From Lysinibacillus louembei (GTDB lineage Bacteria > Bacillota > Bacilli > Bacillales_A > Planococcaceae), in contig NZ_CP137624.1 of the NCBI RefSeq assembly GCF_033880585.1, forward strand, positions 2,825,501 to 2,889,500: a stretch of 64,000 nucleotides of DNA, given 5' to 3'. The position numbers were made by a program, and so were the translations under genes. This document shows, one piece after another, positions 1 to 64,000 of this stretch (the first letter of the stretch is position 1; every line of letters begins with the position of its first letter). Under the pieces are notes generated by a model. The model worked only from the letters and a program-made list of their open reading frames with translations, was not told where the DNA came from and ran no database searches.

Positions 1-828
1 TTGTCTGAAGCGCTGCATGTATCGGTTGGCTTACTCGGTATTTTAGTCACTGTCACAATTAAGGTAATGCCGCTCTATAGCCTGCATTACATATCGGAAA
101 AAGTAAATTTAATGGATGCCTTACAAAGCTTTCAACAAACAATCCACACACATCGGCACGTGGAGTGGTTTTATTTTCCGGGAAGTGATTTGATTCAAGT
201 GAAAAAAATGGATGCTGTTGCGCCTGTGGAACAAAATAAATGGGAGCGGCGCTTAAATGAGGCGAATTTGCAGCTTGTTGAAAACGGCTTATTTTACGTC
301 ATTTCGGAGCTTTGTAAATGGCAGCCAAAGGCAAGTGCATCTGTTAGCAAGCTAAGTGCAAAGCTTGTATCAGAAGGACAGCGTACAGATTTAAGCTATC
401 GCATGTTTCCATCACCACGCAGTGTAAAATTTGTTGAAACGGAATATGCAATCCCATTGCAGCAATTTGAGGCATGCATGGAGGAAGTACATGCAGTATT
501 AAAGCAAGGGCTATTTGATGTGCATTTCCCAATTGAATGCCGTACGACAAAAGGCGAAGAGGGAATGCTTAGCCCAACGCAAGGTGAGGAGAGTGCCTTT
601 TTAGCCTTCCATATGTATAAAGGCATGAACGAAACACCGTATTTTGAATGGGTGCGTACATTGATGAAAAAATATAATGGGCGACCGCATTGGGGCAAGG
701 TCAACGATTATCATGCGGACAACATCCGTCAATATTATCCGAAATTTGATCAATTTGCAGCAATCCGAGAGGAACACGATCCAAACAATCTATTTGTCAC
801 AACTTATTTCCGTCGTATTTTTCAATAA
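1..828 (+). CDS. FAD-linked oxidase, D-arabinono-1,4-lactone oxidase (ALO) family, C-terminal part
   Basis: This is the C-terminal 275 residues of a flavin oxidoreductase; the N-terminal FAD-binding half lies outside the window, so the TTG at base 1 is probably not the true start. The first residues (VGLLGILVTVTIKVMP) match the end of an FAD_binding_4 domain, where a G-x-L-G-I-V segment is typical. The rest resembles the ALO domain: an EYAIP stretch, a P-I-E-C-R segment, and an HWGK...D-P-N-N-LF-T-YFRR-F ending usual for sugar-lactone oxidases. Family members oxidise aldonolactones or related polyols with O2. Substrate cannot be told from sequence. No terminator is obvious directly after it. 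Confidence 0.85.
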   Translation: MSEALHVSVGLLGILVTVTIKVMPLYSLHYISEKVNLMDALQSFQQTIHTHRHVEWFYFPGSDLIQVKKMDAVAPVEQNKWERRLNEANLQLVENGLFYVISELCKWQPKASASVSKLSAKLVSEGQRTDLSYRMFPSPRSVKFVETEYAIPLQQFEACMEEVHAVLKQGLFDVHFPIECRTTKGEEGMLSPTQGEESAFLAFHMYKGMNETPYFEWVRTLMKKYNGRPHWGKVNDYHADNIRQYYPKFDQFAAIREEHDPNNLFVTTYFRRIFQ

Positions 829-896
829 AAAGCATATTTTAATATAGAAATTGTTTGAGAAGCTTTGTGGAAATACAATTGTCTCTATTTTGTCAT

Positions 897-911
897 AATT
901 TCGAAAAAATT
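897..911. promoter_or_regulatory. Possible CodY box
   Basis: AATTTCGAAAAAATT differs at about three positions from the Bacillus CodY consensus AATTTTCWGAAAATT. CodY represses ilv-leu operons in Bacillus when branched-chain amino acids and GTP are high, so the location is sensible. In A+T-rich DNA a three-mismatch match can arise by chance. Confidence 0.35.
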
Positions 912-943
912 ATTTAAATACAATAAATCGCATTGCTATCGCA

Positions 944-959
944 ATGAAAACGCTTTCTA
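944..959. promoter_or_regulatory. cre-like site (CcpA) upstream of ilvD promoter
   Basis: ATGAAAACGCTTTCTA matches 15 of 16 positions of the catabolite-responsive element consensus WTGNAARCGNWWWCAW. It lies about 50 bases upstream of the -35 element, the side from which CcpA activates rather than blocks transcription. In B. subtilis CcpA activates the ilv-leu operon from an upstream cre, so an activating role is inferred here. Confidence 0.7.
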
Positions 960-1004
960 ATTATTTGATTTTTTTAAATTGTTAAAAAATTTAGTGAAAT
1001 ACTG

Positions 1005-1033
1005 TTGACGCGCCCTGTTTTTCGTACTATGAT
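1005..1033 (+). promoter_or_regulatory. sigma-A promoter of the ilv-leu cluster
   Basis: TTGACG and TATGAT are separated by 17 bases, giving 5/6 matches at each hexamer. The expected transcript start is near 1040, about 50 bases before the ilvD start codon. Confidence 0.75.
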
Positions 1034-1091
1034 AGCGACAATCAAATAAATAACCAAGTTGAAATGGAAAAACGTGAGGGGCGTTTAAAAA

Positions 1092-2762
1092 ATGAGAAGT
1101 GATATGATTAAGCTAGGAGTCGACCGAGCTCCTCATCGTAGTTTGCTATATGCTACGGGAAAAGTGAAGGCGAAAGATTTAGATAAGCCTTTTATCGGTG
1201 TTTGTAATTCCTATATTGATATTATTCCAGGACATGTGCATTTGCGACAGTTTGCAGATGTTGTCAAGGAAGCAATTATCGAAGCAGGTGGCATTCCATT
1301 TGAATTTAATACAATTGGTGTAGATGATGGCATTGCAATGGGACATATTGGTATGCGTTATTCGCTGCCAAGCCGAGAAATTATTGCAGATGCTGCTGAG
1401 ACAGTTATTAATGCCCATTGGTTTGACGGAGTTTTCTACATTCCAAACTGCGATAAAATTACACCAGGCATGTTAATGGCAGCTGTTCGCACAAACGTCC
1501 CATCTGTTTTCGTATCAGGTGGACCGATGGAGGCTGGCACTTCATCAAGCGGTAAACAACTTTCTTTAACATCTGTTTTCGAGGGAGTTGGCGCACATAA
1601 ATCTGGCAAAATGTCAGCGGAAGAGCTGCTAGATATCGAAAACAATGCATGTCCAACATGTGGCTCATGCTCAGGCATGTTTACAGCGAACTCAATGAAC
1701 TGTTTAATGGAAATGCTCGGTGTCGCATTACCAGGGAACGGAACAATCGTTGCAACAAGCGAAGAGCGTCACCGTTTAATTAAGGAAGCAGCGCACCATT
1801 TAGTGCGAATGATAAAAGAAGATATCAAGCCACGCGATATCATTACAAAAGAAGCGATTGACGATGCATTTGCACTCGACATGGCAATGGGTGGCTCAAC
1901 AAATACAGTATTACACACATTAGCGATTGCCAATGAAGCAGAAATCGACTATAACATTGAAGATATTAATAAAGTCGCAGAGCGCGTACCGTATTTAGCA
2001 AAAATTATGCCTGCAAGCGACCTTTCAATGGATGATATAAATCGTGCAGGTGGAGTACAAGCAATTATTAATGAATTGACGAAAATTCCAGGTGCGATTC
2101 ATCCAAATCGTCCAACAATTGCAGGTGTCACAATGGGTGAGCTTGTGAAAAATGACCATATCACAAATGATCAAGTCATTCGCACAAAAGATAATCCATA
2201 TTCACCTGTCGGAGGTCTATCTGTCTTATTCGGCAATATTGCGCCAGAGGGCTCTGTTATTAAAGTAGGTGCGGTAGACCCTTCTATTAAAGAATTTACT
2301 GGTGAAGCAATCGTCTTTAATTCACAGGAAGAAGCACAAGCCGCAATCGATAACGGCACAGTCCGAGAAGGGCATGTTGTAGTGATTCGCTATGAAGGAC
2401 CAAAAGGCGGTCCAGGAATGCCAGAAATGCTTGCACCAACTTCTGCGATTCAAGGTAGAGGCTTAGGAACGAAAGTCGCGTTAATTACAGACGGGCGTTT
2501 CTCAGGTGCATCGCGCGGTATTTCCATTGGACATATTTCGCCAGAGGCTGCGGAAGGCGGACCGATTGCTTTAGTAGAAAATGGCGATATTATCGTCATT
2601 GATTTACCGAATCGTACAATTAATTTACAAGTGTCGGACGAAGTGTTAGCGGAGCGCCGACAAACATTACAACCATTTGAACCAAAAATTAAGCGAGGCT
2701 GGTTAGCACGTTATTCAGCATTAGTAACAAATGCTTCTCAGGGCGGCGTTATGAAAATATGA
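1092..2762 (+). CDS. ilvD: Dihydroxy-acid dehydratase
   Basis: IlvD dehydrates 2,3-dihydroxy-3-methylbutanoate and 2,3-dihydroxy-3-methylpentanoate to the keto acids that precede valine, leucine and isoleucine. The 556-residue length is normal for the family. Iron-sulfur ligands are visible: Cys38 (in GVCNSY), Cys120 (in NCDKITPGM) and Cys193 (in [16 protein letters not shown]). The ATG at 1092 follows a GTGAGGGG ribosome binding site. It is the first gene of the cluster, with its own promoter and cre-like site. It is separated from ilvB by a T-box leader, so its expression should not depend on T-box antitermination. Confidence 0.97.
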
Positions 2763-2769
2763 TAAATCG

Positions 2770-3106
2770 TTGATGAGGTTAAAGGAATTAGAGATTTGTA
2801 TCTACCAGAGAGTCGGTATTGCTGGAAGCCGACGATACAACTAATTCTGACATCCCCTCGGAGTGAGCTATTAAACGCAGGAAATTGCCATTAGATAGCT
2901 CCGGGCATAGTCAAAGTGCTCGTTATTAATGAATAGTGTCCTAGCATTTAGTTGCACACAATTTTTGTGGAATGCGAGGGATTTACACTATTCTTGAGGT
3001 AGCATGTTTCAGCATGCTATAAATAAGGGTGGTACCATGGAAAGTCTTTTTCATCCCTACGTAAGAGGTGTTCTTTTGCGTGCGGAGGAAAAGGCTTTTT
3101 TATATT
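2770..3106 (+). promoter_or_regulatory. T-box leader (probable Ile specifier) controlling ilvB to leuD
   Basis: The region between ilvD and ilvB has the parts of a T-box riboswitch. Stem I is formed by GAATTAG near 2786 pairing with CTAATTC near 2841, with an AGAGAGTCGG motif and a GCCGAC return arm inside. The canonical T-box AAGGGTGGTACCATGG lies at 3025-3040 and is followed by a terminator hairpin. The specifier loop reads TGACATCCC, and ATC (2852-2854, isoleucine) is the best in-register codon; this register is inferred. High uncharged tRNA-Ile should favour the antiterminator and transcription into ilvB. No separate promoter is visible, so transcripts probably arrive from ilvD. Confidence 0.9.
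3041..3106 (+). terminator. Attenuator terminator of the ilvB T-box
   Basis: A hairpin downstream of the T-box motif pairs a GTCTTTTTCATCC arm with GGAGGAAAAGGC and ends in TTTTTT. This is the terminator alternative to the T-box antiterminator. Confidence 0.75.
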
Positions 3107-3153
3107 TCAAAAGAATGTTGAAGTAAAGAGACAAAAATTAGGAGGCGTTGAGG

Positions 3154-4908
3154 ATGACAGCAAATGTTTCGGTAAGCGACATGGGGCAGCAAGAAACGCA
3201 AGTTGAACAAATCAAAAAACCAAAAGATGGTGCAGACATCTTAATTCAAGCATTACATGACCAAGGCGTTGAGATCGTCTTTGGCTATCCAGGTGGTGCT
3301 GTATTACAAATTTATGATGCGATGTATCGCAACCCGATTCGTCATATTTTAACACGACATGAGCAAGGTGCAATTCATGCAGCAGAAGGCTATGCACGTG
3401 TCACGAATCGACCAGGCGTTGTTATCGCAACGAGCGGACCAGGCGCAACAAACTTAGTGACAGGCATTGCAGATGCAATGATTGATTCATTGCCCCTTGT
3501 TATTTTCACAGGGCAAGTTGCGACATCTGTTATCGGCACAGACGCCTTCCAAGAAGCGGACATTATGGGCATTACAACACCGATTACCAAGCATAATTAC
3601 CAAGTGCAGGATATTCGCGATATTCCGCGCATCGTCAAAGAGGCGTTCCATATCGCCAATACAGGACGCAAAGGGCCGGTTGTTATCGACTTCCCGAAAA
3701 ATGTATCACAGGCTATTTTTACAGAGGGTGATATGCCAGAAGCGCCCAAAGAAATTTATTTACCAGGTTATCAACCGACATACCAGCCAAATTATTTACA
3801 AATTCAAAAGGCTATTCAAGCAATTTCACAGGCGAAAAAGCCCATCGTATTAGCTGGGGCGGGTGTACTTTTTGCAGATGCACGCGAACAATTAACTGAA
3901 TTTATAGAAAAGTATAATTTGCCAATTATTAATACATTGCTTGGCTTAGGCAGCATTCACGGTCAGCATGAGCTATTTTATGGAATGGCTGGGATGCACG
4001 GTACATTTACGGCGAACGATGCGATTACAAATGCCGATTTATTAATTAATATCGGTGCTCGCTTCGATGATCGACTAACAGGAAACTTAGCGACATTTGC
4101 ACCAAATGCAACGATTATCCATATTGACATCGACCCTGCTGAAATCGGTAAAAATGTACCAACAGACATTCCGATTGTAGCGGATGCAAAGGAAGCATTG
4201 AAGGCATTATTGAAAAAGGATTTTGACGCACCAGACACAGCACAATGGATTGCGTATTTAAACAACAATAGAAAAGAATATCCATTATGGTACGAGGAAG
4301 CTGGCGAGGAAGTATTGCCACAGCAAGCAATTGAAATGATTCACCGCATTACAGATGGCGATGCCATTGTTACAACAGATGTTGGACAGCATCAAATGTG
4401 GGCAGCACAATATTATGCTTTAAACAATGGGCATAGCTGGATTACATCTGGTGGACTTGGAACGATGGGCTTTGGCTTCCCAGCAGCAATTGGGGCACAG
4501 TTTGCGAAGCCTGACAAAAAGGTTATTGCTATTTGTGGCGATGCAGGCTTCCAAATGACAGCACAGGAGCTTTCACTATTAAAAGAATTCGATTTGCCTG
4601 TAAAAATTGTCATTTTAAATAATAGCTGCTTAGGCATGGTGCGTCAGTGGCAGCAAACATTTTATGAGGAGCGCTATTCTTCTTCATTAATGCCTATCCA
4701 GCCAGATTTCGTTAAGCTAGCAGATGCTTATGGCATTCAAGGCTATCGCATTGACACACTAGAGGAAGCTGAGCGTATTTTCACAGAGGCGATTAACTCA
4801 GATGCGCCAGCACTTATTGATTGTCGCGTCAAGCAAATTGAAAATGTATACCCGATGGTAGCACCAGGAACAGGGCTGCATGAAATGATTGGAGTGAAGA
4901 AGGCATGA
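3154..4908 (+). CDS. ilvB: Acetolactate synthase, large (catalytic) subunit
   Basis: This TPP-dependent enzyme condenses pyruvate with pyruvate or 2-oxobutyrate, the first common step of branched-chain synthesis. The 584-residue protein has the N-terminal TPP-binding domain with catalytic Glu70 ([15 protein letters not shown]), a central domain, and the C-terminal thiamine-binding motif GDA...NN (about residues 462-490; most homologues have GDG). The ATG at 3154 is preferred over the upstream in-frame TTG at 3148 because GGAGG at 3141-3145 is 8 bases from the ATG and only 2 from the TTG. It overlaps ilvN by four bases (ATGA), which suggests translational coupling to the regulatory subunit. 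It is the first gene after the T-box. Confidence 0.97.
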
Positions 4909-5420
4909 GACGTGTTATCACGGTAACAGTAATTAACCAAAGTGGCGTGTTAAATCGCATCACAGGACTTTTGATGAAGCGCCAATTCAATATTGAATCC
5001 ATTACAGTAGGGCATACAGAGCAGCCAAACTTTTCAAAAATGACATTTGTCGTACATGTGGAGGACGAAAATAAAATCGAACAGCTTATTAAGCAGCTAT
5101 CGAAGCAAATCGATGTCTTAAAAGTGAATGACATTACAGACAAATCGATTATCGTACGTGAGCTTGCGCTAGTAAAGGTCATTTCGCCAGCCAATTTGCG
5201 GGCAGAATTAAATGCAATTGTTGAGCCATTCCGTCCACAAGTAGTAGATACAGCAAAAAATGTTGTGACATATCAAGTCATTGGCCATCCAGAAAAAATC
5301 GATGCCTTTATTGAGCTAATTCGCCCATATGGCATTAAAGAGCTAACGCGTACAGGGGCAACAGCCGCAGTACGTGAAATTCAAAAAACAGAAGCACCGC
5401 AGCTCTCTATTTTGAAATAA
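4905..5420 (+). CDS. ilvN: Acetolactate synthase, small (regulatory) subunit
   Basis: The 171-residue protein starts with an ACT domain ([21 protein letters not shown], within residues 2-75) that binds valine for feedback inhibition. It is followed by the C-terminal AHAS small-subunit domain. Length fits the short IlvN/IlvH form. The start codon overlaps the ilvB stop, consistent with coupled production of the two subunits. B. subtilis calls the equivalent gene ilvH. Confidence 0.95.
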
Positions 5421-6485
<1,065 letters not shown>

Positions 6486-6487
6486 TC

Positions 6488-8029
6488 GTGCGCAAAATTG
6501 ATATTTTTGATACGACGCTGCGAGATGGAGAGCAGTCAGCAGGAATTAACTTAAACACAGCGGAAAAAATTGAAATTGCGAAACAATTAGAGCGTTTAGG
6601 GGTCACAATTATAGAAGCAGGCTTTCCTGCTTCTTCTCCCGGTGACTTTGATGCGGTCAACCGCATTGCTAAAACGGTAAAAAATTCGATTGTAACAGGT
6701 TTGGCGCGCTGTGTGCAAAAAGATATTGACGCGACATGGGAAGCAATCAAAGTAGCAGAGCAACCACATATCCATGTGTTTTTAGCAACATCGCCAATTC
6801 ATATGGAATACAAGTTAAAAAAATCTCCTGAGCAAGTAGTAGAACAAGCAGTGGAAGCAGTGAAATATGCTAAGAAGCTTTTCCCGCTTGTGCAATGGTC
6901 AGCAGAGGATGGCTTCCGCTCCGATCGAGATTTCCTTGTGAAAATTATCGGTGAGGTCATCGCAGCAGGTGCAACTACAATCAACGTGCCTGATACGGTT
7001 GGCTATGCATCGCCACAAGAGTATGGAGCATTATTCAAATATTTACGCGAAAATGTGCGTGGCGCAGATCAAGTCAAATTTTCTGCACATTGCCATGATG
7101 ATTTAGGAATGGCAACAGCCAATTCGATTGCGGCGGTAGAAAACGGTGCAGATCAAGTGGAATGTACGATTAATGGTATCGGGGAGCGTGCAGGTAACGC
7201 TTCATTAGAGGAAATCGGCGTAGCGCTACATATTCGCAAAGATATTTATCCATTCGAAACAGGCTTGAATTTAAAAGAAATTAAACGTACCTCACAGCTC
7301 GTAAGCCGTTTAACAGGCGTTGTCATTCAGCCAAATAAAGCTATTGTAGGTCGCAATGCCTTTGCACATGAATCAGGCATTCACCAAGACGGTGTACTGA
7401 AAAACCCTGAAACATACGAAATCATTTCACCAGCATTAATCGGTGAGGATGAAGTGCCGTTAGTATTAGGCAAGCACTCAGGGCGCGCAGCATTCCGCGA
7501 CCGTGCAGTGAAAATGGGCTATGATTTATCAGATGAAAAGCTAAACAAGGCATTCGCTGAGTTCAAAAAATTAGCTGATCGTAAAAAAGAAATTACAGAA
7601 GACGATTTAGTGACGTTATTAACAGAGCAACAAGTGTTGATTGAAGATGTACCGCTATATGAGCTAAAAAGTGTACAAGTGCAATATGGCACAGAAAATA
7701 TTCCAACAGCCACTGCGGCTGTCGCTACACCAACTGGTAATGTTGCAACAGCCGCTTCAACAGGAGCAGGTTCAGTGGAGGCGATTTTCAACACATTGGA
7801 GCAATTAGTCGGTGGGACAGTCAATATTTTAGATTATCGTGTCACATCTGTTGGCAAAGGGCGCGATGCTTTAGGGGAAGCAGTTATTAATTTACGCTAC
7901 AACGGCTATACAACAACAGGCCGTGATGCAGCGCAGGATGTGTTAGAAGCATCTGCCAAAGCATATTTAAATGCAATTAATCGCCAACTAATTCAAGCAA
8001 GCATTCGCGCACAACAACCAACCGTATAA
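6488..8029 (+). CDS. leuA: 2-isopropylmalate synthase
   Basis: LuA commits 2-ketoisovalerate to leucine by condensing it with acetyl-CoA. The 513-residue protein has the HMGL-like TIM barrel with DTTLRDGEQ (residues 8-16) and the metal-binding HCHDDLG motif. It also has [13 protein letters not shown] and a C-terminal LeuA regulatory domain (about 390-510), the site of leucine feedback in the family. It starts with GTG two bases after the ilvC stop, with only a weak binding site inside the ilvC end, so translation is probably coupled to ilvC. A threonine/alanine-rich linker near residues 395-425 joins the domains. Confidence 0.96.
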
Positions 8030-8040
8030 AGCGAAAACTT

Positions 8041-8130
8041 TTGCGGGCAGTTGTGATCAATAGCAAAGCAATTACTGCCCGTGAATACGGGATAGAAATG
8101 AATGCGGGGCTATGCAAATGCCTCGCATTA
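8041..8130 (+). other. Two hairpins in the leuA-leuB gap
   Basis: The 138-base gap between leuA and leuB holds two stem-loops. The first pairs CGGGCAGT (8044-8051) with ACTGCCCG (8074-8081). The second pairs 8101-8109 with 8121-8129 (AATGCGGGG / CCTCGCATT, with wobble). Neither is followed by a T-tract, so they look more like mRNA processing or stability elements than terminators. Confidence 0.55.
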
Positions 8131-8167
8131 CTTCAAAGAATAACGCGAAGAAGGATAGGTGTTTTTT

Positions 8168-9268
8168 ATGGAAAAGAAAATTACAGTATTACCTGGAGAC
8201 GGCATTGGACCTGAAGTAATTGCTTCAGCAGTTCGAGTATTACAAGTGATTGGCAAACGTTTCAATCATACATTTCATTTAGGCTACGCTGCGATTGGTG
8301 GTGCAGCAATCGACCAATTCAATAACCCACTGCCAAATGAAACGATTCAAATGTGTGAGCAAAGTGACGCAATTTTATTAGGTGCTGTAGGTGGACCGAA
8401 GTGGGATAACAACCCAACGCATTTACGCCCAGAAAAAGGCTTGCTACAAATTCGTAAGCACTTTGATTTATTTGCGAACCTCCGTCCAGTGAAGGCATTC
8501 CCAAGTTTACTTGCTTCTTCTCCATTAAAGCGCGAGGTGGCAGAAAACGTTGATTTAATGATAGTGCGTGAATTAACAGGCGGCATTTATTTCGGCGAAC
8601 CACGTAAAAAAACAGCACAAGCAGCTGTTGATACATGCGTATATTCACGTGAGGAAATTGAGCGCATTGTAGACAATGCCTTTGAACTAGCGAGATTACG
8701 CCGAGGTAAGCTTTGCTCTGTAGATAAAGCGAATGTGTTAGATACATCACGTTTATGGCGTGAAGTTGTAGAAGAAAAGAAGAAAAGCTATCCTGATGTG
8801 CAAGTGGAGCATAATTTAGTCGATTCCGTTGCCATGAAGCTGATTACAAATCCAGGTCATTATGATGTCGTTGTAACAGAAAACATGTTTGGCGATATTT
8901 TAAGCGATGAAGCCTCTGTTATTACAGGCTCTTTAGGTGTATTACCATCCGCTTCAATTCGCGGTGATAACTTCGGCTTGTATGAGCCGGTGCATGGTTC
9001 AGCACCAGAAATCGCAGGTCAAGGCATTGCCAATCCAGCTGCAACGATTTTATCGGTGGCGATGATGCTACAATATTCATTCGGCTTAAAAGAAGAGGCA
9101 GCAGAAATTGAGCGTGCCGTGAGTGCCGTATTCGATGATGGTTACTTCACAGCAGACTTAGCACAGGATGGAACACGCGTTTTATCTACAGATGAGTGGA
9201 CAGATAAAGTAATTAATGAAATTGATACGAGCTTTGTTTCAGACAGTATTATGATTTCATACATTTAA
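8168..9268 (+). CDS. leuB: 3-isopropylmalate dehydrogenase
   Basis: LeuB oxidatively decarboxylates 3-isopropylmalate with NAD+ to 2-ketoisocaproate. The 366-residue protein opens with the family signature MEKKITVLPGDGIGPEV and contains RELTGGIYFG and the metal-binding ENMFGDILSDEAS segment. The ATG at 8168 is chosen over an upstream GTG at 8159 because it gives the normal family N-terminus. It follows two hairpins after leuA and is 15 bases before leuC. The last ~10 residues (SDSIMISYI) extend slightly beyond most homologues. Confidence 0.96.
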   Translation: MEKKITVLPGDGIGPEVIASAVRVLQVIGKRFNHTFHLGYAAIGGAAIDQFNNPLPNETIQMCEQSDAILLGAVGGPKWDNNPTHLRPEKGLLQIRKHFDLFANLRPVKAFPSLLASSPLKREVAENVDLMIVRELTGGIYFGEPRKKTAQAAVDTCVYSREEIERIVDNAFELARLRRGKLCSVDKANVLDTSRLWREVVEEKKKSYPDVQVEHNLVDSVAMKLITNPGHYDVVVTENMFGDILSDEASVITGSLGVLPSASIRGDNFGLYEPVHGSAPEIAGQGIANPAATILSVAMMLQYSFGLKEEAAEIERAVSAVFDDGYFTADLAQDGTRVLSTDEWTDKVINEIDTSFVSDSIMISYI

Positions 9269-9283
9269 GGATTGGTGAGTACA

Positions 9284-10690
9284 ATGGCAAAAAATATTAT
9301 TGAAAAAATTTGGGCATCACATATCGTACATCAAGAAGCAGGCAAGCCCGACCTACTATATATCGACCTGCATTTAATTCATGAAGTAACAAGCCCGCAA
9401 GCATTTGAAGGCTTGCGCTTAAATAACCGCAAAGTGCGCCGCACAGACCTATGCTTTGCGACAATGGATCATAACGTACCAACGAAAAATTTACCGACAA
9501 TCAATGACCCAATCGCGAAAAAGCAAATTACGACATTAGCAGACAATGCCAAGGAATTTGGTGTACAGCTTGCAGATATGGGGCATCCAGACCAAGGGAT
9601 TGTTCACGTTATCGGTCCAGAGCTTGGCTTAACACAGCCAGGGAAAACAATCGTTTGTGGTGACTCACATACATCGACACACGGTGCATTCGGTGCAATT
9701 GCATTCGGTATCGGTACATCGGAAGTAGAGCATGTACTTTCGACGCAAACATTGTGGCAAACGAAGCCACCAACAATGGAAATTCGCGTAAACGGCAAGC
9801 TTGGCGCTGGCGTAACAGCAAAGGACATCATTTTAGCGATTATCGCAAAATGGGGCATCGGTGTCGGCACAGGGCATATCGTGGAATATACAGGTGAGGC
9901 GATTCGCAATTTAACGATGGAAGAGCGCATGACGATTTGTAATATGTCCATTGAAGCAGGAGCGAAAGCAGGCTTAATTTCCCCTGACGAAACGACAGTT
10001 GAATTTTTACGTGGTCGTCGCTTCGCACCACAAAAGCAATTTGATGAGGCAGCAGCCTACTGGTTAAGCCTTGCATCAGATGAAGGGGCCAGCTATGATG
10101 TTGTCTTAGAAATTGATGCAAATGAAATCGAGCCTGTCGTAACATGGGGAACAAACCCAGCGATGGGTACAGGTGTATCGAAAACTGTACCAACAGCAGC
10201 CGATTATGACAACGAATCAGATAAACAAGCGCTACAAAAAGCACTTGCTTACATGGGTCTAGAGGAGGGACAGCCGATTACATCAATCGAAATTCAGCAT
10301 GTCTTTATCGGTTCTTGTACAAATTCACGCCTATCCGATTTACGTGCAGCCGCAAGTGTTGTCAAAGGCAATAAACTACATCCAAATGTAACAGGTATTG
10401 TAGTACCAGGCTCTCACTCAACGAAAATCGCTGCAGAGGCAGAAGGCTTAGACAAAGTCTTTATCGAAGCAGGCTTTGAATGGCGCGAATCAGGCTGCTC
10501 AGCGTGTCTAGGTATGAACGAGGATGTCATTCCATTTGGTGAACGCTGTGCATCTACATCAAACCGTAACTTTGAAGGGCGTCAAGGCGCTGGCGCACGC
10601 ACGCATTTAGTCAGCCCTGCAATGGCAGCAGCGGCAGGCATTTATGGCCATTTTGTAGATGTGCGACAACTAGAGAAGCAAGAAGCGTAG
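9284..10690 (+). CDS. leuC: 3-isopropylmalate dehydratase, large subunit
   Basis: LeuC with LeuD isomerises 2- to 3-isopropylmalate using a [4Fe-4S] cluster. The cluster cysteines are visible: Cys345 in GSCTNSR and Cys405/Cys408 in GCSACLG. Length (468) is normal. The start is taken as ATG 9284 because GGTGAG at 9274-9279 is well placed for it; an in-frame TTG at 9272 precedes that binding site. It is followed after 13 bases by leuD. Confidence 0.96.
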
Positions 10691-10703
10691 GGGAGAGAAG
10701 ACG

Positions 10704-11294
10704 ATGGAACCAATTAATATTGTGAAAAGCGTATATGCACCACTTGATCGAAAAAACGTAGATACAGACCAAATCATTTCAAAGGAATTTTTAAAGCGCA
10801 TTGAACGCACAGGCTTTGGTGAATTTTTATTTTACCACTGGCGCTTTGATAAAGAGGGTAATGAAATCACGGATTTCGTGCTAAATAAACCAGCATATAA
10901 AAACGCAGAAATTTTAGTCGCACAAGACAATTTCGGCTGTGGCTCCTCACGTGAGCATGCACCTTGGGCAATTTTAGATTATGGCTTCCGCGTAGTCATC
11001 GCGCCAAGCTTCGCCGACATTTTCCATAACAACTGCTTCAAAAATGGCATTTTGCCAATCAAGCTAACAGAAGCAGAATGTGACGAGCTATTAGCACAAG
11101 GCTTACAGCAGGCACAAGAAATCGAAGTCAACTTGGAGGCACAAACAGTTACAGCAGCATCAAAAGTGTATAGCTTCAACATCGACCCATACTATAAAGA
11201 AATGCTATTAAACGGCTGGGACGAAATCGCTTTGACATTCAAATATGAGGACGAAATTGCTGCATACGAAGCAAAGCGTATCGTCTTTGAATAG
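10704..11294 (+). CDS. leuD: 3-isopropylmalate dehydratase, small subunit
   Basis: The 196-residue protein is the swivelling domain partner of LeuC. It has the expected NVDTDQI near the start and the GCGSSREHAPWA motif that contacts substrate. A GGGGAGAG ribosome binding site precedes the ATG. It is the last gene of the cluster and is followed by a strong terminator. Confidence 0.96.
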   Translation: MEPINIVKSVYAPLDRKNVDTDQIISKEFLKRIERTGFGEFLFYHWRFDKEGNEITDFVLNKPAYKNAEILVAQDNFGCGSSREHAPWAILDYGFRVVIAPSFADIFHNNCFKNGILPIKLTEAECDELLAQGLQQAQEIEVNLEAQTVTAASKVYSFNIDPYYKEMLLNGWDEIALTFKYEDEIAAYEAKRIVFE

Positions 11295-11305
11295 AATAAT
11301 GAGGA

Positions 11306-11344
11306 AAAAGATGAGCTTAGTGATACACTAGGCTCATCTTTTTT
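11306..11344 (+). terminator. Terminator of the ilv-leu cluster
   Basis: A 15-bp stem (AAGATGAGCTTAGTG with its near-perfect complement) with a 3-base loop is followed by TTTTTT, 12 bases after the leuD stop. Confidence 0.9.
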
Positions 11345-11370
11345 AAGGTGGTGAGGCACTTTATTATAAT

Positions 11371-11511
11371 GAAGTTACTGATATATTTGAAATTGCTGAT
11401 AGAAAGGCAAAACTTACTGATAGAACATTAAAAGTTGCTGATAGAAGCGTAAAAGTTACCGATAGAACATTAAAACTTACCGATAGCATCATCAAACTAG
11501 CTAATAAATAA
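11371..11511 (+). repeat. Tandem 21-bp repeat encoding degenerate heptads
   Basis: Six full units and one partial unit of exactly 21 bases run head to tail, each of the form (G/C)TTRCYGATAGAN6AAA. One plus-strand frame is open through the whole array and ends at TAA 11509-11511. It reads as heptads such as LTDRTLK, VADRSVK, VTDRTLK. No ATG, GTG or TTG start exists in this frame (it opens at 11347 after a stop). The array lies between the ilv-leu terminator and the terminator of the minus-strand peptidase gene. Confidence 0.85.
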
Positions 11512-11541
11512 AAAGCGTCCTTATAAAAGGGCGCTTTTTAC
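11510..11541. terminator. Bidirectional terminator
   Basis: AAAAAGCGTCCTT pairs with AAGGGCGCTTTTT around a short loop. T-runs exist on both strands. It can end the minus-strand peptidase gene and anything transcribed through the 21-bp repeat. Confidence 0.8.
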
Positions 11542-12503
11542 TGTATAACAACCGCATGCGAACCAAGTGCTTGGTAGCTTGAGAAAAACGTGTTGATATC
11601 GACGATTTCATCGCCGTGCAATGGATTCATAATTGTGACGCTATTTTTGCTTGCCCCTGTCAGCACAACCGCATGCAAATTGCTGTAAATAGGGTGCCTT
11701 TCACCTGTTTCTTCAACAATCCAAAAGCGATTCGTTCGCGGTGCTTGCCAATCAATTGTGACCCATGTTAAAACAGGGTAGCCTTGCTCAACATATGCAA
11801 GAATTTCCTGCTGTGAAGCACCTGTAATATTTGAGGCACGCAATGGCGAGGCTTGTTCTTCTAAAATGGTATTCGCCGCCTGTGCAATAGGGTTCGCAAA
11901 GACATAGAAGCCATCTGTTGCACTTGCAGGATTGCCAGCATAGGCAAGCTCTGGATCTGGACCGTAGCGTATCCCGCCACGAATTTCTGTTGCTTGTCTC
12001 GGCAAATAGTTGCGCTTCATCGTCATTTTATCTGTGTCGATACTAAAATAGTTGAGCATCGCAGTGAGTGATGTAATTTCACAGCCATTTGGTAGCTCTG
12101 GATTTTGCAACACAATAGGCACAGCTAATCCAGCTTGCGCTTTAGGGTAGATGGTTTCAATAAACAAGTTTGGTTTGCTTTTATCAAAGGTAAAGGGAGT
12201 GCGTGATTGCTCCTGCCCATTCGCATGATAAATAACTGCCTCATACTGCTCCTTTTCTAGCAGCTGTGCAAATTTAGCAATGCCATCCACTGACGATGTG
12301 GCACGTGCAATCTCTGTGCCTTGCTGCTCAATTGCAACCTCCACATGTGGTACAGCAACACGACTATAAAATTCTACTGTATAAATCGTTAGCTCATCAG
12401 AAAAATTAGCAGCCTCATGATTTACTGGCAAAAGCTTTGGACTTTGACAGCTCGAAAGGATGACTATTGCGAAAAGTAACGTCATCAAAAATAGTCGTCT
12501 CAA
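11538..12503 (-). CDS. Lipoprotein with C39-like cysteine peptidase domain
   Basis: The 321-residue protein begins with a lipoprotein signal peptide ending in LSSC (lipid-modified Cys19). Residues ~35-115 look like a beta-rich domain. Residues ~128-320 match the Peptidase_C39_2 type fold: a QNPELPNGCEITSL motif with presumed catalytic Cys141, a WVTIDW segment, and NLHAVVLTG carrying the presumed catalytic His. It probably acts on the outer face of the membrane; its substrate is unknown. The start is TTG with AAAGGATG upstream. It is 24 bases downstream of asnB on the same strand and may be cotranscribed. Confidence 0.8.
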   Translation of the reverse strand: MRRLFLMTLLFAIVILSSCQSPKLLPVNHEAANFSDELTIYTVEFYSRVAVPHVEVAIEQQGTEIARATSSVDGIAKFAQLLEKEQYEAVIYHANGQEQSRTPFTFDKSKPNLFIETIYPKAQAGLAVPIVLQNPELPNGCEITSLTAMLNYFSIDTDKMTMKRNYLPRQATEIRGGIRYGPDPELAYAGNPASATDGFYVFANPIAQAANTILEEQASPLRASNITGASQQEILAYVEQGYPVLTWVTIDWQAPRTNRFWIVEETGERHPIYSNLHAVVLTGASKNSVTIMNPLHGDEIVDINTFFSSYQALGSHAVVIQ

Positions 12504-12527
12504 TTCGCAGTCATCCTTTCTAAAAAA

Positions 12528-14354
12528 TTATTGCTTTACAAAGTATTCGTTATACCAAACAAGGAACATGTAAATGGACCAAATTTTACGCTGGCTATTT
12601 GTTGTTCCTGCAATATGTGAATCCAGCAATGCTAAAATTTTATCACGATCGAAAAATTGTGCAGCAATATCACTGCTAAACAGTGCACGTACTTCCTTGA
12701 CATATTTCTCATCACGCAACCAGTGGCGAATTGGTACAGGGAAGCCGATTTTTTTACGGTTTGCCCACGCTTCTGGCAGTGCCTCACGCGCTGCTTGACG
12801 GAATGCATATTTCGTATTTTCTTCATTGACACGATAGCGTGTTGGCACAGATGCCGCTACATCCATCATTTCACGGTCAAGAAGGGGTACACGCAATTCA
12901 ATCGAATGCGCCATCGACATTTTATCCGCCTTCAGTAAAATATCATCAACAATCCATAAATTTAAATCTAACAGCTGCTTCTTCGTCACATCATCCTGCC
13001 CTTGGAATTTTTTATAGTAAGGGCTAACGATATCTTGAACAGAAGGAGCATTATTGAAATCATCTGTTAAAATTGCTGCAGATTCATGCTCCTCAAAAAT
13101 GCGCGCTTGTCCGATAAATGTTTGCTCAACAGGCAATTTTGCACGTCTTGCTAAGCCACCAATTTTGCTGTTTGGCATAATTGCCCCGGCAATATTTGCT
13201 AAAGCACGAATTGGAGAAGGGAGGCTTTTGAATTTTTTCATATTTGGCGTATCTGTATATTCATCATAACCACCAAATAGTTCGTCTGCACCTTCACCTG
13301 AAAGGACAACTGTTACATGCTTACGAGCTAAACGTGCCAAATAGTAAAGAGGTACAATCGACGGATTCGAATGCGGCTCATCCATCATATATTGAATTTT
13401 ACCTAAATCAGCAAAGCACTCATCTGGATTCAATGTTTCATTGACATTTTCGATACCAAGCTCTTTTGATAATTCAACTGCATTATCAATTTCAGAGAAG
13501 TTCTCAGCGCTAAAGCCAACCGTAAATGTTTTATCAGGGCGTAGCACGCTTGCCACATAGCTGGAATCCACACCACTTGATAAAAAGGAACCGACCTTTA
13601 CATCTGCGATTGTGTGTGCCGCAACAGACTCACGCACCGCATCATCAATATCTTCGATAATTTTATCTAAAGGACGTTCCTCAGGCGCATATGTTGGCTC
13701 CCAGTAGCGCTCAATTGTTAGCTGTCCATTTTCATACGTCATATAGTGTGCAGCAGGTAGCTTGAAAATGCCTTTAAAAAACGTTTCATTGAGCACAGGG
13801 TATTGGAACGTTAAATAAGGCTTCAATGCTTGTTTATTTAGCTCTTTCGTAAAATGAGGGTGCGGTAAAAAGCTCTTAATTTCCGAGCCGAAAAACAGCG
13901 TTCCATTCATTTGCCCATAGTAAAATGGCTTAATCCCGAAATGGTCACGTGCGGCAAATAATTTTTGGTTATTGCGATCCCAAATAACGAACGCAAACAT
14001 CCCACGCAGCTTTTGCACAAGCTTTGGTCCATATTCCTCATAGCCATGCAATAAAATTTCACTATCTGTCTGTGTTGTAAAGACATGCCCTTTTTCAATT
14101 AAATCTTCACGAATCGTTTGGAAATTATAAATTTCCCCATTAAAAATCAACACAAGCGAATTATCTTCATTAAATAAAGGCTGTGAGCCATGTGCCAAGT
14201 CAATAATGCTCAAACGACGGAAGCCAAGATTGGCAATCCCTTCATTAAATTGTCCACCACTATCAGGTCCACGATGAATAATTTGATTCATCATATTTTC
14301 TAAAACGGCTGGTGAATTGTCCACCTCGCCGATAAATCCAGTAAATCCACACAT
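12528..14354 (-). CDS. asnB: Asparagine synthetase (glutamine-hydrolysing)
   Basis: The enzyme amidates aspartate using glutamine and ATP. The 608-residue protein has the N-terminal glutaminase domain with the nucleophile Cys2 (MCGFTGFIG) and the synthetase domain with the ATP-binding loop LSSGVDSSY (about residue 260) and SGEGADELFGGYDEY. The length and sequence suggest the AsnO/YisO-like branch, which in B. subtilis is sporulation-associated; this paralogue choice is uncertain. AGGGAGA lies before the ATG. Confidence 0.93.
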   Translation of the reverse strand: MCGFTGFIGEVDNSPAVLENMMNQIIHRGPDSGGQFNEGIANLGFRRLSIIDLAHGSQPLFNEDNSLVLIFNGEIYNFQTIREDLIEKGHVFTTQTDSEILLHGYEEYGPKLVQKLRGMFAFVIWDRNNQKLFAARDHFGIKPFYYGQMNGTLFFGSEIKSFLPHPHFTKELNKQALKPYLTFQYPVLNETFFKGIFKLPAAHYMTYENGQLTIERYWEPTYAPEERPLDKIIEDIDDAVRESVAAHTIADVKVGSFLSSGVDSSYVASVLRPDKTFTVGFSAENFSEIDNAVELSKELGIENVNETLNPDECFADLGKIQYMMDEPHSNPSIVPLYYLARLARKHVTVVLSGEGADELFGGYDEYTDTPNMKKFKSLPSPIRALANIAGAIMPNSKIGGLARRAKLPVEQTFIGQARIFEEHESAAILTDDFNNAPSVQDIVSPYYKKFQGQDDVTKKQLLDLNLWIVDDILLKADKMSMAHSIELRVPLLDREMMDVAASVPTRYRVNEENTKYAFRQAAREALPEAWANRKKIGFPVPIRHWLRDEKYVKEVRALFSSDIAAQFFDRDKILALLDSHIAGTTNSQRKIWSIYMFLVWYNEYFVKQ

Positions 14355-14805
14355 ATTTATTAATCTCCCTTAAAAATCTCTATTTAAATGTGTACTTCGA
14401 TTATATGTCAAATAATAATAGTCAGGCTACTTTAGACAGAAGCAATTGCTTCTGTTCATTTAAAAACATAAATAATGGAATCATCCATACGCAGTACTTA
14501 TTTTAATCCTTACTGTAGTATTATGCCTAAAAACTATGCTGTTGGTCAACTGCTGGATTTGAAAGGGGAGAGACAACCTTTCATTTACAATAAGTATAAA
14601 AGTATCTTCAGTTGCTTTTCCTCCATAACGATGTACGAATCATTGCTGTTACGAGTATCAAAATAGGTGGAAATTAGCAGGTTTGATAACAAAATAAAAC
14701 TTCGTATAACAATAGCACTTGCTGGAATTGCATAGTGTGAAAGGAACGATACGATTGCTTTATTGTTAAAAAAATGACTTAATAATAAGGGAGGGGAGGG
14801 TAACT
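14355..14805. other. Divergent intergenic region
   Basis: This 451-base gap separates the minus-strand asnB from the plus-strand kinase-like gene. It contains a perfect 18-bp palindrome (14437-14454). A 63-codon open frame at 14475-14666 has no convincing ribosome binding site or recognisable sequence and was not called. Confidence 0.6.
14437..14454. promoter_or_regulatory. Perfect 18-bp palindrome upstream of asnB
   Basis: CAGAAGCAATTGCTTCTG is a perfect inverted repeat without a T-tract, about 83 bases upstream of the asnB start. It could be an operator for a dimeric regulator. Confidence 0.4.
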
Positions 14806-15420
14806 ATGAATAACAATCATCAATCTCATAATGTAAAAGACTCGGTTCACAGCATTGCTTATGCTATAGAACAACATTTAAAAAGTCATACAGGCCCATT
14901 TGTTATAGCAATTGATGGCGGTAGTGGAGCTGGTAAATCAGTGGTGGCGTCTGAAGTAGCTAACCTTCTAGGAGCTACAGTTATACAATGCGATGATTTC
15001 TTCAATATTAAAATCTCTGATGAAGACTGGGATACGTTTTCAGTGGAAAATAAATGCCGTTTATGTATTGATTTTGAACGAATACGCAATGAAGCACTTT
15101 TACCACTACTTACCGGAAAACAGGCAGTATATTTACCATACTATTATTTGTCTATGACAGAGTCATCATCCAAAAAGGTAGTGAAAGAACCTTCACAAAT
15201 CATTATTCTTGATGGTATTTACAGTTCACATTGGTTAAATGATTTGGTTGATCTTAAAGTACTTGTAAATGTTCCATCAGAGATTCGTTATAAACGACAT
15301 AATTTAAGGGAAGGCACAGATGATATAGACTGGCATTTACGATGGGATCCAGTAGAAGATTATTATTTTTCAGTGCTACGTCCTTTAAATACATTTGACT
15401 TAGTAGTTGTAAATGAATAA
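14806..15420 (+). CDS. P-loop kinase of the uridine kinase-like family
   Basis: The 204-residue protein has a Walker A motif GGSGAGKS at residues 38-45, a VIQCDDFF segment after it, and IIILDGIYSS resembling the uridine kinase/phosphoribulokinase fold. The end (RWDPVEDYYFSVLRPL) is typical of uridine-kinase-like proteins annotated in Bacilli. It probably phosphorylates a nucleoside or small metabolite; the substrate is not certain. A strong GGGAGGGGAGGG ribosome binding site precedes the ATG. It is a single gene closed by its own terminator. Confidence 0.75.
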   Translation: MNNNHQSHNVKDSVHSIAYAIEQHLKSHTGPFVIAIDGGSGAGKSVVASEVANLLGATVIQCDDFFNIKISDEDWDTFSVENKCRLCIDFERIRNEALLPLLTGKQAVYLPYYYLSMTESSSKKVVKEPSQIIILDGIYSSHWLNDLVDLKVLVNVPSEIRYKRHNLREGTDDIDWHLRWDPVEDYYFSVLRPLNTFDLVVVNE

Positions 15421-15436
15421 TGCAAAAGTTTTATTA

Positions 15437-15465
15437 AAATCCTGTGTATCAATGCAGGATTTTTC
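15437..15465 (+). terminator. Terminator of the kinase-like gene
   Basis: AAATCCTG pairs with CAGGATTT around a 10-base loop and is followed by T residues. Confidence 0.8.
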
Positions 15466-15572
15466 TTATTTAATCAATGGACCGTATTGTTGAATGAGAT
15501 TTCCGATAATTTTAAATGGTATTTCAAATAATTTTCCTTGCAATAGACATATCCCTATCAACTAGATAACTT

Positions 15573-15636
15573 TAAAAGACTAAGCAACCATCTGGTGTCA
15601 ATATTCGAACGATGCCAGATGGTTGCTTAGTTTTTA
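15573..15636. terminator. Long hairpin between the kinase-like gene and katA
   Basis: A 17-bp perfect stem (ACTAAGCAACCATCTGG with its complement ending at 15631) is followed by TTTTT on the plus strand and has a short A-run before it. It can serve as terminator for katA (minus strand), although the better T-tract faces the plus strand. Confidence 0.65.
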
Positions 15637-15676
15637 GCATATTCTTCAACAGTTTTTTTTCATAATAAGATGGCCT

Positions 15677-17263
15677 TTAATAAGGCTCTGCCTCATGCCC
15701 TTTATTAATCGCATCTTGTGGGGCTTTATCACCCTTCGTATTGCCAAGCGGTTTGGAAGCATTAGCATCGCTTTGAGCTTTTTGTAAGCCTTCCTTCAGT
15801 AAGCGACCGTATTCCTCATCCGCTTCCTCTGCTAAAGCAACCATGGCATTTTGAATATCGATATGACAGGCTGATAAATCGCGTATTAAATTGGCAAGTA
15901 GCTCGTCGCGTTCCCATTGCTCAAAATTGCGATAAGTTTCGCCAGCTTGCTTTGTATTACTTTGACGATCAATTGATTCACGTACAAGATTTCCTTCGAC
16001 ATATGGCGTATACTCTTTGCCGCTTTGTGTTGCTTCCTTTAAGCCATTTAACATGGAAGGCTCATAGTTAACATGTGGATTTTGCCCAGGTGCTAAATCG
16101 CGTTTATACATCATTTGCCCGCCGCTTTGATTTGTGGCAACATGCTTTTTCGGCGCATTAATTGGAAGCTGCAAATAGTTTGCCCCTACGCGATGACGCT
16201 GTGTATCAGAATAGGAGAACGTGCGACCTTGTAACATTTTATCATCAGAAAAATCTAAGCCATCGACAAGTACACCAGTGCCGAACGTTGCCTGCTCCAC
16301 CTCAGCAAAATAATCCTCAGGATTTTTATTCAATACCATTTTGCCAACAAGATGCCACGGAAACTGATCATTTGGCCAAAGCTTTGTATCATCCAATGGG
16401 TCAAAATCAAGCTCAGGGTGTGGACCGTCCTCCATAATTTGAACATAGAGCTCCCATTCAGGATATTCCCCGCGCTCAATCGCATCATATAAATCCTGTG
16501 TGGCATGGTTGAAATTGTCCTTTTGAATTTCTTCCGCTTCTTTTTGTGTTAAATTTTTAATGCCTTGCAGCGGCTCCCAATGATATTTCACAAGCACCGC
16601 CTTTCCTTCACTATTTACCCATTTATACGTGTTGACACCAGAGCCTTGCATCATGCGATAGTTCGCTGGAATACCCCAAGGTGAGTAGACTAACGTTACC
16701 ATATGGAAGGTTTCTGGGGAGCTCGCACAAAAATCAAAAAAGCGTTCCACACTTTGAATATTTGTAATAGGGTCAGGCTTAAAGGCATGAATCATATCTG
16801 GAAACTTAATGGCATCACGAATAAAGAAGATTTTTAAATTATTGCCGACTAAATCCCAGTTGCCATCCTCTGTATAAAACTTTACTGCAAAGCCTCGTGG
16901 ATCGCGCAATGTTTCAGGGGAATGACCTCCATGAATTACCGTAGAGAAACGCACAAATACGGGTGTTTGCTTGCCCTTATCTTGAAAGACTTTTGCACGT
17001 GTATAGTTAGAAATGGGCTCGTCACCAACAACGCCGTATGTTTCAAAATAACCATGCGCACCAGCACCACGAGCATGTACGACACGCTCAGGAATTCTTT
17101 CGCGGTCAAAGTGACTAAGTTTCTCTAAAAAGTCGTAATTTTCAAGTGTCGCAGGACCACGATTACCAACAGTTCGTAAATTTTGATTGTTCGTAATCGG
17201 ATGCCCTTGCCGATTGGTTAAAGTCATATCCTCTGGATTTGTCGAATCATTTTGCTTTGTCAT
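15677..17263 (-). CDS. katA: Catalase (monofunctional haem catalase)
   Basis: The enzyme disproportionates hydrogen peroxide. The 528-residue protein has the distal His63 in [15 protein letters not shown], the distal Asn in [18 protein letters not shown], and the proximal haem-ligand Tyr in [12 protein letters not shown]. It is somewhat longer than the ~483-residue vegetative KatA of B. subtilis because of a C-terminal extension rich in K, G, A and D. AAAGGAG is placed 8 bases before the ATG. A PerR box could not be recognised upstream. Confidence 0.95.
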
Positions 17264-17387
17264 CGTATAACTCCTTTCTAGTAGATAACTTTATATTGTC
17301 CATTATTGGCACAAACTAGACATTTAAATAAAAAGGAGTACTGTTGTTTTAAAGAAAATGAGAGACTTGCTTAGAGAGCTTATCATA

Positions 17388-17425
17388 AAAAAAGACTAGG
17401 CTCATGTATACTATGAGGCTAGTCC
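17388..17425 (-). terminator. Terminator downstream of the small membrane protein gene
   Basis: GACTAGGCTCAT pairs with ATGAGGCTAGTC with one mismatch; on the minus strand it is followed by TTTTTTT. It closes the MarR and small membrane protein unit. Confidence 0.8.
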
Positions 17426-17454
17426 TAAGTTTAAGTAGATTCTCTAAATGCTGC

Positions 17455-17700
17455 TTACCATTTATCAGCACCATATTTATTATCTTGATCATCAAAATTA
17501 ATATTGGTGGTAGGCTTGTCAACGCTTTGCAATTTTAAGCCAATTCTTATGAGGATAAATGCTAAGAAAAAGGCAGCAAATAATACAAAGAAGGCGGTGG
17601 CTTGGGCTGCATTAATAATGTAATTGTAAGCATCTCCACCTACCCAAGCATTTTGAGAATCACGGTATGAATATTCTTCGGGATTAGAATAGAAAAGCAA
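17455..17700 (-). CDS. Small single-pass membrane protein, unknown function
   Basis: The 81-residue protein has one hydrophobic segment (about residues 33-52, AATAFF...AFFLAFILI) between a WVGGDAYNYIINA stretch and a charged tail. The GGDAYNYII pattern resembles small uncharacterised membrane proteins of Bacilli. The only available start is a TTG five bases after the marR stop; there is no in-frame ATG. Position and a shared terminator suggest it is cotranscribed with marR. Function is unknown. Confidence 0.6.
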   Translation of the reverse strand: MLFYSNPEEYSYRDSQNAWVGGDAYNYIINAAQATAFFVLFAAFFLAFILIRIGLKLQSVDKPTTNINFDDQDNKYGADKW

Positions 17701-17704
17701 TCTC

Positions 17705-18127
17705 TTAAATCAATTCAGCCTTAATGACCGCAGCCAACCCCTTTTTCAAAGCGGCTATTTCTTCCTCGCTCAGCTTTTGTAGTACATTTTCATTCATTTC
17801 TATGCTAGTTGCCTCAATGTTACTGCGCAGTTGATTTGCTTTTTCTGTGCTTGTGACGAACACGTTTCTGCGATTAGTGGGGTCGATTTCACGCTCAATT
17901 AAATTCATCTTTTGCATTTTATCTAATATGCCTGAAACAGTAGGTGCTTCTAAATAAAGTAACTCACCAATTCTTTTAGGGGTAATTTTCCCTTCCATCC
18001 ACAAGCAATTTAATACGCCATATTGGGCAGGGGTAATGTCGAATTTTTCTAACTGATGGTTAAAATGCTTGTGTACTTTATGCTGGGCTACACTCAATAA
18101 AAAGTTAATACATTCATCTAATTTCAA
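17705..18127 (-). CDS. MarR family transcriptional regulator
   Basis: The 140-residue protein has the MarR winged helix: FDITPAQYGVLNCLWMEGKITPKRIGELLYLEAPTVSGILDKM then NLIEREIDPTNRRNVFV, including the conserved D-x-R-x3-V wing. The start is set at TTG 18127 (MKLDECINFLLS) because GGAGG lies 8 bases before it; an open frame upstream to 18337 is not MarR-like. The gene is divergent from the reductase at 18234 and probably regulates it. An imperfect signal-sensing pocket cannot be predicted. Confidence 0.85.
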   Translation of the reverse strand: MKLDECINFLLSVAQHKVHKHFNHQLEKFDITPAQYGVLNCLWMEGKITPKRIGELLYLEAPTVSGILDKMQKMNLIEREIDPTNRRNVFVTSTEKANQLRSNIEATSIEMNENVLQKLSEEEIAALKKGLAAVIKAELI

Positions 18128-18169
18128 GTCATTCACCTCCATCACTTGACAGTATTTATCATAGCATGG

Positions 18170-18188
18170 TATTTTCGGTATGAAAATA
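18170..18188. promoter_or_regulatory. Candidate MarR operator
   Basis: TATTTTCGGTATGAAAATA is a perfect 7-bp inverted repeat with a 5-base centre, lying between the divergent marR and reductase genes. MarR dimers usually bind such palindromes next to their own promoter. The assignment is inferred. Confidence 0.5.
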
Positions 18189-18233
18189 TTTTTGTTACAG
18201 AAGTATTCTGAGTGAGAATTAAGGAGGGTTATT

Positions 18234-19223
18234 ATGGAATTATTTAAAGCTATTGTTGTAAGAAAAATGAACGATGAAGTGACGTATAAGCTAGAGGATG
18301 TATCGCTTTCCGATTTATCTGCTGGGGAGGTAGTCATCGAGGTTGCGTATTCCTCGGTGAACTTTAAGGATATGTTAGCTGTGCAAGCAAGCGGTGGCGT
18401 AGTGCGAGATTATCCGATGATTCCAGGGATTGATTTAAGTGGAACGATTGTTCATTCTACAGATGAACGCTTTTTCGAAGGGCAAGCGGTGCTTGTGACA
18501 GGCTTTGACACTGGAGTAAGGCATACTGGAGGATTTGCACAATATGCGCGCATTCCTGCTGATTGGATTGTGCCTCTACCAGATGGGCTGACGCTAAAGG
18601 ATGCGATGGTTTTCGGAACGGCTGGTTTTACTGCAGCATTATCTATTATGGCATTGGAAAAGCATGGCATGTCTGTTGGCAGTAGCCCGCAAATTGTAGT
18701 GACAGGCTCAACGGGTGGCGTAGGCAGTGTCGCTCTGCAAATTTTATCAAAAATTGGCTATACAAATATTACAGCGGTTGTTCGTAAAGAGCATCAAGTA
18801 GATGTAGCCAAAGCTTTAGGGGCTACAGAGGTTATTTTTGCAGTAGACATAGGAGACTCTCAAAAATCATTAAATAAAGCGAAATATCATTATGTATTAG
18901 ATACGGTTGGTGGTCAGGTTGCAGCAGCACTTATTCCTCAAATTCACTATGGTGGAAGCATGACAATGTGTGGGCATGCAGGAGGGGCACAATTAGCAAC
19001 AAATGTGCTACCATTTATCTTAAGAGGCATTAATCTGTTAGGCATCGATTCCGTCAATGTGCCGATTGAAAAGCGTGCACCAATTTGGGAAAAAATTGCG
19101 CAAGACTGGAATATTAGTGCGACAACATTAGCGCGAGAAATTCCTCTTGAGGAAGTGCCAGAAACAATTGAAGCAGTGAAAAACGGACAGCATTTAGGAA
19201 GAACGATTATTAAAATGAGATAG
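18234..19223 (+). CDS. YhdH/YhfP family NADPH-dependent oxidoreductase (acryloyl-CoA reductase type)
   Basis: The 329-residue protein is a medium-chain dehydrogenase/reductase without structural zinc. It has the N-terminal catalytic domain (SSVNFKDMLA) and the nucleotide-binding GSTGGVGSVALQIL motif near residues 157-170. YhdH-type members reduce quinones or acryloyl-CoA-like enals with NADPH. GGAGGG precedes the ATG. Divergence from marR suggests induction by a reactive small molecule. Confidence 0.85.
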   Translation: MELFKAIVVRKMNDEVTYKLEDVSLSDLSAGEVVIEVAYSSVNFKDMLAVQASGGVVRDYPMIPGIDLSGTIVHSTDERFFEGQAVLVTGFDTGVRHTGGFAQYARIPADWIVPLPDGLTLKDAMVFGTAGFTAALSIMALEKHGMSVGSSPQIVVTGSTGGVGSVALQILSKIGYTNITAVVRKEHQVDVAKALGATEVIFAVDIGDSQKSLNKAKYHYVLDTVGGQVAAALIPQIHYGGSMTMCGHAGGAQLATNVLPFILRGINLLGIDSVNVPIEKRAPIWEKIAQDWNISATTLAREIPLEEVPETIEAVKNGQHLGRTIIKMR

Positions 19224-19230
19224 TTGAAAG

Positions 19231-19264
19231 AGCAGCCAGCGTCAATTGTTGGCTGTTTTTTTCT
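19231..19264 (+). terminator. Terminator of the YhdH/YhfP family gene
   Basis: CAGCCA pairs with TGGCTG and is followed by TTTTTTT. Confidence 0.85.
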
Positions 19265-19280
19265 ATGCCTTAAAGTTATT

Positions 19281-19310
19281 AAAAAAGCCTAAAGCAGGGC
19301 GCTTTAAGCT
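19281..19310 (-). terminator. Terminator downstream of the DUF1450 gene
   Basis: GCTTAAAGC pairs with GCTTTAGGC (one mismatch) and is followed on the minus strand by TTTTTT. The 21-bp repeat array sits between this hairpin and the stop codon. Confidence 0.7.
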
Positions 19311-19370
19311 AAACGTAGAATAAAACTCAAAAAACGTAGAATAAAAACTTGAAAATGTAGAATAAACGCT
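19311..19370 (-). repeat. Tandem 21-bp repeat in the DUF1450 3' region
   Basis: Two full 21-bp units and one 18-base unit share AAAYGTAGAATAAA on the plus strand. On the minus strand one frame reads as heptads of the type FYSTFSS, FYSTFFE, FYSTFS. No start codon is available. The last unit touches the stop codon of the DUF1450 gene. Period and heptad coding parallel the 11371-11511 array, although the sequence differs. Confidence 0.75.
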
Positions 19371-19641
19371 AGACAACCGAATTGTGCGTTAATTCCTCGT
19401 CAATTTGCTGCAATAATTCAGATGCGCTATCTGCTGCTAAAGTCTCACCGTTCACGATGGCATAATAGTGATGGTCACACGTTTCACATTGCGAGTTGCA
19501 GCCTACCTCGTGAATATCAATATCCTCACGGGCTAATAGTGTATCGATTTCTTCACTATCGTAAATGCGATTTGATACGCAAAGCTCAACTTGATTTTTT
19601 AGCTGCTGCGGCTTTGATCGTTGGAAAAGTTTTTTAAACAT
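19369..19641 (-). CDS. DUF1450 (YuzB-like) protein
   Basis: The 90-residue protein has the cysteine pattern of DUF1450: ELCVSN near residue 19, then GCNSQCETCDHHYYAIVNGE. Homologues in Bacilli are small, cysteine-containing proteins of unknown function, possibly thioredoxin-like or iron-sulfur binding. The N-terminus (MFKKLFQRSKPQQ) is basic and longer than in B. subtilis YuzB. AGAGG precedes the ATG. Confidence 0.75.
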   Translation of the reverse strand: MFKKLFQRSKPQQLKNQVELCVSNRIYDSEEIDTLLAREDIDIHEVGCNSQCETCDHHYYAIVNGETLAADSASELLQQIDEELTHNSVV

Positions 19642-19745
19642 TGGTATACCTCTTTTTGTTAGTTATCTTCATTTTAAGATTACTTTGTTACAAGAGGCTA
19701 TACAACTAATGAATGAATTATTGCCTACGTTTTCACAATCTGGAC

Positions 19746-19779
19746 AAAAAGCTACTCATATTATTGGGTGAGCTTCTTA
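19746..19779 (-). terminator. Terminator downstream of the LysR gene
   Basis: On the minus strand AAGCTCAC pairs with GTAGCTT (one bulged base) and is followed by TTTTT, about 55 bases after the LysR stop. Confidence 0.6.
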
Positions 19780-19834
19780 ATGTATTGTAGCAGTCACAAA
19801 ATCTTTTGCACTTTACAGGTGAACTTACCTAGAT

Positions 19835-20710
19835 TTAAAGACTCTCCCTTAAATATTTCAAAAATACCTTCGTAGCATTTGAGAACGCTTGATGTTTTTT
19901 CCAAATGATGTCGAGCCTCGCCTCAAGCTTTGGCTGAAGGGGGCGGAAGCAAAGGGCGCTCTCCTCAGAAATGTCCATTAACTTGTCTAAGCAAATCGCA
20001 TAGCCGATATCCTCCTTTACCATGACAGAGGCGTTATACAGTAGATTGTATGTGCCGATAATATGCAGATTTTCAACTGCTGCGCCGAACCAGCCTGAGA
20101 GGACGTTGCTCACTGCACTTTGCTTTGAAATAATCAACGGTTTATCTAATAAATCCTTTGGCTGTATGACTGTTTTGTTAGCAAGTGGATTGTCCTTGCG
20201 CATTAGCACGCCCCATGTATCTGTAGCAGGTAGGCGCACATAATCATATTTTTGCTTATCTGCTGGCTCGATGACAACGCCAAAATCCAGCAAGCCGTTA
20301 TCTAGTTTCACTGTAATGTCGTCTGCGTTTCCGCTATATAAGTGAAATTTAATATTTGGATGATGTGTGACAACTGTTTTGATGGTTTTTGCAATGAAAT
20401 GCATCGCCTCCGTTTCACCGCTACCAATATAAATTTCTCCACTGACAATATCAGAGGGGTGATTAAAATTGGCTTCTGTTTTATCTACTAAATCAACAAT
20501 TTCCTTTGCGCGTTCAAGTAAAAACATACCCTCATCCGTTAGCGAAATTTTGCGATTGCCGCGCATAAAAAGCGTCGTACCAAGCTCCTCTTCTAAGTTT
20601 GTTAATTGTCTTGATAGTGTAGGCTGTGATAAATGTAGCGCCTCAGCGGCAGCCGATATATTTTCCTGTGTAGCTACTGCGATAAAATAGCGCAAGACAC
20701 GTATATCCAA
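19835..20710 (-). CDS. LysR family transcriptional regulator
   Basis: The 291-residue protein has the N-terminal LysR helix-turn-helix (residues 1-60, VLRYFIAVATQENISAAAEALHLSQPTLSRQL) and a periplasmic-binding-like effector domain from ~90. The start is set at TTG 20710 (MDIRVLRYF), because AAAGGAG at 20720-20726 directly abuts the upstream ATG 20719 and is 9 bases from the TTG; MDIRVLRYF is also the usual family start. It is divergent from the MFS transporter gene and probably controls it. Confidence 0.85.
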   Translation of the reverse strand: MDIRVLRYFIAVATQENISAAAEALHLSQPTLSRQLTNLEEELGTTLFMRGNRKISLTDEGMFLLERAKEIVDLVDKTEANFNHPSDIVSGEIYIGSGETEAMHFIAKTIKTVVTHHPNIKFHLYSGNADDITVKLDNGLLDFGVVIEPADKQKYDYVRLPATDTWGVLMRKDNPLANKTVIQPKDLLDKPLIISKQSAVSNVLSGWFGAAVENLHIIGTYNLLYNASVMVKEDIGYAICLDKLMDISEESALCFRPLQPKLEARLDIIWKKHQAFSNATKVFLKYLRESL

Positions 20711-20728
20711 AAGCAACATCTCCTTTAT

Positions 20729-20766
20729 ATGCCTTTTTGTTATATGAAATTATTCAATATAGGCAT
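20729..20766. promoter_or_regulatory. Inverted repeat between LysR and MFS genes
   Basis: ATGCCT (20729-20734) and AGGCAT (20761-20766) form 6-bp arms 26 bases apart within the divergent intergenic region. It could be part of a LysR binding region; support is weak. Confidence 0.3.
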
Positions 20767-20829
20767 TGGTTATTTTTATGCTAGCATTTTATAATGAATT
20801 TAACAAAAAAGAAAGAGATGATTGATTCA

Positions 20830-21990
20830 ATGAAGGGTTCTAAAAAATTATTAATTTTTATATTAGCGGTCGGTGTGTTCGGCATTTTAAATACCGAGAT
20901 GGGCTATATCGGTATTTTGCCAGCGCTGTCAGAGCATTTCGATGTTAGCGTGTCACAGGCAGGGCTAACGGTGAGCCTTTTCGCATTGGCAATTGCGATT
21001 GCAGGCCCAACATTACCTTTAGTGTTTTCAGGTATTAATCGCAAGACGGTGATGGTGGCTGTCCTTGTTATTTTTATTATAGGTAATATCATTTCCATTT
21101 TTACAACAAATTTCACGGTTGCTTTAGTTGCGCGTGTGCTTCCCGCTTTTTTCCACCCTGTTTATGTATCAATGGCTTTATCTGTAGCAGCAACTTCAGT
21201 TTAGGTGAAGGAAGCACCGAAGGCGGTGGCGAAAGTATTTATAGGAGTGTCTGCAGGGATGGTGCTTGGCGTGCCGGTATCGAATTTTTTAGCTAATACG
21301 TTTACATTGGAAATTGCGCTAGCATTTTTTGCAGTTGTGAACATTTTTGCACTAGTTATGACGCTATTGTTTGTGCCGTCAATGCCTGTGCAGGAAAGAC
21401 TTTCTTACGGCTCACAGCTAAAAATTTTAACAAAGGGCATTACCTGGTTGTCAATTCTCGCTGTAACGTTTTTAAATGGCGCAGTATTTGGCATTTATAG
21501 TTATTTAGCAGAATATTTAGATGTGGTGACACATATGTCGCCGTATATCATTAGCGTGATGCTGTTCGTTTATGGGCTGGCGAACATTATCGGCAATGTG
21601 TGGGCAGGGAAATTGCTAACGATTAATTCAATTCGGACGGTGGTGCTATATCCTGTCATACTATTTGGGCTATATATCGTTTTCTTCTTTGCAGCGGACT
21701 TGGTTATTCCAACAGCGATTATCATTTTAATTTGGGGCATTTTAGGTGGTGTTGGTGGCAATATTAATCAATATTGGATGATGTCCTCGGCGCCAAAAGC
21801 ACCAGATTTTGCGAATGGTTTATTTTTAACATCGTGTAATTTAGGAACAACGATTGGCGCAAGCATTGCAGGCATTATTATTGCGCAATTCGGTATGCAT
21901 TATATTTTATTTGTAGGTATGCTTGCATTAATTATCGGATTTATTTGTATTATATTGCGCAATACATTGTACAAAACAACAGAAGCATAA
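20830..21990 (+). pseudogene. MFS transporter (DHA1-like) interrupted by an in-frame amber codon
   Basis: Two open frames in the same reading frame form one major facilitator transporter of about 386 residues, split by TAG at 21202-21204. The first part (124 residues) holds about four membrane segments, and the second (261 residues) the remaining ones; KEAPKAVAKVFIGVSAGMVLG continues the fold directly after the stop. The likely start is ATG 20830, which has AAAGAGATG upstream; an ATG at 20794 is less well supported. A GTG directly follows the stop and could restart translation, but a split transporter is unlikely to work. It could be a real nonsense mutation or a sequence error. The downstream genes follow closely. 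Confidence 0.8.
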
Positions 21991-22002
21991 GGGGGAATGA
22001 AG

Positions 22003-23067
22003 ATGAAAAAATGGCTAGCATCCTATTTCATTACAACGGCTTTACTTGTTGGCTGCTCGGCTGACGAGCCGCAAAATACGGCGGTTGAGCAGCAACTACC
22101 AGACACGGCTCAAAAAATTGAGATTGTTGCGGAAAATTTAGCTGCACCGTGGGCAATAAGCAAAATTGATGATACTTTTTTTATAACGGAGAGAGCGGGA
22201 AATATTATTAAAATTACAAAAGATGAGATGGTGACACAGCGTGTGGAGCTAGAAAAGGAGCGTTCAACCGCATCTGAGGCAGGGCTGCTTGGCTTTGTGC
22301 TCGCGCCCGACTTTGCACAATCCAATGAAGCGTATGCCTACTATACGTACGAAAATGAAGGGGAGCAGTTTAATCGAATTGTTGTACTGCAATTAGACGG
22401 AGATGTATGGAAGGAGACAACTCTACTGCTGGATGAAATTCCAAGTGGCACCTATCATCATGGTGGACGCTTGCAAATTGGTCCAGACGACAAGCTATAT
22501 GCCACAACAGGTGATGCTTCTAACCGCGATATTGCGCAAGATGTCAATTCATTAGGAGGGAAAATTTTAAGGCTAAACTTCGATGGCTCGATTCCAGCAG
22601 ACAATCCATTCGATAACTCTTATGTTTACAGCTATGGTCATCGCAACCCACAAGGTATCACTTGGGCGCCAGACGGCACGATGTATGCAAGTGAGCATGG
22701 TACTAGCGCTAATGATGAAATCAATCGAATTGAAGCAGGGCAAAATTATGGCTGGCCAATTATTGAAGGAAATGCAACACAAGATGGCTTAGTATCACCT
22801 CTTTTCACCTCTGGTAGTGATACTACATGGGCGCCATCGGGTATGGGCTACTACCATGACTCTTTATATGTAGCTGCATTAAGAGGCACAGCGCTATTGC
22901 AATTTAATTTAGCAACAAATGAAACACGCGAAGTCGTGACAGATTTAGGGCGCATTCGCGATGTATTGATTGAAGGGGCTACCCTTTATTTCATTAGCAA
23001 TAACTCGGATGGTCGTGGTAATCCATTAGAAAATGACGATAAGCTATATCGTATCGAGCTAAAATAA
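22003..23067 (+). CDS. PQQ-dependent sugar dehydrogenase family lipoprotein
   Basis: The 354-residue protein has a lipoprotein signal (MKKWLASYFITTALLVGC, lipid-modified Cys near residue 18) and a beta-propeller of the soluble glucose/aldose sugar dehydrogenase (YliI/GdhB) family. Family signatures include ENLAAPWAI at the first blade, SEAGLLGFVLAPDF, HHGGRLQIGPDDKLY, YGHRNPQGI and EHGTSANDEIN. It would sit on the outer face of the membrane. Whether it binds PQQ is unknown; many Gram-positives with this family lack PQQ synthesis. ATG 22003 is preferred over ATG 21997 because GGGGGA ends at 21996. It lies 12 bases after the transporter. Confidence 0.85.
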   Translation: MKKWLASYFITTALLVGCSADEPQNTAVEQQLPDTAQKIEIVAENLAAPWAISKIDDTFFITERAGNIIKITKDEMVTQRVELEKERSTASEAGLLGFVLAPDFAQSNEAYAYYTYENEGEQFNRIVVLQLDGDVWKETTLLLDEIPSGTYHHGGRLQIGPDDKLYATTGDASNRDIAQDVNSLGGKILRLNFDGSIPADNPFDNSYVYSYGHRNPQGITWAPDGTMYASEHGTSANDEINRIEAGQNYGWPIIEGNATQDGLVSPLFTSGSDTTWAPSGMGYYHDSLYVAALRGTALLQFNLATNETREVVTDLGRIRDVLIEGATLYFISNNSDGRGNPLENDDKLYRIELK

Positions 23068-23078
23068 GGAGGATATAT

Positions 23079-24071
23079 ATGCGTAATAAATTATTAATGG
23101 CTACACTTGCAATCGCAACACCAGCGCTCATTGTTCCAATACAAGCACACGCCTTTCAGGATGTGCCGAAAACACATGCTGGCTACAATGAAATTATGGC
23201 AATGAAAAAGGAAGGCATTATTAATGGTTATTTAGATGGTACATTTAAGCCAGAGCAAGGCATTTCACGCCAGCATGTAGCAAAATTACTAGCACATGTA
23301 CTGCCATTGGAGCCAATCAGACCAGCAACTACCTTTACAGATGTACCGACCAATCACCCATATTATAACAATATTCAACGCCTTTACCGTGCAGGCATTA
23401 TCGATGGCTTTGAAGGGAAATTTAATCCAACAGGTGCGTTGACACATGCACAAATTGCGAAAATTTTATGTTTAGCATTTCAGTTTGAGTTAGTGCAAGG
23501 CGAAGGTACGCATTGGTCGAAGGATTATGTCGCAACATTATATGCACGCGGTATTATGACAGGTGATTGGCAGCGTGATGCAACGGTCACGAGAGCACAT
23601 TACGCAATCTGGCTGTATCGCATATTAAATATAGAACAAGAGGAAACACCGTCGTTAATTCCAGCGCCAATTGAAATTGACCCGCCTGTTTACATACAGG
23701 AGGCGAGTGCTCCTAAAATCAAGCTGCGCTTTAACAATGAGGAAGTCCTCGTTAAATTAGAACAAAATGCCGCAACGCAAGATTTGATTGCAGCGCTCCC
23801 GCTTACATTAACATTTGCAGATTATGCAGGAACTGAAAAAATTAGCTACTTGCCGAAAAAATTATCGACAGCAGCAACAGGGGCAGGGATAGACCCAGCA
23901 ATAGGGGATTTAGCCTATTATGCACCTTGGGGGAATTTAGCATTGTTTTATCAAGATTTTGGCTACTCCAGTGGGCTAATTAAGCTTGGAGAAGTAGAGG
24001 CAGGCTTAGAAAAATTCGCCAAAATGCAAGGGGAATTTACCGTGACAATTGAGCGAGTGGAGGAAAAATAA
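23079..24071 (+). CDS. SLH-domain surface protein with C-terminal cyclophilin-like domain
   Basis: The 330-residue protein has a signal peptide (cleavage likely after QAHA, residue ~25) and three S-layer homology repeats (residues ~26-185: FQDVPKTHAGYNEIM, FTDVPTNHPYYNNIQ and a third with HWSKDYVATLYARGIMTG). After a proline-rich linker (~195-215), residues ~218-328 match the bacterial cyclophilin-like fold (PF18050-type): KLRFNNEEV, LPLTLTFADYAGTEKISYLP, GDLAYYAPWGNLALFY. SLH domains bind pyruvylated cell-wall polymers. The cyclophilin-like domain has no proven activity. It follows the sugar dehydrogenase by 11 bases. This domain combination is unusual. Confidence 0.85.
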   Translation: MRNKLLMATLAIATPALIVPIQAHAFQDVPKTHAGYNEIMAMKKEGIINGYLDGTFKPEQGISRQHVAKLLAHVLPLEPIRPATTFTDVPTNHPYYNNIQRLYRAGIIDGFEGKFNPTGALTHAQIAKILCLAFQFELVQGEGTHWSKDYVATLYARGIMTGDWQRDATVTRAHYAIWLYRILNIEQEETPSLIPAPIEIDPPVYIQEASAPKIKLRFNNEEVLVKLEQNAATQDLIAALPLTLTFADYAGTEKISYLPKKLSTAATGAGIDPAIGDLAYYAPWGNLALFYQDFGYSSGLIKLGEVEAGLEKFAKMQGEFTVTIERVEEK

Positions 24072-24087
24072 AAATAGTATATTGACT

Positions 24088-24121
24088 AAAGGGGGCGTTC
24101 AAAGTGAACAGCCCTCATTTT
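24088..24121 (+). terminator. Probable terminator after the SLH/cyclophilin gene
   Basis: A GGGGGCGTTC arm pairs with GTGAACAGCCCTC (one bulge) and is followed by ATTTTA. It probably ends the transporter, dehydrogenase and SLH operon. Confidence 0.6.
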
Positions 24122-24392
24122 ATGTATTAGTCCCTCAAACTATCGCGATATTGTGCCAATTTTGTAAAGTTGCCACCAAAGTCATGCTCAAGGAAGAAAA
24201 AATTTTTATCGGAAATGCAAATAATCTAAAAAGATGGCATGAAAGCATGATAATATAGAAAGAAAAATCGAGTTTTCCGCTTTGCTTGAAGGCATAACTT
24301 ATTTTAAGGCAAAAGCCTTATTGACGATAAATATCGAAATGATTACTATATTAGTTCTTATAAGGAATTGATAAAATATCGAGGTGAGAACG
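24122..24392 (+). other. Leader region of the PAS-GGDEF-EAL gene
   Basis: The region holds a small hairpin (AAGGC AAAA GCCTT, 24306-24319) just upstream of a good promoter (24321-24349). It was checked for a c-di-GMP riboswitch, and none was recognised. Confidence 0.6.
24321..24349 (+). promoter_or_regulatory. sigma-A promoter of the PAS-GGDEF-EAL gene
   Basis: TTGACG and TACTAT are separated by 17 bases, about 44 bases before the ATG. Confidence 0.7.
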
Positions 24393-26057
24393 ATGGAGAA
24401 GATGCTGAAGCAAGTATATGATATCCAAATGGCATTAAATTCGACAACAATATTAGCCATAACGGATGCTGCTGGACGTATTACATATGCGAATCAAAAA
24501 TTTTGTGATATATCCAAGTATCCAGAGGAAGAGCTTGTTGGCAAGACACATCGTGTCATTAATTCTGGTTACCACCCTTCATCGTTTTTTAAAAATATGT
24601 GGAACACAATTAAGACTGGTGAAACATGGCAAGGCGAGATATGCAATCGAGCGAAAGATGGTTCTATTTACTGGGTTGATACAACGATTGTGCCCTCCTG
24701 TAATGAACATGGCAAGCCATATCAATATATAGCGATTCGTCATGATATTACAGACAAAAAGCTGTTAGCATTAGAGCTAGAAAATCGATTAATTTATGAT
24801 GAGGTAACAGGCTTACCAAACCATGTCTTTTTGAAGAAAATGGCGGAGCACAAAATTCAGCAAAATGAGCCGTTTTATTTAGTGAAAATTAATATCGATG
24901 ATTTTAAAAGCTTTAATGAAAGCTTAGGAACGGACTGTGCTAATGATATTTTAAAGGCAATAGGAGAACGTTTACTAGCATTTTGCGAAGATAAGCCAAT
25001 GACCTTAACGAAAACATATGGAGATGAATTCATTTTATTATGCTCAGTGGAGCCCCAGCAAATGGCAAGGCATGTCCAAGCACTATTTCAAGCTTTTGAA
25101 ATGCCAATTGCTTATTTAGATGGTGGCTATTATATTACATTTTGTGTCGGTGTTGCCTATTACCCTGAAAATGCCCACACGTTTTATGATTTGATTCATG
25201 CTGTTAGCATGGCGATTGAGCAAGCGAAAAAGAATGGAAAAAATACATATGCTTTTTTCCATCAGGATATGCTAGAAAATTCACGTAAAAGTCTGCAATT
25301 AAAAAACAAATTGTTTGAAGCGATTCGCTTAAAATCATTTATGATGTATTATCAGCCACAATGGACGGGACAAGGTGAGCTAATCGGCTTTGAGGCGCTT
25401 GTTCGTTGGGAAGATAAGGAGTTAGGCTTTATTTCACCATCGGAATTTATTCCATTAGCAGAGCGGACAGGTTTGATTACATCATTAGGCTACGTTTTAT
25501 TTGAGCTAATGCTAAATGATTTTGCTCGGCTACAGCAGGCGGTAAATGAGTCGATTAAAGTTTCATTTAATTTATCATTGCGCCAATTTTTTGATACAAA
25601 GCTTATCGCTCGTTTACTAGAATTATGTGAGCTTTATCAAGTTCCTCCCCATTTTGTGAAAGTTGAGATTACCGAAAGGGTTGCTAGCTCTAATATCGAG
25701 CATGTTATAGCCATCATTCAAAAATTGCGAGATATTGAGATGGAAGTAGAGCTAGATGATTACGGAACAGGGTTTTCAAGCCTGAAATATTTGACCAATT
25801 TTCCGATTAATTGCATTAAAATCGATAAAAGCTTTGTTGATAAATGTCTTACATCAGATAAAAACAAGACAATTATTAAAAGCATTATTCATGTCGCGCA
25901 TGAGCTAGGCTTCACAACGATTGCAGAAGGCGTGGAGACGGAAGAGCAGATGCACTATTTAATTGAGCAGGGCTGTGACAACTTTCAAGGCTACTTGCTA
26001 GGTAAGCCGCAACCTGCTAGCTATTATGAAACACATAAATTAACATTCCGCACTTAG
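24393..26057 (+). CDS. PAS-GGDEF-EAL protein, probable c-di-GMP phosphodiesterase
   Basis: The 554-residue protein has an N-terminal PAS/PAC domain (~15-130, [26 protein letters not shown]), a GGDEF domain (~135-290) and an EAL domain (~305-545). The GGDEF active site reads TYGDEF, so the first Gly is replaced by Tyr and cyclase activity is doubtful. The EAL domain keeps GFEALVRW, an N-L-S-x-R-Q motif, [16 protein letters not shown] and IAEGVE, which suggests phosphodiesterase activity. No membrane segment is seen, so it is cytosolic. The ATG 24393 follows CGAGGTG. A sigma-A promoter lies upstream. Confidence 0.88.
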
Positions 26058-26088
26058 TTGTCTGAAAAAGCGTTTTTCAGACAACTAA
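26054..26088 (+). terminator. Hairpin at the end of the PAS-GGDEF-EAL gene
   Basis: A perfect 16-bp stem with a GCG loop overlaps the stop codon (TTAGTTGTCTGAAAAA and its complement). There is only a weak T-tract, so termination is probable but not certain. Confidence 0.6.
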
Positions 26089-26260
26089 CTCTCAAAAAAA
26101 TCCTCCCTACCATTATTATATGTATATTTTACTATAAAAATCATACTGTTATAGCGTGTGAAGTAAATATTTAGGTCTTTTTGCTTTTTTATCTTTAAGC
26201 AAAATAGACTTATCATTAAAGGTAGTAATAAATAAGATTTACTATGGGGGTTGCGTCACC

Positions 26261-28081
26261 ATGATAGAGAGGAATGGAGAAGTGGAGCAAAATTCATTAC
26301 ATCAACTGATTGAGCGCATGAAGCCATTGCATGTTATGCTAGAGCAAAATACATATATAATGGACACAACGAAGCGTCTAAAGCTAATTATTGAAGATGC
26401 GCAGGAAAAAGAGGCGATTCTTTTTTTAGGAAAGGAACGCGTAGGGAAAACGACATTAATTAATGCCTTATTGGGGAGAGAGCTACTGTCTGTCAGCACA
26501 AAAAATCCAACAAGTGTCAATACATTTATTAAATATGGTGAACGTGAATGTATGAAGGCCTATTTTTTAGATGGAATGATTGCTACATTTGATCTTGATA
26601 AGATTGAGCTATTGACAACAGGAGATACATTTAGTGCGCAAATTATTCGTGAGCATTTAGATTATATTGAAATTTATATTCAGCATGAATTATTGCAGCA
26701 TGCTACAATTGTGGACACGATTTCCTTGCAGGCAGGGGCGGAAAATACTGCTTATTTTTCAAGCATTATATTAGAGCGCGTACAGGAGGTTTTTTGGGTA
26801 TTGCGCAATGGCTCACCAGCAACGGAAGAGGAATATAATTTATTAGTAAACATGAATCAGCAAAATATTAAGCCATACTTCGTGGTTAATGCTACTGATC
26901 AACGTGGCATCGCAGCAAGTGACTTTGTCAAGGAAGAGCTTGCAAGATACGGCGAACTATGTAAAAAAATGATTAGTGTTTCCGCAATACAAGCAATTGA
27001 AGCGAAAAAAACAAATAATACACAGCTACTCATTGATTCCAATATAACGCAGCTTACACAACTTATAAAGGAAGTAGGTAACGACCCTGCTAAAAAATCG
27101 CAGCACACCGCTGAACGCTTTAGCAAGTGGTTAAGCCGCTTTTTAAGTGAATTACAAATGATTCCAGAACGTGATCCTTATTTATCTGCATTGACGAATG
27201 TGAAAAAATATGTGGAGGAAGCTAATGTAGAATTTTCATTACAGCAACGTGATAAAGCTATATTAGCTGCATTCGAAGAGGACTATAAGCAAGCAAGCCA
27301 AGTATTGAAATCTGTTCAGACATTGTATCAGCTATTACAAGTTTTAGCGACGGAGCTTTATTTACGCGATGAAACGATTGAGCAATTTGAAGCGCAGGCG
27401 ATTGCTTATCAAGAGGCGGTGCGCGATTATCGCAAAGGGCATACAGAATATATGCAGCTACTGTCACAAGTTGAGAAGCAGTTCGAAAAAACATACGCTA
27501 TCGATTTAAGGGAAGGCTTGCGAAATGGCGTGGAATTATCCGACCTTTTCAAGGAGCAAATTGAGCGACTTGATGCATTGCAACAGCGTTGTGCAGAGCT
27601 ATTTGCGATGATTAAAGAAAAGGAAAACGATATTTTTAATCAGCTTTATGCGGTGCAAAATCATATTACAGAGCTTGCAGCGGCTCGTTTAAAGGCGATT
27701 TTACAGCAAGTAAATGATATAAGCAGACAGCAACAAAAAGAGCGCACATTTATGCAATCATACTCCGATAAATTAAACGAATTTACGTGCATTATTGAGG
27801 CACAAAACTTTGTACGCGATGCGATTCGTCCATTTTTACAGGCAGAGAATACGTTGCTAGCATCAGAGCAGCTAGAAGAAACGCTCACAGCAATTGATGC
27901 AATTTCGACGTTATTATTGCCGCATGAGCATTTAAATGAACAAATGCCATCTTTATTAAATGAGCATACGATTATTAAATGTGACTTCGATTCAAAATAT
28001 AAATTACAGCCGCTCCATTTAACAGAAGCAGACGTTGTATCAGCAGAGCTACCGGAGCTGCCTGCAAAGCTGATGTCATAA
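26261..28081 (+). CDS. Dynamin-like GTPase family protein
   Basis: The 606-residue protein has a P-loop GKERVGKT (residues 57-64) followed by a Thr-containing NPTSVNTFI segment, which is the G2-like region of dynamin-type GTPases. The third motif reads IVDTIS instead of DxPG, and FVVNATDQ replaces N/TKxD, so the G domain is somewhat divergent. Residues ~290-540 are predicted to be largely alpha-helical with coiled-coil stretches. Bacterial dynamin-like proteins remodel or protect membranes; such a role here is inference. GGGGGTT lies about 10 bases before the ATG. It is the only gene of its unit. Confidence 0.7.
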   Translation: MIERNGEVEQNSLHQLIERMKPLHVMLEQNTYIMDTTKRLKLIIEDAQEKEAILFLGKERVGKTTLINALLGRELLSVSTKNPTSVNTFIKYGERECMKAYFLDGMIATFDLDKIELLTTGDTFSAQIIREHLDYIEIYIQHELLQHATIVDTISLQAGAENTAYFSSIILERVQEVFWVLRNGSPATEEEYNLLVNMNQQNIKPYFVVNATDQRGIAASDFVKEELARYGELCKKMISVSAIQAIEAKKTNNTQLLIDSNITQLTQLIKEVGNDPAKKSQHTAERFSKWLSRFLSELQMIPERDPYLSALTNVKKYVEEANVEFSLQQRDKAILAAFEEDYKQASQVLKSVQTLYQLLQVLATELYLRDETIEQFEAQAIAYQEAVRDYRKGHTEYMQLLSQVEKQFEKTYAIDLREGLRNGVELSDLFKEQIERLDALQQRCAELFAMIKEKENDIFNQLYAVQNHITELAAARLKAILQQVNDISRQQQKERTFMQSYSDKLNEFTCIIEAQNFVRDAIRPFLQAENTLLASEQLEETLTAIDAISTLLLPHEHLNEQMPSLLNEHTIIKCDFDSKYKLQPLHLTEADVVSAELPELPAKLMS

Positions 28082-28093
28082 CAATACATTGAT

Positions 28094-28143
28094 AAACTCC
28101 CTTACATATGCGAAAATCGTATACGTAGAAAGGGAGTTTTTTT
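28094..28143 (+). terminator. Hairpin that overlaps the yfkAB ribosome binding site
   Basis: AAACTCCCTT (28094-28103) pairs with AAGGGAGTTT (28130-28139) and is followed by TTTTTTT. The inner sequence also folds (TACATATGCGA with TCGTATACGTA, wobble pairs). The 3' arm contains the only ribosome binding site of yfkAB (AAGGGAG, 28130-28136), and the T-tract is the spacer to its ATG. Confidence 0.8.
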
Positions 28144-29265
28144 ATGAGCACAATGACAAAACCTTATGATCAATGGGAAAGCTATCATGACATTGACCGT
28201 TATGGCAAATTAACATTATCCAATATCGAGTTCACAACGACGAACTTATGTAATATGCGCTGCGCCCACTGTGCAGTTGGTTATACATTGCAAACAAAGG
28301 AAGCAGCAGCAATACCGAGCGAGGAAATTATTAAGCGCTTGGATAGCGTTGAAACGTTGCGTGTAATGAGCTTTACAGGAGGCGAGCCGTTGTTAACAAA
28401 ACGAGGCATTCGTGACAATTTGTTGCCGTTGTTAAAATACGCAAAAAGCCGTGGTATAAAGACGCAAATTAATTCTAATTTAACATTGCCAATGTCACAT
28501 TATGAGCTCGTAGCACCTTATTTAGATGTTATGCATATTTCGCATAACTGGTGCGATGAACGGGAGTTTGTAGAAACGGGATTTGCGATGATGGAGCAGA
28601 AGCCCTCTATTGAAAAAAGAGCATCACTGTATCGCAATATTTTAGATAATGCACGTGAGCTATCGAAGGGCGGTATGTTCGTATCTGCTGAAACGATGCT
28701 CAATCGTAACACGGTACCGTTCATTGAGAAAATTCATCATGAAGTTGCCGATGAAATGCTCTGTAAGCGTCATGAAATCCATCCGATGTATGCGAGTGAT
28801 TTTGCAAGTGCCTTAGATGTAATCAATTTGGATGAATATCGTGATGTAGTGAATCAAATTTTAGATTTCCGTAACGAAGATATTTGGATTTTATTTGGCA
28901 CATTGCCATTTTACCCATGCAGCACAGATGAGCGTGACAAAGCGCTATTAAGCCGCATTCATGAAGCATCTAACATTACGATTCGCAATGATGTAGATGG
29001 TCGATCACGTATGAATTTAAATATTTTTACTGGCGATGTATCCGTTTCCGATTTTACAGATGATGGGGCAGCGCTTGGTAATATTAAAACTGCTTCTTTA
29101 GAAGAGATTTATACAAAATGGCTAAGCACTAATATTTCATCAAGCATTAACTGTCATTGCCCAGCTGTCAAATGCTTAGGTCCCAACATTATCGTAAAAA
29201 ATATGTATTACCCAACGCAAAAATTTACAAGTGGTACAGTGAAGGGAGACTATTCACATGCATAA
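28144..29265 (+). CDS. yfkAB: Radical SAM/CxCxxxxC motif protein YfkAB
   Basis: The 373-residue protein has the radical SAM cluster motif CNMRCAHC (Cys36, Cys40, Cys43), the GGEP motif (FTGGEPL), and a C-terminal C-x-C-x4-C motif (Cys337, Cys339, Cys344) that defines the YfkAB subgroup. It presumably binds two iron-sulfur clusters and acts by generating a 5'-deoxyadenosyl radical. Its substrate is unknown. The ribosome binding site lies in the arm of the preceding hairpin. The stop overlaps the next gene by 8 bases, suggesting coupling to the deaminase. Confidence 0.88.
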   Translation: MSTMTKPYDQWESYHDIDRYGKLTLSNIEFTTTNLCNMRCAHCAVGYTLQTKEAAAIPSEEIIKRLDSVETLRVMSFTGGEPLLTKRGIRDNLLPLLKYAKSRGIKTQINSNLTLPMSHYELVAPYLDVMHISHNWCDEREFVETGFAMMEQKPSIEKRASLYRNILDNARELSKGGMFVSAETMLNRNTVPFIEKIHHEVADEMLCKRHEIHPMYASDFASALDVINLDEYRDVVNQILDFRNEDIWILFGTLPFYPCSTDERDKALLSRIHEASNITIRNDVDGRSRMNLNIFTGDVSVSDFTDDGAALGNIKTASLEEIYTKWLSTNISSSINCHCPAVKCLGPNIIVKNMYYPTQKFTSGTVKGDYSHA

Positions 29266-29650
29266 GCAATTTATGGCGCAAGCAATTAAGCTAGCGGAGG
29301 AGAATGCGGCACAAGGTAAACAGCCTTTTGGCGCGGTACTTGTTAAGGATGGAGAAGTGGTCGCAACTGCGGTGAATAATGTCGAAGCGACACTCGACCC
29401 AACGGCACATGCAGAAACGCTTGCAGTGAAGGAGGCATGCCAAAAGCTACAAACGTTTGATCTATCAGGTATGGTGATGTATGCAAGCGGTGAGCCTTGT
29501 CCAATGTGTTTAGGCACAATGTACTTAACAAATATTACGGAAGTATATTATGCAAATGCTTGTCATCCAGAAGGTTTATCTGCTTCGATTTATGCGGAAT
29601 TAAAGCTGCCACAAGCCGAACGAAAATTGCTGCAAATTAAACAATTGTAA
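29258..29650 (+). CDS. Nucleoside/guanine deaminase family protein
   Basis: The 130-residue protein has the zinc-dependent deaminase motifs HAE (His51, Glu53) and PCPMC (Cys81, Cys84). It belongs to the cytidine/deoxycytidylate deaminase superfamily, close to GuaD/TadA-like enzymes, but is shorter than B. subtilis GuaD (about 156). The actual base or nucleoside cannot be decided. GAAGGGAG lies 9 bases before the ATG, inside the yfkAB end. Confidence 0.82.
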   Translation: MHKQFMAQAIKLAEENAAQGKQPFGAVLVKDGEVVATAVNNVEATLDPTAHAETLAVKEACQKLQTFDLSGMVMYASGEPCPMCLGTMYLTNITEVYYANACHPEGLSASIYAELKLPQAERKLLQIKQL

Positions 29651-29655
29651 TAGTA

Positions 29656-29706
29656 GGTGTTGAAAGAGCATGATTTGTTATGCTGTTTTCAACAGTTATT
29701 TTTTAA
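29656..29706 (+). terminator. Terminator after the deaminase gene
   Basis: TGTTGAAA pairs with TTTTCAACA, with an inner AGCAT/ATGCT stem, and is followed by a T-rich tract. Confidence 0.75.
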
Positions 29707-29733
29707 TATTAAAAACGATAAAGAGGGGTATAT

Positions 29734-30168
29734 ATGAAATATATTTTTGTAGATTTTGAAGGGTTTCAATATTGGATAGAAGTAAATCAACATGGCTTTG
29801 CATTACGTCAAATAACAAAAGAGAATGATTGTGTCCAAATATCCTGTAGGGATAACTGCCTAGCGGAAGGAATAGTAGATATCGATGAGTATTGTCAACA
29901 AATAACGGCTCAACAATTTGAGCATATGTGGCACAATACAACGAAACCATTTCGCCGAATATGGGAGATAGAAAAGGAAAAATACGCTATCGGTCAACGT
30001 ATATCAGGTGTTATCCAATATTTTTACCCACAAGGAGCGATTTTTTCGGTAGGTAGGATTCAAGGCTGTAGTAATAGGTCAACGTCTCAATCTATTCATA
30101 GCGAAATAAGCGGTGTCATTTCGGGCTTTGATGAGAAAAATATGTGGCTTCTTCTTAAGGAAGAATAA
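29734..30168 (+). CDS. Hypothetical protein with a possible S1-like (OB-fold) segment
   Basis: The 144-residue protein is not securely recognised. The C-terminal half (from KYAIGQRISGVIQYFYPQGAIFSVG to the end) has the beta-strand and glycine pattern of an S1-like OB fold, which would suggest nucleic-acid binding. The N-terminal half is unremarkable. A GAGGGG precedes the ATG. It has no close neighbours on the same strand apart from the WGR cluster 134 bases downstream. Confidence 0.55.
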   Translation: MKYIFVDFEGFQYWIEVNQHGFALRQITKENDCVQISCRDNCLAEGIVDIDEYCQQITAQQFEHMWHNTTKPFRRIWEIEKEKYAIGQRISGVIQYFYPQGAIFSVGRIQGCSNRSTSQSIHSEISGVISGFDEKNMWLLLKEE

Positions 30169-30302
30169 GCATGAAAATAGGGATATAGCAGTGATAAATT
30201 TTCGTACGAAAGTCATAAGGAAATTGAGTTTTCAAAAAATTACCTACATGTTATAATCGAAAGAGAACATACTTTCGGTTTGGGGGTAAAACTAAAGAGA
30301 GG

Positions 30303-31043
30303 GTGAGTCCAATCAGAAGAGCTTTTATTTACCAAGATGAAAAGTCACATAAATTTTGGACAATTGATTACAGTGACATTGCAATCGGCGTGCATTATGG
30401 CAAGAGTGGAACAATAGGGAAATATGAAGTCAAGGAGTATGCCTCACTAGAAGCTTGTGAAAAGGAAGCCAAAAAGCTGATTGCAAACAAAGTGAAAAAA
30501 GGCTATCAAGAAGCAGAAACCTTTGATTTTGAAAGTTGTTTTTATATAGACACAGTGGAGTATGGACCACATCCAAAAACATCTCATCCACGCTTTGTAG
30601 CTCATTTTACAGAGGATTTTTATTATGATTGTGGAGATGAGGAAGCTCCTTTTGGTAGTGACGAAGGCTCAGACACTTTATCAGAAGTAGAAGAAATGAT
30701 TAGAAAAAAGCGCCCCATTGCCTTTTCAACACTTCCACAATATATTGTTGAGCAACTATGGGGAATGCAATATATAGCTGTCACGACATTAGATAAAGAA
30801 GAAGTCGAGCAAATGAAGCAAAAACAGGAAATAGATATGCAACAAAGTGATATGGTGACCTATTCCTCTGCGTTTGCACAAATTAAAATTACAGGGCAGC
30901 TAGACCCAAAATTAAAGAATAAAGCCTTATTGGCACTAAAACGCTTTGCGATAATGTATACAGCTAGTGCTTTCACTGAAACACAGCAAACAATGTATGA
31001 GGATTTATTGGCATTTGAAGCAACTGTGGAGGAATCATTATGA
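30303..31043 (+). CDS. WGR-domain protein
   Basis: The 246-residue frame begins with a WGR domain (~residues 4-75: FIYQDEKSHKFWTIDY, VHYGKSGTIGKYEVKEY), named for W-G-R-like motifs and found in PARP-related proteins and MolR. The rest has no recognised domain. GTG at 30303 has almost no spacing after AAAGAGAG, while the protein reads naturally from RRAFIYQ at codon 5. ATC at 30312, with GGTGAG just before it, is a possible non-canonical start. A TATAAT lies at 30252-30257. It overlaps the next gene by four bases (ATGA). Confidence 0.65.
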   Translation: MSPIRRAFIYQDEKSHKFWTIDYSDIAIGVHYGKSGTIGKYEVKEYASLEACEKEAKKLIANKVKKGYQEAETFDFESCFYIDTVEYGPHPKTSHPRFVAHFTEDFYYDCGDEEAPFGSDEGSDTLSEVEEMIRKKRPIAFSTLPQYIVEQLWGMQYIAVTTLDKEEVEQMKQKQEIDMQQSDMVTYSSAFAQIKITGQLDPKLKNKALLALKRFAIMYTASAFTETQQTMYEDLLAFEATVEESL

Positions 31044-31876
31044 CACAATATCTTATAGCACAATGGCAGGAGCAAAGGAAATCCTTTAATGCAACAAATG
31101 CTGAAAAGATTAATGCTATGCATGAATTAAAGGAGCAAGTGAAACAAGCCGAACCAACTGAGGCTAATTTACGCATGCTTGTAGAAATCTATTGCCTGTT
31201 GCGCATGTATGATGAGGCATACAAAATTTTTACATCGATTATGGACTTGCACAATAAAAAAGATCAGAAAAAATATGGTGCCATTCGCTATTGGATTGAC
31301 AACCCACAAAATGTGACACCTTTATTACCGCGTGTCATTCGAGAGGAAGCTAAGCTGAATACCCCTTTACCAATGTTTAAATATATGCCAAACCCAATGC
31401 AAGCAAATATTTTCGAAACAGGTGAAATCGTTGTTTGTGATTGCTGTGAACAGGAAGTCGATATTTATTATAAAGGTGGGATATACGCAATTGAGGAAGT
31501 TGAATATTTATGCCCAAGCTGTATTCATAGTGGACGTGCAGCTAAAAAATTTGATGGCGAATTTCAGCAAGATTTACTCAATCCAGAGCTTGTTAACAAT
31601 GCTGACTATACAAATGAGGTATTGCACTGCACACCAGGCTATTCTAGCTGGCAAGGTAATAATTGGCTTGCCCATTGCACAGATTACTGTGCATTTATTA
31701 ACTATGTTGGCTGGGATGAGCTTGTAGCGATGGGCATTACAGAGGAGTTAACACATTATGATGACTACAGCAATGAAGAACTAGCTGCTAGTTTGCGCAA
31801 TAATGGTTCGCATCAAGGCTATTTATTCCAATGTTTAGAATGCCAGCAATACGTGCTTTATTCAGATTTTGATTAA
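31040..31876 (+). CDS. CbrC family protein with four cysteine clusters
   Basis: The 278-residue protein has an N-terminal helical region (~1-100, TPR-like in appearance) followed by a CbrC/UPF0167-type domain. That domain starts with LPMFKYMPNP and has CDCCEQE, YLCPSC, HCTDYC and CLECQQY, which could bind zinc. In E. coli CbrC is linked to colicin E2 tolerance and the outer envelope; the function here is unknown. It overlaps the WGR gene by four bases and is 21 bases before the next gene. Confidence 0.7.
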   Translation: MTQYLIAQWQEQRKSFNATNAEKINAMHELKEQVKQAEPTEANLRMLVEIYCLLRMYDEAYKIFTSIMDLHNKKDQKKYGAIRYWIDNPQNVTPLLPRVIREEAKLNTPLPMFKYMPNPMQANIFETGEIVVCDCCEQEVDIYYKGGIYAIEEVEYLCPSCIHSGRAAKKFDGEFQQDLLNPELVNNADYTNEVLHCTPGYSSWQGNNWLAHCTDYCAFINYVGWDELVAMGITEELTHYDDYSNEELAASLRNNGSHQGYLFQCLECQQYVLYSDFD

Positions 31877-31897
31877 CTCGTAAAGGGGATAAGGACG

Positions 31898-32755
31898 ATG
31901 GAAAAACTGCGTACAGCATTGCAAGATTTTGAGCTTGGTGAGGTGACAGACCGAATCCTACAATTCGCTAAAAATTCAATACGGGCGATTGCCACGCCAA
32001 CCATAGAGAATGAAATTCAAATTGGTCAATCGAAAATCGGTGGTGCACCAGATGTACCAACAGATTTTATATGGCCGCAGACAAATGATCAACACCCATT
32101 ATATTTTTTATGTCAATTGAATTTAGCAGAGATAAAGCCATTTGATTCGAGTAATTTACTGCCTGCAAAAGGACTCTTATCCTTTTTCTATGATGCGGAG
32201 AGGCAACCATGGGGCTATGACCCGAATGACTACGATGGCTTTCGAGTTGTTCACTTTACCGAAGAGAAGCTCCAACGTATGGAACAACCTAGCATTTTAA
32301 GGGAGCACATTGATAGCGCGATATTGCATTTTAAAAACGAATGGACATTACCCGATTGGGAATCTCCTGATGGTCAAATATTAACTGATCTTTTAACAGA
32401 GGAGCAAGAAGAGGCCTACAATGACTTCTTATTTGATTGGGTGGACGAAGAGGAGACCGAGCAGACAACGCATCGCATTGATGGTCACCCGAATACGATT
32501 CAAGGGGATATGTATTTACAATGCCAACTTGTCACAAACGGTTTATACTGTGGTGATTCAACGGGCTACGAGCATCCTTTACGCAAGGAGCTAGAGCCAC
32601 AAGCAAAAGATTGGCGCTTACTATTACAGCTTGATTCTGAGGATGATCTCGGTTATATGTGGGGCGACAGTGGTAAGCTTTATTTCTGGATCCGCGAGCA
32701 AGACTGCCAAAATAAAGCCTTCGATAAAGTGTGGACAATCTTGCAATGTTACTAG
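31898..32755 (+). CDS. DUF1963 (YwqG-like) protein
   Basis: The 285-residue protein has the DUF1963 signatures: QSKIGGAPDVPTDFIWP, HPLYFLCQLNLAEI, LLSFFYDAERQPWGYDP, and a C-terminal LLLQLDSEDDLGYMWGDSGKLYFWI. B. subtilis ywqG lies beside an LXG toxin locus, but the biochemical role of the family is unknown. AAGGGG precedes the ATG. It is the third gene of a co-directional set. Confidence 0.75.
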   Translation: MEKLRTALQDFELGEVTDRILQFAKNSIRAIATPTIENEIQIGQSKIGGAPDVPTDFIWPQTNDQHPLYFLCQLNLAEIKPFDSSNLLPAKGLLSFFYDAERQPWGYDPNDYDGFRVVHFTEEKLQRMEQPSILREHIDSAILHFKNEWTLPDWESPDGQILTDLLTEEQEEAYNDFLFDWVDEEETEQTTHRIDGHPNTIQGDMYLQCQLVTNGLYCGDSTGYEHPLRKELEPQAKDWRLLLQLDSEDDLGYMWGDSGKLYFWIREQDCQNKAFDKVWTILQCY

Positions 32756-32852
32756 GCTAGTAGTCATGACGTCTAAAGGTATGTTTGGATAGGGGATAGC
32801 AAGGCAATCCATATGTAAAACTGCTTTTGATGAAGAAAAGGAGGACATGAAT

Positions 32853-34532
32853 TTGTCGCAATATATAGCACGGTTTTGGACAGAGGTATGGCAGCAGCTA
32901 GAACATTTTTACCAGCAGGAAAACGATAGAATTAGTCAGATAAAAGATTGGAGTCAGCTTCATCTAGGTGTTCATCATTATGTAAAAGTGAAATGGACAT
33001 CGAAAAAATTGAATAAATTACAATGGGGAACACCTCACTATGGTACGATTTCGATTGATACACATGAGCCATTTAGCTGGAGTGATGATGCGTATAAGAT
33101 TGCTGCGGGTGATTACATGCGGGAGATAACTGATATAAGCCACATAGAAGCATTATTTTCAACATTATGCAAGGAAATGGATGAAGTTTTCCAATCAAAT
33201 AAATTTCATGCGAAGCTTTTTGATTATCGATTTCAAATAATATTGGAATTTGAGCATGAGGGGCGTGAGATTAGCTATCAAAAAGAGCTGATCAATCAAG
33301 AGAAGCTTGCAGCAGCGAAACAAACAATTGCTGCTTTTATTGAAACAAAAATAATGGCTGATTTACCTGTACGTCCTGCTGAAAAAGATGGGTTTTTCTT
33401 TGCGCGTCACCTAATCAATCCAGACTTTTTTGTGCAGCATGAGGCGGTAATTGAACCGTTGAGGCAACGCATAGCGGACAAGTATCGTGGAAATGAAGAG
33501 CGCCTCAATCAATGGATGTATGATTATACAATGGCATTTAAAGATTGGGCGGAGAAAAATATTTTATCGATTTACTTTGAATCGGAGGGGGAATATACAA
33601 CAGGGTGGAGATTGAATTCAGAGCTTAGGCCAACACAGGAGGAGTTGACATTCTTTGTTTACATTGCGCTGCAAATCGGAGCAAAAGAGCCTGACACACG
33701 TAAACAATATATTGAATTGGCACAGCAGCTTGGTTCACAAGAGGCAGCGATTTACTTACAGCATGGCATTTGTAAGCATGCAAGCAAAACTGTACATTTT
33801 CAAGGTGTAGCCAATGATATTTTGAAAATCATTACAATCCAAATCCTTATGGAGAAGGAAGAAGCTTATCGTGAAGCGCTGCAGTATATCATTGGTTTGC
33901 TACAAGAGGGCTTTGTCAAAGGCTATAATTTGCAGCTTGAGAGTGAGCAAGAAAATTATTTGCCTATGCAGGGACTTGCGAAAACTGAGCTACATCAGTT
34001 TTTTGCAAATTGCCTTGCATATCCTAATTTGTACCCATTGATAGCAGACTACGCACAAATTGCGATGGAGGAATATGCATGGTATGAGGATGTAGAGCCT
34101 AGCGAGTTATCGGCTATGCCTGGAACGTATGCAGTCTTTGGTCTAGGGCTATACAGTGATGCGTATTTCTCACTCGTGCAGCATTATATGTCACTTGTTG
34201 ATTGTGAGCATCAGCTTGTGCAAAATGGCTATGCAGAAGCATTTCTTGCAGCGCATAACTTATCATTAGACACATTGCCAGTACTGCTAGATATTTTGTT
34301 GAGTGCTAATGAAGGAGAGCTTGAGCCATTAATAGGCTTGGTGTTTGATGAGCCAAAGCTACTAGCTGAATTGATTCATCAGCTAGAGCAAAAAGAGGAC
34401 TATGAACGTGGATATGTACTTTATCGAATTTTTGGTAGTTCAAGAGAGCTAGCACAGCATATTGAGCAAGCGCTATCTCCCATCAAAGAAATGCTGGGAA
34501 AATTAACAGAATGGATGGAGGACTACGAATAA
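32853..34532 (+). CDS. Large hypothetical protein of the WGR/CbrC/DUF1963 set
   Basis: The 559-residue protein (from the TTG at 32853, 8 bases after AAGGAGG; an ATG at 32847 is too close to the binding site) is not securely recognised. A link to a Bacillus-specific DUF such as DUF6138 is possible but unverified. The N-terminal ~190 residues look mixed alpha/beta, and the C-terminal half looks alpha-helical, with repeated short helices rich in Leu, Gln and Glu. There is no signal peptide or membrane segment, so it is cytosolic. It follows DUF1963 after 97 bases. Confidence 0.6.
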   Translation: MSQYIARFWTEVWQQLEHFYQQENDRISQIKDWSQLHLGVHHYVKVKWTSKKLNKLQWGTPHYGTISIDTHEPFSWSDDAYKIAAGDYMREITDISHIEALFSTLCKEMDEVFQSNKFHAKLFDYRFQIILEFEHEGREISYQKELINQEKLAAAKQTIAAFIETKIMADLPVRPAEKDGFFFARHLINPDFFVQHEAVIEPLRQRIADKYRGNEERLNQWMYDYTMAFKDWAEKNILSIYFESEGEYTTGWRLNSELRPTQEELTFFVYIALQIGAKEPDTRKQYIELAQQLGSQEAAIYLQHGICKHASKTVHFQGVANDILKIITIQILMEKEEAYREALQYIIGLLQEGFVKGYNLQLESEQENYLPMQGLAKTELHQFFANCLAYPNLYPLIADYAQIAMEEYAWYEDVEPSELSAMPGTYAVFGLGLYSDAYFSLVQHYMSLVDCEHQLVQNGYAEAFLAAHNLSLDTLPVLLDILLSANEGELEPLIGLVFDEPKLLAELIHQLEQKEDYERGYVLYRIFGSSRELAQHIEQALSPIKEMLGKLTEWMEDYE

Positions 34533-34903
34533 AGCTTTCATAATGAGGCGAAGTGAGATGCATATAAATTTATTCCACAAGTGGTAAAGAGATTCCTCAC
34601 ATAGCTATATTGACTTCTAGAGTGGTCGTTAGTTTGTTTTTCTTGCATGATATGATAGACAAAATACTATCGTAGCCTTATTCTTATTGACTTGAAGAGT
34701 ATTTTAATTATTTTTCAAAGTGGATAATCAAAGATGAGGTACAAGTATTGTTAAAATGGTAAGGTGAAGTAATAAGTGAATTATTAAAATCGCCACTTCT
34801 TTTTCATCCAAAAACGATTTTTTCACCAAATTCCATCTTTCCTCTTTTCTTTTCATCTTAAAATTGTTAATGTATGACATGCAGGAAAGGTAAAGGTGAC
34901 AAC
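34533..34903 (+). other. Intergenic region upstream of the efflux MFS
   Basis: This 371-base gap has no gene. A weak promoter-like pair (TTGCAT 34643-34648, TACTAT 34665-34670) is present. A short AAGTG/CACTT hairpin near 34775-34795 is followed by a few T residues. Nothing else was recognised. Confidence 0.5.
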
Positions 34904-36346
34904 ATGAATAAAGTATTTATTGCATTGCTGCTTGTAACAGCACTTGCGGCGATTGAAGGGACCATTGTGAGTACCGCAATCCCAAGCATTACTGCTGATT
35001 TGCTAGGCGTTGATTTAATTAGTTGGATTTATTCCGCCTATTTATTGGCATCCGCCATTGCAGCAATTATTTTTGGCAAGCTCGCTGACTTATTCGGGCG
35101 TAAACGAATGATTATTATCGGTATTATTATTTTCTTAGTAGGTTCGATTTTATGTGGCCTAGCACAAACGATGGAGCAATTAATTGTATTCCGTGCGATT
35201 CAAGGAATCGGGGCAGGTTCGATATTACCTATCACTTTGACGATGGTAGGGGAACTATTCAAAACAGAGAAAGAACGAGCAAAAGGACAAAGCTATTTAA
35301 GCATGGTATGGGGCGTATCAGGTGTAGTTGGCCCTTTATGTGGTGGCTTTATCGTTGACCAAGTATCATGGCATTTTATTTTCTTCATTAATGTACCATT
35401 CGGCCTAGCTTCTATTTATTTAATTGCGAAGCATTATAGCGAACAAGTGGAGGCAGTAAAGCAAAAAATTGATTATTTAGGTGCAGTATTATTTACAGTC
35501 GGAATGGTGGCGCTGCTATATGTTATTATTGATAACAGTAAAACGCAGGCGTGGTTATCAAGCCAATCCTTGATAATGTATGTAGTAGCACTTGTTTTTT
35601 TAGCGATTTTTGTTCGAGTAGAGCTAAAGGCAGAGGAGCCAATTATTCCATTAACATTGTTTAAAAACGGTCGCTTAATGATTATTAACGGTTTAACATT
35701 ATGTGCGATGTCCATTGTTATTGGTGTAACGGTTTATATTCCGATATTCGCACAGAGCGTGCTCGGCAAAAATGCAACACAAGCAGGGTTATTATTAACA
35801 CCGATGTCTATTTTTTGGACAGTGAATTCGATTATGGCAGGTCATTTAATTGGTCGCTTAACGAATAAGCGCATTATTCAAATGGGGACAATCCTCTTAA
35901 TTACAGGAACGGTGTTGCTTGCAAGCTTATCGGATAGCTCGAGTGACTTCAATGTTTACATTGGCTCCTCTTTAATTGGTTTAGGTATGGGCTTTATTAT
36001 GCCAATGCTTATGATTTCCATTCAAAAGGTAGCAGATCCGAAGCAACTCGGTACCTCTATTGGGCTAAATTCCTTTACAAATACATTTAGCCAAGCTGTT
36101 GGTGCTGCATTTTTCGGAATGATTTTCAATTTGGTAACAAGTGAAAAAATGGTATCATTAGGAAAAGGTGAGATTCAACTAAACGGCGAATTTGCGAAGG
36201 GCGGCTTTAGTATAGAAGAAGTAGGTTTCTTGAAGGAAACGATTGCAAGTGGCATTAGCTATATTTACATAGCAGCATTAATTTTTGCTGTCTGCACATT
36301 TATTTTTTCATTTTTTATCGCAACAAAATCAAAATCGCAGCTATAG
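34904..36346 (+). CDS. MFS transporter, DHA2 (EmrB/QacA-like) drug efflux family
   Basis: The 480-residue protein has about 14 hydrophobic segments. The family motifs are visible: the D1-like IEGTIVSTAIPSI in helix 1, GKLADLFGRKRM after helix 2 (motif A), RAIQGIGAGSILP (motif B) and GVVGPLCGGFIVD (motif C). It probably exports drugs or metabolites by proton antiport. ATG 34904 is taken because AAAGGTGAC precedes it; the frame extends 10 codons upstream without a better site. Confidence 0.9.
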   Translation: MNKVFIALLLVTALAAIEGTIVSTAIPSITADLLGVDLISWIYSAYLLASAIAAIIFGKLADLFGRKRMIIIGIIIFLVGSILCGLAQTMEQLIVFRAIQGIGAGSILPITLTMVGELFKTEKERAKGQSYLSMVWGVSGVVGPLCGGFIVDQVSWHFIFFINVPFGLASIYLIAKHYSEQVEAVKQKIDYLGAVLFTVGMVALLYVIIDNSKTQAWLSSQSLIMYVVALVFLAIFVRVELKAEEPIIPLTLFKNGRLMIINGLTLCAMSIVIGVTVYIPIFAQSVLGKNATQAGLLLTPMSIFWTVNSIMAGHLIGRLTNKRIIQMGTILLITGTVLLASLSDSSSDFNVYIGSSLIGLGMGFIMPMLMISIQKVADPKQLGTSIGLNSFTNTFSQAVGAAFFGMIFNLVTSEKMVSLGKGEIQLNGEFAKGGFSIEEVGFLKETIASGISYIYIAALIFAVCTFIFSFFIATKSKSQL

Positions 36347-36348
36347 CC

Positions 36349-36385
36349 AAAGGTGTTACGATATTGCATCGTAGCGCCTTTGTTA
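36349..36385 (+). terminator. Terminator of the efflux MFS gene
   Basis: AAAGGTGTTACGAT pairs with ATCGTAGCGCCTTT (wobble pairs) and is followed by TGTTATT. Confidence 0.65.
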
Positions 36386-36493
36386 TTGCTGACAACCCAT
36401 TTTTAAGAACATTTGTTCTTTTTTGTGTTAACAAATAAGTAAAGGCATGCTATACTGATTACAATAATTCATTTTAGTAAGAAGGGCTTGCAA

Positions 36494-36819
36494 TTGAGTG
36501 AACAAAAATTGGATTTGATTTTAGCTGAGTTACAAAAGGTAAATGACCGCGTAACAATGATTGATGACCATGCAACAACAATGAATGATTGCATGACAAT
36601 AATTTACAATTTTACAACATATATGGAAAAAATATTCAACAGTTGATTCAACTCGTAGGAACAACAAATACGAAACTTAATAAATTTGAACAGACCACTA
36701 TCAAGTGTTTCAGCCAAATAGATCGCAACCTTCGTTTACTGGAATCTGATTTTGATTTAGTCCTTCAAAAAACAAATGCACATGAGCGTGCTATTAATCG
36801 ATTGAAGCATGTTGAATAA
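36494..36819 (+). pseudogene. Frameshifted small coiled-coil protein gene
   Basis: A TTG start at 36494 with GAAGGG 7 bases upstream opens a frame (MSEQKLDLILAELQKVNDRVT) that ends at TGA 36644-36646. The adjoining frame continues as KNIQQLIQLVGTTNTKLNKF to 36819. The two join if one A is restored to the six-A run near 36626 (GAA AAA AAT instead of GAA AAA ATA), giving about 108 residues of heptad-rich coiled coil. The break is therefore a one-base deletion in a homopolymer, from mutation, phase switching or sequence error. Function is unknown. Confidence 0.65.
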
Positions 36820-36912
36820 TATAGTAGTCCGAAAAATTTTATATTTCTGAGTAGCTGTGTTGTCATGACAAGCTTCTGCCATACTCTCGACCATTTTTCC
36901 TAGCATGCTTTA

Positions 36913-38784
36913 TTAGCAACCTCGTTCTTTCTTTTCATCAATTTGTAAATAATTATTCATTGTGGATTGTTCAATGGACATTTCAGAAAATTGCGTTGCT
37001 TGTGCATTTGGGGCTTGTTTATTGTTTGTAAAGGTACAATGTTCAATAGTTGCCTTTGAATGGTGTGAAATATCAACATTCACCGTATGTCCACCAGTTA
37101 ATTGTGTGTTAAGTAGAGTAATTGCTGAATATAAAGTAGCTATTAACTGTGTATCTCGATGTTGCAATATTTGACATTTCTCAATACGTGCATCGCAATA
37201 ATTACTAAGAGCAATCGCATTTTGTAGCCCCTTTTCAACAAGGCTATCCAATAGAACAAGCGAACTGTGATTCATCACAATTTGTTGTAAAGGATGTGCG
37301 GATATAGTGCTACGCATTATATGAATGAAGCAATTATTGCTTGCTTTAATGGCCTCACAGCGCCCGTTATATAGCTTTGATTCGACAATATAAATTTTTG
37401 TCGAATTATTTCCTGTAATTTGTGCATCATTTCCGTCATAAATTGCACTTTCGGTCATATATAATAAAGAGGAGTCCGCAATATACATACCTTTGCCACG
37501 AATGAATTTACTTTTGTTAATTGTAATATTTGTTTTTTCTGTTGCCATAATATGAGATAGCTCATTGTCTGAAAAGCGGTTGTTTTCTAACATAACCGCC
37601 GCTTCGTGCTGTGCCGTTAAGCCATATCCATTATTTCTTATAATTTGGTTGTTAAGTGCAATAAATTCACTATCATAAATCGCGATGGCAGCTTGCTGGT
37701 GATTGCTAACGGTGCTATCAAGCAATGTGCAGTATGAACGTTGCTGTACGACAATTCCTTGTTGTCCAGTGCAAAATGTACATTGCTCAATGGAAGCATA
37801 GGCGCTTTCAGATAACAATAGCTGAATTTCTTGCTGGTGCTTGAATATTGTATTAGAAAAATGGGCGACAGACTTTTCTTGTAGCTGAATGCCAATTTTT
37901 GTAGGACCGTGCAATGTGCTGTTTGTCATAAATAACGCGCATTGAATAGCACTATCAATATGCGCATCGTGATTTTGCAAAAAATAACATTGGTCAATTG
38001 TAGCCTCTGCATATTGGACAAGCTGTAAGCCACATTTTCTACCATGTTGAATTTTGCATTTTTCTATATGAAGTGCACAGCACTGTAGAATGATTTGTGT
38101 CATTAGGTGATGCTGGATAAGGGTGTTTTGGAGTTTGATTCGACAGTGCATTTCGCCGCGTAGCGCACTAGTATAACCATTTTCAATTGTGCTATCACGA
38201 ATAAATAATTCGCTATTATTTTGAACTAGCAATTGGATATGGCGTTGCTTCGTAAAATGGCATTGTATAATGTTTGCTTTCGCATGCTCTTTTAACACAA
38301 CAGCATGTAAGGCATCTTCAAAATGGCAATCAACAAGTTCAATTTGTGCACGAGTCATTATAATAGATGACGTGTGACATGTTGAAAAGTGACAATTGTT
38401 TAGCATGGCATCGCTGTTATTTGTTATGGAAATAGGTGCATTTGTAATGGTACAGGCAGTCATTTTTAGCTGCCCGCAATTAGCTGTGATTGTTTCAGTT
38501 TCTATAAAGTGGCATTGATGAAATAGAGCAGTTCCTTCAATTAGAATTTGGCTGTTTTGCTGAAATGTTATATGTTCAAAATGCACTATTACGCCTTTGG
38601 GAACCGTTATAGAGCCAGTAATTGTTGCTTTTTTCCCTTTTAATCGTAGTGATTGCTGAAAGAATAAAGGCATATGGTATTGACCAGGCATTAACTGAAG
38701 ACAATCGTTATGTTGTGCTCTTTTTAATGCAGCTGATAGTGTTTGATAAAAAGAAAATTTAGAAGCAGATACTTTATGTAGCAT
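36913..38784 (-). CDS. Right-handed parallel beta-helix repeat protein
   Basis: The 623-residue protein is almost entirely made of ~22-24 residue repeats of the kind seen in pectate-lyase-like beta helices, about 24 rungs. Each has a small polar turn, a hydrophobic strand and a C-x-F or S-x-F/I element (DCHFEDA, QCHFTKQ, KCKIQHG, QCYFLQN). It is rich in His, Gln, Cys and Asn. There is no signal peptide, so it may be cytosolic or exported by an unknown route. Related proteins often carry a P-loop or FHA domain, which is absent here. The nearest ribosome-binding-like AGG is 11 bases before the ATG. Function is unknown. Confidence 0.7.
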   Translation of the reverse strand: MLHKVSASKFSFYQTLSAALKRAQHNDCLQLMPGQYHMPLFFQQSLRLKGKKATITGSITVPKGVIVHFEHITFQQNSQILIEGTALFHQCHFIETETITANCGQLKMTACTITNAPISITNNSDAMLNNCHFSTCHTSSIIMTRAQIELVDCHFEDALHAVVLKEHAKANIIQCHFTKQRHIQLLVQNNSELFIRDSTIENGYTSALRGEMHCRIKLQNTLIQHHLMTQIILQCCALHIEKCKIQHGRKCGLQLVQYAEATIDQCYFLQNHDAHIDSAIQCALFMTNSTLHGPTKIGIQLQEKSVAHFSNTIFKHQQEIQLLLSESAYASIEQCTFCTGQQGIVVQQRSYCTLLDSTVSNHQQAAIAIYDSEFIALNNQIIRNNGYGLTAQHEAAVMLENNRFSDNELSHIMATEKTNITINKSKFIRGKGMYIADSSLLYMTESAIYDGNDAQITGNNSTKIYIVESKLYNGRCEAIKASNNCFIHIMRSTISAHPLQQIVMNHSSLVLLDSLVEKGLQNAIALSNYCDARIEKCQILQHRDTQLIATLYSAITLLNTQLTGGHTVNVDISHHSKATIEHCTFTNNKQAPNAQATQFSEMSIEQSTMNNYLQIDEKKERGC

Positions 38785-39038
38785 AGCAAGGAAACCTCAT
38801 TTCAATATATTTTCCTTGTTAGTGTAACCAAAAATAGTAAAAATTTTTCATATGAATGACGAAAAATATTTCAATATACCTGCTTGTTAAGTACACATTA
38901 CTTTCGTAATAAAAAAACATTATTGAACTAAGGGAAATAGTGGATAAAAATCTAAAAATTCAAAAATTTATTTAATTTGAACTATGAAAATAATTAGGTA
39001 TCTATTAAAATAGAAGTAGATATACATGGAGGCGCAAT
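38785..39038. other. Divergent intergenic region
   Basis: This A+T-rich 254-base gap lies between the minus-strand beta-helix gene and the plus-strand DUF2785 gene. No operator or riboswitch was recognised. Confidence 0.4.
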
Positions 39039-39869
39039 ATGACAACAATTTATGAACCATTGCTGCAAATGGATTCCTTGCAGAGAGAACAACATATGCA
39101 AATGCATAGGGAGGAAGTACTAACGGAGTTATTGCAGCATATTGGCAGTGCAAACGAAGAGCATCACGACAAAATTGTTTATCGCCTTTTTGGTGAACTG
39201 ATGACAGAGGGGCTTTTTTTAACGGAACAACTTGCACGTACAGCACTCCTGTTGCCAACGAAAGACTACCTATTTAAAAACATTGCAAATGGCGATGCAG
39301 ATAGTGTGTTTACACGTTCATTTTCAGCGCTTTGGCTTGTTTATTTATTGTATTACGATGGCCAACTTTCCTTTTTAACGCCTGAGGAGGCGCAATTTGT
39401 GATGACAGAAGCAAGCCGTTATTTAGAGAGGGAACAGGATGTACGTGGCTTTGTTGAGGGGCAAGGCTGGGCACACAGTGTCGCACATGGAGCAGATTTA
39501 TTTGCAATGATGATAACTCATCCGCATTTCCAACCACAATTAGTACCTGTTATTTTACAAGGCATCAAAGTGACATTTTGGAAAGGAACCGTTTATGCAA
39601 ATGAAGAGGAAGATCGCTTAGCACAAATTTTTGAGCAGCTAGTAAAAACTGACTTCCCAGAAGAAGTATGTATTGAATGGGTTGAACAAGTGTTTGATAA
39701 GCTAGCTTTACAGCGTGAGAATGAAGGCTATACGATGCGGTTTTTTGATGCAAGAATGAATGTTTTACGTTTTATGCGTGCATTGTACTTCACATTGAAG
39801 TTTTCGCATAAAATGCCGCAATTACAAGGCGTTGTTTCGATTTTTATTGGGAAATGGACAAAACTATAA
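39039..39869 (+). CDS. DUF2785 protein
   Basis: The 276-residue protein has the DUF2785 core: FTRSFSALWLVYLLYYD, RDVRGFVEGQGWAHSVAHGADLF-like sequence, and an MRFMRALYFTLK end. The H-x-x-A-H-G-A-D pattern is conserved in the family, whose function is unknown. GGAGG precedes the ATG. It is followed after 41 bases by an uncharacterised gene. Confidence 0.75.
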   Translation: MTTIYEPLLQMDSLQREQHMQMHREEVLTELLQHIGSANEEHHDKIVYRLFGELMTEGLFLTEQLARTALLLPTKDYLFKNIANGDADSVFTRSFSALWLVYLLYYDGQLSFLTPEEAQFVMTEASRYLEREQDVRGFVEGQGWAHSVAHGADLFAMMITHPHFQPQLVPVILQGIKVTFWKGTVYANEEEDRLAQIFEQLVKTDFPEEVCIEWVEQVFDKLALQRENEGYTMRFFDARMNVLRFMRALYFTLKFSHKMPQLQGVVSIFIGKWTKL

Positions 39870-39910
39870 TGCGAAAACAAGCATATTTCGAAAGAGAAAG
39901 GATGTGCCAG

Positions 39911-40528
39911 ATGGAACGTAAATCTATTCAAAAATATCATACAATTTTTTCGATTGAAGAGGGACAAATCGATCAGTTTTTTCAAGTATATGATACCTTT
40001 CAATATTTATTACCTTTATTAGAACATCAACCTACAGAGAATGTGGAATGGCGCATGATATTCAATAATTGGCTATTTTTCTCGACAGAAAACACAAAAC
40101 TGCATGTTTGTCCTAACAAAAGCAAGGTTTCTAATCCGACAAGTGTACTTTTTCAAGAATTACTAAAGCGCCCGCTCATGAAGCACTATAAGTATGAAGT
40201 TATGCATAATGAAATGTACACTTTTATTGCTGCAGTGACCATCACATTGGAAGTACTTGATTGGTATAAGCAAAATATTTATATAAAAAAAGATGAGTTT
40301 CAAATCATTTCCATGTTATTGACGAGTATACAACAAGGACAAGAGTATATGCTTGTAAAGATGAAATCTGTCTTGTTAGAGCAAATGACCAATAACTCAG
40401 ATTTAGCATTAGAGCTTGATTACTGTCTAACGAATGCTATGGGGAAAGCAAAGCAGCTTTTTAAGCTTTTTTATGATGTGGAAGATTCCTGTAATTATTT
40501 AGAAATGCATTATATGAAATTATGCTAA
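39911..40528 (+). CDS. Hypothetical helical protein
   Basis: The 205-residue protein is not recognised. It is predicted to be mainly helical, without signal peptide or clear membrane segment, and has a Tyr/Leu-rich C-terminal half. ATG 39911 is chosen because AAAGGA at 39897-39902 is 8 bases away; the frame continues upstream over the DUF2785 end. It is probably cotranscribed with the DUF2785 gene. Confidence 0.6.
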   Translation: MERKSIQKYHTIFSIEEGQIDQFFQVYDTFQYLLPLLEHQPTENVEWRMIFNNWLFFSTENTKLHVCPNKSKVSNPTSVLFQELLKRPLMKHYKYEVMHNEMYTFIAAVTITLEVLDWYKQNIYIKKDEFQIISMLLTSIQQGQEYMLVKMKSVLLEQMTNNSDLALELDYCLTNAMGKAKQLFKLFYDVEDSCNYLEMHYMKLC

Positions 40529-40577
40529 TGGCTATAGTCATAAAAAAAACTTATCGCAAAACATAATATTAATGTAA

Positions 40578-40606
40578 TTTACTTATGTATCAAAGTAAGC
40601 TATCAT
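40578..40606 (+). promoter_or_regulatory. Probable acnA promoter
   Basis: TTTACT and TATCAT are separated by 17 bases. They overlap an inverted repeat (CTTATG 40582-40587, CATAAG 40604-40609) that could be an operator, for example for a CcpC-type regulator. The operator identity is speculative. Confidence 0.5.
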
Positions 40607-40672
40607 AAGAACTGGAGAAAAGAAGCTTTACCATAAATAATCTTTTCAAAAGAAAATATAGGGGGAATAAAA

Positions 40673-43378
40673 ATGGCACAAGAGAATTTACACAACAGCC
40701 GCGCTTCATTTGAAGTAAATGGTAAGACATATAACTACTACCGTTTAGCTGCAATTGAAGAAGCCGGTATTGCAAACGTTTCACGCCTTCCTTATTCAAT
40801 TAAAGTATTATTAGAATCTGTTTTACGTCAATATGACAACTATGTAATTAAAGAAGAGCACGTAAATGAATTAGCTAAATGGGGTAAAGATGCTAATACA
40901 GAAGCTGAAGTACCATTCAAGCCATCACGTGTAGTATTACAAGACTTCACTGGTGTACCTGTAGTAGTTGACTTAGCTTCATTACGTTCAGCAATGAAAG
41001 AAATGGGCGGCGATCCAGCTAAAATTAACCCAGCGATTCCAGTTGACCTTGTAATTGACCACTCAGTACAAGTTGACAAATACGGTAATGCTGCTGCATT
41101 ACAAGCAAACATGGATTTAGAATTCGAGCGTAATGCTGAGCGTTACAATTTCTTAAAATGGGCACAAACTGCATATGACAACTTCCGTGCTGTACCACCA
41201 GCAACAGGGATTGTTCACCAAGTAAACTTAGAGTACTTGGCGCCAGTTGTGCACGTGAAAGAAAATGCAGATGGCACATTCGAAACATACCCAGATTCAG
41301 TAGTAGGTACTGACTCTCATACAACAATGATCAACGGTCTTGGCGTTCTTGGATGGGGTGTAGGTGGTATTGAAGCAGAAGCCGGTATGCTTGGTCAACC
41401 GTCATACTTCCCAATTCCAGAAGTTATCGGTGTGAAATTAGTTGGGGAGCTACCAAACGGTGCAACAGCAACTGACTTAGCATTAAAAGTAACACAAGTA
41501 TTACGTCAACGCGGCGTAGTAGGGAAATTCGTTGAGTTCTTCGGCCCTGGTATTACGAAATTACCATTAGCTGACCGTGCAACAATTTCAAACATGGCAC
41601 CAGAATACGGTGCAACATGTGGTTTCTTCGCAATCGATGACGAATCATTAAACTATATGCGTTTAACAGGTCGTGATGAAGAACATATCGCGGTTGTTGA
41701 AGGCTACTTAAAAGCGAATGATATGTGGTTCAAACCTGAGTTAGAGCCAGTTTACACAGATGTAATCGAGCTAAACTTAGCAGATATCGAGCCAAACCTA
41801 TCAGGTCCTAAACGTCCACAAGATTTAATTCCTTTATCAAAAATGAAGGAAACATACCGTGGTTCTGTTGTAGCACCACAAGGTACACAAGGCTTCGGTT
41901 TAACAGAAGACGAGTTTGCTAAAACTTCTGTAGCGAAATTTGCAGAAGGCGATGTAGAAATTCCAACAGGTGCTGTAGCAATCGCTGCGATCACATCTTG
42001 TACGAATACATCAAATCCATACGTTTTAATCGCGGCTGGTTTAGTAGCGAAAAAAGCGGTAGAAAAAGGCATCAAGCCTGCGAAATGGGTAAAAACATCT
42101 TTAGCACCAGGTTCTAAAGTAGTAACAGGTTACTTAGAAGCTTCTGGCTTACAAAAGTACTTCGATGAAATTGGCTTTAACACAGTTGGTTACGGCTGTA
42201 CAACATGTATCGGTAACTCTGGTCCATTATTACCAGAAATCGAAGATGCAATTAAAGACAATGATTTATTTGTAACATCTGTACTTTCTGGTAACCGTAA
42301 CTTTGAAGGTCGTGTACACCCATTAGTAAAAGCGAACTTCCTAGCGTCACCACCATTAGTAGTTGCTTATGCATTAGCTGGTACAGTTGATATCGACTTA
42401 CAAAAAGATGCAATCGCAACAGACAAAGATGGCAACGATGTGTTCTTCGCAGATATCTGGCCATCAACTGAAGAAGTAAATGCAGTATTAAGCCAAGTTG
42501 TAACACGTGAACTATTCCAAAAAGAATACGAAACAGTGTTCACAGCGAATGAAGCTTGGAATGCAATTGAAACTTCAACTGAATCATTATATACATTTGA
42601 TGACAAATCAACGTATATTCAAAACCCACCATTCTTCACAGGTTTATCGAAAGAGCCAGGTGCAATCCAAGGTCTTGATAACTTACGTGTGATGGCGAAA
42701 TTCGGTGATTCAATTACAACTGACCATATTTCTCCAGCAGGTGCAATCGGTAAAGATACACCAGCAGGTAAATATTTAATCGAAAACGGTGTGGCAATTC
42801 GCGACTTCAACTCTTACGGCTCTCGTCGTGGTAATCACGAAGTAATGATGCGTGGTACGTTTGCAAATATCCGTATCCGTAACCAAATCGCTCCAGGTAC
42901 AGAAGGTGGCTTCACTACTTACTGGCCAACAGGCGAAGTGGAATACATTTATGATGCATGTATGAAATACCAAGAGCAAGGTACTGGCTTAGTCGTACTT
43001 GCTGGTAATGACTACGGTATGGGTTCTTCTCGTGACTGGGCAGCGAAAGGTACATTCCTACTTGGCGTGAAAACAGTTATCGCACAAAGCTATGAGCGTA
43101 TCCACCGTTCAAACTTAGTAATGATGGGCGTATTACCATTACAATATTTAAATGGTGAGTCTGCTGATTCATTAGGCTTAACTGGTGAAGAAACAATCTC
43201 TGTTAACATTACAGACGCGGTAAAACCACGTGATATTTTAACAGTGACAGCGACATCTCCAGATGGCACTGTGAAAACATTCGACGTATTAGCTCGCTTC
43301 GATTCAGAAGTAGAAGTAGATTACTACCGTCACGGTGGTATCCTACAAATGGTATTACGTGCGAAAGCAGCTGAATAA
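40673..43378 (+). CDS. acnA: Aconitate hydratase (aconitase A)
   Basis: The [4Fe-4S] enzyme interconverts citrate and isocitrate in the TCA cycle; in Bacilli the apo-form also binds RNA. The 901-residue length is normal. Visible signatures include [15 protein letters not shown], the first cluster cysteine in [10 protein letters not shown], the other two in [13 protein letters not shown], and the C-terminal swivelling domain with [18 protein letters not shown] lies 7 bases before the ATG. B. subtilis calls the gene citB. Confidence 0.96.
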
Positions 43379-43387
43379 TAGCAAAAT

Positions 43388-43426
43388 TAAAAGTGTGTCT
43401 CCAATATGTTGGAGGCACACTTTTTC
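43388..43426 (+). terminator. Terminator of acnA
   Basis: AAAGTGTGTCTCC pairs with GGAGGCACACTTT and is followed by T residues. Confidence 0.9.
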
Positions 43427-43706
43427 ATTTTATGCAGCAAATAAGCTGATATTAAACAGCTAAACAATATATGGGGCTACGGACTATCTTTTAAAATGAT
43501 AAATTTGTTTCATTTTTAGAAATCTTATTGCTGATGACAAAGTAATTAGCTACATATATTTTTAGCGCTCTCCAAAGAACAAGGCACAGTCCTCCCTTTA
43601 AAATACTGTCAACCACAGTTTTGAAGATGAGCTAATTATAATTAAAATAATGAAACCTTTTGCAATTGTTTTTCGTAAAGAAAGAAAACGAAGGGAGGAG
43701 AAACAT
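43427..43706 (+). other. Region upstream of the 26-residue peptide gene
   Basis: The 280 bases are A+T-rich, with a TATAAT at 43637-43642 lacking a clear -35. No other element was recognised. Confidence 0.4.
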
Positions 43707-43787
43707 ATGGTAAAAGGCATGTTCTTACTAATTATTGTTTTAACTACCATTATCATTCAAAATGTCAGAAAACCTAAGAAAGAATAG
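43707..43787 (+). CDS. 26-residue single-pass membrane peptide
   Basis: The frame MVKGMFLLIIVLTTIIIQNV followed by RKPKKE and a TAG stop has a near-ideal ribosome binding site (GGGAGGAG, 7 bases before the ATG). The peptide is one hydrophobic helix with a strongly basic tail (R-K-P-K-K-E), a usual arrangement for bacterial small membrane proteins. It stands alone in a 700-base gap between acnA and an SLH gene. Function is unknown; it could be a regulator or a type I toxin-like peptide, but no antisense RNA was identified. Confidence 0.6.
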   Translation: MVKGMFLLIIVLTTIIIQNVRKPKKE

Positions 43788-44094
43788 CTATATTTCTTTA
43801 TGGAATGAAGCTAATAATATTGTTTTGGTTACATCTAAACATTTTAGCTTCCTTCTAGCAAATTTCATATTGCTTATCACTTAAAGGCTAGCTCGCTTCA
43901 AAATATATGCAACATCACAATTAGTCACAGCACTTTAAAATACCTATTTAGCGTGCTGCATTAAGTAGGATAACAACGTTCAAATGTTTGGTAAATTGTC
44001 ATAATTACAAAAAAAATACTGTAAAACAACTGGATTTATATCCTATATTTAGATAGAATAATATCATATTGACTTTAAGGGGGATTCTTTCATT
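43788..44094 (+). other. Region upstream of the first SLH gene
   Basis: These 307 bases contain a possible promoter (TTGTCA 43996-44001, TACTGT 44017-44022, 15-base spacer) and the ribosome binding site AAGGGGG just before 44095. Nothing else was recognised. Confidence 0.4.
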
Positions 44095-45456
44095 ATGAAA
44101 AAGAAATTTTACACAGTGGCCGTTGCTTCATTAGCAGCAACAGCAGTAGCAGTTGCACCAGCAGCAGCAGCAGATACGTTTTCAGATGTGAAAAAAGACA
44201 ATGCACATTATGAAGCGATTACAGCATTACATACAGCTGGTGTTATTAGCGGTTATCCAGATGGCACATTTAAGCCAGCAAAAGATGTAACACGCGGACA
44301 AGCAGCAAAAATGATCGCTGGGGCACTAGGTTTGGATACAAAAAATGTTGAGAATCCAAAGTTAGCAGATTTACCAAAAACGCATCAATACTACGGTCCA
44401 ATTGCAGCATTAGCAGAGCTTGGTGCTATTGAATATTATGTAGATGATAACACTGTTGCACCAAATGAAGCTATTTCACGTGGTGAATTTATCTTTATGC
44501 TAGCAACAGGTCTTGGCATTGAGGAAGAAATCGAAGTGGAGGATGCAGACGCTACAATTACACGTGGTGAAGTAGCATCATTCATTTATGAAACATTAAG
44601 TGAAGAAGCTGAAGAAGAAACAACGACAGAAGATTCAGCAACAGTTGAACAAACAACTGCGGATGCAGCATTATTAGAAACAGTGTTCACAAAAGCAGCT
44701 GAAAAGCAATTAGCAACAGAAAGCTTGAAAGCAGCAATTACTATGGCACAATCAATGGTAATTCAAGATGGTGAAGAAGCAGTAACAGTTGATGCAAACA
44801 TAAAAATGGATATGTCAATTGTCAATAAGCCAATGGCATTCTTTGCTGAAGGTACAGTAGCGATGGTTGAACCAACAACTGGTGAAGCAATCGAGATGCC
44901 AATTAAAATGTATATGACTGAAAAAGATGGTATGTACGTGTATGAAGGCTTAACAAAAACTTGGGTTAAATATCCTACTGAAATGTTTGACGAAATTTTA
45001 GCACAAACAGGTGCACAAATAAATGCAGCTGAGCAATTAGAAATGCTAAAAAAATTCGCAACTGATTTCAAAATTAAAGAAGAAGGTAATCACTATATTT
45101 TATCTTTAACAGGGGCTGGCGATAAATTTACTGAGCTAGTTCAAGAGCAAATGGGTGCATTAAACTTAGGCTTAGATGAGGAAGCTCTTGCTGAAATTAA
45201 AAACATGAAATTTGATACATTCACATATGACATCAAAATTAATAAAGAAACATTTGATATCGAAGAAATGGTTATGAATTTCGGTTTTGGCATGAAGGCT
45301 GAAGGCATAACAATGGATGTTACAAATAAATCAACAATCAAATACACAGACTACAACAGTGTATCAACAATTACAATTCCAGAAGAAGTATTAAAAAATG
45401 CTAAGACATTTGAGGAATTAGATTTATCTGCTATTGAAGAAACAGAAGCAAAATAA
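44095..45456 (+). CDS. SLH-domain surface protein with DUF6612-like C-terminal domain
   Basis: The 453-residue protein has a signal peptide (cleavage near APAAAA, residue ~25) and S-layer homology repeats (FSDVKKDNAHYEAITALHTAGVISGYPDGTF, then KTHQYYGPIAALAELGAI and a shortened third). An acidic Glu/Thr linker (~175-195) follows. Residues ~200-435 resemble the LolA/LppX-like DUF6612 domain of Bacilli lipoproteins, with MPIKMYMTEKDGMYVYEG and the ITMDVTNKSTIKYTDYN end. SLH repeats anchor it to the cell wall, and the C-terminal domain may bind a lipid-like ligand. Its SLH region is closely similar to that of the next gene. Confidence 0.8.
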   Translation: MKKKFYTVAVASLAATAVAVAPAAAADTFSDVKKDNAHYEAITALHTAGVISGYPDGTFKPAKDVTRGQAAKMIAGALGLDTKNVENPKLADLPKTHQYYGPIAALAELGAIEYYVDDNTVAPNEAISRGEFIFMLATGLGIEEEIEVEDADATITRGEVASFIYETLSEEAEEETTTEDSATVEQTTADAALLETVFTKAAEKQLATESLKAAITMAQSMVIQDGEEAVTVDANIKMDMSIVNKPMAFFAEGTVAMVEPTTGEAIEMPIKMYMTEKDGMYVYEGLTKTWVKYPTEMFDEILAQTGAQINAAEQLEMLKKFATDFKIKEEGNHYILSLTGAGDKFTELVQEQMGALNLGLDEEALAEIKNMKFDTFTYDIKINKETFDIEEMVMNFGFGMKAEGITMDVTNKSTIKYTDYNSVSTITIPEEVLKNAKTFEELDLSAIEETEAK

Positions 45457-45508
45457 TAATGAAGCTAGTTGAAAAACATAACAAAACAATAGAGTAAGAA
45501 ATATATGG

Positions 45509-45547
45509 GTCGGTTTATGCTAGGATTTTAGTATAAATCGACTTTTT
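45509..45547 (+). terminator. Terminator of the SLH/DUF6612-like gene
   Basis: GTCGGTTTATGCTA pairs with TAGTATAAATCGAC (wobble pairs) and is followed by TTTTT. Confidence 0.8.
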
Positions 45548-45678
45548 CAATACTATCAATATGACAGGCATGTTTTTTTATTAAGAATATTATTAATTAT
45601 CTAGAATTCTATAGCGCTTTCATGTAGAATTTAAGTGTACACTTTAGATTTGATATGAAGATGGAGGTAATTTCCCAA

Positions 45679-47907
45679 ATGACGAAAAAACGAAACAAAT
45701 TTTACGCAGCAACAGCTGCTGTTGCTGTTACAGCTACTGTAGTAGCTGTAACACCTGCATTAGCAGCAGGCACTTTTTCAGATGTAAAAGCTGGCGATGC
45801 ACATTACGAAGGAATTACAGCATTACATGAAGCAGGCGTTATTAAAGGCTATCCAGATGGTACATTTAAACCAAATCAAAATGTAACACGTGGACAAGCA
45901 GCAAAAATTATTGCTGGTGTATTAGGTCTTGATACGCAAAAAGTAGAAAATCCAAAATTTGCGGATATTCCAACATCACACCAATACTATGGACCAATCG
46001 CAGCGTTAGCAGCACTTGATGCAATCGAAATCTATGAAGATAACACAATTGAGCCAAACGAAACAATTACGCGTGGCGAATTAGCATTCATGATTGCGCA
46101 AGCATTAGGTCTAGAAGCAGAAGGGGATAGCCCGTTCAAAGATGTACCAGCAGATAATGACTATGCATACTTTGTGACAGCATTATATGAAGCAGGTATT
46201 GCACAAGGTCTTTCTGAAACACAATTTGGCGTTGAGCAAAATGTAAAACGTGGGCAATTAGCAACATTTATTTTAAATGCTGTGAACACATTAACTGAAG
46301 AGCCTGAAACACCAGAAGTAACAACAGGCGATACATTTACATTATCTGTATTACACGTTAATGACACGCATGCACGTGCAGATAAAATGCCTAAATTAGC
46401 TACAGCTGTGAAAGAGCAGCGTGAAGCGAAGGAAAACGTTTTAACACTACATGCTGGGGATGCTTTCAGCGGTACATTATACTTCAATGAATTCCATGGG
46501 AAAGCGGATTTAGAGCTATTAAATGAAATCGGCTTTGATGCAATGGTGTTCGGTAACCATGAGTTTGATTTAGGTTCATCACCTGAAGGACATCAAGCAT
46601 TAGCAGATTTCGTAGCAGGTGCTAAATTCTCATTCGTTTCAGCAAACGTGGATTTCTCAGCTGATGATAAGTTCAAAGGCTTATTTACAGACTTAGTTTC
46701 AAGTGAGCCTGAAAATGGTAAAATTTATTCAGGTATCGTGAAAGAAATTAACGGTGAAAAAGTAGGTATCTTTGGCTTAACAACGGAAGAAACAAAAGAT
46801 ATCGCATCACCTGATAAAGTAGTATTCTCAAACTATATTGAAGAAGCAGAAAAAGCAGTAGCTGCATTTGAAGGTATGGGTGTTAATAAAATTATTGCGT
46901 TAACACATATCGGCTATAATGATAATCCAAACGTTGACAATGATATTTTACTAGCGAAAAGTGTACCTGGCATCGATTTAATTGTTGGTGGACATGACCA
47001 TACAAAATTAGAAGAGCCATTTGTTGTTGATACAAATACTGTTGGTGAAGACAAAGAGGCAACATTAATCGTTCAAGCAAATGAATATGTAAACTATTTA
47101 GGAACAATTGATGTGACATTTGATGAAAATGGCGTTGTCACAGAATATGATGGTAAGCTAATCGACTTAGGTGAAGTAGCAGAGGATGAAGCACTAGTAA
47201 AATTATTAGCTCCATACAAAGCACATGTGGATGGCGTAAATAATAAAGAAATCGGTGTGACATTAACTGAAGATTTAGCAAGCCCACGCGCAACTGAAAA
47301 TAGCTTAGAAAGTGTACGCAGCAATGAAACAGTACTAGGCAATATTATTACAGATGGTATGTTAGCAAAAGCACAAAAATACACTGATAAACCAGTTGTA
47401 ATGGCATTCCAAAACGGTGGTGGTATTCGTGCAGCGATTCCAGCTGGCAATATTACAGTTGGTCAAGTAATTACTGTACTACCATTCGGTAATACACTAG
47501 CACTTATGGATGCAACAGGTGCAGAGCTAAAAGCAGCATTTGAAGTATCAGTGAAAAATGCACCAAAAGAAAATGGTGGTTTCCTACACGTTGCAGGTGC
47601 AAAATTAAAATATGATTCTTCAAAAGAAGTAGGTTCTCGTGTTGTATCAATCGAATACTTCGATAAAGCATCTGGCAGCTATGTAGCACTTGAAGATGAT
47701 AAAACATATACAGTTGCAACTAATGCGTTTACAGCTAAAGGTGGAGACGGATTTGATATGTTTGCAAAAGCATATGCAGAAGGCCGTGTAACAGATTTAG
47801 GTTTATCTGATTGGGAAAACTTCCAAGAGCAATTACTTTCATTAAAAGAAGTACCAACAAAGACAGAAGGTCGCATTGTTGATGTTGCACTAGAAGAAGC
47901 AAAATAA
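45679..47907 (+). CDS. SLH-anchored 5'-nucleotidase/2',3'-cyclic phosphodiesterase family protein
   Basis: The 742-residue protein has a signal peptide (residues ~1-30), three S-layer homology repeats (~31-205), a calcineurin-like phosphoesterase domain (~220-480) and the 5'-nucleotidase C-terminal domain (~530-710). Metal-binding motifs are visible: HVNDTHARAD, GNHEFDLG and GGHDHT; the substrate domain has NGGGIRAAIPAG and TNAFTAKGGDGFDMF. It probably releases nucleosides and phosphate from extracellular nucleotides. ATG 45679 is chosen because GGAGG lies 11 bases upstream and the signal peptide starts there. A possible, imperfect cre-like sequence lies at 45609-45624. Confidence 0.9.
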   Translation: MTKKRNKFYAATAAVAVTATVVAVTPALAAGTFSDVKAGDAHYEGITALHEAGVIKGYPDGTFKPNQNVTRGQAAKIIAGVLGLDTQKVENPKFADIPTSHQYYGPIAALAALDAIEIYEDNTIEPNETITRGELAFMIAQALGLEAEGDSPFKDVPADNDYAYFVTALYEAGIAQGLSETQFGVEQNVKRGQLATFILNAVNTLTEEPETPEVTTGDTFTLSVLHVNDTHARADKMPKLATAVKEQREAKENVLTLHAGDAFSGTLYFNEFHGKADLELLNEIGFDAMVFGNHEFDLGSSPEGHQALADFVAGAKFSFVSANVDFSADDKFKGLFTDLVSSEPENGKIYSGIVKEINGEKVGIFGLTTEETKDIASPDKVVFSNYIEEAEKAVAAFEGMGVNKIIALTHIGYNDNPNVDNDILLAKSVPGIDLIVGGHDHTKLEEPFVVDTNTVGEDKEATLIVQANEYVNYLGTIDVTFDENGVVTEYDGKLIDLGEVAEDEALVKLLAPYKAHVDGVNNKEIGVTLTEDLASPRATENSLESVRSNETVLGNIITDGMLAKAQKYTDKPVVMAFQNGGGIRAAIPAGNITVGQVITVLPFGNTLALMDATGAELKAAFEVSVKNAPKENGGFLHVAGAKLKYDSSKEVGSRVVSIEYFDKASGSYVALEDDKTYTVATNAFTAKGGDGFDMFAKAYAEGRVTDLGLSDWENFQEQLLSLKEVPTKTEGRIVDVALEEAK

Positions 47908-47948
47908 TAATATAATGCTATATTATGTAAAAAAATAGCATTGCAAGC

Positions 47949-48012
47949 AAAGCCTGAACAAGGAAGTAAACGCAAACATCGAGCGTTTTACAAAATTGTT
48001 CAGGCTTTTTTA
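47949..48012 (+). terminator. Terminator of the SLH nucleotidase gene
   Basis: AAGCCTGAACAA pairs with TTGTTCAGGCTT; an inner GTAAACGC/GCGTTTTAC stem extends it. It is followed by TTTTTT. Confidence 0.9.
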
Positions 48013-48171
48013 ATTTGCATAAGAAAGCTTATAGCATCATATTTCAGCATTTTTTTGCGAAATCAACAAAATTTCACTTTTATATGATGATAAAGGATAG
48101 TAGATTAGATGATTTTTGAAAATAAAAGAAGTTGATATTGCTAGAAAACTTATAACATTCGATTAGCAACA

Positions 48172-48201
48172 TTGACATAGTATAAAAGAAATGCATATAA
48201 T
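48172..48201 (+). promoter_or_regulatory. sigma-A promoter of the chemotaxis receptor gene
   Basis: Consensus TTGACA and TATAAT are separated by 18 bases, 33 bases before the start codon. A consensus sigma-A promoter is notable because motility genes often use sigma-D. Confidence 0.8.
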
Positions 48202-48233
48202 GAGATTGTGTGTGAAAAAGGGGGTATTTTTGG

Positions 48234-49919
48234 TTGAGTATTGGGAAAAAATTATACATATCTTTAGGTACATTAGTTGTGATTATCTTCGGTATTTCAG
48301 TTTTTAGCTATTTGCAAATCTCAAAGGTCAATAATAGGTATAATGAACTGATAGATAGTCGTTTAGAGCAAGTTTATTTGGCAGCAGATGTGCAGTCACG
48401 TATAGGGGGACAAGGGGCTTTTTTACGACAATATGTATTAGCAAAGGGTTCTGACGCACTGTCGAGCTTAGAAAATGAGCAAAAGGCGATTGCAGCTTCA
48501 TTACAGCGCTTAGAGGAGATTGCATCTGCTGGTACAATGCAGGAATTACTTGCCCAATTAATTGAAGCAAATAATAACTATAGTGAAGCAGCAGCACGTG
48601 TAATTGGCTTAGTGGATGATGGGAAAGTTGATAGTGCGATTCCAATATTAAATATTGAAGTGCGTAAAGTCAATAATAAACTAAGTGAAGCAGCGAATGA
48701 AATGCTTATCTATAATAAAGAACGATTTACTGAAACGCAAAAGGAAACGGGCAAGCAAGTAGAGCAAGTAACGATTATTTTAGCCATTATTTCGCTTATA
48801 AGTATTATTATCGGTATTATAAGTGTTTTAGCAATTATGCGCGTAGTTGTAATGCCATTAAAGGCATTAGCAGGAGCAGTAGACCAAATTGCAACAGGGG
48901 ATTTAACAGTTGAGGACGTTGCCATAAAGTCAAAAGATGAAGTAGCAACAATTGCGACATCCTTCAATTTAATGAAGGCATCACTGCGTGAATTAATTAC
49001 TGTGGCGAGTGAAAATGCGGAGCAGCTTTCAAACATCTCGAAAGAGCTGACAACAAATACAGCGCAAGTATCCTCAACGTCTACAACGGTTGCAAGCAGC
49101 ATTGAACAAATTTCATCAAGCACACACGGATCATCACAAATCGCAACAGATACTTCAGTTGCAATGGATGAAACAGCCTTTGGTATTCAAAATATTGCGG
49201 AGTCTACGCAAACGGTACACAATGAGGCACAAAATACGCAAGTCATTGCAAGTAAAGGGCTTGTTACGATTGAAGACGCGAAAGAGCAAATGCAAGATAT
49301 TTATAGCTCAACGAAATTAACAACAGAGTTAATTTCAAAGCTAATCACACATTCACAACAAATTCAAAGCATTACAAATGTTATTACAGATATTACAGAT
49401 CAAACGAATTTATTAGCATTAAATGCTGCAATTGAAGCAGCACGCGCTGGCGAGCATGGTAAAGGCTTTGCTGTCGTGGCAGATGAGGTGCGCAAATTAG
49501 CAGAGCAATCGAAATCATCCGCTAATTTAATTGTGAGCTTAACGACAGAAATTTTACATGAGACGAAAAATGTAGAAGGCGCTGTTGCAGATAGTTTACA
49601 GCGTGTTGAGACAGGTGTACAAGTTATTGAAGTAGCAGGAGATTCCTTCAATCAAATTACTGGAGCAATCGAAAATATGACGATGCGCATTGCGGATGCA
49701 TCTGCTGTTACAGAGCAAATTTCAGCAGCAACAGAGGAAGTTTCAGCATCTGTTTCAGAGCTAGCTTCCAACGTCAATGGTGTAGCGAACAGTACGGAAG
49801 AAATCGTGCTGCAAATCAGTGAGCAAGTGGCATCGATTCAGGAAATTAACGCTGTATCTGCAGAGCTTGAAATAAAAGCAGGAGAGCTTACACAAGCAAT
49901 TGCGAAATTTAAAATTTAA
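48234..49919 (+). CDS. Methyl-accepting chemotaxis protein
   Basis: The 561-residue receptor has an N-terminal membrane helix (~8-27) and an extracellular four-helix-bundle sensor (~30-175). A second helix (~178-205), a HAMP domain (~207-258) and a cytoplasmic signalling domain with the hairpin tip [21 protein letters not shown] complete it. Adaptation-region Gln/Glu residues are present. The start is TTG with AAGGGGG about 10 bases upstream. It stands alone with its own promoter and terminator. Confidence 0.93.
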
Positions 49920-49931
49920 CTTGAATCAACA

Positions 49932-49970
49932 GAAGTCCCGACGCAATTACGTCGAGGCGTAATTGATTAA
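49932..49970. repeat. Palindrome-containing sequence, possible dispersed repeat
   Basis: CAATTACG (49944-49951) and CGTAATTG (49958-49965) form a perfect 8-bp inverted repeat with a 6-base centre, next to GTCCCGACG. The relatively GC-rich sequence stands out from its surroundings and lies directly upstream of a terminator. It may be a copy of a REP-like dispersed element; only one copy was noticed in this window. Confidence 0.4.
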
Positions 49971-49972
49971 TC

Positions 49973-50010
49973 AAACGCAAGAAAGCCATTGTGGCTTCTT
50001 GCGTTTTTTA
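49973..50010 (+). terminator. Terminator of the chemotaxis receptor gene
   Basis: AACGCAAGAAAGCCA pairs with TGGCTTCTTGCGTT and is followed by TTTTT. Confidence 0.9.
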
Positions 50011-50052
50011 TGTACAATAAGAATAAAACTAACAGCATGAATGGAGGAAGCG

Positions 50053-50607
50053 ATGCGATTTAGTAAACAGCAGCAGCAATTTGAGCACTTTTTAGCCGAT
50101 AAGCTGAAAGGGCAAGTACAGCTTTATGCGACAGTACATCGAAAGGCGCATGACCAGCCTGCAAAAGTATGGCTAGTATATAAAGGTGAGGAAATTTTGC
50201 GCACGGATGATTTAGCATTCCAAGTACGTGTGAATCAGCAATATACAAAGCAAGCAATGGAGCTACCGCGAATACCATACAACGAAAATTGGGAAGTGAT
50301 GATGCAATCAACAGAACGCCAGGCACTTGTGAATTTAAGCGATCAAATCGAACAGCAAGTAATGAATGAGGGACTTTACCCTGCTTGGTTGTTCTATCAA
50401 GCATTAGATGCATTTTATGGACTTACAATAGAGGGGGCACTGCATCATGAAAATGAGCTAGTGCAAGTGCTTGCAATGCTTGACCGTAGACTAGGAAAAC
50501 GCAGACTTGCAGCAATGGAGCCACAAACTCCACTTGCACAAAAATTCCATGCTTTACGCTGCGAAGTAGAAGGTATAATTAAAATAGGCAGGAGTGGAGG
50601 AAGATGA
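50053..50607 (+). CDS. SF0329-like hypothetical protein
   Basis: The 184-residue protein has features of a family often named SF0329 in Bacilli: ATVHRKAHDQPAKVWLVYKGEEIL, IPYNENWEVMMQSTERQ, EGALHHENELVQVLAMLDRRLGKRRL. The function is unknown. ATG 50053 is taken because GGAGG at 50043-50047 sits 5 bases before it; the in-frame ATG 50041 precedes the binding site. It overlaps the next gene by four bases. Confidence 0.65.
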   Translation: MRFSKQQQQFEHFLADKLKGQVQLYATVHRKAHDQPAKVWLVYKGEEILRTDDLAFQVRVNQQYTKQAMELPRIPYNENWEVMMQSTERQALVNLSDQIEQQVMNEGLYPAWLFYQALDAFYGLTIEGALHHENELVQVLAMLDRRLGKRRLAAMEPQTPLAQKFHALRCEVEGIIKIGRSGGR

Positions 50608-50930
50608 GTCATTTAGCGAATACATATGAGCTACCCTATTATGCGGTAATTTTTGCTTCAGAGCGAACAGAGGGTGACCAAGGCTATCATGTGATGGCCA
50701 CAAAAATGGCGCAATTAGCGAGTAAGCAAAAGGGCTATTTAGGTGTCGAAAGTGCAAGAGATGCACATTTAGGTATTACCGTTTCCTACTGGCAAACGCT
50801 TGAAGATATTGCAGCCTGGAAGGCAAATGCCGCTCATCAGGTGGCACAAGAGCGTGGAAAAAAGGAATGGTATAGTCGATTCGCATTACGTGTATGCAAA
50901 GTAGAACGCGATTACTTATTTGAAATGTAA
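50604..50930 (+). CDS. Antibiotic biosynthesis monooxygenase (ABM) domain protein
   Basis: The 108-residue protein has a dimeric alpha/beta-barrel ABM fold: YAVIFASERTEGDQGYHVMATKM, KGYLGVESARD, ITVSYWQTLEDIAAWK. Related small proteins often bind haem or quinone-like compounds. Its substrate is unknown. The start overlaps the upstream stop (ATGA), suggesting translational coupling. Confidence 0.8.
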   Translation: MSHLANTYELPYYAVIFASERTEGDQGYHVMATKMAQLASKQKGYLGVESARDAHLGITVSYWQTLEDIAAWKANAAHQVAQERGKKEWYSRFALRVCKVERDYLFEM

Positions 50931-50931
50931 A

Positions 50932-50963
50932 TAAAAAACCTCTCGCTAAGGAGAGGCTTTTTA
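50932..50963. terminator. Bidirectional terminator
   Basis: CCTCTC pairs with GAGAGG around GCTAAG, flanked by AAAAAA and TTTTT. It separates convergent genes. Confidence 0.85.
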
Positions 50964-50964
50964 T

Positions 50965-51258
50965 TTACCATGAAACATTGGCAATCATGCCAGCTTCATC
51001 ATCAATATCAAGTGAGATTCGTGCACTGATTGAATCACGTTGTAGCTTTTCATCGATATAAAGACGTAACGCGGTAATAAAATTAACAGTATTGTATAGT
51101 TCAACTTGGCCATTCACATAGGCTTCTGCTGTATAGCCTGCTAAATCATCATACATTAGCTCAACTTCTACATTTTCAGGCTGAACATTTTTAAAGCGTG
51201 CATGGAAAATGCAAATCGCATTAATTAAATCCTGCTCGAATAATGTTAGTTGTTCCAT
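50965..51258 (-). CDS. DUF2653 (YxcD-like) protein
   Basis: The 97-residue protein matches the YxcD/DUF2653 family: FEQDLINAICIFHARFKNVQP, VEVELMYDDLAGYTAEAYV and a short acidic end. Function is unknown. It overlaps the upstream gene by 13 bases and is probably cotranslated. Confidence 0.8.
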   Translation of the reverse strand: MEQLTLFEQDLINAICIFHARFKNVQPENVEVELMYDDLAGYTAEAYVNGQVELYNTVNFITALRLYIDEKLQRDSISARISLDIDDEAGMIANVSW

Positions 51259-51710
51259 GTTTTTGACGTCTCATCTTTCTTTTTACGTGTCATTACTTGG
51301 TAAATTTTAATGCATAGGAAGACGATTACCGCAATCGCTGCTGCATTGACCATAAAGCCTAAAATTGAGCCTAAAATACCTAAATCGCCGAATAAGCTAC
51401 CAAATAATAAGCCCGCTAAACCACCGATAAAGAGACCTTTCATTAAGCCGCCAGAAGTGAAGCCACCTTTTTTCGTTTGAGTGGTATCGCTTTTTGATTT
51501 ATTCGTGTTATTTTGATTTGTTGTCGCGTTGTTATTGTCCTTATTGTCTTTTTGAATATTAGACTGATTGTTATTGTTGGATTTAAAGCCCTTTTTCCCT
51601 GATTTATAAGACTTTGCCTCCACTTGGTGGTCACCACCAAAAAAGATTGTCGTTCCTACACTTGAGAAGACAAGTGTAAATGCTAGAAATACTGCTGCAA
51701 GTTTTTTCAT
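51246..51710 (-). CDS. Secreted/membrane hypothetical protein with Asn-rich linker
   Basis: The 154-residue protein has a signal peptide (MKKLAAVFLAFTLVFSSVG...), a low-complexity Asn/Lys/Thr/Gln region (~35-80), a Gly-rich segment (~82-105) and a C-terminal membrane helix (~112-137) with a basic tail. The layout resembles small Bacillus membrane proteins distantly like Tim44, but no domain is certain. It overlaps the DUF2653 gene, and the two probably form one unit. Confidence 0.6.
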   Translation of the reverse strand: MKKLAAVFLAFTLVFSSVGTTIFFGGDHQVEAKSYKSGKKGFKSNNNNQSNIQKDNKDNNNATTNQNNTNKSKSDTTQTKKGGFTSGGLMKGLFIGGLAGLLFGSLFGDLGILGSILGFMVNAAAIAVIVFLCIKIYQVMTRKKKDETSKTWNN

Positions 51711-51853
51711 TTCTTTCCTCCATAAAATGTTCTACAACTATAGTATAACAAAAGAGTGAATTGAAGAAAAATAAATACACTACAATTTTTGTCCAGTGCT
51801 ATGCTGATTTTAAAAAATATGGTATCTTTGTACAAGGTGAAAGGGGGATCAAG

Positions 51854-52423
51854 ATGTCGGCACAGCAACAATACAATGGTCTTATTTTATTAGCATCCTA
51901 CATACAGCGCATTTACATAGCAGAAACAATCAACGAACGTACAGGACAACAAGTGAGCTCAGCACGTCTATCTCAAGCGAAAAAATATTTAGATGAGCTC
52001 AATATGCTCATGCCATTGTTTGAGCAAACACGCACATTAACAGATACGCAATTACAGCGTGTAAAAGAAATAACAGCGAGCACAAAGCATTTTATGGAAG
52101 GCTATTTTCCGCAGTCTCCTGTGACATTCTTACAAAAGCTTGCCATTGTTGGCTCCTCTTTATATGGCGAGCAGGCAATGAATGCAGGCGTGCTGCGCTT
52201 AGGACAGCTATTCCAAAAGGAAGTAGGCAAAGACTTTGCAATGCGCGTCAAATTTTATGAGGAGCGCACACAATTTATTGATGCGGTCGTTCATACGCTG
52301 TATCAGCACGAGGAGCTAGAGGAAAATTTACAGCAAATTATCGCCAATTGGTTTGAAGGCATTATCGCCAATCGCCAATACGTACTACAAGATATGGATA
52401 AAATCGATCAATTTTTCGCTTGA
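51854..52423 (+). CDS. Hypothetical alpha-helical protein
   Basis: The 189-residue protein is not recognised. It appears mostly helical, with no membrane segment or signal peptide. ATG 51854 is chosen because AAAGGGGG precedes it; the frame extends about 31 codons upstream without a good site. Its stop codon overlaps the -35 of the argS T-box promoter. Confidence 0.6.
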   Translation: MSAQQQYNGLILLASYIQRIYIAETINERTGQQVSSARLSQAKKYLDELNMLMPLFEQTRTLTDTQLQRVKEITASTKHFMEGYFPQSPVTFLQKLAIVGSSLYGEQAMNAGVLRLGQLFQKEVGKDFAMRVKFYEERTQFIDAVVHTLYQHEELEENLQQIIANWFEGIIANRQYVLQDMDKIDQFFA

Positions 52424-52448
52424 CGCACGTATTGTTCATTGTTAAAAT
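52420..52448 (+). promoter_or_regulatory. Promoter of the argS T-box leader
   Basis: TTGACG and TAAAAT are separated by 17 bases. The -35 overlaps the TGA stop codon of the preceding gene. Confidence 0.65.
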
Positions 52449-52459
52449 AATTGAAATTC

Positions 52460-52695
52460 GATGAAAAAGACAGTAGCTATTTGAGTGAGCGAAGCGAGTT
52501 AGGGATGGTGTGAGCCTAATATTATGAAAATAGTGAAGCGCACTTTGGAGAAATTACCTGAACAATGAAGTAGGGTCAATCGGGGAGTCACCTCGTTAAC
52601 AACAGTAAAGTGGTCATTTCGATGACAACTAGAGTGGTACCACGGGAATTTACAGCTCTCGTCTCTATTTTTTAGAGGCGGGGGCTTTTTCTATG
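52460..52695 (+). promoter_or_regulatory. T-box leader of argS (probable Arg specifier)
   Basis: The canonical T-box AGAGTGGTACCACGGG lies at 52631-52646, preceded by a long structured leader. In the specifier region GTGAAGCGCACTTTGGAG, CGC at 52539-52541 is the arginine codon that fits the downstream argS; GCG (Ala) is the alternative register. A terminator (52654-52691) pairs GCTCTCGTCTCT with AGAGGCGGGGGC and ends in TTTTT. Uncharged tRNA-Arg should permit read-through. Confidence 0.9.
52654..52691 (+). terminator. Attenuator terminator of the argS T-box
   Basis: GCTCTCGTCTCT pairs with AGAGGCGGGGGC (wobble pairs) and is followed by TTTTT. Confidence 0.8.
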
Positions 52696-52714
52696 CAAAA
52701 AAGGAGAGGAAAAT

Positions 52715-54388
52715 ATGAAAAAGCAATTAGCAACAATCATTAGCATAGCATTGCAAAATGAGTTATCAGTAACAGAGGTGACAGCATTATTGGAAAAGCC
52801 GAAGCATGAGCATTTAGGGGATCTTGCTTTTCCATGCTTCATATTAGCAAAAAAATTGAAAAAAGCACCAGCTATCATTGCGACTGAGCTAGCATCGTGT
52901 ATTCAAGCAGATTTCATTAAAGAGCTGAAGGTGGAAGGTGGCTATCTTAATTTTTATTTACAGCAGCTACCAATTGCACAGCAAGTTATCGCCCAAATTA
53001 TGGCTGAACAAGGACAGTATGGCACGCGTTCTACCAACAAAGAAGCAATTGTGCTTGACTTTTCTTCACCGAATATTGCCAAGCCCTTTTCGATGGGGCA
53101 CTTGCGCTCCACAGTCATTGGGAATGCATTAGCGAATATTGCTGAGAAAATGGGCTATCAGGCAGTGCGTATTAATCATTTAGGGGATTGGGGCACACAG
53201 TTTGGCAAGCTGATTGTGGCATACAAATTATGGGGCAATAAAGAAGCAATTGAAGCGGCACCAATTGCTGAGCTGTTAAAAATTTATGTGCGCTTTCATG
53301 AGGAGGCAGAGCACAATGATGGGCTAAATGAGCAGGCACGTCAAGCATTTAAGGCATTGGAGGATGGTAATGAAGAAGCACACGCATTATGGCAATGGTT
53401 TAGAGCAGCTTCTTTACAGGAATTCCAAGCAATTTATCAATTGCTCGGCATCACATTTGATAGCTACAACGGGGAAGCCTTTTACAATGATAAAATGGCA
53501 CGCATTGTGACAGAGCTTGAAGAAAAGCAATTATTAGTCGAATCAGACGGAGCCATGGTTGTGCCACTTGCTGATATGTCGCCATGCTTAATTAAGAAAA
53601 ATGATGGTGCCACATTGTATGCAACACGTGATTTAGCGGCTGCTGTTTACCGTCAAGAAACATATGCACCAGCGAAAGTTTTTTATGTTGTAGGCAATGA
53701 GCAATCGTTGCATTTCAAGCAATTGTTTGCGGTTTTACAACAAATGGGCTATGACTGGGCAAAAAATTATCAGCATATTCCATTCGGCATGATGCTCGTT
53801 GGTGGCAAAAAAATGTCGACGAGAAAAGGCAAGGTTGTACTGCTTGCAGATGTGTTAAAGGAAGCGATTGATGCAGCCTTCCATAATATTGAGGAGAAAA
53901 ATCCCACGCTTGTAAATAAGGAAGAAGTAGCAAAAGCGGTTGGCATTGGTGCAGTGATTTTCAACGATTTAAAAAATGACCGCATGCATGATATCGATTT
54001 TGATATTGAGCAAATGGTGACATTTGAAGGAGAAACAGGTCCATATGTGCAATATGCATATGCAAGGATTCAAACGCTGTTGAAGAAGGGGGCTTATGTA
54101 GCTAATGAGGAGCCAATCATACATGTGGATGAAGCGGCTTGGCCATTAATTAAGCAATTACAGGACTTCCCAGACAGCCTAGCAAAAGCATTCAAAGATG
54201 CGGATCCATCGCAAATTGCCAAATATAGCTTACAGCTAGCGCGCAGCTTTAATAAATATTATGCCCAAACGAAGCTACTAAGCGGCGACGAATACCAGCA
54301 AGCCCGTTTAGCTATCGCACATTGCGTGGCACTAGTGTTAGGCGAAAGCTTACGCTTATTAGGAATTGCAAGCCCAAAGGAGATGTAG
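52715..54388 (+). CDS. argS: Arginyl-tRNA synthetase
   Basis: ArgRS charges tRNA-Arg. The 557-residue class I enzyme has the HIGH-like MGHL (127-130, in SPNIAKPFSMGHLRST), the KMSTR loop (366-370), and a C-terminal anticodon-binding domain with YVQYAYARIQTLLKK and YYAQTKLLSGDE. GGAGAGG lies before the ATG. T-box control and the distinctive sequence suggest it may be one of two argS genes in the genome; a second copy is not visible in this window. Confidence 0.95.
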   Translation: MKKQLATIISIALQNELSVTEVTALLEKPKHEHLGDLAFPCFILAKKLKKAPAIIATELASCIQADFIKELKVEGGYLNFYLQQLPIAQQVIAQIMAEQGQYGTRSTNKEAIVLDFSSPNIAKPFSMGHLRSTVIGNALANIAEKMGYQAVRINHLGDWGTQFGKLIVAYKLWGNKEAIEAAPIAELLKIYVRFHEEAEHNDGLNEQARQAFKALEDGNEEAHALWQWFRAASLQEFQAIYQLLGITFDSYNGEAFYNDKMARIVTELEEKQLLVESDGAMVVPLADMSPCLIKKNDGATLYATRDLAAAVYRQETYAPAKVFYVVGNEQSLHFKQLFAVLQQMGYDWAKNYQHIPFGMMLVGGKKMSTRKGKVVLLADVLKEAIDAAFHNIEEKNPTLVNKEEVAKAVGIGAVIFNDLKNDRMHDIDFDIEQMVTFEGETGPYVQYAYARIQTLLKKGAYVANEEPIIHVDEAAWPLIKQLQDFPDSLAKAFKDADPSQIAKYSLQLARSFNKYYAQTKLLSGDEYQQARLAIAHCVALVLGESLRLLGIASPKEM

Positions 54389-54391
54389 ATA

Positions 54392-55129
54392 ATGCAGTTT
54401 GCACTTTTGACAGATATTCATGGCAATGCTGTTGCTTTACAGGCAGTTTTACAAGATATAAAGGAGCGAGGTGTGGATGAGGTCTATTGCACAGGTGATT
54501 TAATTGGTATTGGACACCAATCAAATGAAGTATTGCAGTTGCTCAGCGCCTTGCCACATTGTGAAATTGTTTGTGGTAATCACGATGAGGCAGCGTTAGC
54601 AATTATTGAAGGTCAGCCTTACCCAAAAAGTCATGCGGGCATTCGTGCGCATCATGAATGGCTTGCGGCAAGGCTCGATCCAGCATTGATTCCTTTGTTA
54701 CAGCAGCTGCCACGTGAAATAGAGAAAACGATTCATACGAAGCGCTTTTTATTTACGCATTATGCGTTAAAAGGAAAGAATATGCCTTTCCATGAAGACC
54801 CGTTTGCCTCAATTCATCAGCCATCACTTGAAAATATGGAGAAGCTATTTCAAGCTTATCCAATATATGATTGCATTTGCTTTGGACATCATCATCCAAC
54901 ACATGTCTTTGAAAATGACAAGACCATGTATATCAATCCAGGTGCTTTAGGCTGCAATAGTCCAAACAAGGCGAAATATGCGATTTGCACTGTTGATACA
55001 GCTATACATTGGACATTTATTGAAGTGGCCTATGACGGTGCCGCGTTTATTGAGCAATTTAAGCAGACCGATATTCCTGACAAGGATTTTATTTTGACAT
55101 CATTTCATGCGGAGGCTAATAAAAATTAG
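54392..55129 (+). CDS. Calcineurin-like metallophosphoesterase
   Basis: The 245-residue protein has the metallophosphoesterase motifs D-x-H (TDIHGN, Asp8/His10), GDLIGIG, GNHD and GHHH...TH. It belongs to the YfcE/MJ0936-like group, and the substrate (nucleotide or phosphodiester) is unknown. It starts 4 bases after argS, using AAAGGAG in the argS end, so it is probably cotranscribed. Its last 30 bases overlap the convergent yqhV. Confidence 0.82.
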   Translation: MQFALLTDIHGNAVALQAVLQDIKERGVDEVYCTGDLIGIGHQSNEVLQLLSALPHCEIVCGNHDEAALAIIEGQPYPKSHAGIRAHHEWLAARLDPALIPLLQQLPREIEKTIHTKRFLFTHYALKGKNMPFHEDPFASIHQPSLENMEKLFQAYPIYDCICFGHHHPTHVFENDKTMYINPGALGCNSPNKAKYAICTVDTAIHWTFIEVAYDGAAFIEQFKQTDIPDKDFILTSFHAEANKN

Positions 55130-55363
55130 CAAAATACCACTAAATAAACAAAGCATTTTTGCGAAGGAAATTTTATCCTGCATCCCAGCTAAGCCGATGC
55201 CTGTTGTGACAATAAAAATAATGGGACCAACGAGCGCAAGAGAGGTATTGACAACGAACGCCTTTTCTAAAGCGCCAAGCTTGTACATCAGAAATGCAGC
55301 TGCAATATCAATGCTGCCAGATAAAATACGGAGCCAAATCATATAAAGAAGTGCTAGTTCCAC
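55100..55363 (-). CDS. yqhV: YqhV/DUF2619 membrane protein
   Basis: The 87-residue protein has three hydrophobic segments with the DUF2619 pattern (WLRILSGSIDIAAAFLMYKLGALEKAFVVN, then GPIIFIVTTGIGLAG). Starts at GTG with AAGGTGG 8 bases upstream. It is convergent with the metallophosphoesterase and overlaps it by 30 bases. Function is unknown. Confidence 0.8.
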   Translation of the reverse strand: MELALLYMIWLRILSGSIDIAAAFLMYKLGALEKAFVVNTSLALVGPIIFIVTTGIGLAGMQDKISFAKMLCLFSGILLIFISLRMK

Positions 55364-55412
55364 TCATGTCCCACCTTTCCTTGCTACTATATGAAGGAGA
55401 TGGGGGAAATAT

Positions 55413-55452
55413 TAAAAAAGCCTACACGTAAAAATAACAGTGTAGGCTTTCG
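55413..55452. terminator. Bidirectional terminator
   Basis: AAAGCCTACAC pairs with GTGTAGGCTTT, flanked by A-run and TT-rich sequence. It ends the minus-strand GIY-YIG gene. Confidence 0.8.
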
Positions 55453-55456
55453 CTTA

Positions 55457-55831
55457 TTATTCAAAGAAAACTTTATCGATGTTGTACTTCGCACGTAATG
55501 TGTTGATTGCGTATGTTTCGTAAATTTCACGTTCCATTGGGTCTTCGATTTCGTACACTTCGATTTTAAAGATTTCATCGCGATATTTTTTCATCGGTGA
55601 CACATTGTCCTCGAAATGCTTTTTAATGCGCTGGCGAATTTTGCGCGCTTTCCCAACGAATAAAAGCTCGTTTTTTTCGTTGTAAAAGAAGAAAATTCCG
55701 CCTTTTTCGCGTGTGATTTTATGGAAGTCGATAAAGCCGTGGAATGGTGTAATCTCTACATCACCTGGTTTTAACACTTGTTCACGTTGACGAATAACAA
55801 GATCTGGTTTTGGTAATTCAATTTTAATCAA
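55457..55831 (-). CDS. GIY-YIG nuclease family protein
   Basis: The 124-residue protein has a GIY-YIG-like core: GIFFFYNEKNELLFVGKARKIRQRIKKHF, where GIY/YIG is replaced by GIF and FVG, and a conserved Arg and EREIYET further on. TTG 55831 (MIKIELPKPDL) is taken as start because AGGGACGTG lies just upstream; the longer frame to 55924 does not fit the family. Nuclease activity is not certain. Confidence 0.75.
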   Translation of the reverse strand: MIKIELPKPDLVIRQREQVLKPGDVEITPFHGFIDFHKITREKGGIFFFYNEKNELLFVGKARKIRQRIKKHFEDNVSPMKKYRDEIFKIEVYEIEDPMEREIYETYAINTLRAKYNIDKVFFE

Positions 55832-56276
55832 AAAATTCACGTCCCTTACTGTATTGAAGCTTAATTCTATCATGAATTCATGAGCTTGGCTATTATCAAT
55901 CATCTTTCCAATGAAATATAGCAATCATCCATATGGCATAGTTATATCAATAACAACTCAAGCAACCTATTAAAGCGTTAAATATACTTAATATGTAAAA
56001 AGTGTTGTTATTCAATTTTAAAAATTGTAAAGTATGCTGTATGAGAATTTAGCGTCTCCAATAGATAAATAATTTCATTATACCTACATATTATACGACA
56101 CCTCATTTTAGAAATTTATTTTTATATCACACGCCCCATACTACTAACAAAACAATATTCAATTCTCGCACAATTTATAACGATAAATGAAAGTGAATAT
56201 AATTGCAAATTATCTTTATTTATGAGTATACTAAAAGTATCACGTGATAGTTTGGAGGGATTGATTTGGGATCGAG
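55832..56276. other. Intergenic region upstream of the MerR gene
   Basis: The 445-base A+T-rich gap has a promoter for the MerR gene (56203-56232). No riboswitch or gene was recognised; the long upstream frame of the GIY-YIG gene is considered non-coding. Confidence 0.5.
56203..56232 (+). promoter_or_regulatory. Promoter of the MerR gene
   Basis: TTGCAA and TATACT are separated by 18 bases, about 45 bases before the ATG. MerR regulators often use promoters with long spacers, but this one is near normal length. Confidence 0.6.
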
Positions 56277-56663
56277 ATGCTGAAAATTGGTGAACTAGCT
56301 GAAATGACAGGGATTACGAAGCGCACAATTGATTATTATACGAATCTAGGTTTGTTGAAAGCAAAGCGATCTAGTTCTAACTATCGCTATTACAATCAAG
56401 AGGCTATTGAGCAGCTACATTTTATTGAGCGCAAGAAAAAGGAAGGGCTTTCATTAGAGCAAATTAAACATTTGATTGAACCGAAGATGGAGGAAATTGA
56501 TATTCAAGATATTCGTGTGCAGATGCAGCAGCTAGAAAAAGAGGTAGCATTGCTCGTGACAAAGTTATCAAAAGAAGACCAGCTTGCAAAACAAAATATT
56601 GTAACAAAAATGAAGCAAGATAGTAACACATTAATACAATCATTACTACTATTAATCACTTAG
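56277..56663 (+). CDS. MerR family transcriptional regulator
   Basis: The 128-residue protein has the MerR winged-helix domain (MLKIGELAEMTGITKRTIDYYTNLGLLKAKRSSSNYRYY, residues 1-70) and a C-terminal coiled coil. It lacks an obvious metal-binding Cys pair or a large effector domain. GGAGGG lies rather far (16 bases) from the ATG. It is 37 bases before the CNNM/CBS gene and may regulate it. Confidence 0.85.
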   Translation: MLKIGELAEMTGITKRTIDYYTNLGLLKAKRSSSNYRYYNQEAIEQLHFIERKKKEGLSLEQIKHLIEPKMEEIDIQDIRVQMQQLEKEVALLVTKLSKEDQLAKQNIVTKMKQDSNTLIQSLLLLIT

Positions 56664-56703
56664 GAGGTGAAGTCTTACGTTTCAAGCGTAAGACAACTGA
56701 TTG
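56663..56703 (+). promoter_or_regulatory. Ribosome binding site separated from its start codon by a hairpin
   Basis: A near-perfect site GGAGGTGA (56663-56670) is followed by a perfect 8-bp hairpin (GTCTTACG 56672-56679, CGTAAGAC 56687-56694) and then ACTGA-TTG. An in-frame TGA directly precedes the TTG (56698-56700), so no earlier start is possible. The linear spacing is 30 bases; folding the hairpin reduces it to about 7. Confidence 0.65.
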
Positions 56704-58026
56704 ACGACCAGTATCAACTTAACCATTTTTATTATTTTATTAGCATTAACAGCATTTTTCGTGGCAACAGAGTTTGCTATTGTAAAAGTGCGCCAATCAC
56801 GTATTGATCAGCTACTTGCAGAAGGTGTAAAAAGCGCACCATCCGCAAAGCAAGTAACGACACATTTGGATGAATATTTATCGGCCTGCCAATTAGGAAT
56901 TACCGTAACAGCACTTGGTATCGGGATGGTAGGGGAGAAAACGTTTGAGTTTATTCTTCACCCATTTTTTGAAATGCTAGGTATTGGCACAGATTATATT
57001 AAGTTTTTCACAATTGGTGGCGCTTTTGTTATTGCCACGTTTTTACACGTTGTTGTTGGTGAATTAGCACCAAAAACAGTAGCAATTCAAAAAGCTGAAA
57101 AAGTAACATTGCTGTTTTCAAAGCCAATTATGCTTTTCTATAAAATTTTATATCCATTCATTTGGTTTTTGAATGGCTCAGCGCGTTTATTAGTGGGCTT
57201 ATTTGGCATGAAGCCTGCGAGCGAGCATGAGCTGTCACATACGGAGGAAGAGCTACGCTTACTGCTTGCAGAAAGCTTTAAGAGCGGTGAAATTAATAAA
57301 AATGAATTGAAATACGTAAATAATGTATTCGAATTCGATGATAAAATTGCACGCGAAATCATGGTGCCACGTACAGAAATTGTTGGCTTCGATATTAGTG
57401 CTAATTTCCGCGAAATCATTACACTTATTTCAGAGGAACGCTATACACGCTACCCAGTTTATGATGGAGATCGCGATAACATTATCGGCTTCCTAAATAT
57501 TAAGGAAATTTTAACATTGGGAATTAATAATCGAATTACAGAGGAAACATTTAAATTTGAAGATTTTATTAATCCTATTTTAAAAACAATCGAAACAATT
57601 CCAATTCACGATTTACTGACGAAAATGCAAAAAGAACGTGTGCATATGGCCGTTTTATTGGATGAATATGGCGGTACATCAGGCTTAGTAACAGTTGAAG
57701 ATATTTTAGAGGAGCTAGTTGGTGAAATTCGCGATGAATTTGATGGAGATGAGGTTCCAGACATTCGAAAAGTAGGCGAGGGACATTATATTTTATATGC
57801 AAAAATGCTGTTAGATGACGTGTCAAAGCTATTACATATCGAATTGGAAAATCCTGATATTGATACAATTGGTGGCTGGTACTTCTCACAAAATACAGAT
57901 TTAGTTGATGACGTTGTGATCGAATATGAAAATTATGCATTTTCAATTTACGAAAAAGAAGATATTTATTTGCGTTACATTGAAGTGCGGAAGCTAGAAG
58001 AGAAAGAGCTAGTAGTGGAGGAGTAA
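56701..58026 (+). CDS. CNNM/CBS/CorC domain membrane protein (HlyC/CorC family)
   Basis: The 441-residue protein has an N-terminal CNNM (DUF21) membrane domain with about four helices (~1-195, including GVKSAPSAK, LGIGMVGEK, GELAPKTVAIQKAE), a CBS pair (~215-345; MVPRTEIV, RYPVYDGDRDNIIGFLNIKE, VLLDEYGGTSGLVTVEDILEELVGEI) and a C-terminal CorC_HlyC domain (~360-430). Family members export or regulate magnesium/cobalt. TTG 56701 is the only possible start. The unusual hairpin-spaced ribosome binding site is described separately. Confidence 0.88.
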   Translation: MTTSINLTIFIILLALTAFFVATEFAIVKVRQSRIDQLLAEGVKSAPSAKQVTTHLDEYLSACQLGITVTALGIGMVGEKTFEFILHPFFEMLGIGTDYIKFFTIGGAFVIATFLHVVVGELAPKTVAIQKAEKVTLLFSKPIMLFYKILYPFIWFLNGSARLLVGLFGMKPASEHELSHTEEELRLLLAESFKSGEINKNELKYVNNVFEFDDKIAREIMVPRTEIVGFDISANFREIITLISEERYTRYPVYDGDRDNIIGFLNIKEILTLGINNRITEETFKFEDFINPILKTIETIPIHDLLTKMQKERVHMAVLLDEYGGTSGLVTVEDILEELVGEIRDEFDGDEVPDIRKVGEGHYILYAKMLLDDVSKLLHIELENPDIDTIGGWYFSQNTDLVDDVVIEYENYAFSIYEKEDIYLRYIEVRKLEEKELVVEE

Positions 58027-58064
58027 AAAGACGTCGGGAAATGACAGTTTCCCGACGTTTTTAC
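58027..58064. terminator. Terminator between convergent genes
   Basis: ACGTCGGGAAA pairs with TTTCCCGACGT around TGACAG, flanked by A-run and T-run. Confidence 0.9.
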
Positions 58065-58068
58065 ATTT

Positions 58069-58956
58069 TTATAATTTATAAAATACTTTATTTCGTTCAT
58101 AATAATCGATAATAAAATTTCGCAACATTTCAATTGCAGGTGTAGGCATTTTATTTTTATGCCAAGATAGTCCAATTGGGTATGTATAGGCAGCATCCGC
58201 GATTTGGACATAATGTAAATTGCCCATGCGACAGGCGGAAATGGGAAGAAGTGCAACTGCCTGATTTAATTTGATGACCTCCTTTAGTAGCTGTGTATCC
58301 ACTTCAAAGCGTATTTTTGGTGTGAAGCCAGCTCCCTCGCATAACTTTGTTACATAGTCACTGTATTCCTCATTATTGGCAAGCGTAAGAAATGGTTCGC
58401 TTGCAATTTCATGTAAGGCAACCTTCTCTCGTGCTATTAATGGATGATGTGCTGGCAATGCTAAGACAATATCCTCGTCCATTAATAAATGGCTCTCGAT
58501 TTCAGCGTCCTGAATGGGTGGGCCTGCTATGCCTAAATCAATTTCTCCCTTCCTCAGGCTCATAACGATTTCACGCTTTAAGGCAATCCCTTGCTGCAAA
58601 TGAATGGTCGGGTACGCTGTAATAAAATCACTAATTAAATTCGTTAAAAAGCGTGGATTGGATAGAGTAATTTTGACAGTATTGAACTCCTCTTTTTGTA
58701 TCGTTTGTACTGCTAATTTTGCGTTTTCCAGTTCTAATAAGATGCGATTGACATGTTGCAAAAAGGCTTTGCCGGCTGCATTTAATTGAATATGCCGCCC
58801 ATTGCGCTCAAACAATGAGACACCTAGTTCATTTTCCAAGCGTTTAATCGTCAAACTTAAGGATGGCTGTGCAATATTTAGTTGCTGTGCTGCCTGTGAT
58901 AGATGCTCTGTATGGGCAACTACTTGAAAATATTTTAATTGCAATAGCTCCAACAA
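58069..58956 (-). CDS. LysR family transcriptional regulator
   Basis: The 295-residue protein has the LysR winged helix (LQLKYFQVVAHTEHLSQAAQQLNIAQPSLSLTIKRLE) and a two-lobed effector domain. The start is TTG 58956 with GAGGTG four bases away. It is divergent from the acetoacetate decarboxylase operon and probably controls it, perhaps responding to an acyl or keto compound. Confidence 0.88.
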   Translation of the reverse strand: MLELLQLKYFQVVAHTEHLSQAAQQLNIAQPSLSLTIKRLENELGVSLFERNGRHIQLNAAGKAFLQHVNRILLELENAKLAVQTIQKEEFNTVKITLSNPRFLTNLISDFITAYPTIHLQQGIALKREIVMSLRKGEIDLGIAGPPIQDAEIESHLLMDEDIVLALPAHHPLIAREKVALHEIASEPFLTLANNEEYSDYVTKLCEGAGFTPKIRFEVDTQLLKEVIKLNQAVALLPISACRMGNLHYVQIADAAYTYPIGLSWHKNKMPTPAIEMLRNFIIDYYERNKVFYKL

Positions 58957-58967
58957 TGTTCACCTCT

Positions 58968-58985
58968 TATTTATTTAAATAAATA
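58968..58985. promoter_or_regulatory. Perfect 18-bp palindrome between LysR and adc
   Basis: TATTTATTTAAATAAATA lies in the 104-base divergent region, close to the LysR start. It fits a LysR T-N11-A box. It is also A+T-rich enough to form by chance. Confidence 0.45.
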
Positions 58986-59060
58986 TTATTATAACTTATT
59001 ATGTATTGGATTAAATAGAAGAACAATACTAAAATTAAATTTCAATAGGAGGGGATTGAA

Positions 59061-59801
59061 ATGAAAAAAGAAGATGTCATCAAACAAATTACAACACCTT
59101 TAGATGCAGGAGCATATCCATTACCACCATATCGCTTTTATAATCGCGAATACCTCAATATTGTATATAAAACAGATATGGAAAGCTTGAGAAAAATTGT
59201 ACCAGAGCCACTAGAGGTAACAACACCTTATGTGAAATTTGAAATAATGAAAATGCCTGATGTTTCAGGCTTAGGCTCTTATACAGAATGTGGACAAATC
59301 ATTCCAGTAGAGCTAAATGGCGAGCAGGGCGAATATTTGCACTCGATGTATGTCGATAGCTTTCCAGCAATCGCCTCAGGTCGAGAAATTAGTGGCTATC
59401 CTAAAAAATTGGGTAAGCCGAATTTATATGTTGATTCAGATGTATTGGTAGGAACACTTGATTATGGAACGCTACGTGTGGCAACAGCGACAATGGGCTA
59501 CAAGCATTTCCCAATGTCACAGGCGGAAGCTTTAGCTGAAATTACAAAGCCAACATTTATGCTAAAGAAAATACCAGGCTACAATGGCGCACCGCTTGTT
59601 TGTCAGCTTGTACGCACAGAAATTACAGATGTTGAAATAAAAGGTGCATGGATGGGACCAGCACGCTTGGAGCTATTTGCACATGTTTTAGCACCAATGA
59701 AGGATTTACCTGTTTTAGAAATCGTTTCAGCCTCACATATTGTGACAGAGCTATCGCTCAGTGGGGCTTCCGTCGTATACGATTATTTAGAGGAAGAATA
59801 G
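59061..59801 (+). CDS. adc: Acetoacetate decarboxylase
   Basis: The 246-residue protein decarboxylates acetoacetate to acetone and CO2 through a Schiff base. The catalytic lysine lies in SGYPKKLGKP at residues 115/116, exactly as in the clostridial enzyme. Other conserved regions include PEPLEV, FPAIASGREISGYPKK and APLVCQLVRTEI. AGGAGGGG precedes the ATG. It is followed after 9 bases by the ketopantoate-reductase-like gene. Confidence 0.9.
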   Translation: MKKEDVIKQITTPLDAGAYPLPPYRFYNREYLNIVYKTDMESLRKIVPEPLEVTTPYVKFEIMKMPDVSGLGSYTECGQIIPVELNGEQGEYLHSMYVDSFPAIASGREISGYPKKLGKPNLYVDSDVLVGTLDYGTLRVATATMGYKHFPMSQAEALAEITKPTFMLKKIPGYNGAPLVCQLVRTEITDVEIKGAWMGPARLELFAHVLAPMKDLPVLEIVSASHIVTELSLSGASVVYDYLEEE

Positions 59802-59810
59802 GAGGCTTTT

Positions 59811-60836
59811 ATGATGAGAATTGCAATTTTAGGTGCTGGTTCACTCGGCACAGTAATCGGCGCATATATCGCTGAGGGTGGACAAGATGTTGAATTAATC
59901 GATGTGTATGAGGCACATGTCCAAGCTTTAAATGAAAAAGGCGCCAAAATTATTGGTACAACGGAGATGACAGCGAAAGTAAAAGCGGTCACACCAGAAA
60001 AGATGACAGGCGTGTATGACTTAGTGTTGCTATTAACAAAGCAACTATACAATGATTCTGTTTTAACAAATTTACTACCATTTTTACATGACAGCAGTGT
60101 GGTTTGCTCATTACAAAATGGAATTCCAGAAAGTAAAATAGCAGAAATTGTCGGATGTGAACGCGTGATCGCAGGTGCAGTGGAATTTGGTGCAACCTTT
60201 ACAGAGCCAGGTGTTTCAGAGCTGACAACAGAATACAATCGCTTTAAGCAATATGCCTTCCAAATTGGTGAATTAAACGGTGAAAAAACGGCACGCATTC
60301 AAAAAATTCAGGAAGTATTAGCCCTTGTTGGTGGCACACATATTTCAGAAAACCTTGTCGGCACAAAATGGTCGAAACTTTTAATTAATAACGCATTTAG
60401 CGGGCTTTCTGCAGCGATGAACACAACATATGGCGGCGTATTAGATAATGAAATTAGCGTGCGTAGTGCAGCTCATATTATTGATGAAACAATTAAAGTT
60501 GGTCATGCAAATGGTATCACATTTGCCAAAATGAATGACTTTGACATCGCCTCATTAGAAATAAGAGAGGCAGATGATATCGAACAACATATTAAAACAT
60601 TGCGTGTTATTATTGAGCCAGCCCGTCTGTTAAAAGCAAGCATGCTACAGGATTTAGAAAAAAAACGCAAAACAGAAATTGACTTTATTAACGGTGTTGT
60701 GCCGCAATTAGCGAAAGGCATTGCCACACCGTATAACGATTTAGTTGTAGCAATAGTGAAACAGGCGGAGCAAGAAGGAAGTTTACCCGACTTTGATACA
60801 ACAGTCCTTGCCTTGGCAGAGTTGAACAATAAGTAA
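59811..60836 (+). CDS. Ketopantoate reductase (ApbA/PanE) family protein
   Basis: The 341-residue protein has an N-terminal Rossmann motif GAGSLGTVIG (residues 8-17), LLLTKQ and LQNGIPE, and a C-terminal helical domain with TKWSKLLINNAFSGLSA. It reduces a 2-keto acid or ketolactone with NADPH. Its operon with acetoacetate decarboxylase suggests a role other than pantothenate synthesis. GGAGG lies 5 bases before the ATG ATG. Confidence 0.85.
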   Translation: MMRIAILGAGSLGTVIGAYIAEGGQDVELIDVYEAHVQALNEKGAKIIGTTEMTAKVKAVTPEKMTGVYDLVLLLTKQLYNDSVLTNLLPFLHDSSVVCSLQNGIPESKIAEIVGCERVIAGAVEFGATFTEPGVSELTTEYNRFKQYAFQIGELNGEKTARIQKIQEVLALVGGTHISENLVGTKWSKLLINNAFSGLSAAMNTTYGGVLDNEISVRSAAHIIDETIKVGHANGITFAKMNDFDIASLEIREADDIEQHIKTLRVIIEPARLLKASMLQDLEKKRKTEIDFINGVVPQLAKGIATPYNDLVVAIVKQAEQEGSLPDFDTTVLALAELNNK

Positions 60837-60838
60837 AT

Positions 60839-60879
60839 GAAAATCCCTTTTAAACAGCCGTTTAAAGGGGGTTTTTTTA
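60839..60879 (+). terminator. Terminator after the ketopantoate reductase-like gene
   Basis: AATCCCTTTTAAAC pairs with GTTTAAAGGGGGTT around AGCC and is followed by TTTTT. Confidence 0.85.
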
Positions 60880-60911
60880 GGCTACACTCCACGATAAGGA
60901 GGTAGATTTTT

Positions 60912-61325
60912 TTGTTATTATTAGAAACAGCTCTTGTAGGGCGTGAGGCAAAATATGGCTTATTGCGTAGCCAAATTTGTAAATATGGATTTTCGATTGG
61001 TGGTAACTGGGATTATGACAAAGGAAGCTTTGATGTTGCGTTATGGCGCGAAGGAGGAACGACGATTTATTTGAGAGCTCCTTTCGTTGTAGTAGAAGGA
61101 GAAATGGATTGCTATGACTGCATTATTCGCTTTCAAAAACCATTTATTATTAAGCATATCGTCAATATGGGGTTGGATTACGATGAAAGCTCTTGGCTTG
61201 ATGCAACGGGAGCAAGTCAATTCCAATCCCCAGTTGAAAAGGACGCAGAAATATGTCAAAAAAGCAAATGGATGAACGTAGGGCAGGATGTCATTGAAAA
61301 TCAATTAATCCCGTATATTCACTAA
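60912..61325 (+). CDS. YugN-like protein
   Basis: The 137-residue protein matches the YugN-like family: FSIGGNWDYDKGSFDVALWREGG, IYLRAPFVVVEGEMD, LRFQKPFIIKHIVNMGLD-like sequence. Function is unknown. The start is TTG with AAGGAGG 9 bases upstream. Confidence 0.75.
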   Translation: MLLLETALVGREAKYGLLRSQICKYGFSIGGNWDYDKGSFDVALWREGGTTIYLRAPFVVVEGEMDCYDCIIRFQKPFIIKHIVNMGLDYDESSWLDATGASQFQSPVEKDAEICQKSKWMNVGQDVIENQLIPYIH

Positions 61326-61342
61326 AAATAACAGGATTCGCG

Positions 61343-61378
61343 TCTCCTCCTCACGAATATATAGTCGTAAGGAGGGGA
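61343..61378 (+). promoter_or_regulatory. Hairpin sequestering the esterase ribosome binding site
   Basis: TCTCCTCCTCACGA (61343-61356) pairs with TCGTAAGGAGGGGA (61365-61378), 13 of 14 pairs, around an 8-base loop. The 3' arm contains the only ribosome binding site (GGAGGGG) of the downstream gene. Confidence 0.7.
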
Positions 61379-61382
61379 ACGT

Positions 61383-62270
61383 ATGAGAAGCTGGCAAAGT
61401 TTTTTATTTGAGCAATTTTTAATTTGGCGTAAGACGAAGCAAAAGTTTTTAGATGTGCAAGAAATGGCACTTTTTATCGAGGAAAGAAGACAAGCACCAG
61501 CCTATGAGCTTGATGAAAAATTTCAAGCAAAGCATCATATTACTAAATATCAATACGATGGTATGCTGTACTATGTTTTGAATGAGCATATTGACGCTCA
61601 GAAAAATCTTCTTTATTTTCATGGTGGCGCTTATATTAATGACCCGCTGATGTTTCATTGGCGCTATCTTGTAAAGCTAGCTGAACGCACACAGTTTCGT
61701 ATTATTGTGCCGATTTATCCAAAGTTACCACATTTTACACATGAGGCATTGTATGAAAAACTGCACTCATTTTACGCTATGCTTTGTGAAAAACATAGCG
61801 AGCCCTTTATTTTTATGGGAGATTCAGCTGGTGGAGGGATTGCACTCGCTTTCGCACAGGATGTTATGCTGCAAAATAAGCGACGGGCGGAACAAATCAT
61901 TTTATTTTCCGCATGGCTTGATGTCTCAGGGGAGGACCCGCGTTATGCAGATGTTGAAAAAATTGATCCGATGCTTGGCTTAGCTGGTGCGCAAATGCTT
62001 GGAAAGCTGTGGGCAAACTCTCAAGATATTTCACACCATTTAGTTAGTCCACTGCACGGCCCTTTGCAGGATATTGGACGCATTACATTGTTTGTTGGTA
62101 CAGGAGAAATGCTGATTGTTGATGCTCATATGCTACTTGAAAAAGCAAAGAAGGAAGACGTTGATCTACTCTATTTTGAATATCCAAAAATGAATCACGT
62201 ATTTCCTGTTTTTCCAATTCCAGAGGCTAAAAAAGTATGGAAGCAGCTACTGCCAATTTTACTTAGATAA
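61383..62270 (+). CDS. Alpha/beta hydrolase (HSL-type carboxylesterase family)
   Basis: The 295-residue protein has the HGGAY oxyanion-hole motif, the nucleophile elbow GDSAGGG, and a likely catalytic His near the end (KMNHVFPVF). It is an esterase/lipase type enzyme without signal peptide, so it acts in the cytosol. Its substrate is unknown. The ribosome binding site is enclosed by the preceding hairpin. Confidence 0.82.
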   Translation: MRSWQSFLFEQFLIWRKTKQKFLDVQEMALFIEERRQAPAYELDEKFQAKHHITKYQYDGMLYYVLNEHIDAQKNLLYFHGGAYINDPLMFHWRYLVKLAERTQFRIIVPIYPKLPHFTHEALYEKLHSFYAMLCEKHSEPFIFMGDSAGGGIALAFAQDVMLQNKRRAEQIILFSAWLDVSGEDPRYADVEKIDPMLGLAGAQMLGKLWANSQDISHHLVSPLHGPLQDIGRITLFVGTGEMLIVDAHMLLEKAKKEDVDLLYFEYPKMNHVFPVFPIPEAKKVWKQLLPILLR

Positions 62271-62334
62271 TTATTGTTTAGTTTTTGTATAGGCTTATTA
62301 TGTTATTCTACAAAAGAACGCGCATAAAGTTTCA

Positions 62335-62372
62335 TAAAAAACGAGTCTTCATTCCTGGAGGCTCGTTTTTTG
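62335..62372. terminator. Terminator after the esterase gene
   Basis: AAAAACGAGTCT pairs with AGGCTCGTTTTT and is followed by T residues. Confidence 0.85.
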
Positions 62373-62436
62373 TGTTAGATAACATATAACAACATGCTTG
62401 ATGAACATAAAATACAAAGAAAGTAGGTGATAATAG

Positions 62437-63096
62437 ATGAGTGTAGAAGCGACTATTCGAGATATAGCGGAGCTTTTACCGACAGCACAAACAGCTTGTA
62501 AATTACTATTTCAAGAATGTTATAAGGCAGGAATTCGCAATGTTTTTATTACCGAGACGTACCGCAGTCAAGAGCGCCAAAATTACTTGTATGCACAGGG
62601 ACGTACAAGATCGGGGGCAATTGTCACATGGACGCTTAGTAGCAAGCACAAATCACGTTTAGCATGGGACATCGCTGTTGGACCACCAAACACCTTGTAT
62701 GATGCTTCCATATTAAATAAAGTCGGGGCAATTGCCCGCAAATTAAATATTACATGGGGCGGTGATTGGGCAGGCAGCATTGATAGAGTACATTTTGAAA
62801 TCAATTCAACATGGAAGATGCCGTCTGGCTATAAACTAGAAGGGAATATCGTTGTTCCAACAAGCAGTACTGTACCTGTTCAATTTGATCCAAAGGAGGA
62901 AGTGCCAATGTCACAAATATGGAATCCAGGAAGTCCTGCTATGCAAACAGCAGCAGAAGCCTTTATAGCGCAAGCCGTACAAGAGGGCATCATTCAAGCA
63001 TCACATTTGACAGATTTGCAAAATAAGCAAATGACTACTGACCGTTTGTTAGGCTTGTACATTACGATTGATCAAAGACGAAATGTTACGAAATAA
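62437..63096 (+). CDS. M15 family peptidase (endolysin or VanY-like)
   Basis: The 219-residue protein has the zinc-peptidase signature SKHKSRLAWDIAVG (His71, Asp78) and WGGDWAGSIDRVHFEI (His119). It resembles L-alanyl-D-glutamate peptidase or D,D-carboxypeptidase domains of phage endolysins. The C-terminal ~75 residues have no recognised cell-wall binding repeat. There is no signal peptide, which fits a phage-derived lysin. No other phage genes are seen. Confidence 0.78.
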   Translation: MSVEATIRDIAELLPTAQTACKLLFQECYKAGIRNVFITETYRSQERQNYLYAQGRTRSGAIVTWTLSSKHKSRLAWDIAVGPPNTLYDASILNKVGAIARKLNITWGGDWAGSIDRVHFEINSTWKMPSGYKLEGNIVVPTSSTVPVQFDPKEEVPMSQIWNPGSPAMQTAAEAFIAQAVQEGIIQASHLTDLQNKQMTTDRLLGLYITIDQRRNVTK

Positions 63097-63213
63097 AGTG
63101 ACTCTGAAGCCTGCCATAAAAGCGGGCTTTAAAGCATATATCCCCTTTTTTCTACATAATTAGTAGTAGTATGTCTCCAAATTATGTATAGTAATAGATA
63201 AGGAGGAGAATTT

Positions 63214-63732
63214 ATGAAAAAACTACTACCATTTTTATTCGCATTATCTCTTATTTTAGTAGCCTGTAATCAAAATGTTGAAATCAAGCTACCTGCATCT
63301 TTCCTAGAAGGTCAAGATGTAGATGAGGTAATTGCACAAGCAAAAGAAGAAGGCATTGGCGAAATCAAGCAAAACGATGATGGTTCTTTGACATATACAA
63401 TGTCGAAGGAAAAGCATAAAGAAATGATGAAGGAATTGGAGGACGGAATACTGGAATCAGTTGAAGAAATTAAAAGCACTGATAATTTCCCGTCCATCAA
63501 AGATGTCGCTTATAATAAAGATTATACTGAGTTTACATTAACAGTTGAAAAAGAGAGCTTTGAAGGTAGCTTTGATTCAATTGCTTCATTTGGGCTAGCT
63601 ATCGCTGGCATGTATTATCAAGTGTTTAATGGCGTTGATGCAGACGCATACAAAGTAACGATTCATTATAAAGATGAGGCGAACGGCGAAATTTTCGATA
63701 CAACCGTTTACCCAGATGATTTGAATAATTAA
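63214..63732 (+). CDS. Putative lipoprotein, unknown function
   Basis: The 172-residue protein has a lipoprotein signal ending LILVAC (lipid-modified Cys near residue 18). The mature part has alternating acidic/basic helices and a beta-rich C-terminal half (GSLTYTMSKEKHKEMMKELED, YTEFTLTVEKESFEG). No domain was recognised. AAGGAGGAG lies before the ATG. Confidence 0.7.
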   Translation: MKKLLPFLFALSLILVACNQNVEIKLPASFLEGQDVDEVIAQAKEEGIGEIKQNDDGSLTYTMSKEKHKEMMKELEDGILESVEEIKSTDNFPSIKDVAYNKDYTEFTLTVEKESFEGSFDSIASFGLAIAGMYYQVFNGVDADAYKVTIHYKDEANGEIFDTTVYPDDLNN

Positions 63733-63782
63733 CAAGCAGGTAGCTGTAGGAAATGTATATTTTTATAGCTACCTGCTTTTTT
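63733..63782 (+). terminator. Terminator after the lipoprotein gene
   Basis: AGCAGGTAGCT pairs with ATAGCTACCTGCT and is followed by TTTTTT. Confidence 0.85.
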
Positions 63783-63821
63783 ATGAACATAAATGCTAAA
63801 GCAACGCACAAAATAGAAAAC

Positions 63822-63887
63822 CTACTTTCTTTTTCTTTTCATAGAAGCAGAAATTGCTGCAAAAAGTGCATCATCTCCTAATTTGTC
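63822..63887 (-). pseudogene. Possible C-terminal gene remnant
   Basis: On the minus strand a short frame reads DKLGDDALFAAISASMKRKR and ends at a TAG, but an upstream TAA (63897-63899) stops it and no start codon exists. The basic end looks like the tail of a real protein. It may be a decayed gene fragment. Confidence 0.3.
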
Positions 63888-64000
63888 TAATAGTAGTTAC
63901 GTTTAGAATAGTAAGAAGTTCCGAAATGATATTGTCCAGTTGAAAAGGTTTTATAATATGCCTTTACAGGAATATTCTTGTTGAGGTATATTTATGATAA
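63888..64000. other. Right edge of the window
   Basis: These bases contain a TATAAT at 63952-63957 without a good -35 element. No gene was recognised before the window ends. Confidence 0.4.

Follow-up and report, generated by a model that had tools for sequence, protein, structure and literature searches.

The question raised by this locus is what function could be served by a hairpin that closes the ribosome binding site of a gene lying directly behind another gene on the same strand. The window analysed here is the whole 64,000-nucleotide stretch of DNA from Lysinibacillus louembei, and the gene in question (61383–62270, + strand) codes for an esterase, which based on its domain match (PF07859, E 5e-30) and motifs (HGG at residue 80, GDSAGG at residue 146 and NHVF at residue 271) is a hormone-sensitive-lipase-type alpha/beta hydrolase. 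Its best match among solved structures is 3d7r (E 9e-35), and its matches to the NCBIfam HSL models are far below the cut-offs of those models. The preceding gene is yugN-like (PF08868; 60912–61325, + strand, stop codon at 61323–61325) and is presumed to be the source of read-through transcription into the esterase gene. The distance from the yugN stop codon to the esterase start is 57 nt, of which the first 14 nt precede the stem of the hairpin.

The hairpin is genuine and unusually strong. In the RNAfold prediction the stem extends from 61340 to 61382, its 16 pairs being interrupted by one bulge and one mismatch. Its outer part (12 pairs, + strand) is formed by 61340–61351 with 61370–61377 and 61379–61382, the A at 61378 being bulged, and this is followed by a 1x1 mismatch (61352/61369), an inner helix of 4 pairs (61353–61356 with 61365–61368) and an apical loop (61357–61364). 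The SD sequence AGGAGGGG (61370–61377) makes up the inner part of the outer-stem 3' arm, with all of its bases paired, and the outer part of this arm, ACGT (61379–61382), adjoins the ATG at 61383. The initial annotation, which described a stem at 61343–61378 with 13 of 14 positions paired, was right that a stem is present and that the ribosome binding site lies fully within its 3' arm, but its limits and pair count fall slightly short of those given above. The region 61320–61420 has an MFE of -29.9 (z -3.97), and none of 200 dinucleotide shuffles folds as well. The cost of opening the esterase SD, 15.6 kcal/mol, is the highest among 294 SD-bearing gene starts, for which the mean is 3.15 and the sd 2.45, and by MFE its leader ranks fourth. 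These 294 starts were taken from the window and from 20 stretches of 20 kb each of the same genome (L110–L129, 400 kb), and they were called, start codons included, using a simple ORF/SD heuristic that required an SD of 5 nt or more. Further, 500 dinucleotide shuffles of the esterase leader upstream of the SD gave costs up to 13.0, and 3516 similar shuffles applied to the other 293 leaders gave costs up to 14.0, so that 15.6 kcal/mol was reached in neither set.

If this hairpin is a switchable RNA element, viz. a thermometer or a stem that is opened by a protein or an antisense RNA, as was proposed in the initial annotation, then translation should be low unless the stem opens. The first part of this expectation holds in silico for an mRNA containing both arms, and a switch would also accord with the complete sequestration of the SD and with a weak alternative pairing, seen by eye, of ATTCG (61336–61340; ATTTG in L003) with CGAAT (61354–61358). 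However, the part of the proposal concerning temperature does not hold, as in folds at seven temperatures between 10 and 60 C the SD core is at most 1.8% unpaired in all three species with the gene, and an RNA thermometer was rejected on this ground. A riboswitch was likewise rejected: an Rfam search of 60000–64000 gave nothing at the leader up to E 1, and because the stem begins 14 nt after the yugN stop codon, an aptamer or sensor domain could hardly be accommodated. In view of these observations, it is very unlikely that the hairpin is an element of the switchable kind. Two other functions were also considered and rejected. For an intrinsic terminator of yugN, the stem is not followed by a T-run (the 3' arm is followed by ATGAGAAGC), and a terminator cannot fit upstream of the stem (61326–61339), since the gap to yugN is 14 nt. 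A scan for terminators and promoters gave nothing at the site, but it carries little weight, as it also missed two terminator-like stems that are seen by eye at about 60844–60878 and 62340–62373. For a leader peptide, indels shift the reading frames between species, as judged by eye.

A different indication of function comes from comparison of the leaders from the genus Metasolibacillus, which covered five genomes and three distinct leader sequences. Two blocks, AACAGGATT and TCACGAATATA (61351–61361), are invariant in the three species; the sequence just 5' varies, as do 7 of the 16 positions of the spacer between the boxes that they contain. These boxes are AGGATT (61333–61338, + strand), a putative sigma-H -35 element based on alignment and spacing, and GAAT (61355–61358, + strand), a putative sigma-H -10 element based on alignment; both are invariant, and in all three species with the esterase they are 16 nt apart. 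Since AACAGGATT sits outside the stem, the stem cannot account for its conservation. In the fold, the 5' arm of the outer stem (61340–61351, + strand), which is the anti-SD arm, lies inside the spacer of this putative promoter. We infer that the conserved blocks constitute a working promoter, putatively of sigma-H type.

The sigma-H consensus of B. subtilis is RnAGGAWWW-N11/12-RnnGAAT, and spoVG and spoIIA are sigma-H genes in this species. In the genome containing the window, AGGAWW-N16-GAATWW has 31 matches, which include the spoVG promoter, versus 11 for a reversed control. The sequence AGGAATT-N16-GAATAT is found upstream of spoVG in 4 of the 5 genus genomes; in a MAG of the window's species (G061), the spoVG promoter is without the -35 AGGA that is present in the other four (L058, about 1430–1460). 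Upstream of spoIIAA, the pattern [AG]GGAWW, 14–17 nt, GAAT is present in 24 of 31 leaders from the family (the set comprises 31 loci; 10 further matches had no locus). Of these 24 spoIIA sites and 4 spoVG sites taken together, 18 have a spacing of 16, 8 of 15 and 2 of 14. Both spoVG and spoIIA are also in the sigma-H listing for C. difficile in PMC7438776, and when the boxes were placed by us in 35 of the sites listed there, the spacing was 15 or 16 in 34 of them.

The match of the window site to sigma-H promoters is itself weak to moderate as judged by sequence scoring. With a PWM built from the spoIIA and spoVG sites, the window site scores 10.1, L002 11.0 and L003 11.8, and all 28 training sites are higher (15.9–24.8); a score as high is found at 127 sites in the 928 kb of strand sequence and at 6 of the 294 gene starts, this one included. 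A second PWM was based on 35 of the 40 rows published for C. difficile (PMC7438776), five low-scoring rows (1.57–2.73) being left out, and the placement of the -10 box for it favoured a purine in its first position and a spacing close to 15.5. With this matrix the scores are 10.6 for the window, 10.6 for L002 and 11.9 for L003, the window site lies above only one of the 35 listed sites, and 307 sites and 10 of the 294 gene starts (again with itself included) are as good. The window site has C at the first position of RnnGAAT, which is usually a purine, and with the boxes placed in this way a pyrimidine is seen there in none of the 35 listed sites. The candidacy of sigma-H is raised because both boxes are invariant across species at a fixed spacing. 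The mechanism considered below is unchanged if the promoter belongs to another sigma factor.

If the two boxes form a promoter, then the position of its transcription start in relation to the two arms becomes important. In Table 3 of PMC7438776, 32 of the 35 promoter fragments used extend 8–11 nt beyond the GAAT-like box, and on the assumption that these fragments stop at the mapped start, the distance to GAAT places the expected start of the internal promoter within 61365–61369 (+ strand). A start 7–10 nt past GAAT corresponds to 61365–61368, which is 3' of the 5' arm, and the leader predicted for this RNA is only 14–18 nt long, with the SD close to its 5' end. RNA from such a start would lack the 5' arm, so that the hairpin is expected in read-through RNA alone. 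The effect of the start site on the SD was examined by folding RNAs with 12 starts located 1–12 nt past GAAT and with 3 upstream starts (400, 120 and 62 nt before the ATG). For the upstream starts in the window, the SD core is 0.000 unpaired and costs 13.1–15.5 kcal/mol to open, whereas for all 12 starts past GAAT it is 0.82–0.93 unpaired and the cost is 0.15–0.54 kcal/mol. In L002 the unpaired fraction is 0.002 in the long versus 0.87–0.93 in the short RNA. In L003 it is 0.001 for upstream starts, 24–39% for starts up to GAAT+6, 62–96% from GAAT+7 on and 0.71–0.96 from GAAT+8 on.

Based on these results, the explanation that we favour, as a reasonably probable one, is that the leader is a start-site-dependent translational insulator. 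According to this explanation, a sigma-H-type promoter would span the 5' half of the hairpin, with its -35 element just upstream of the stem, its -10 element reaching the loop and its spacer holding the anti-SD arm. Transcription would start at about 61365–61369, beyond the 5' arm, and the RNA made from the gene's own promoter, having an open SD, would be translated. The RNA expected from read-through of yugN would hold both arms, would fold and would probably be silent in translation. The esterase would in this way be made only while its own promoter, which is probably of the transition-phase or sporulation type, is active, although the gene is located directly behind another gene. The insulator is supported by the strength of the stem, the start-dependent opening of the SD, the invariant blocks and the sigma-H-like spacing, and further by the pyrimidine-rich spacer, the joint absence of gene and leader in one genome and the precedent of B. 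subtilis sigG, which are described below. Against it stand the low sigma-H scores, the shortness of the predicted leader and the partial opening for the early starts in L003, together with points also described below: the lack of significant covariation, the large share of spacer composition in the pairing of L002 and L003, the better pairing of the window spacer in these two contexts, and the absence of both features from the leaders of more distant orthologues. It is nevertheless probably a better explanation than regulation by opening of the stem, which is not needed.

A simpler possibility is that transcription comes solely from further upstream and that the hairpin just keeps expression of the esterase low at all times. 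The retention of a strong stem in three species and the low sigma-H score of the window site among known sites are consistent with such constitutive damping, and there is a precedent for it. In S. aureus sigH, a 13-base inverted repeat in the 5'-UTR likely sequesters the ribosome binding site and represses translation, and deletion of half of this repeat results in SigH activity in all cells (PMC3486894). The esterase leader resembles this case in having a repeat that closes the ribosome binding site; however, the S. aureus repeat is described in the relevant part of PMC3486894 without a promoter inside it, and the repression reported there is of a plasmid-made mRNA. Damping leaves unexplained both the invariant AACAGGATT outside the stem and its 16-nt spacing to GAAT, and the opening cost of 13–15 kcal/mol in the window would permit almost no expression. 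It is thus considered unlikely that the hairpin serves only to keep expression low.

It can also be asked whether the pairing itself has been selected, or whether the promoter is real and the hairpin is incidental to it, a pyrimidine-rich spacer merely happening to face a purine-rich SD. The covariation suggested as a check in the initial annotation is not significant: the three sequences contain 2 pairs with double changes, a number that is matched by 107 of 500 shuffles and again obtained when the partner is slid by +3. Over the same three sequences, 85.4% of the cells are paired in register, and no slid version exceeds 60.9%. With random spacers that have the composition of the genome, 0, 5 and 3 of 1000 trials give an opening cost as high as that observed (window, L003 and L002, respectively), and with shuffles of the letters within each spacer the numbers are 2, 179 and 197 of 1000. 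As the spacers of L003 and L002 shuffled in their own letters often suffice, most of the closure in these two species is due to pyrimidine content, which would fit an incidental hairpin, whereas the 2 of 1000 for the window speaks against it. No co-adaptation between the spacer and the SD of the same species was found, the window spacer out-pairing the own spacers of L002 and L003. The pyrimidine content of the spacer is 0.81–0.88 in the three species, whereas the 24 spoIIA spacers average 0.53, and a single one of these has a content of 0.8 or more, equal to the 0.81 of the window. Such spacers are atypical of spoIIA promoters, and this, as well as an esterase opening cost lying above every leader shuffle, is not expected of an incidental hairpin. 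On the other side, in 7 of the 24 spoIIA leaders with the motif (4 of them in the genus) the spacer pairs with at least 3 of the 5 SD-core bases, the opening costs being ordinary (0.5–7.6 over the 24). An incidental hairpin next to a real promoter is distinctly improbable in our judgement, and selection on the pairing itself is partly supported by these sequence comparisons.

The distribution of the leader follows that of the gene. The order yugN–esterase is found in 4 of the 5 genus genomes, and the esterase is 99% identical in protein sequence in a MAG of Metasolibacillus sp., 87% in Bacillus ndiopicus FF3 and 85% in M. meyeri; both related species having the gene retain the leader in a modified form. 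In the exception, G003, yugN is followed by about 0.5 kb without the esterase and then by a vanY-like gene and the start of a lipoprotein gene, and here the esterase and its leader are absent together. Based on pairwise identities, this state may reflect either loss of the esterase in G003 or its gain in the other genomes. The hairpin and the motif are both absent from the leaders of 14 orthologues from genus g14 (58–63% identity, opening cost 0.2–4.5; 14 of 15 loci, the partial match L168 being left out). They are both absent also from 24 further leaders (L004–L009 and L027–L044), a set without L010 and L012–L022, in which two leaders are shared with the g14 set and that of L037 is only 27 nt long; for L011 no start was found. 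Among the leaders examined, the layout is, on this comparison, particular to Metasolibacillus.

In its working, the esterase leader would be like two systems that are known from earlier studies. The B. subtilis sigG gene sits behind spoIIGA-sigE, another transcription unit, and a large hairpin of 20 or more pairs has been proposed to block translation of the read-through RNA from PspoIIG; this hairpin cannot form in the RNA from the sporulation promoter PsigG (PMC5942855, citing Masuda 1988 for the proposal). The two cases share the location of the gene behind another unit and a hairpin confined, for the esterase by prediction, to the read-through RNA, and they are from the same bacterial class. 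However, as sigG is described in PMC5942855, its own promoter is of the sigma-F/sigma-G type, whereas that of the esterase is putatively sigma-H-like; the target of the hairpin is a sigma factor rather than an esterase; and its own mRNA has a second, small hairpin, unlike the esterase leader. In phage T4, the longer early RNAs of e and I-TevI fold over the ribosome binding site, and the late promoters are placed such that the 5' strand of the stem is missing from the late RNA, which is translated, with the long RNA of e being translated about 100-fold less; soc, segB and others are also named for this layout (PMC3014915, PMC2988022). The T4 genes share with the arrangement predicted for the esterase a promoter inside the hairpin region and a short RNA without the 5' strand. 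In T4, however, these are phage late promoters and the effect was shown by experiment, whereas the esterase is a cellular gene and its case is a prediction. Literature searches, the last of which was too broad to speak for Metasolibacillus, gave no paper on the esterase leader among those listed.

If the proposed insulator is correct, then the answer to unwanted read-through that is known from sigG and T4 also serves an ordinary metabolic gene, and hairpins at ribosome binding sites should be checked for promoters in the 5' arm before they are named as thermometers or riboswitches. It would also predict a time of expression, viz. transition phase or early sporulation, for this uncharacterised esterase.

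It may further be considered whether promoter spacers encoding an anti-SD are a recurrent device here, by which genes become deaf to read-through transcription; this broader proposal is a tentative one and rather unlikely to hold. Strong closure of the SD is over-represented among the 294 starts, with 13 versus 5.2 expected at costs of at least 8, and 7 versus 1.7 at costs of at least 10. The second strongest SD-closing hairpin among them is located in L125 at about 6281 (- strand; 12.9 kcal/mol). In the spoIIAA leaders of the genus (L060–L064), the sequence CTCGTC/TTCGTC in the sigma-H spacer can pair with GACGAGGAGG at the SD, and the MFE fold pairs 3–4 of the 5 SD-core bases with the spacer in 4 of the 5 leaders, at costs of 2.9–5.2 over all five. 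However, spoIIA was rejected as an equally strong lock because of the ordinary opening costs noted above.

Some similar arrangements were observed at other genes. In the yugN leader (60882–60902 in the window), all five genus genomes have CTCC 7 nt before GGAGG (CTACACTCC..AAGGAGG), and TACACT in this leader could be a -10 box, which would make it a weaker version of the promoter-in-arm layout (opening cost 4.4–9.3). The leader of the lipoprotein gene (63144–63216) contains TCTCC..TATAGT..GGAGGAGA and has an opening cost of 8.6 (rank 12 of 294); its arm is poorly kept, being CCTCC in M. meyeri versus TCTTT in G003, and this gene (at 63214) was rejected as a further case, its hairpin not being kept in G003. 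Lastly, a sigG-like gene (L169–L173) has in all five genus genomes a small hairpin directly 5' of the SD, TGAACGA/TCGTTCG (TTGTTCG in L171), with an opening cost of 2.7–5.7, and this resembles the small hairpin at the sigG ribosome binding site known from Bacilli as described in PMC5942855.
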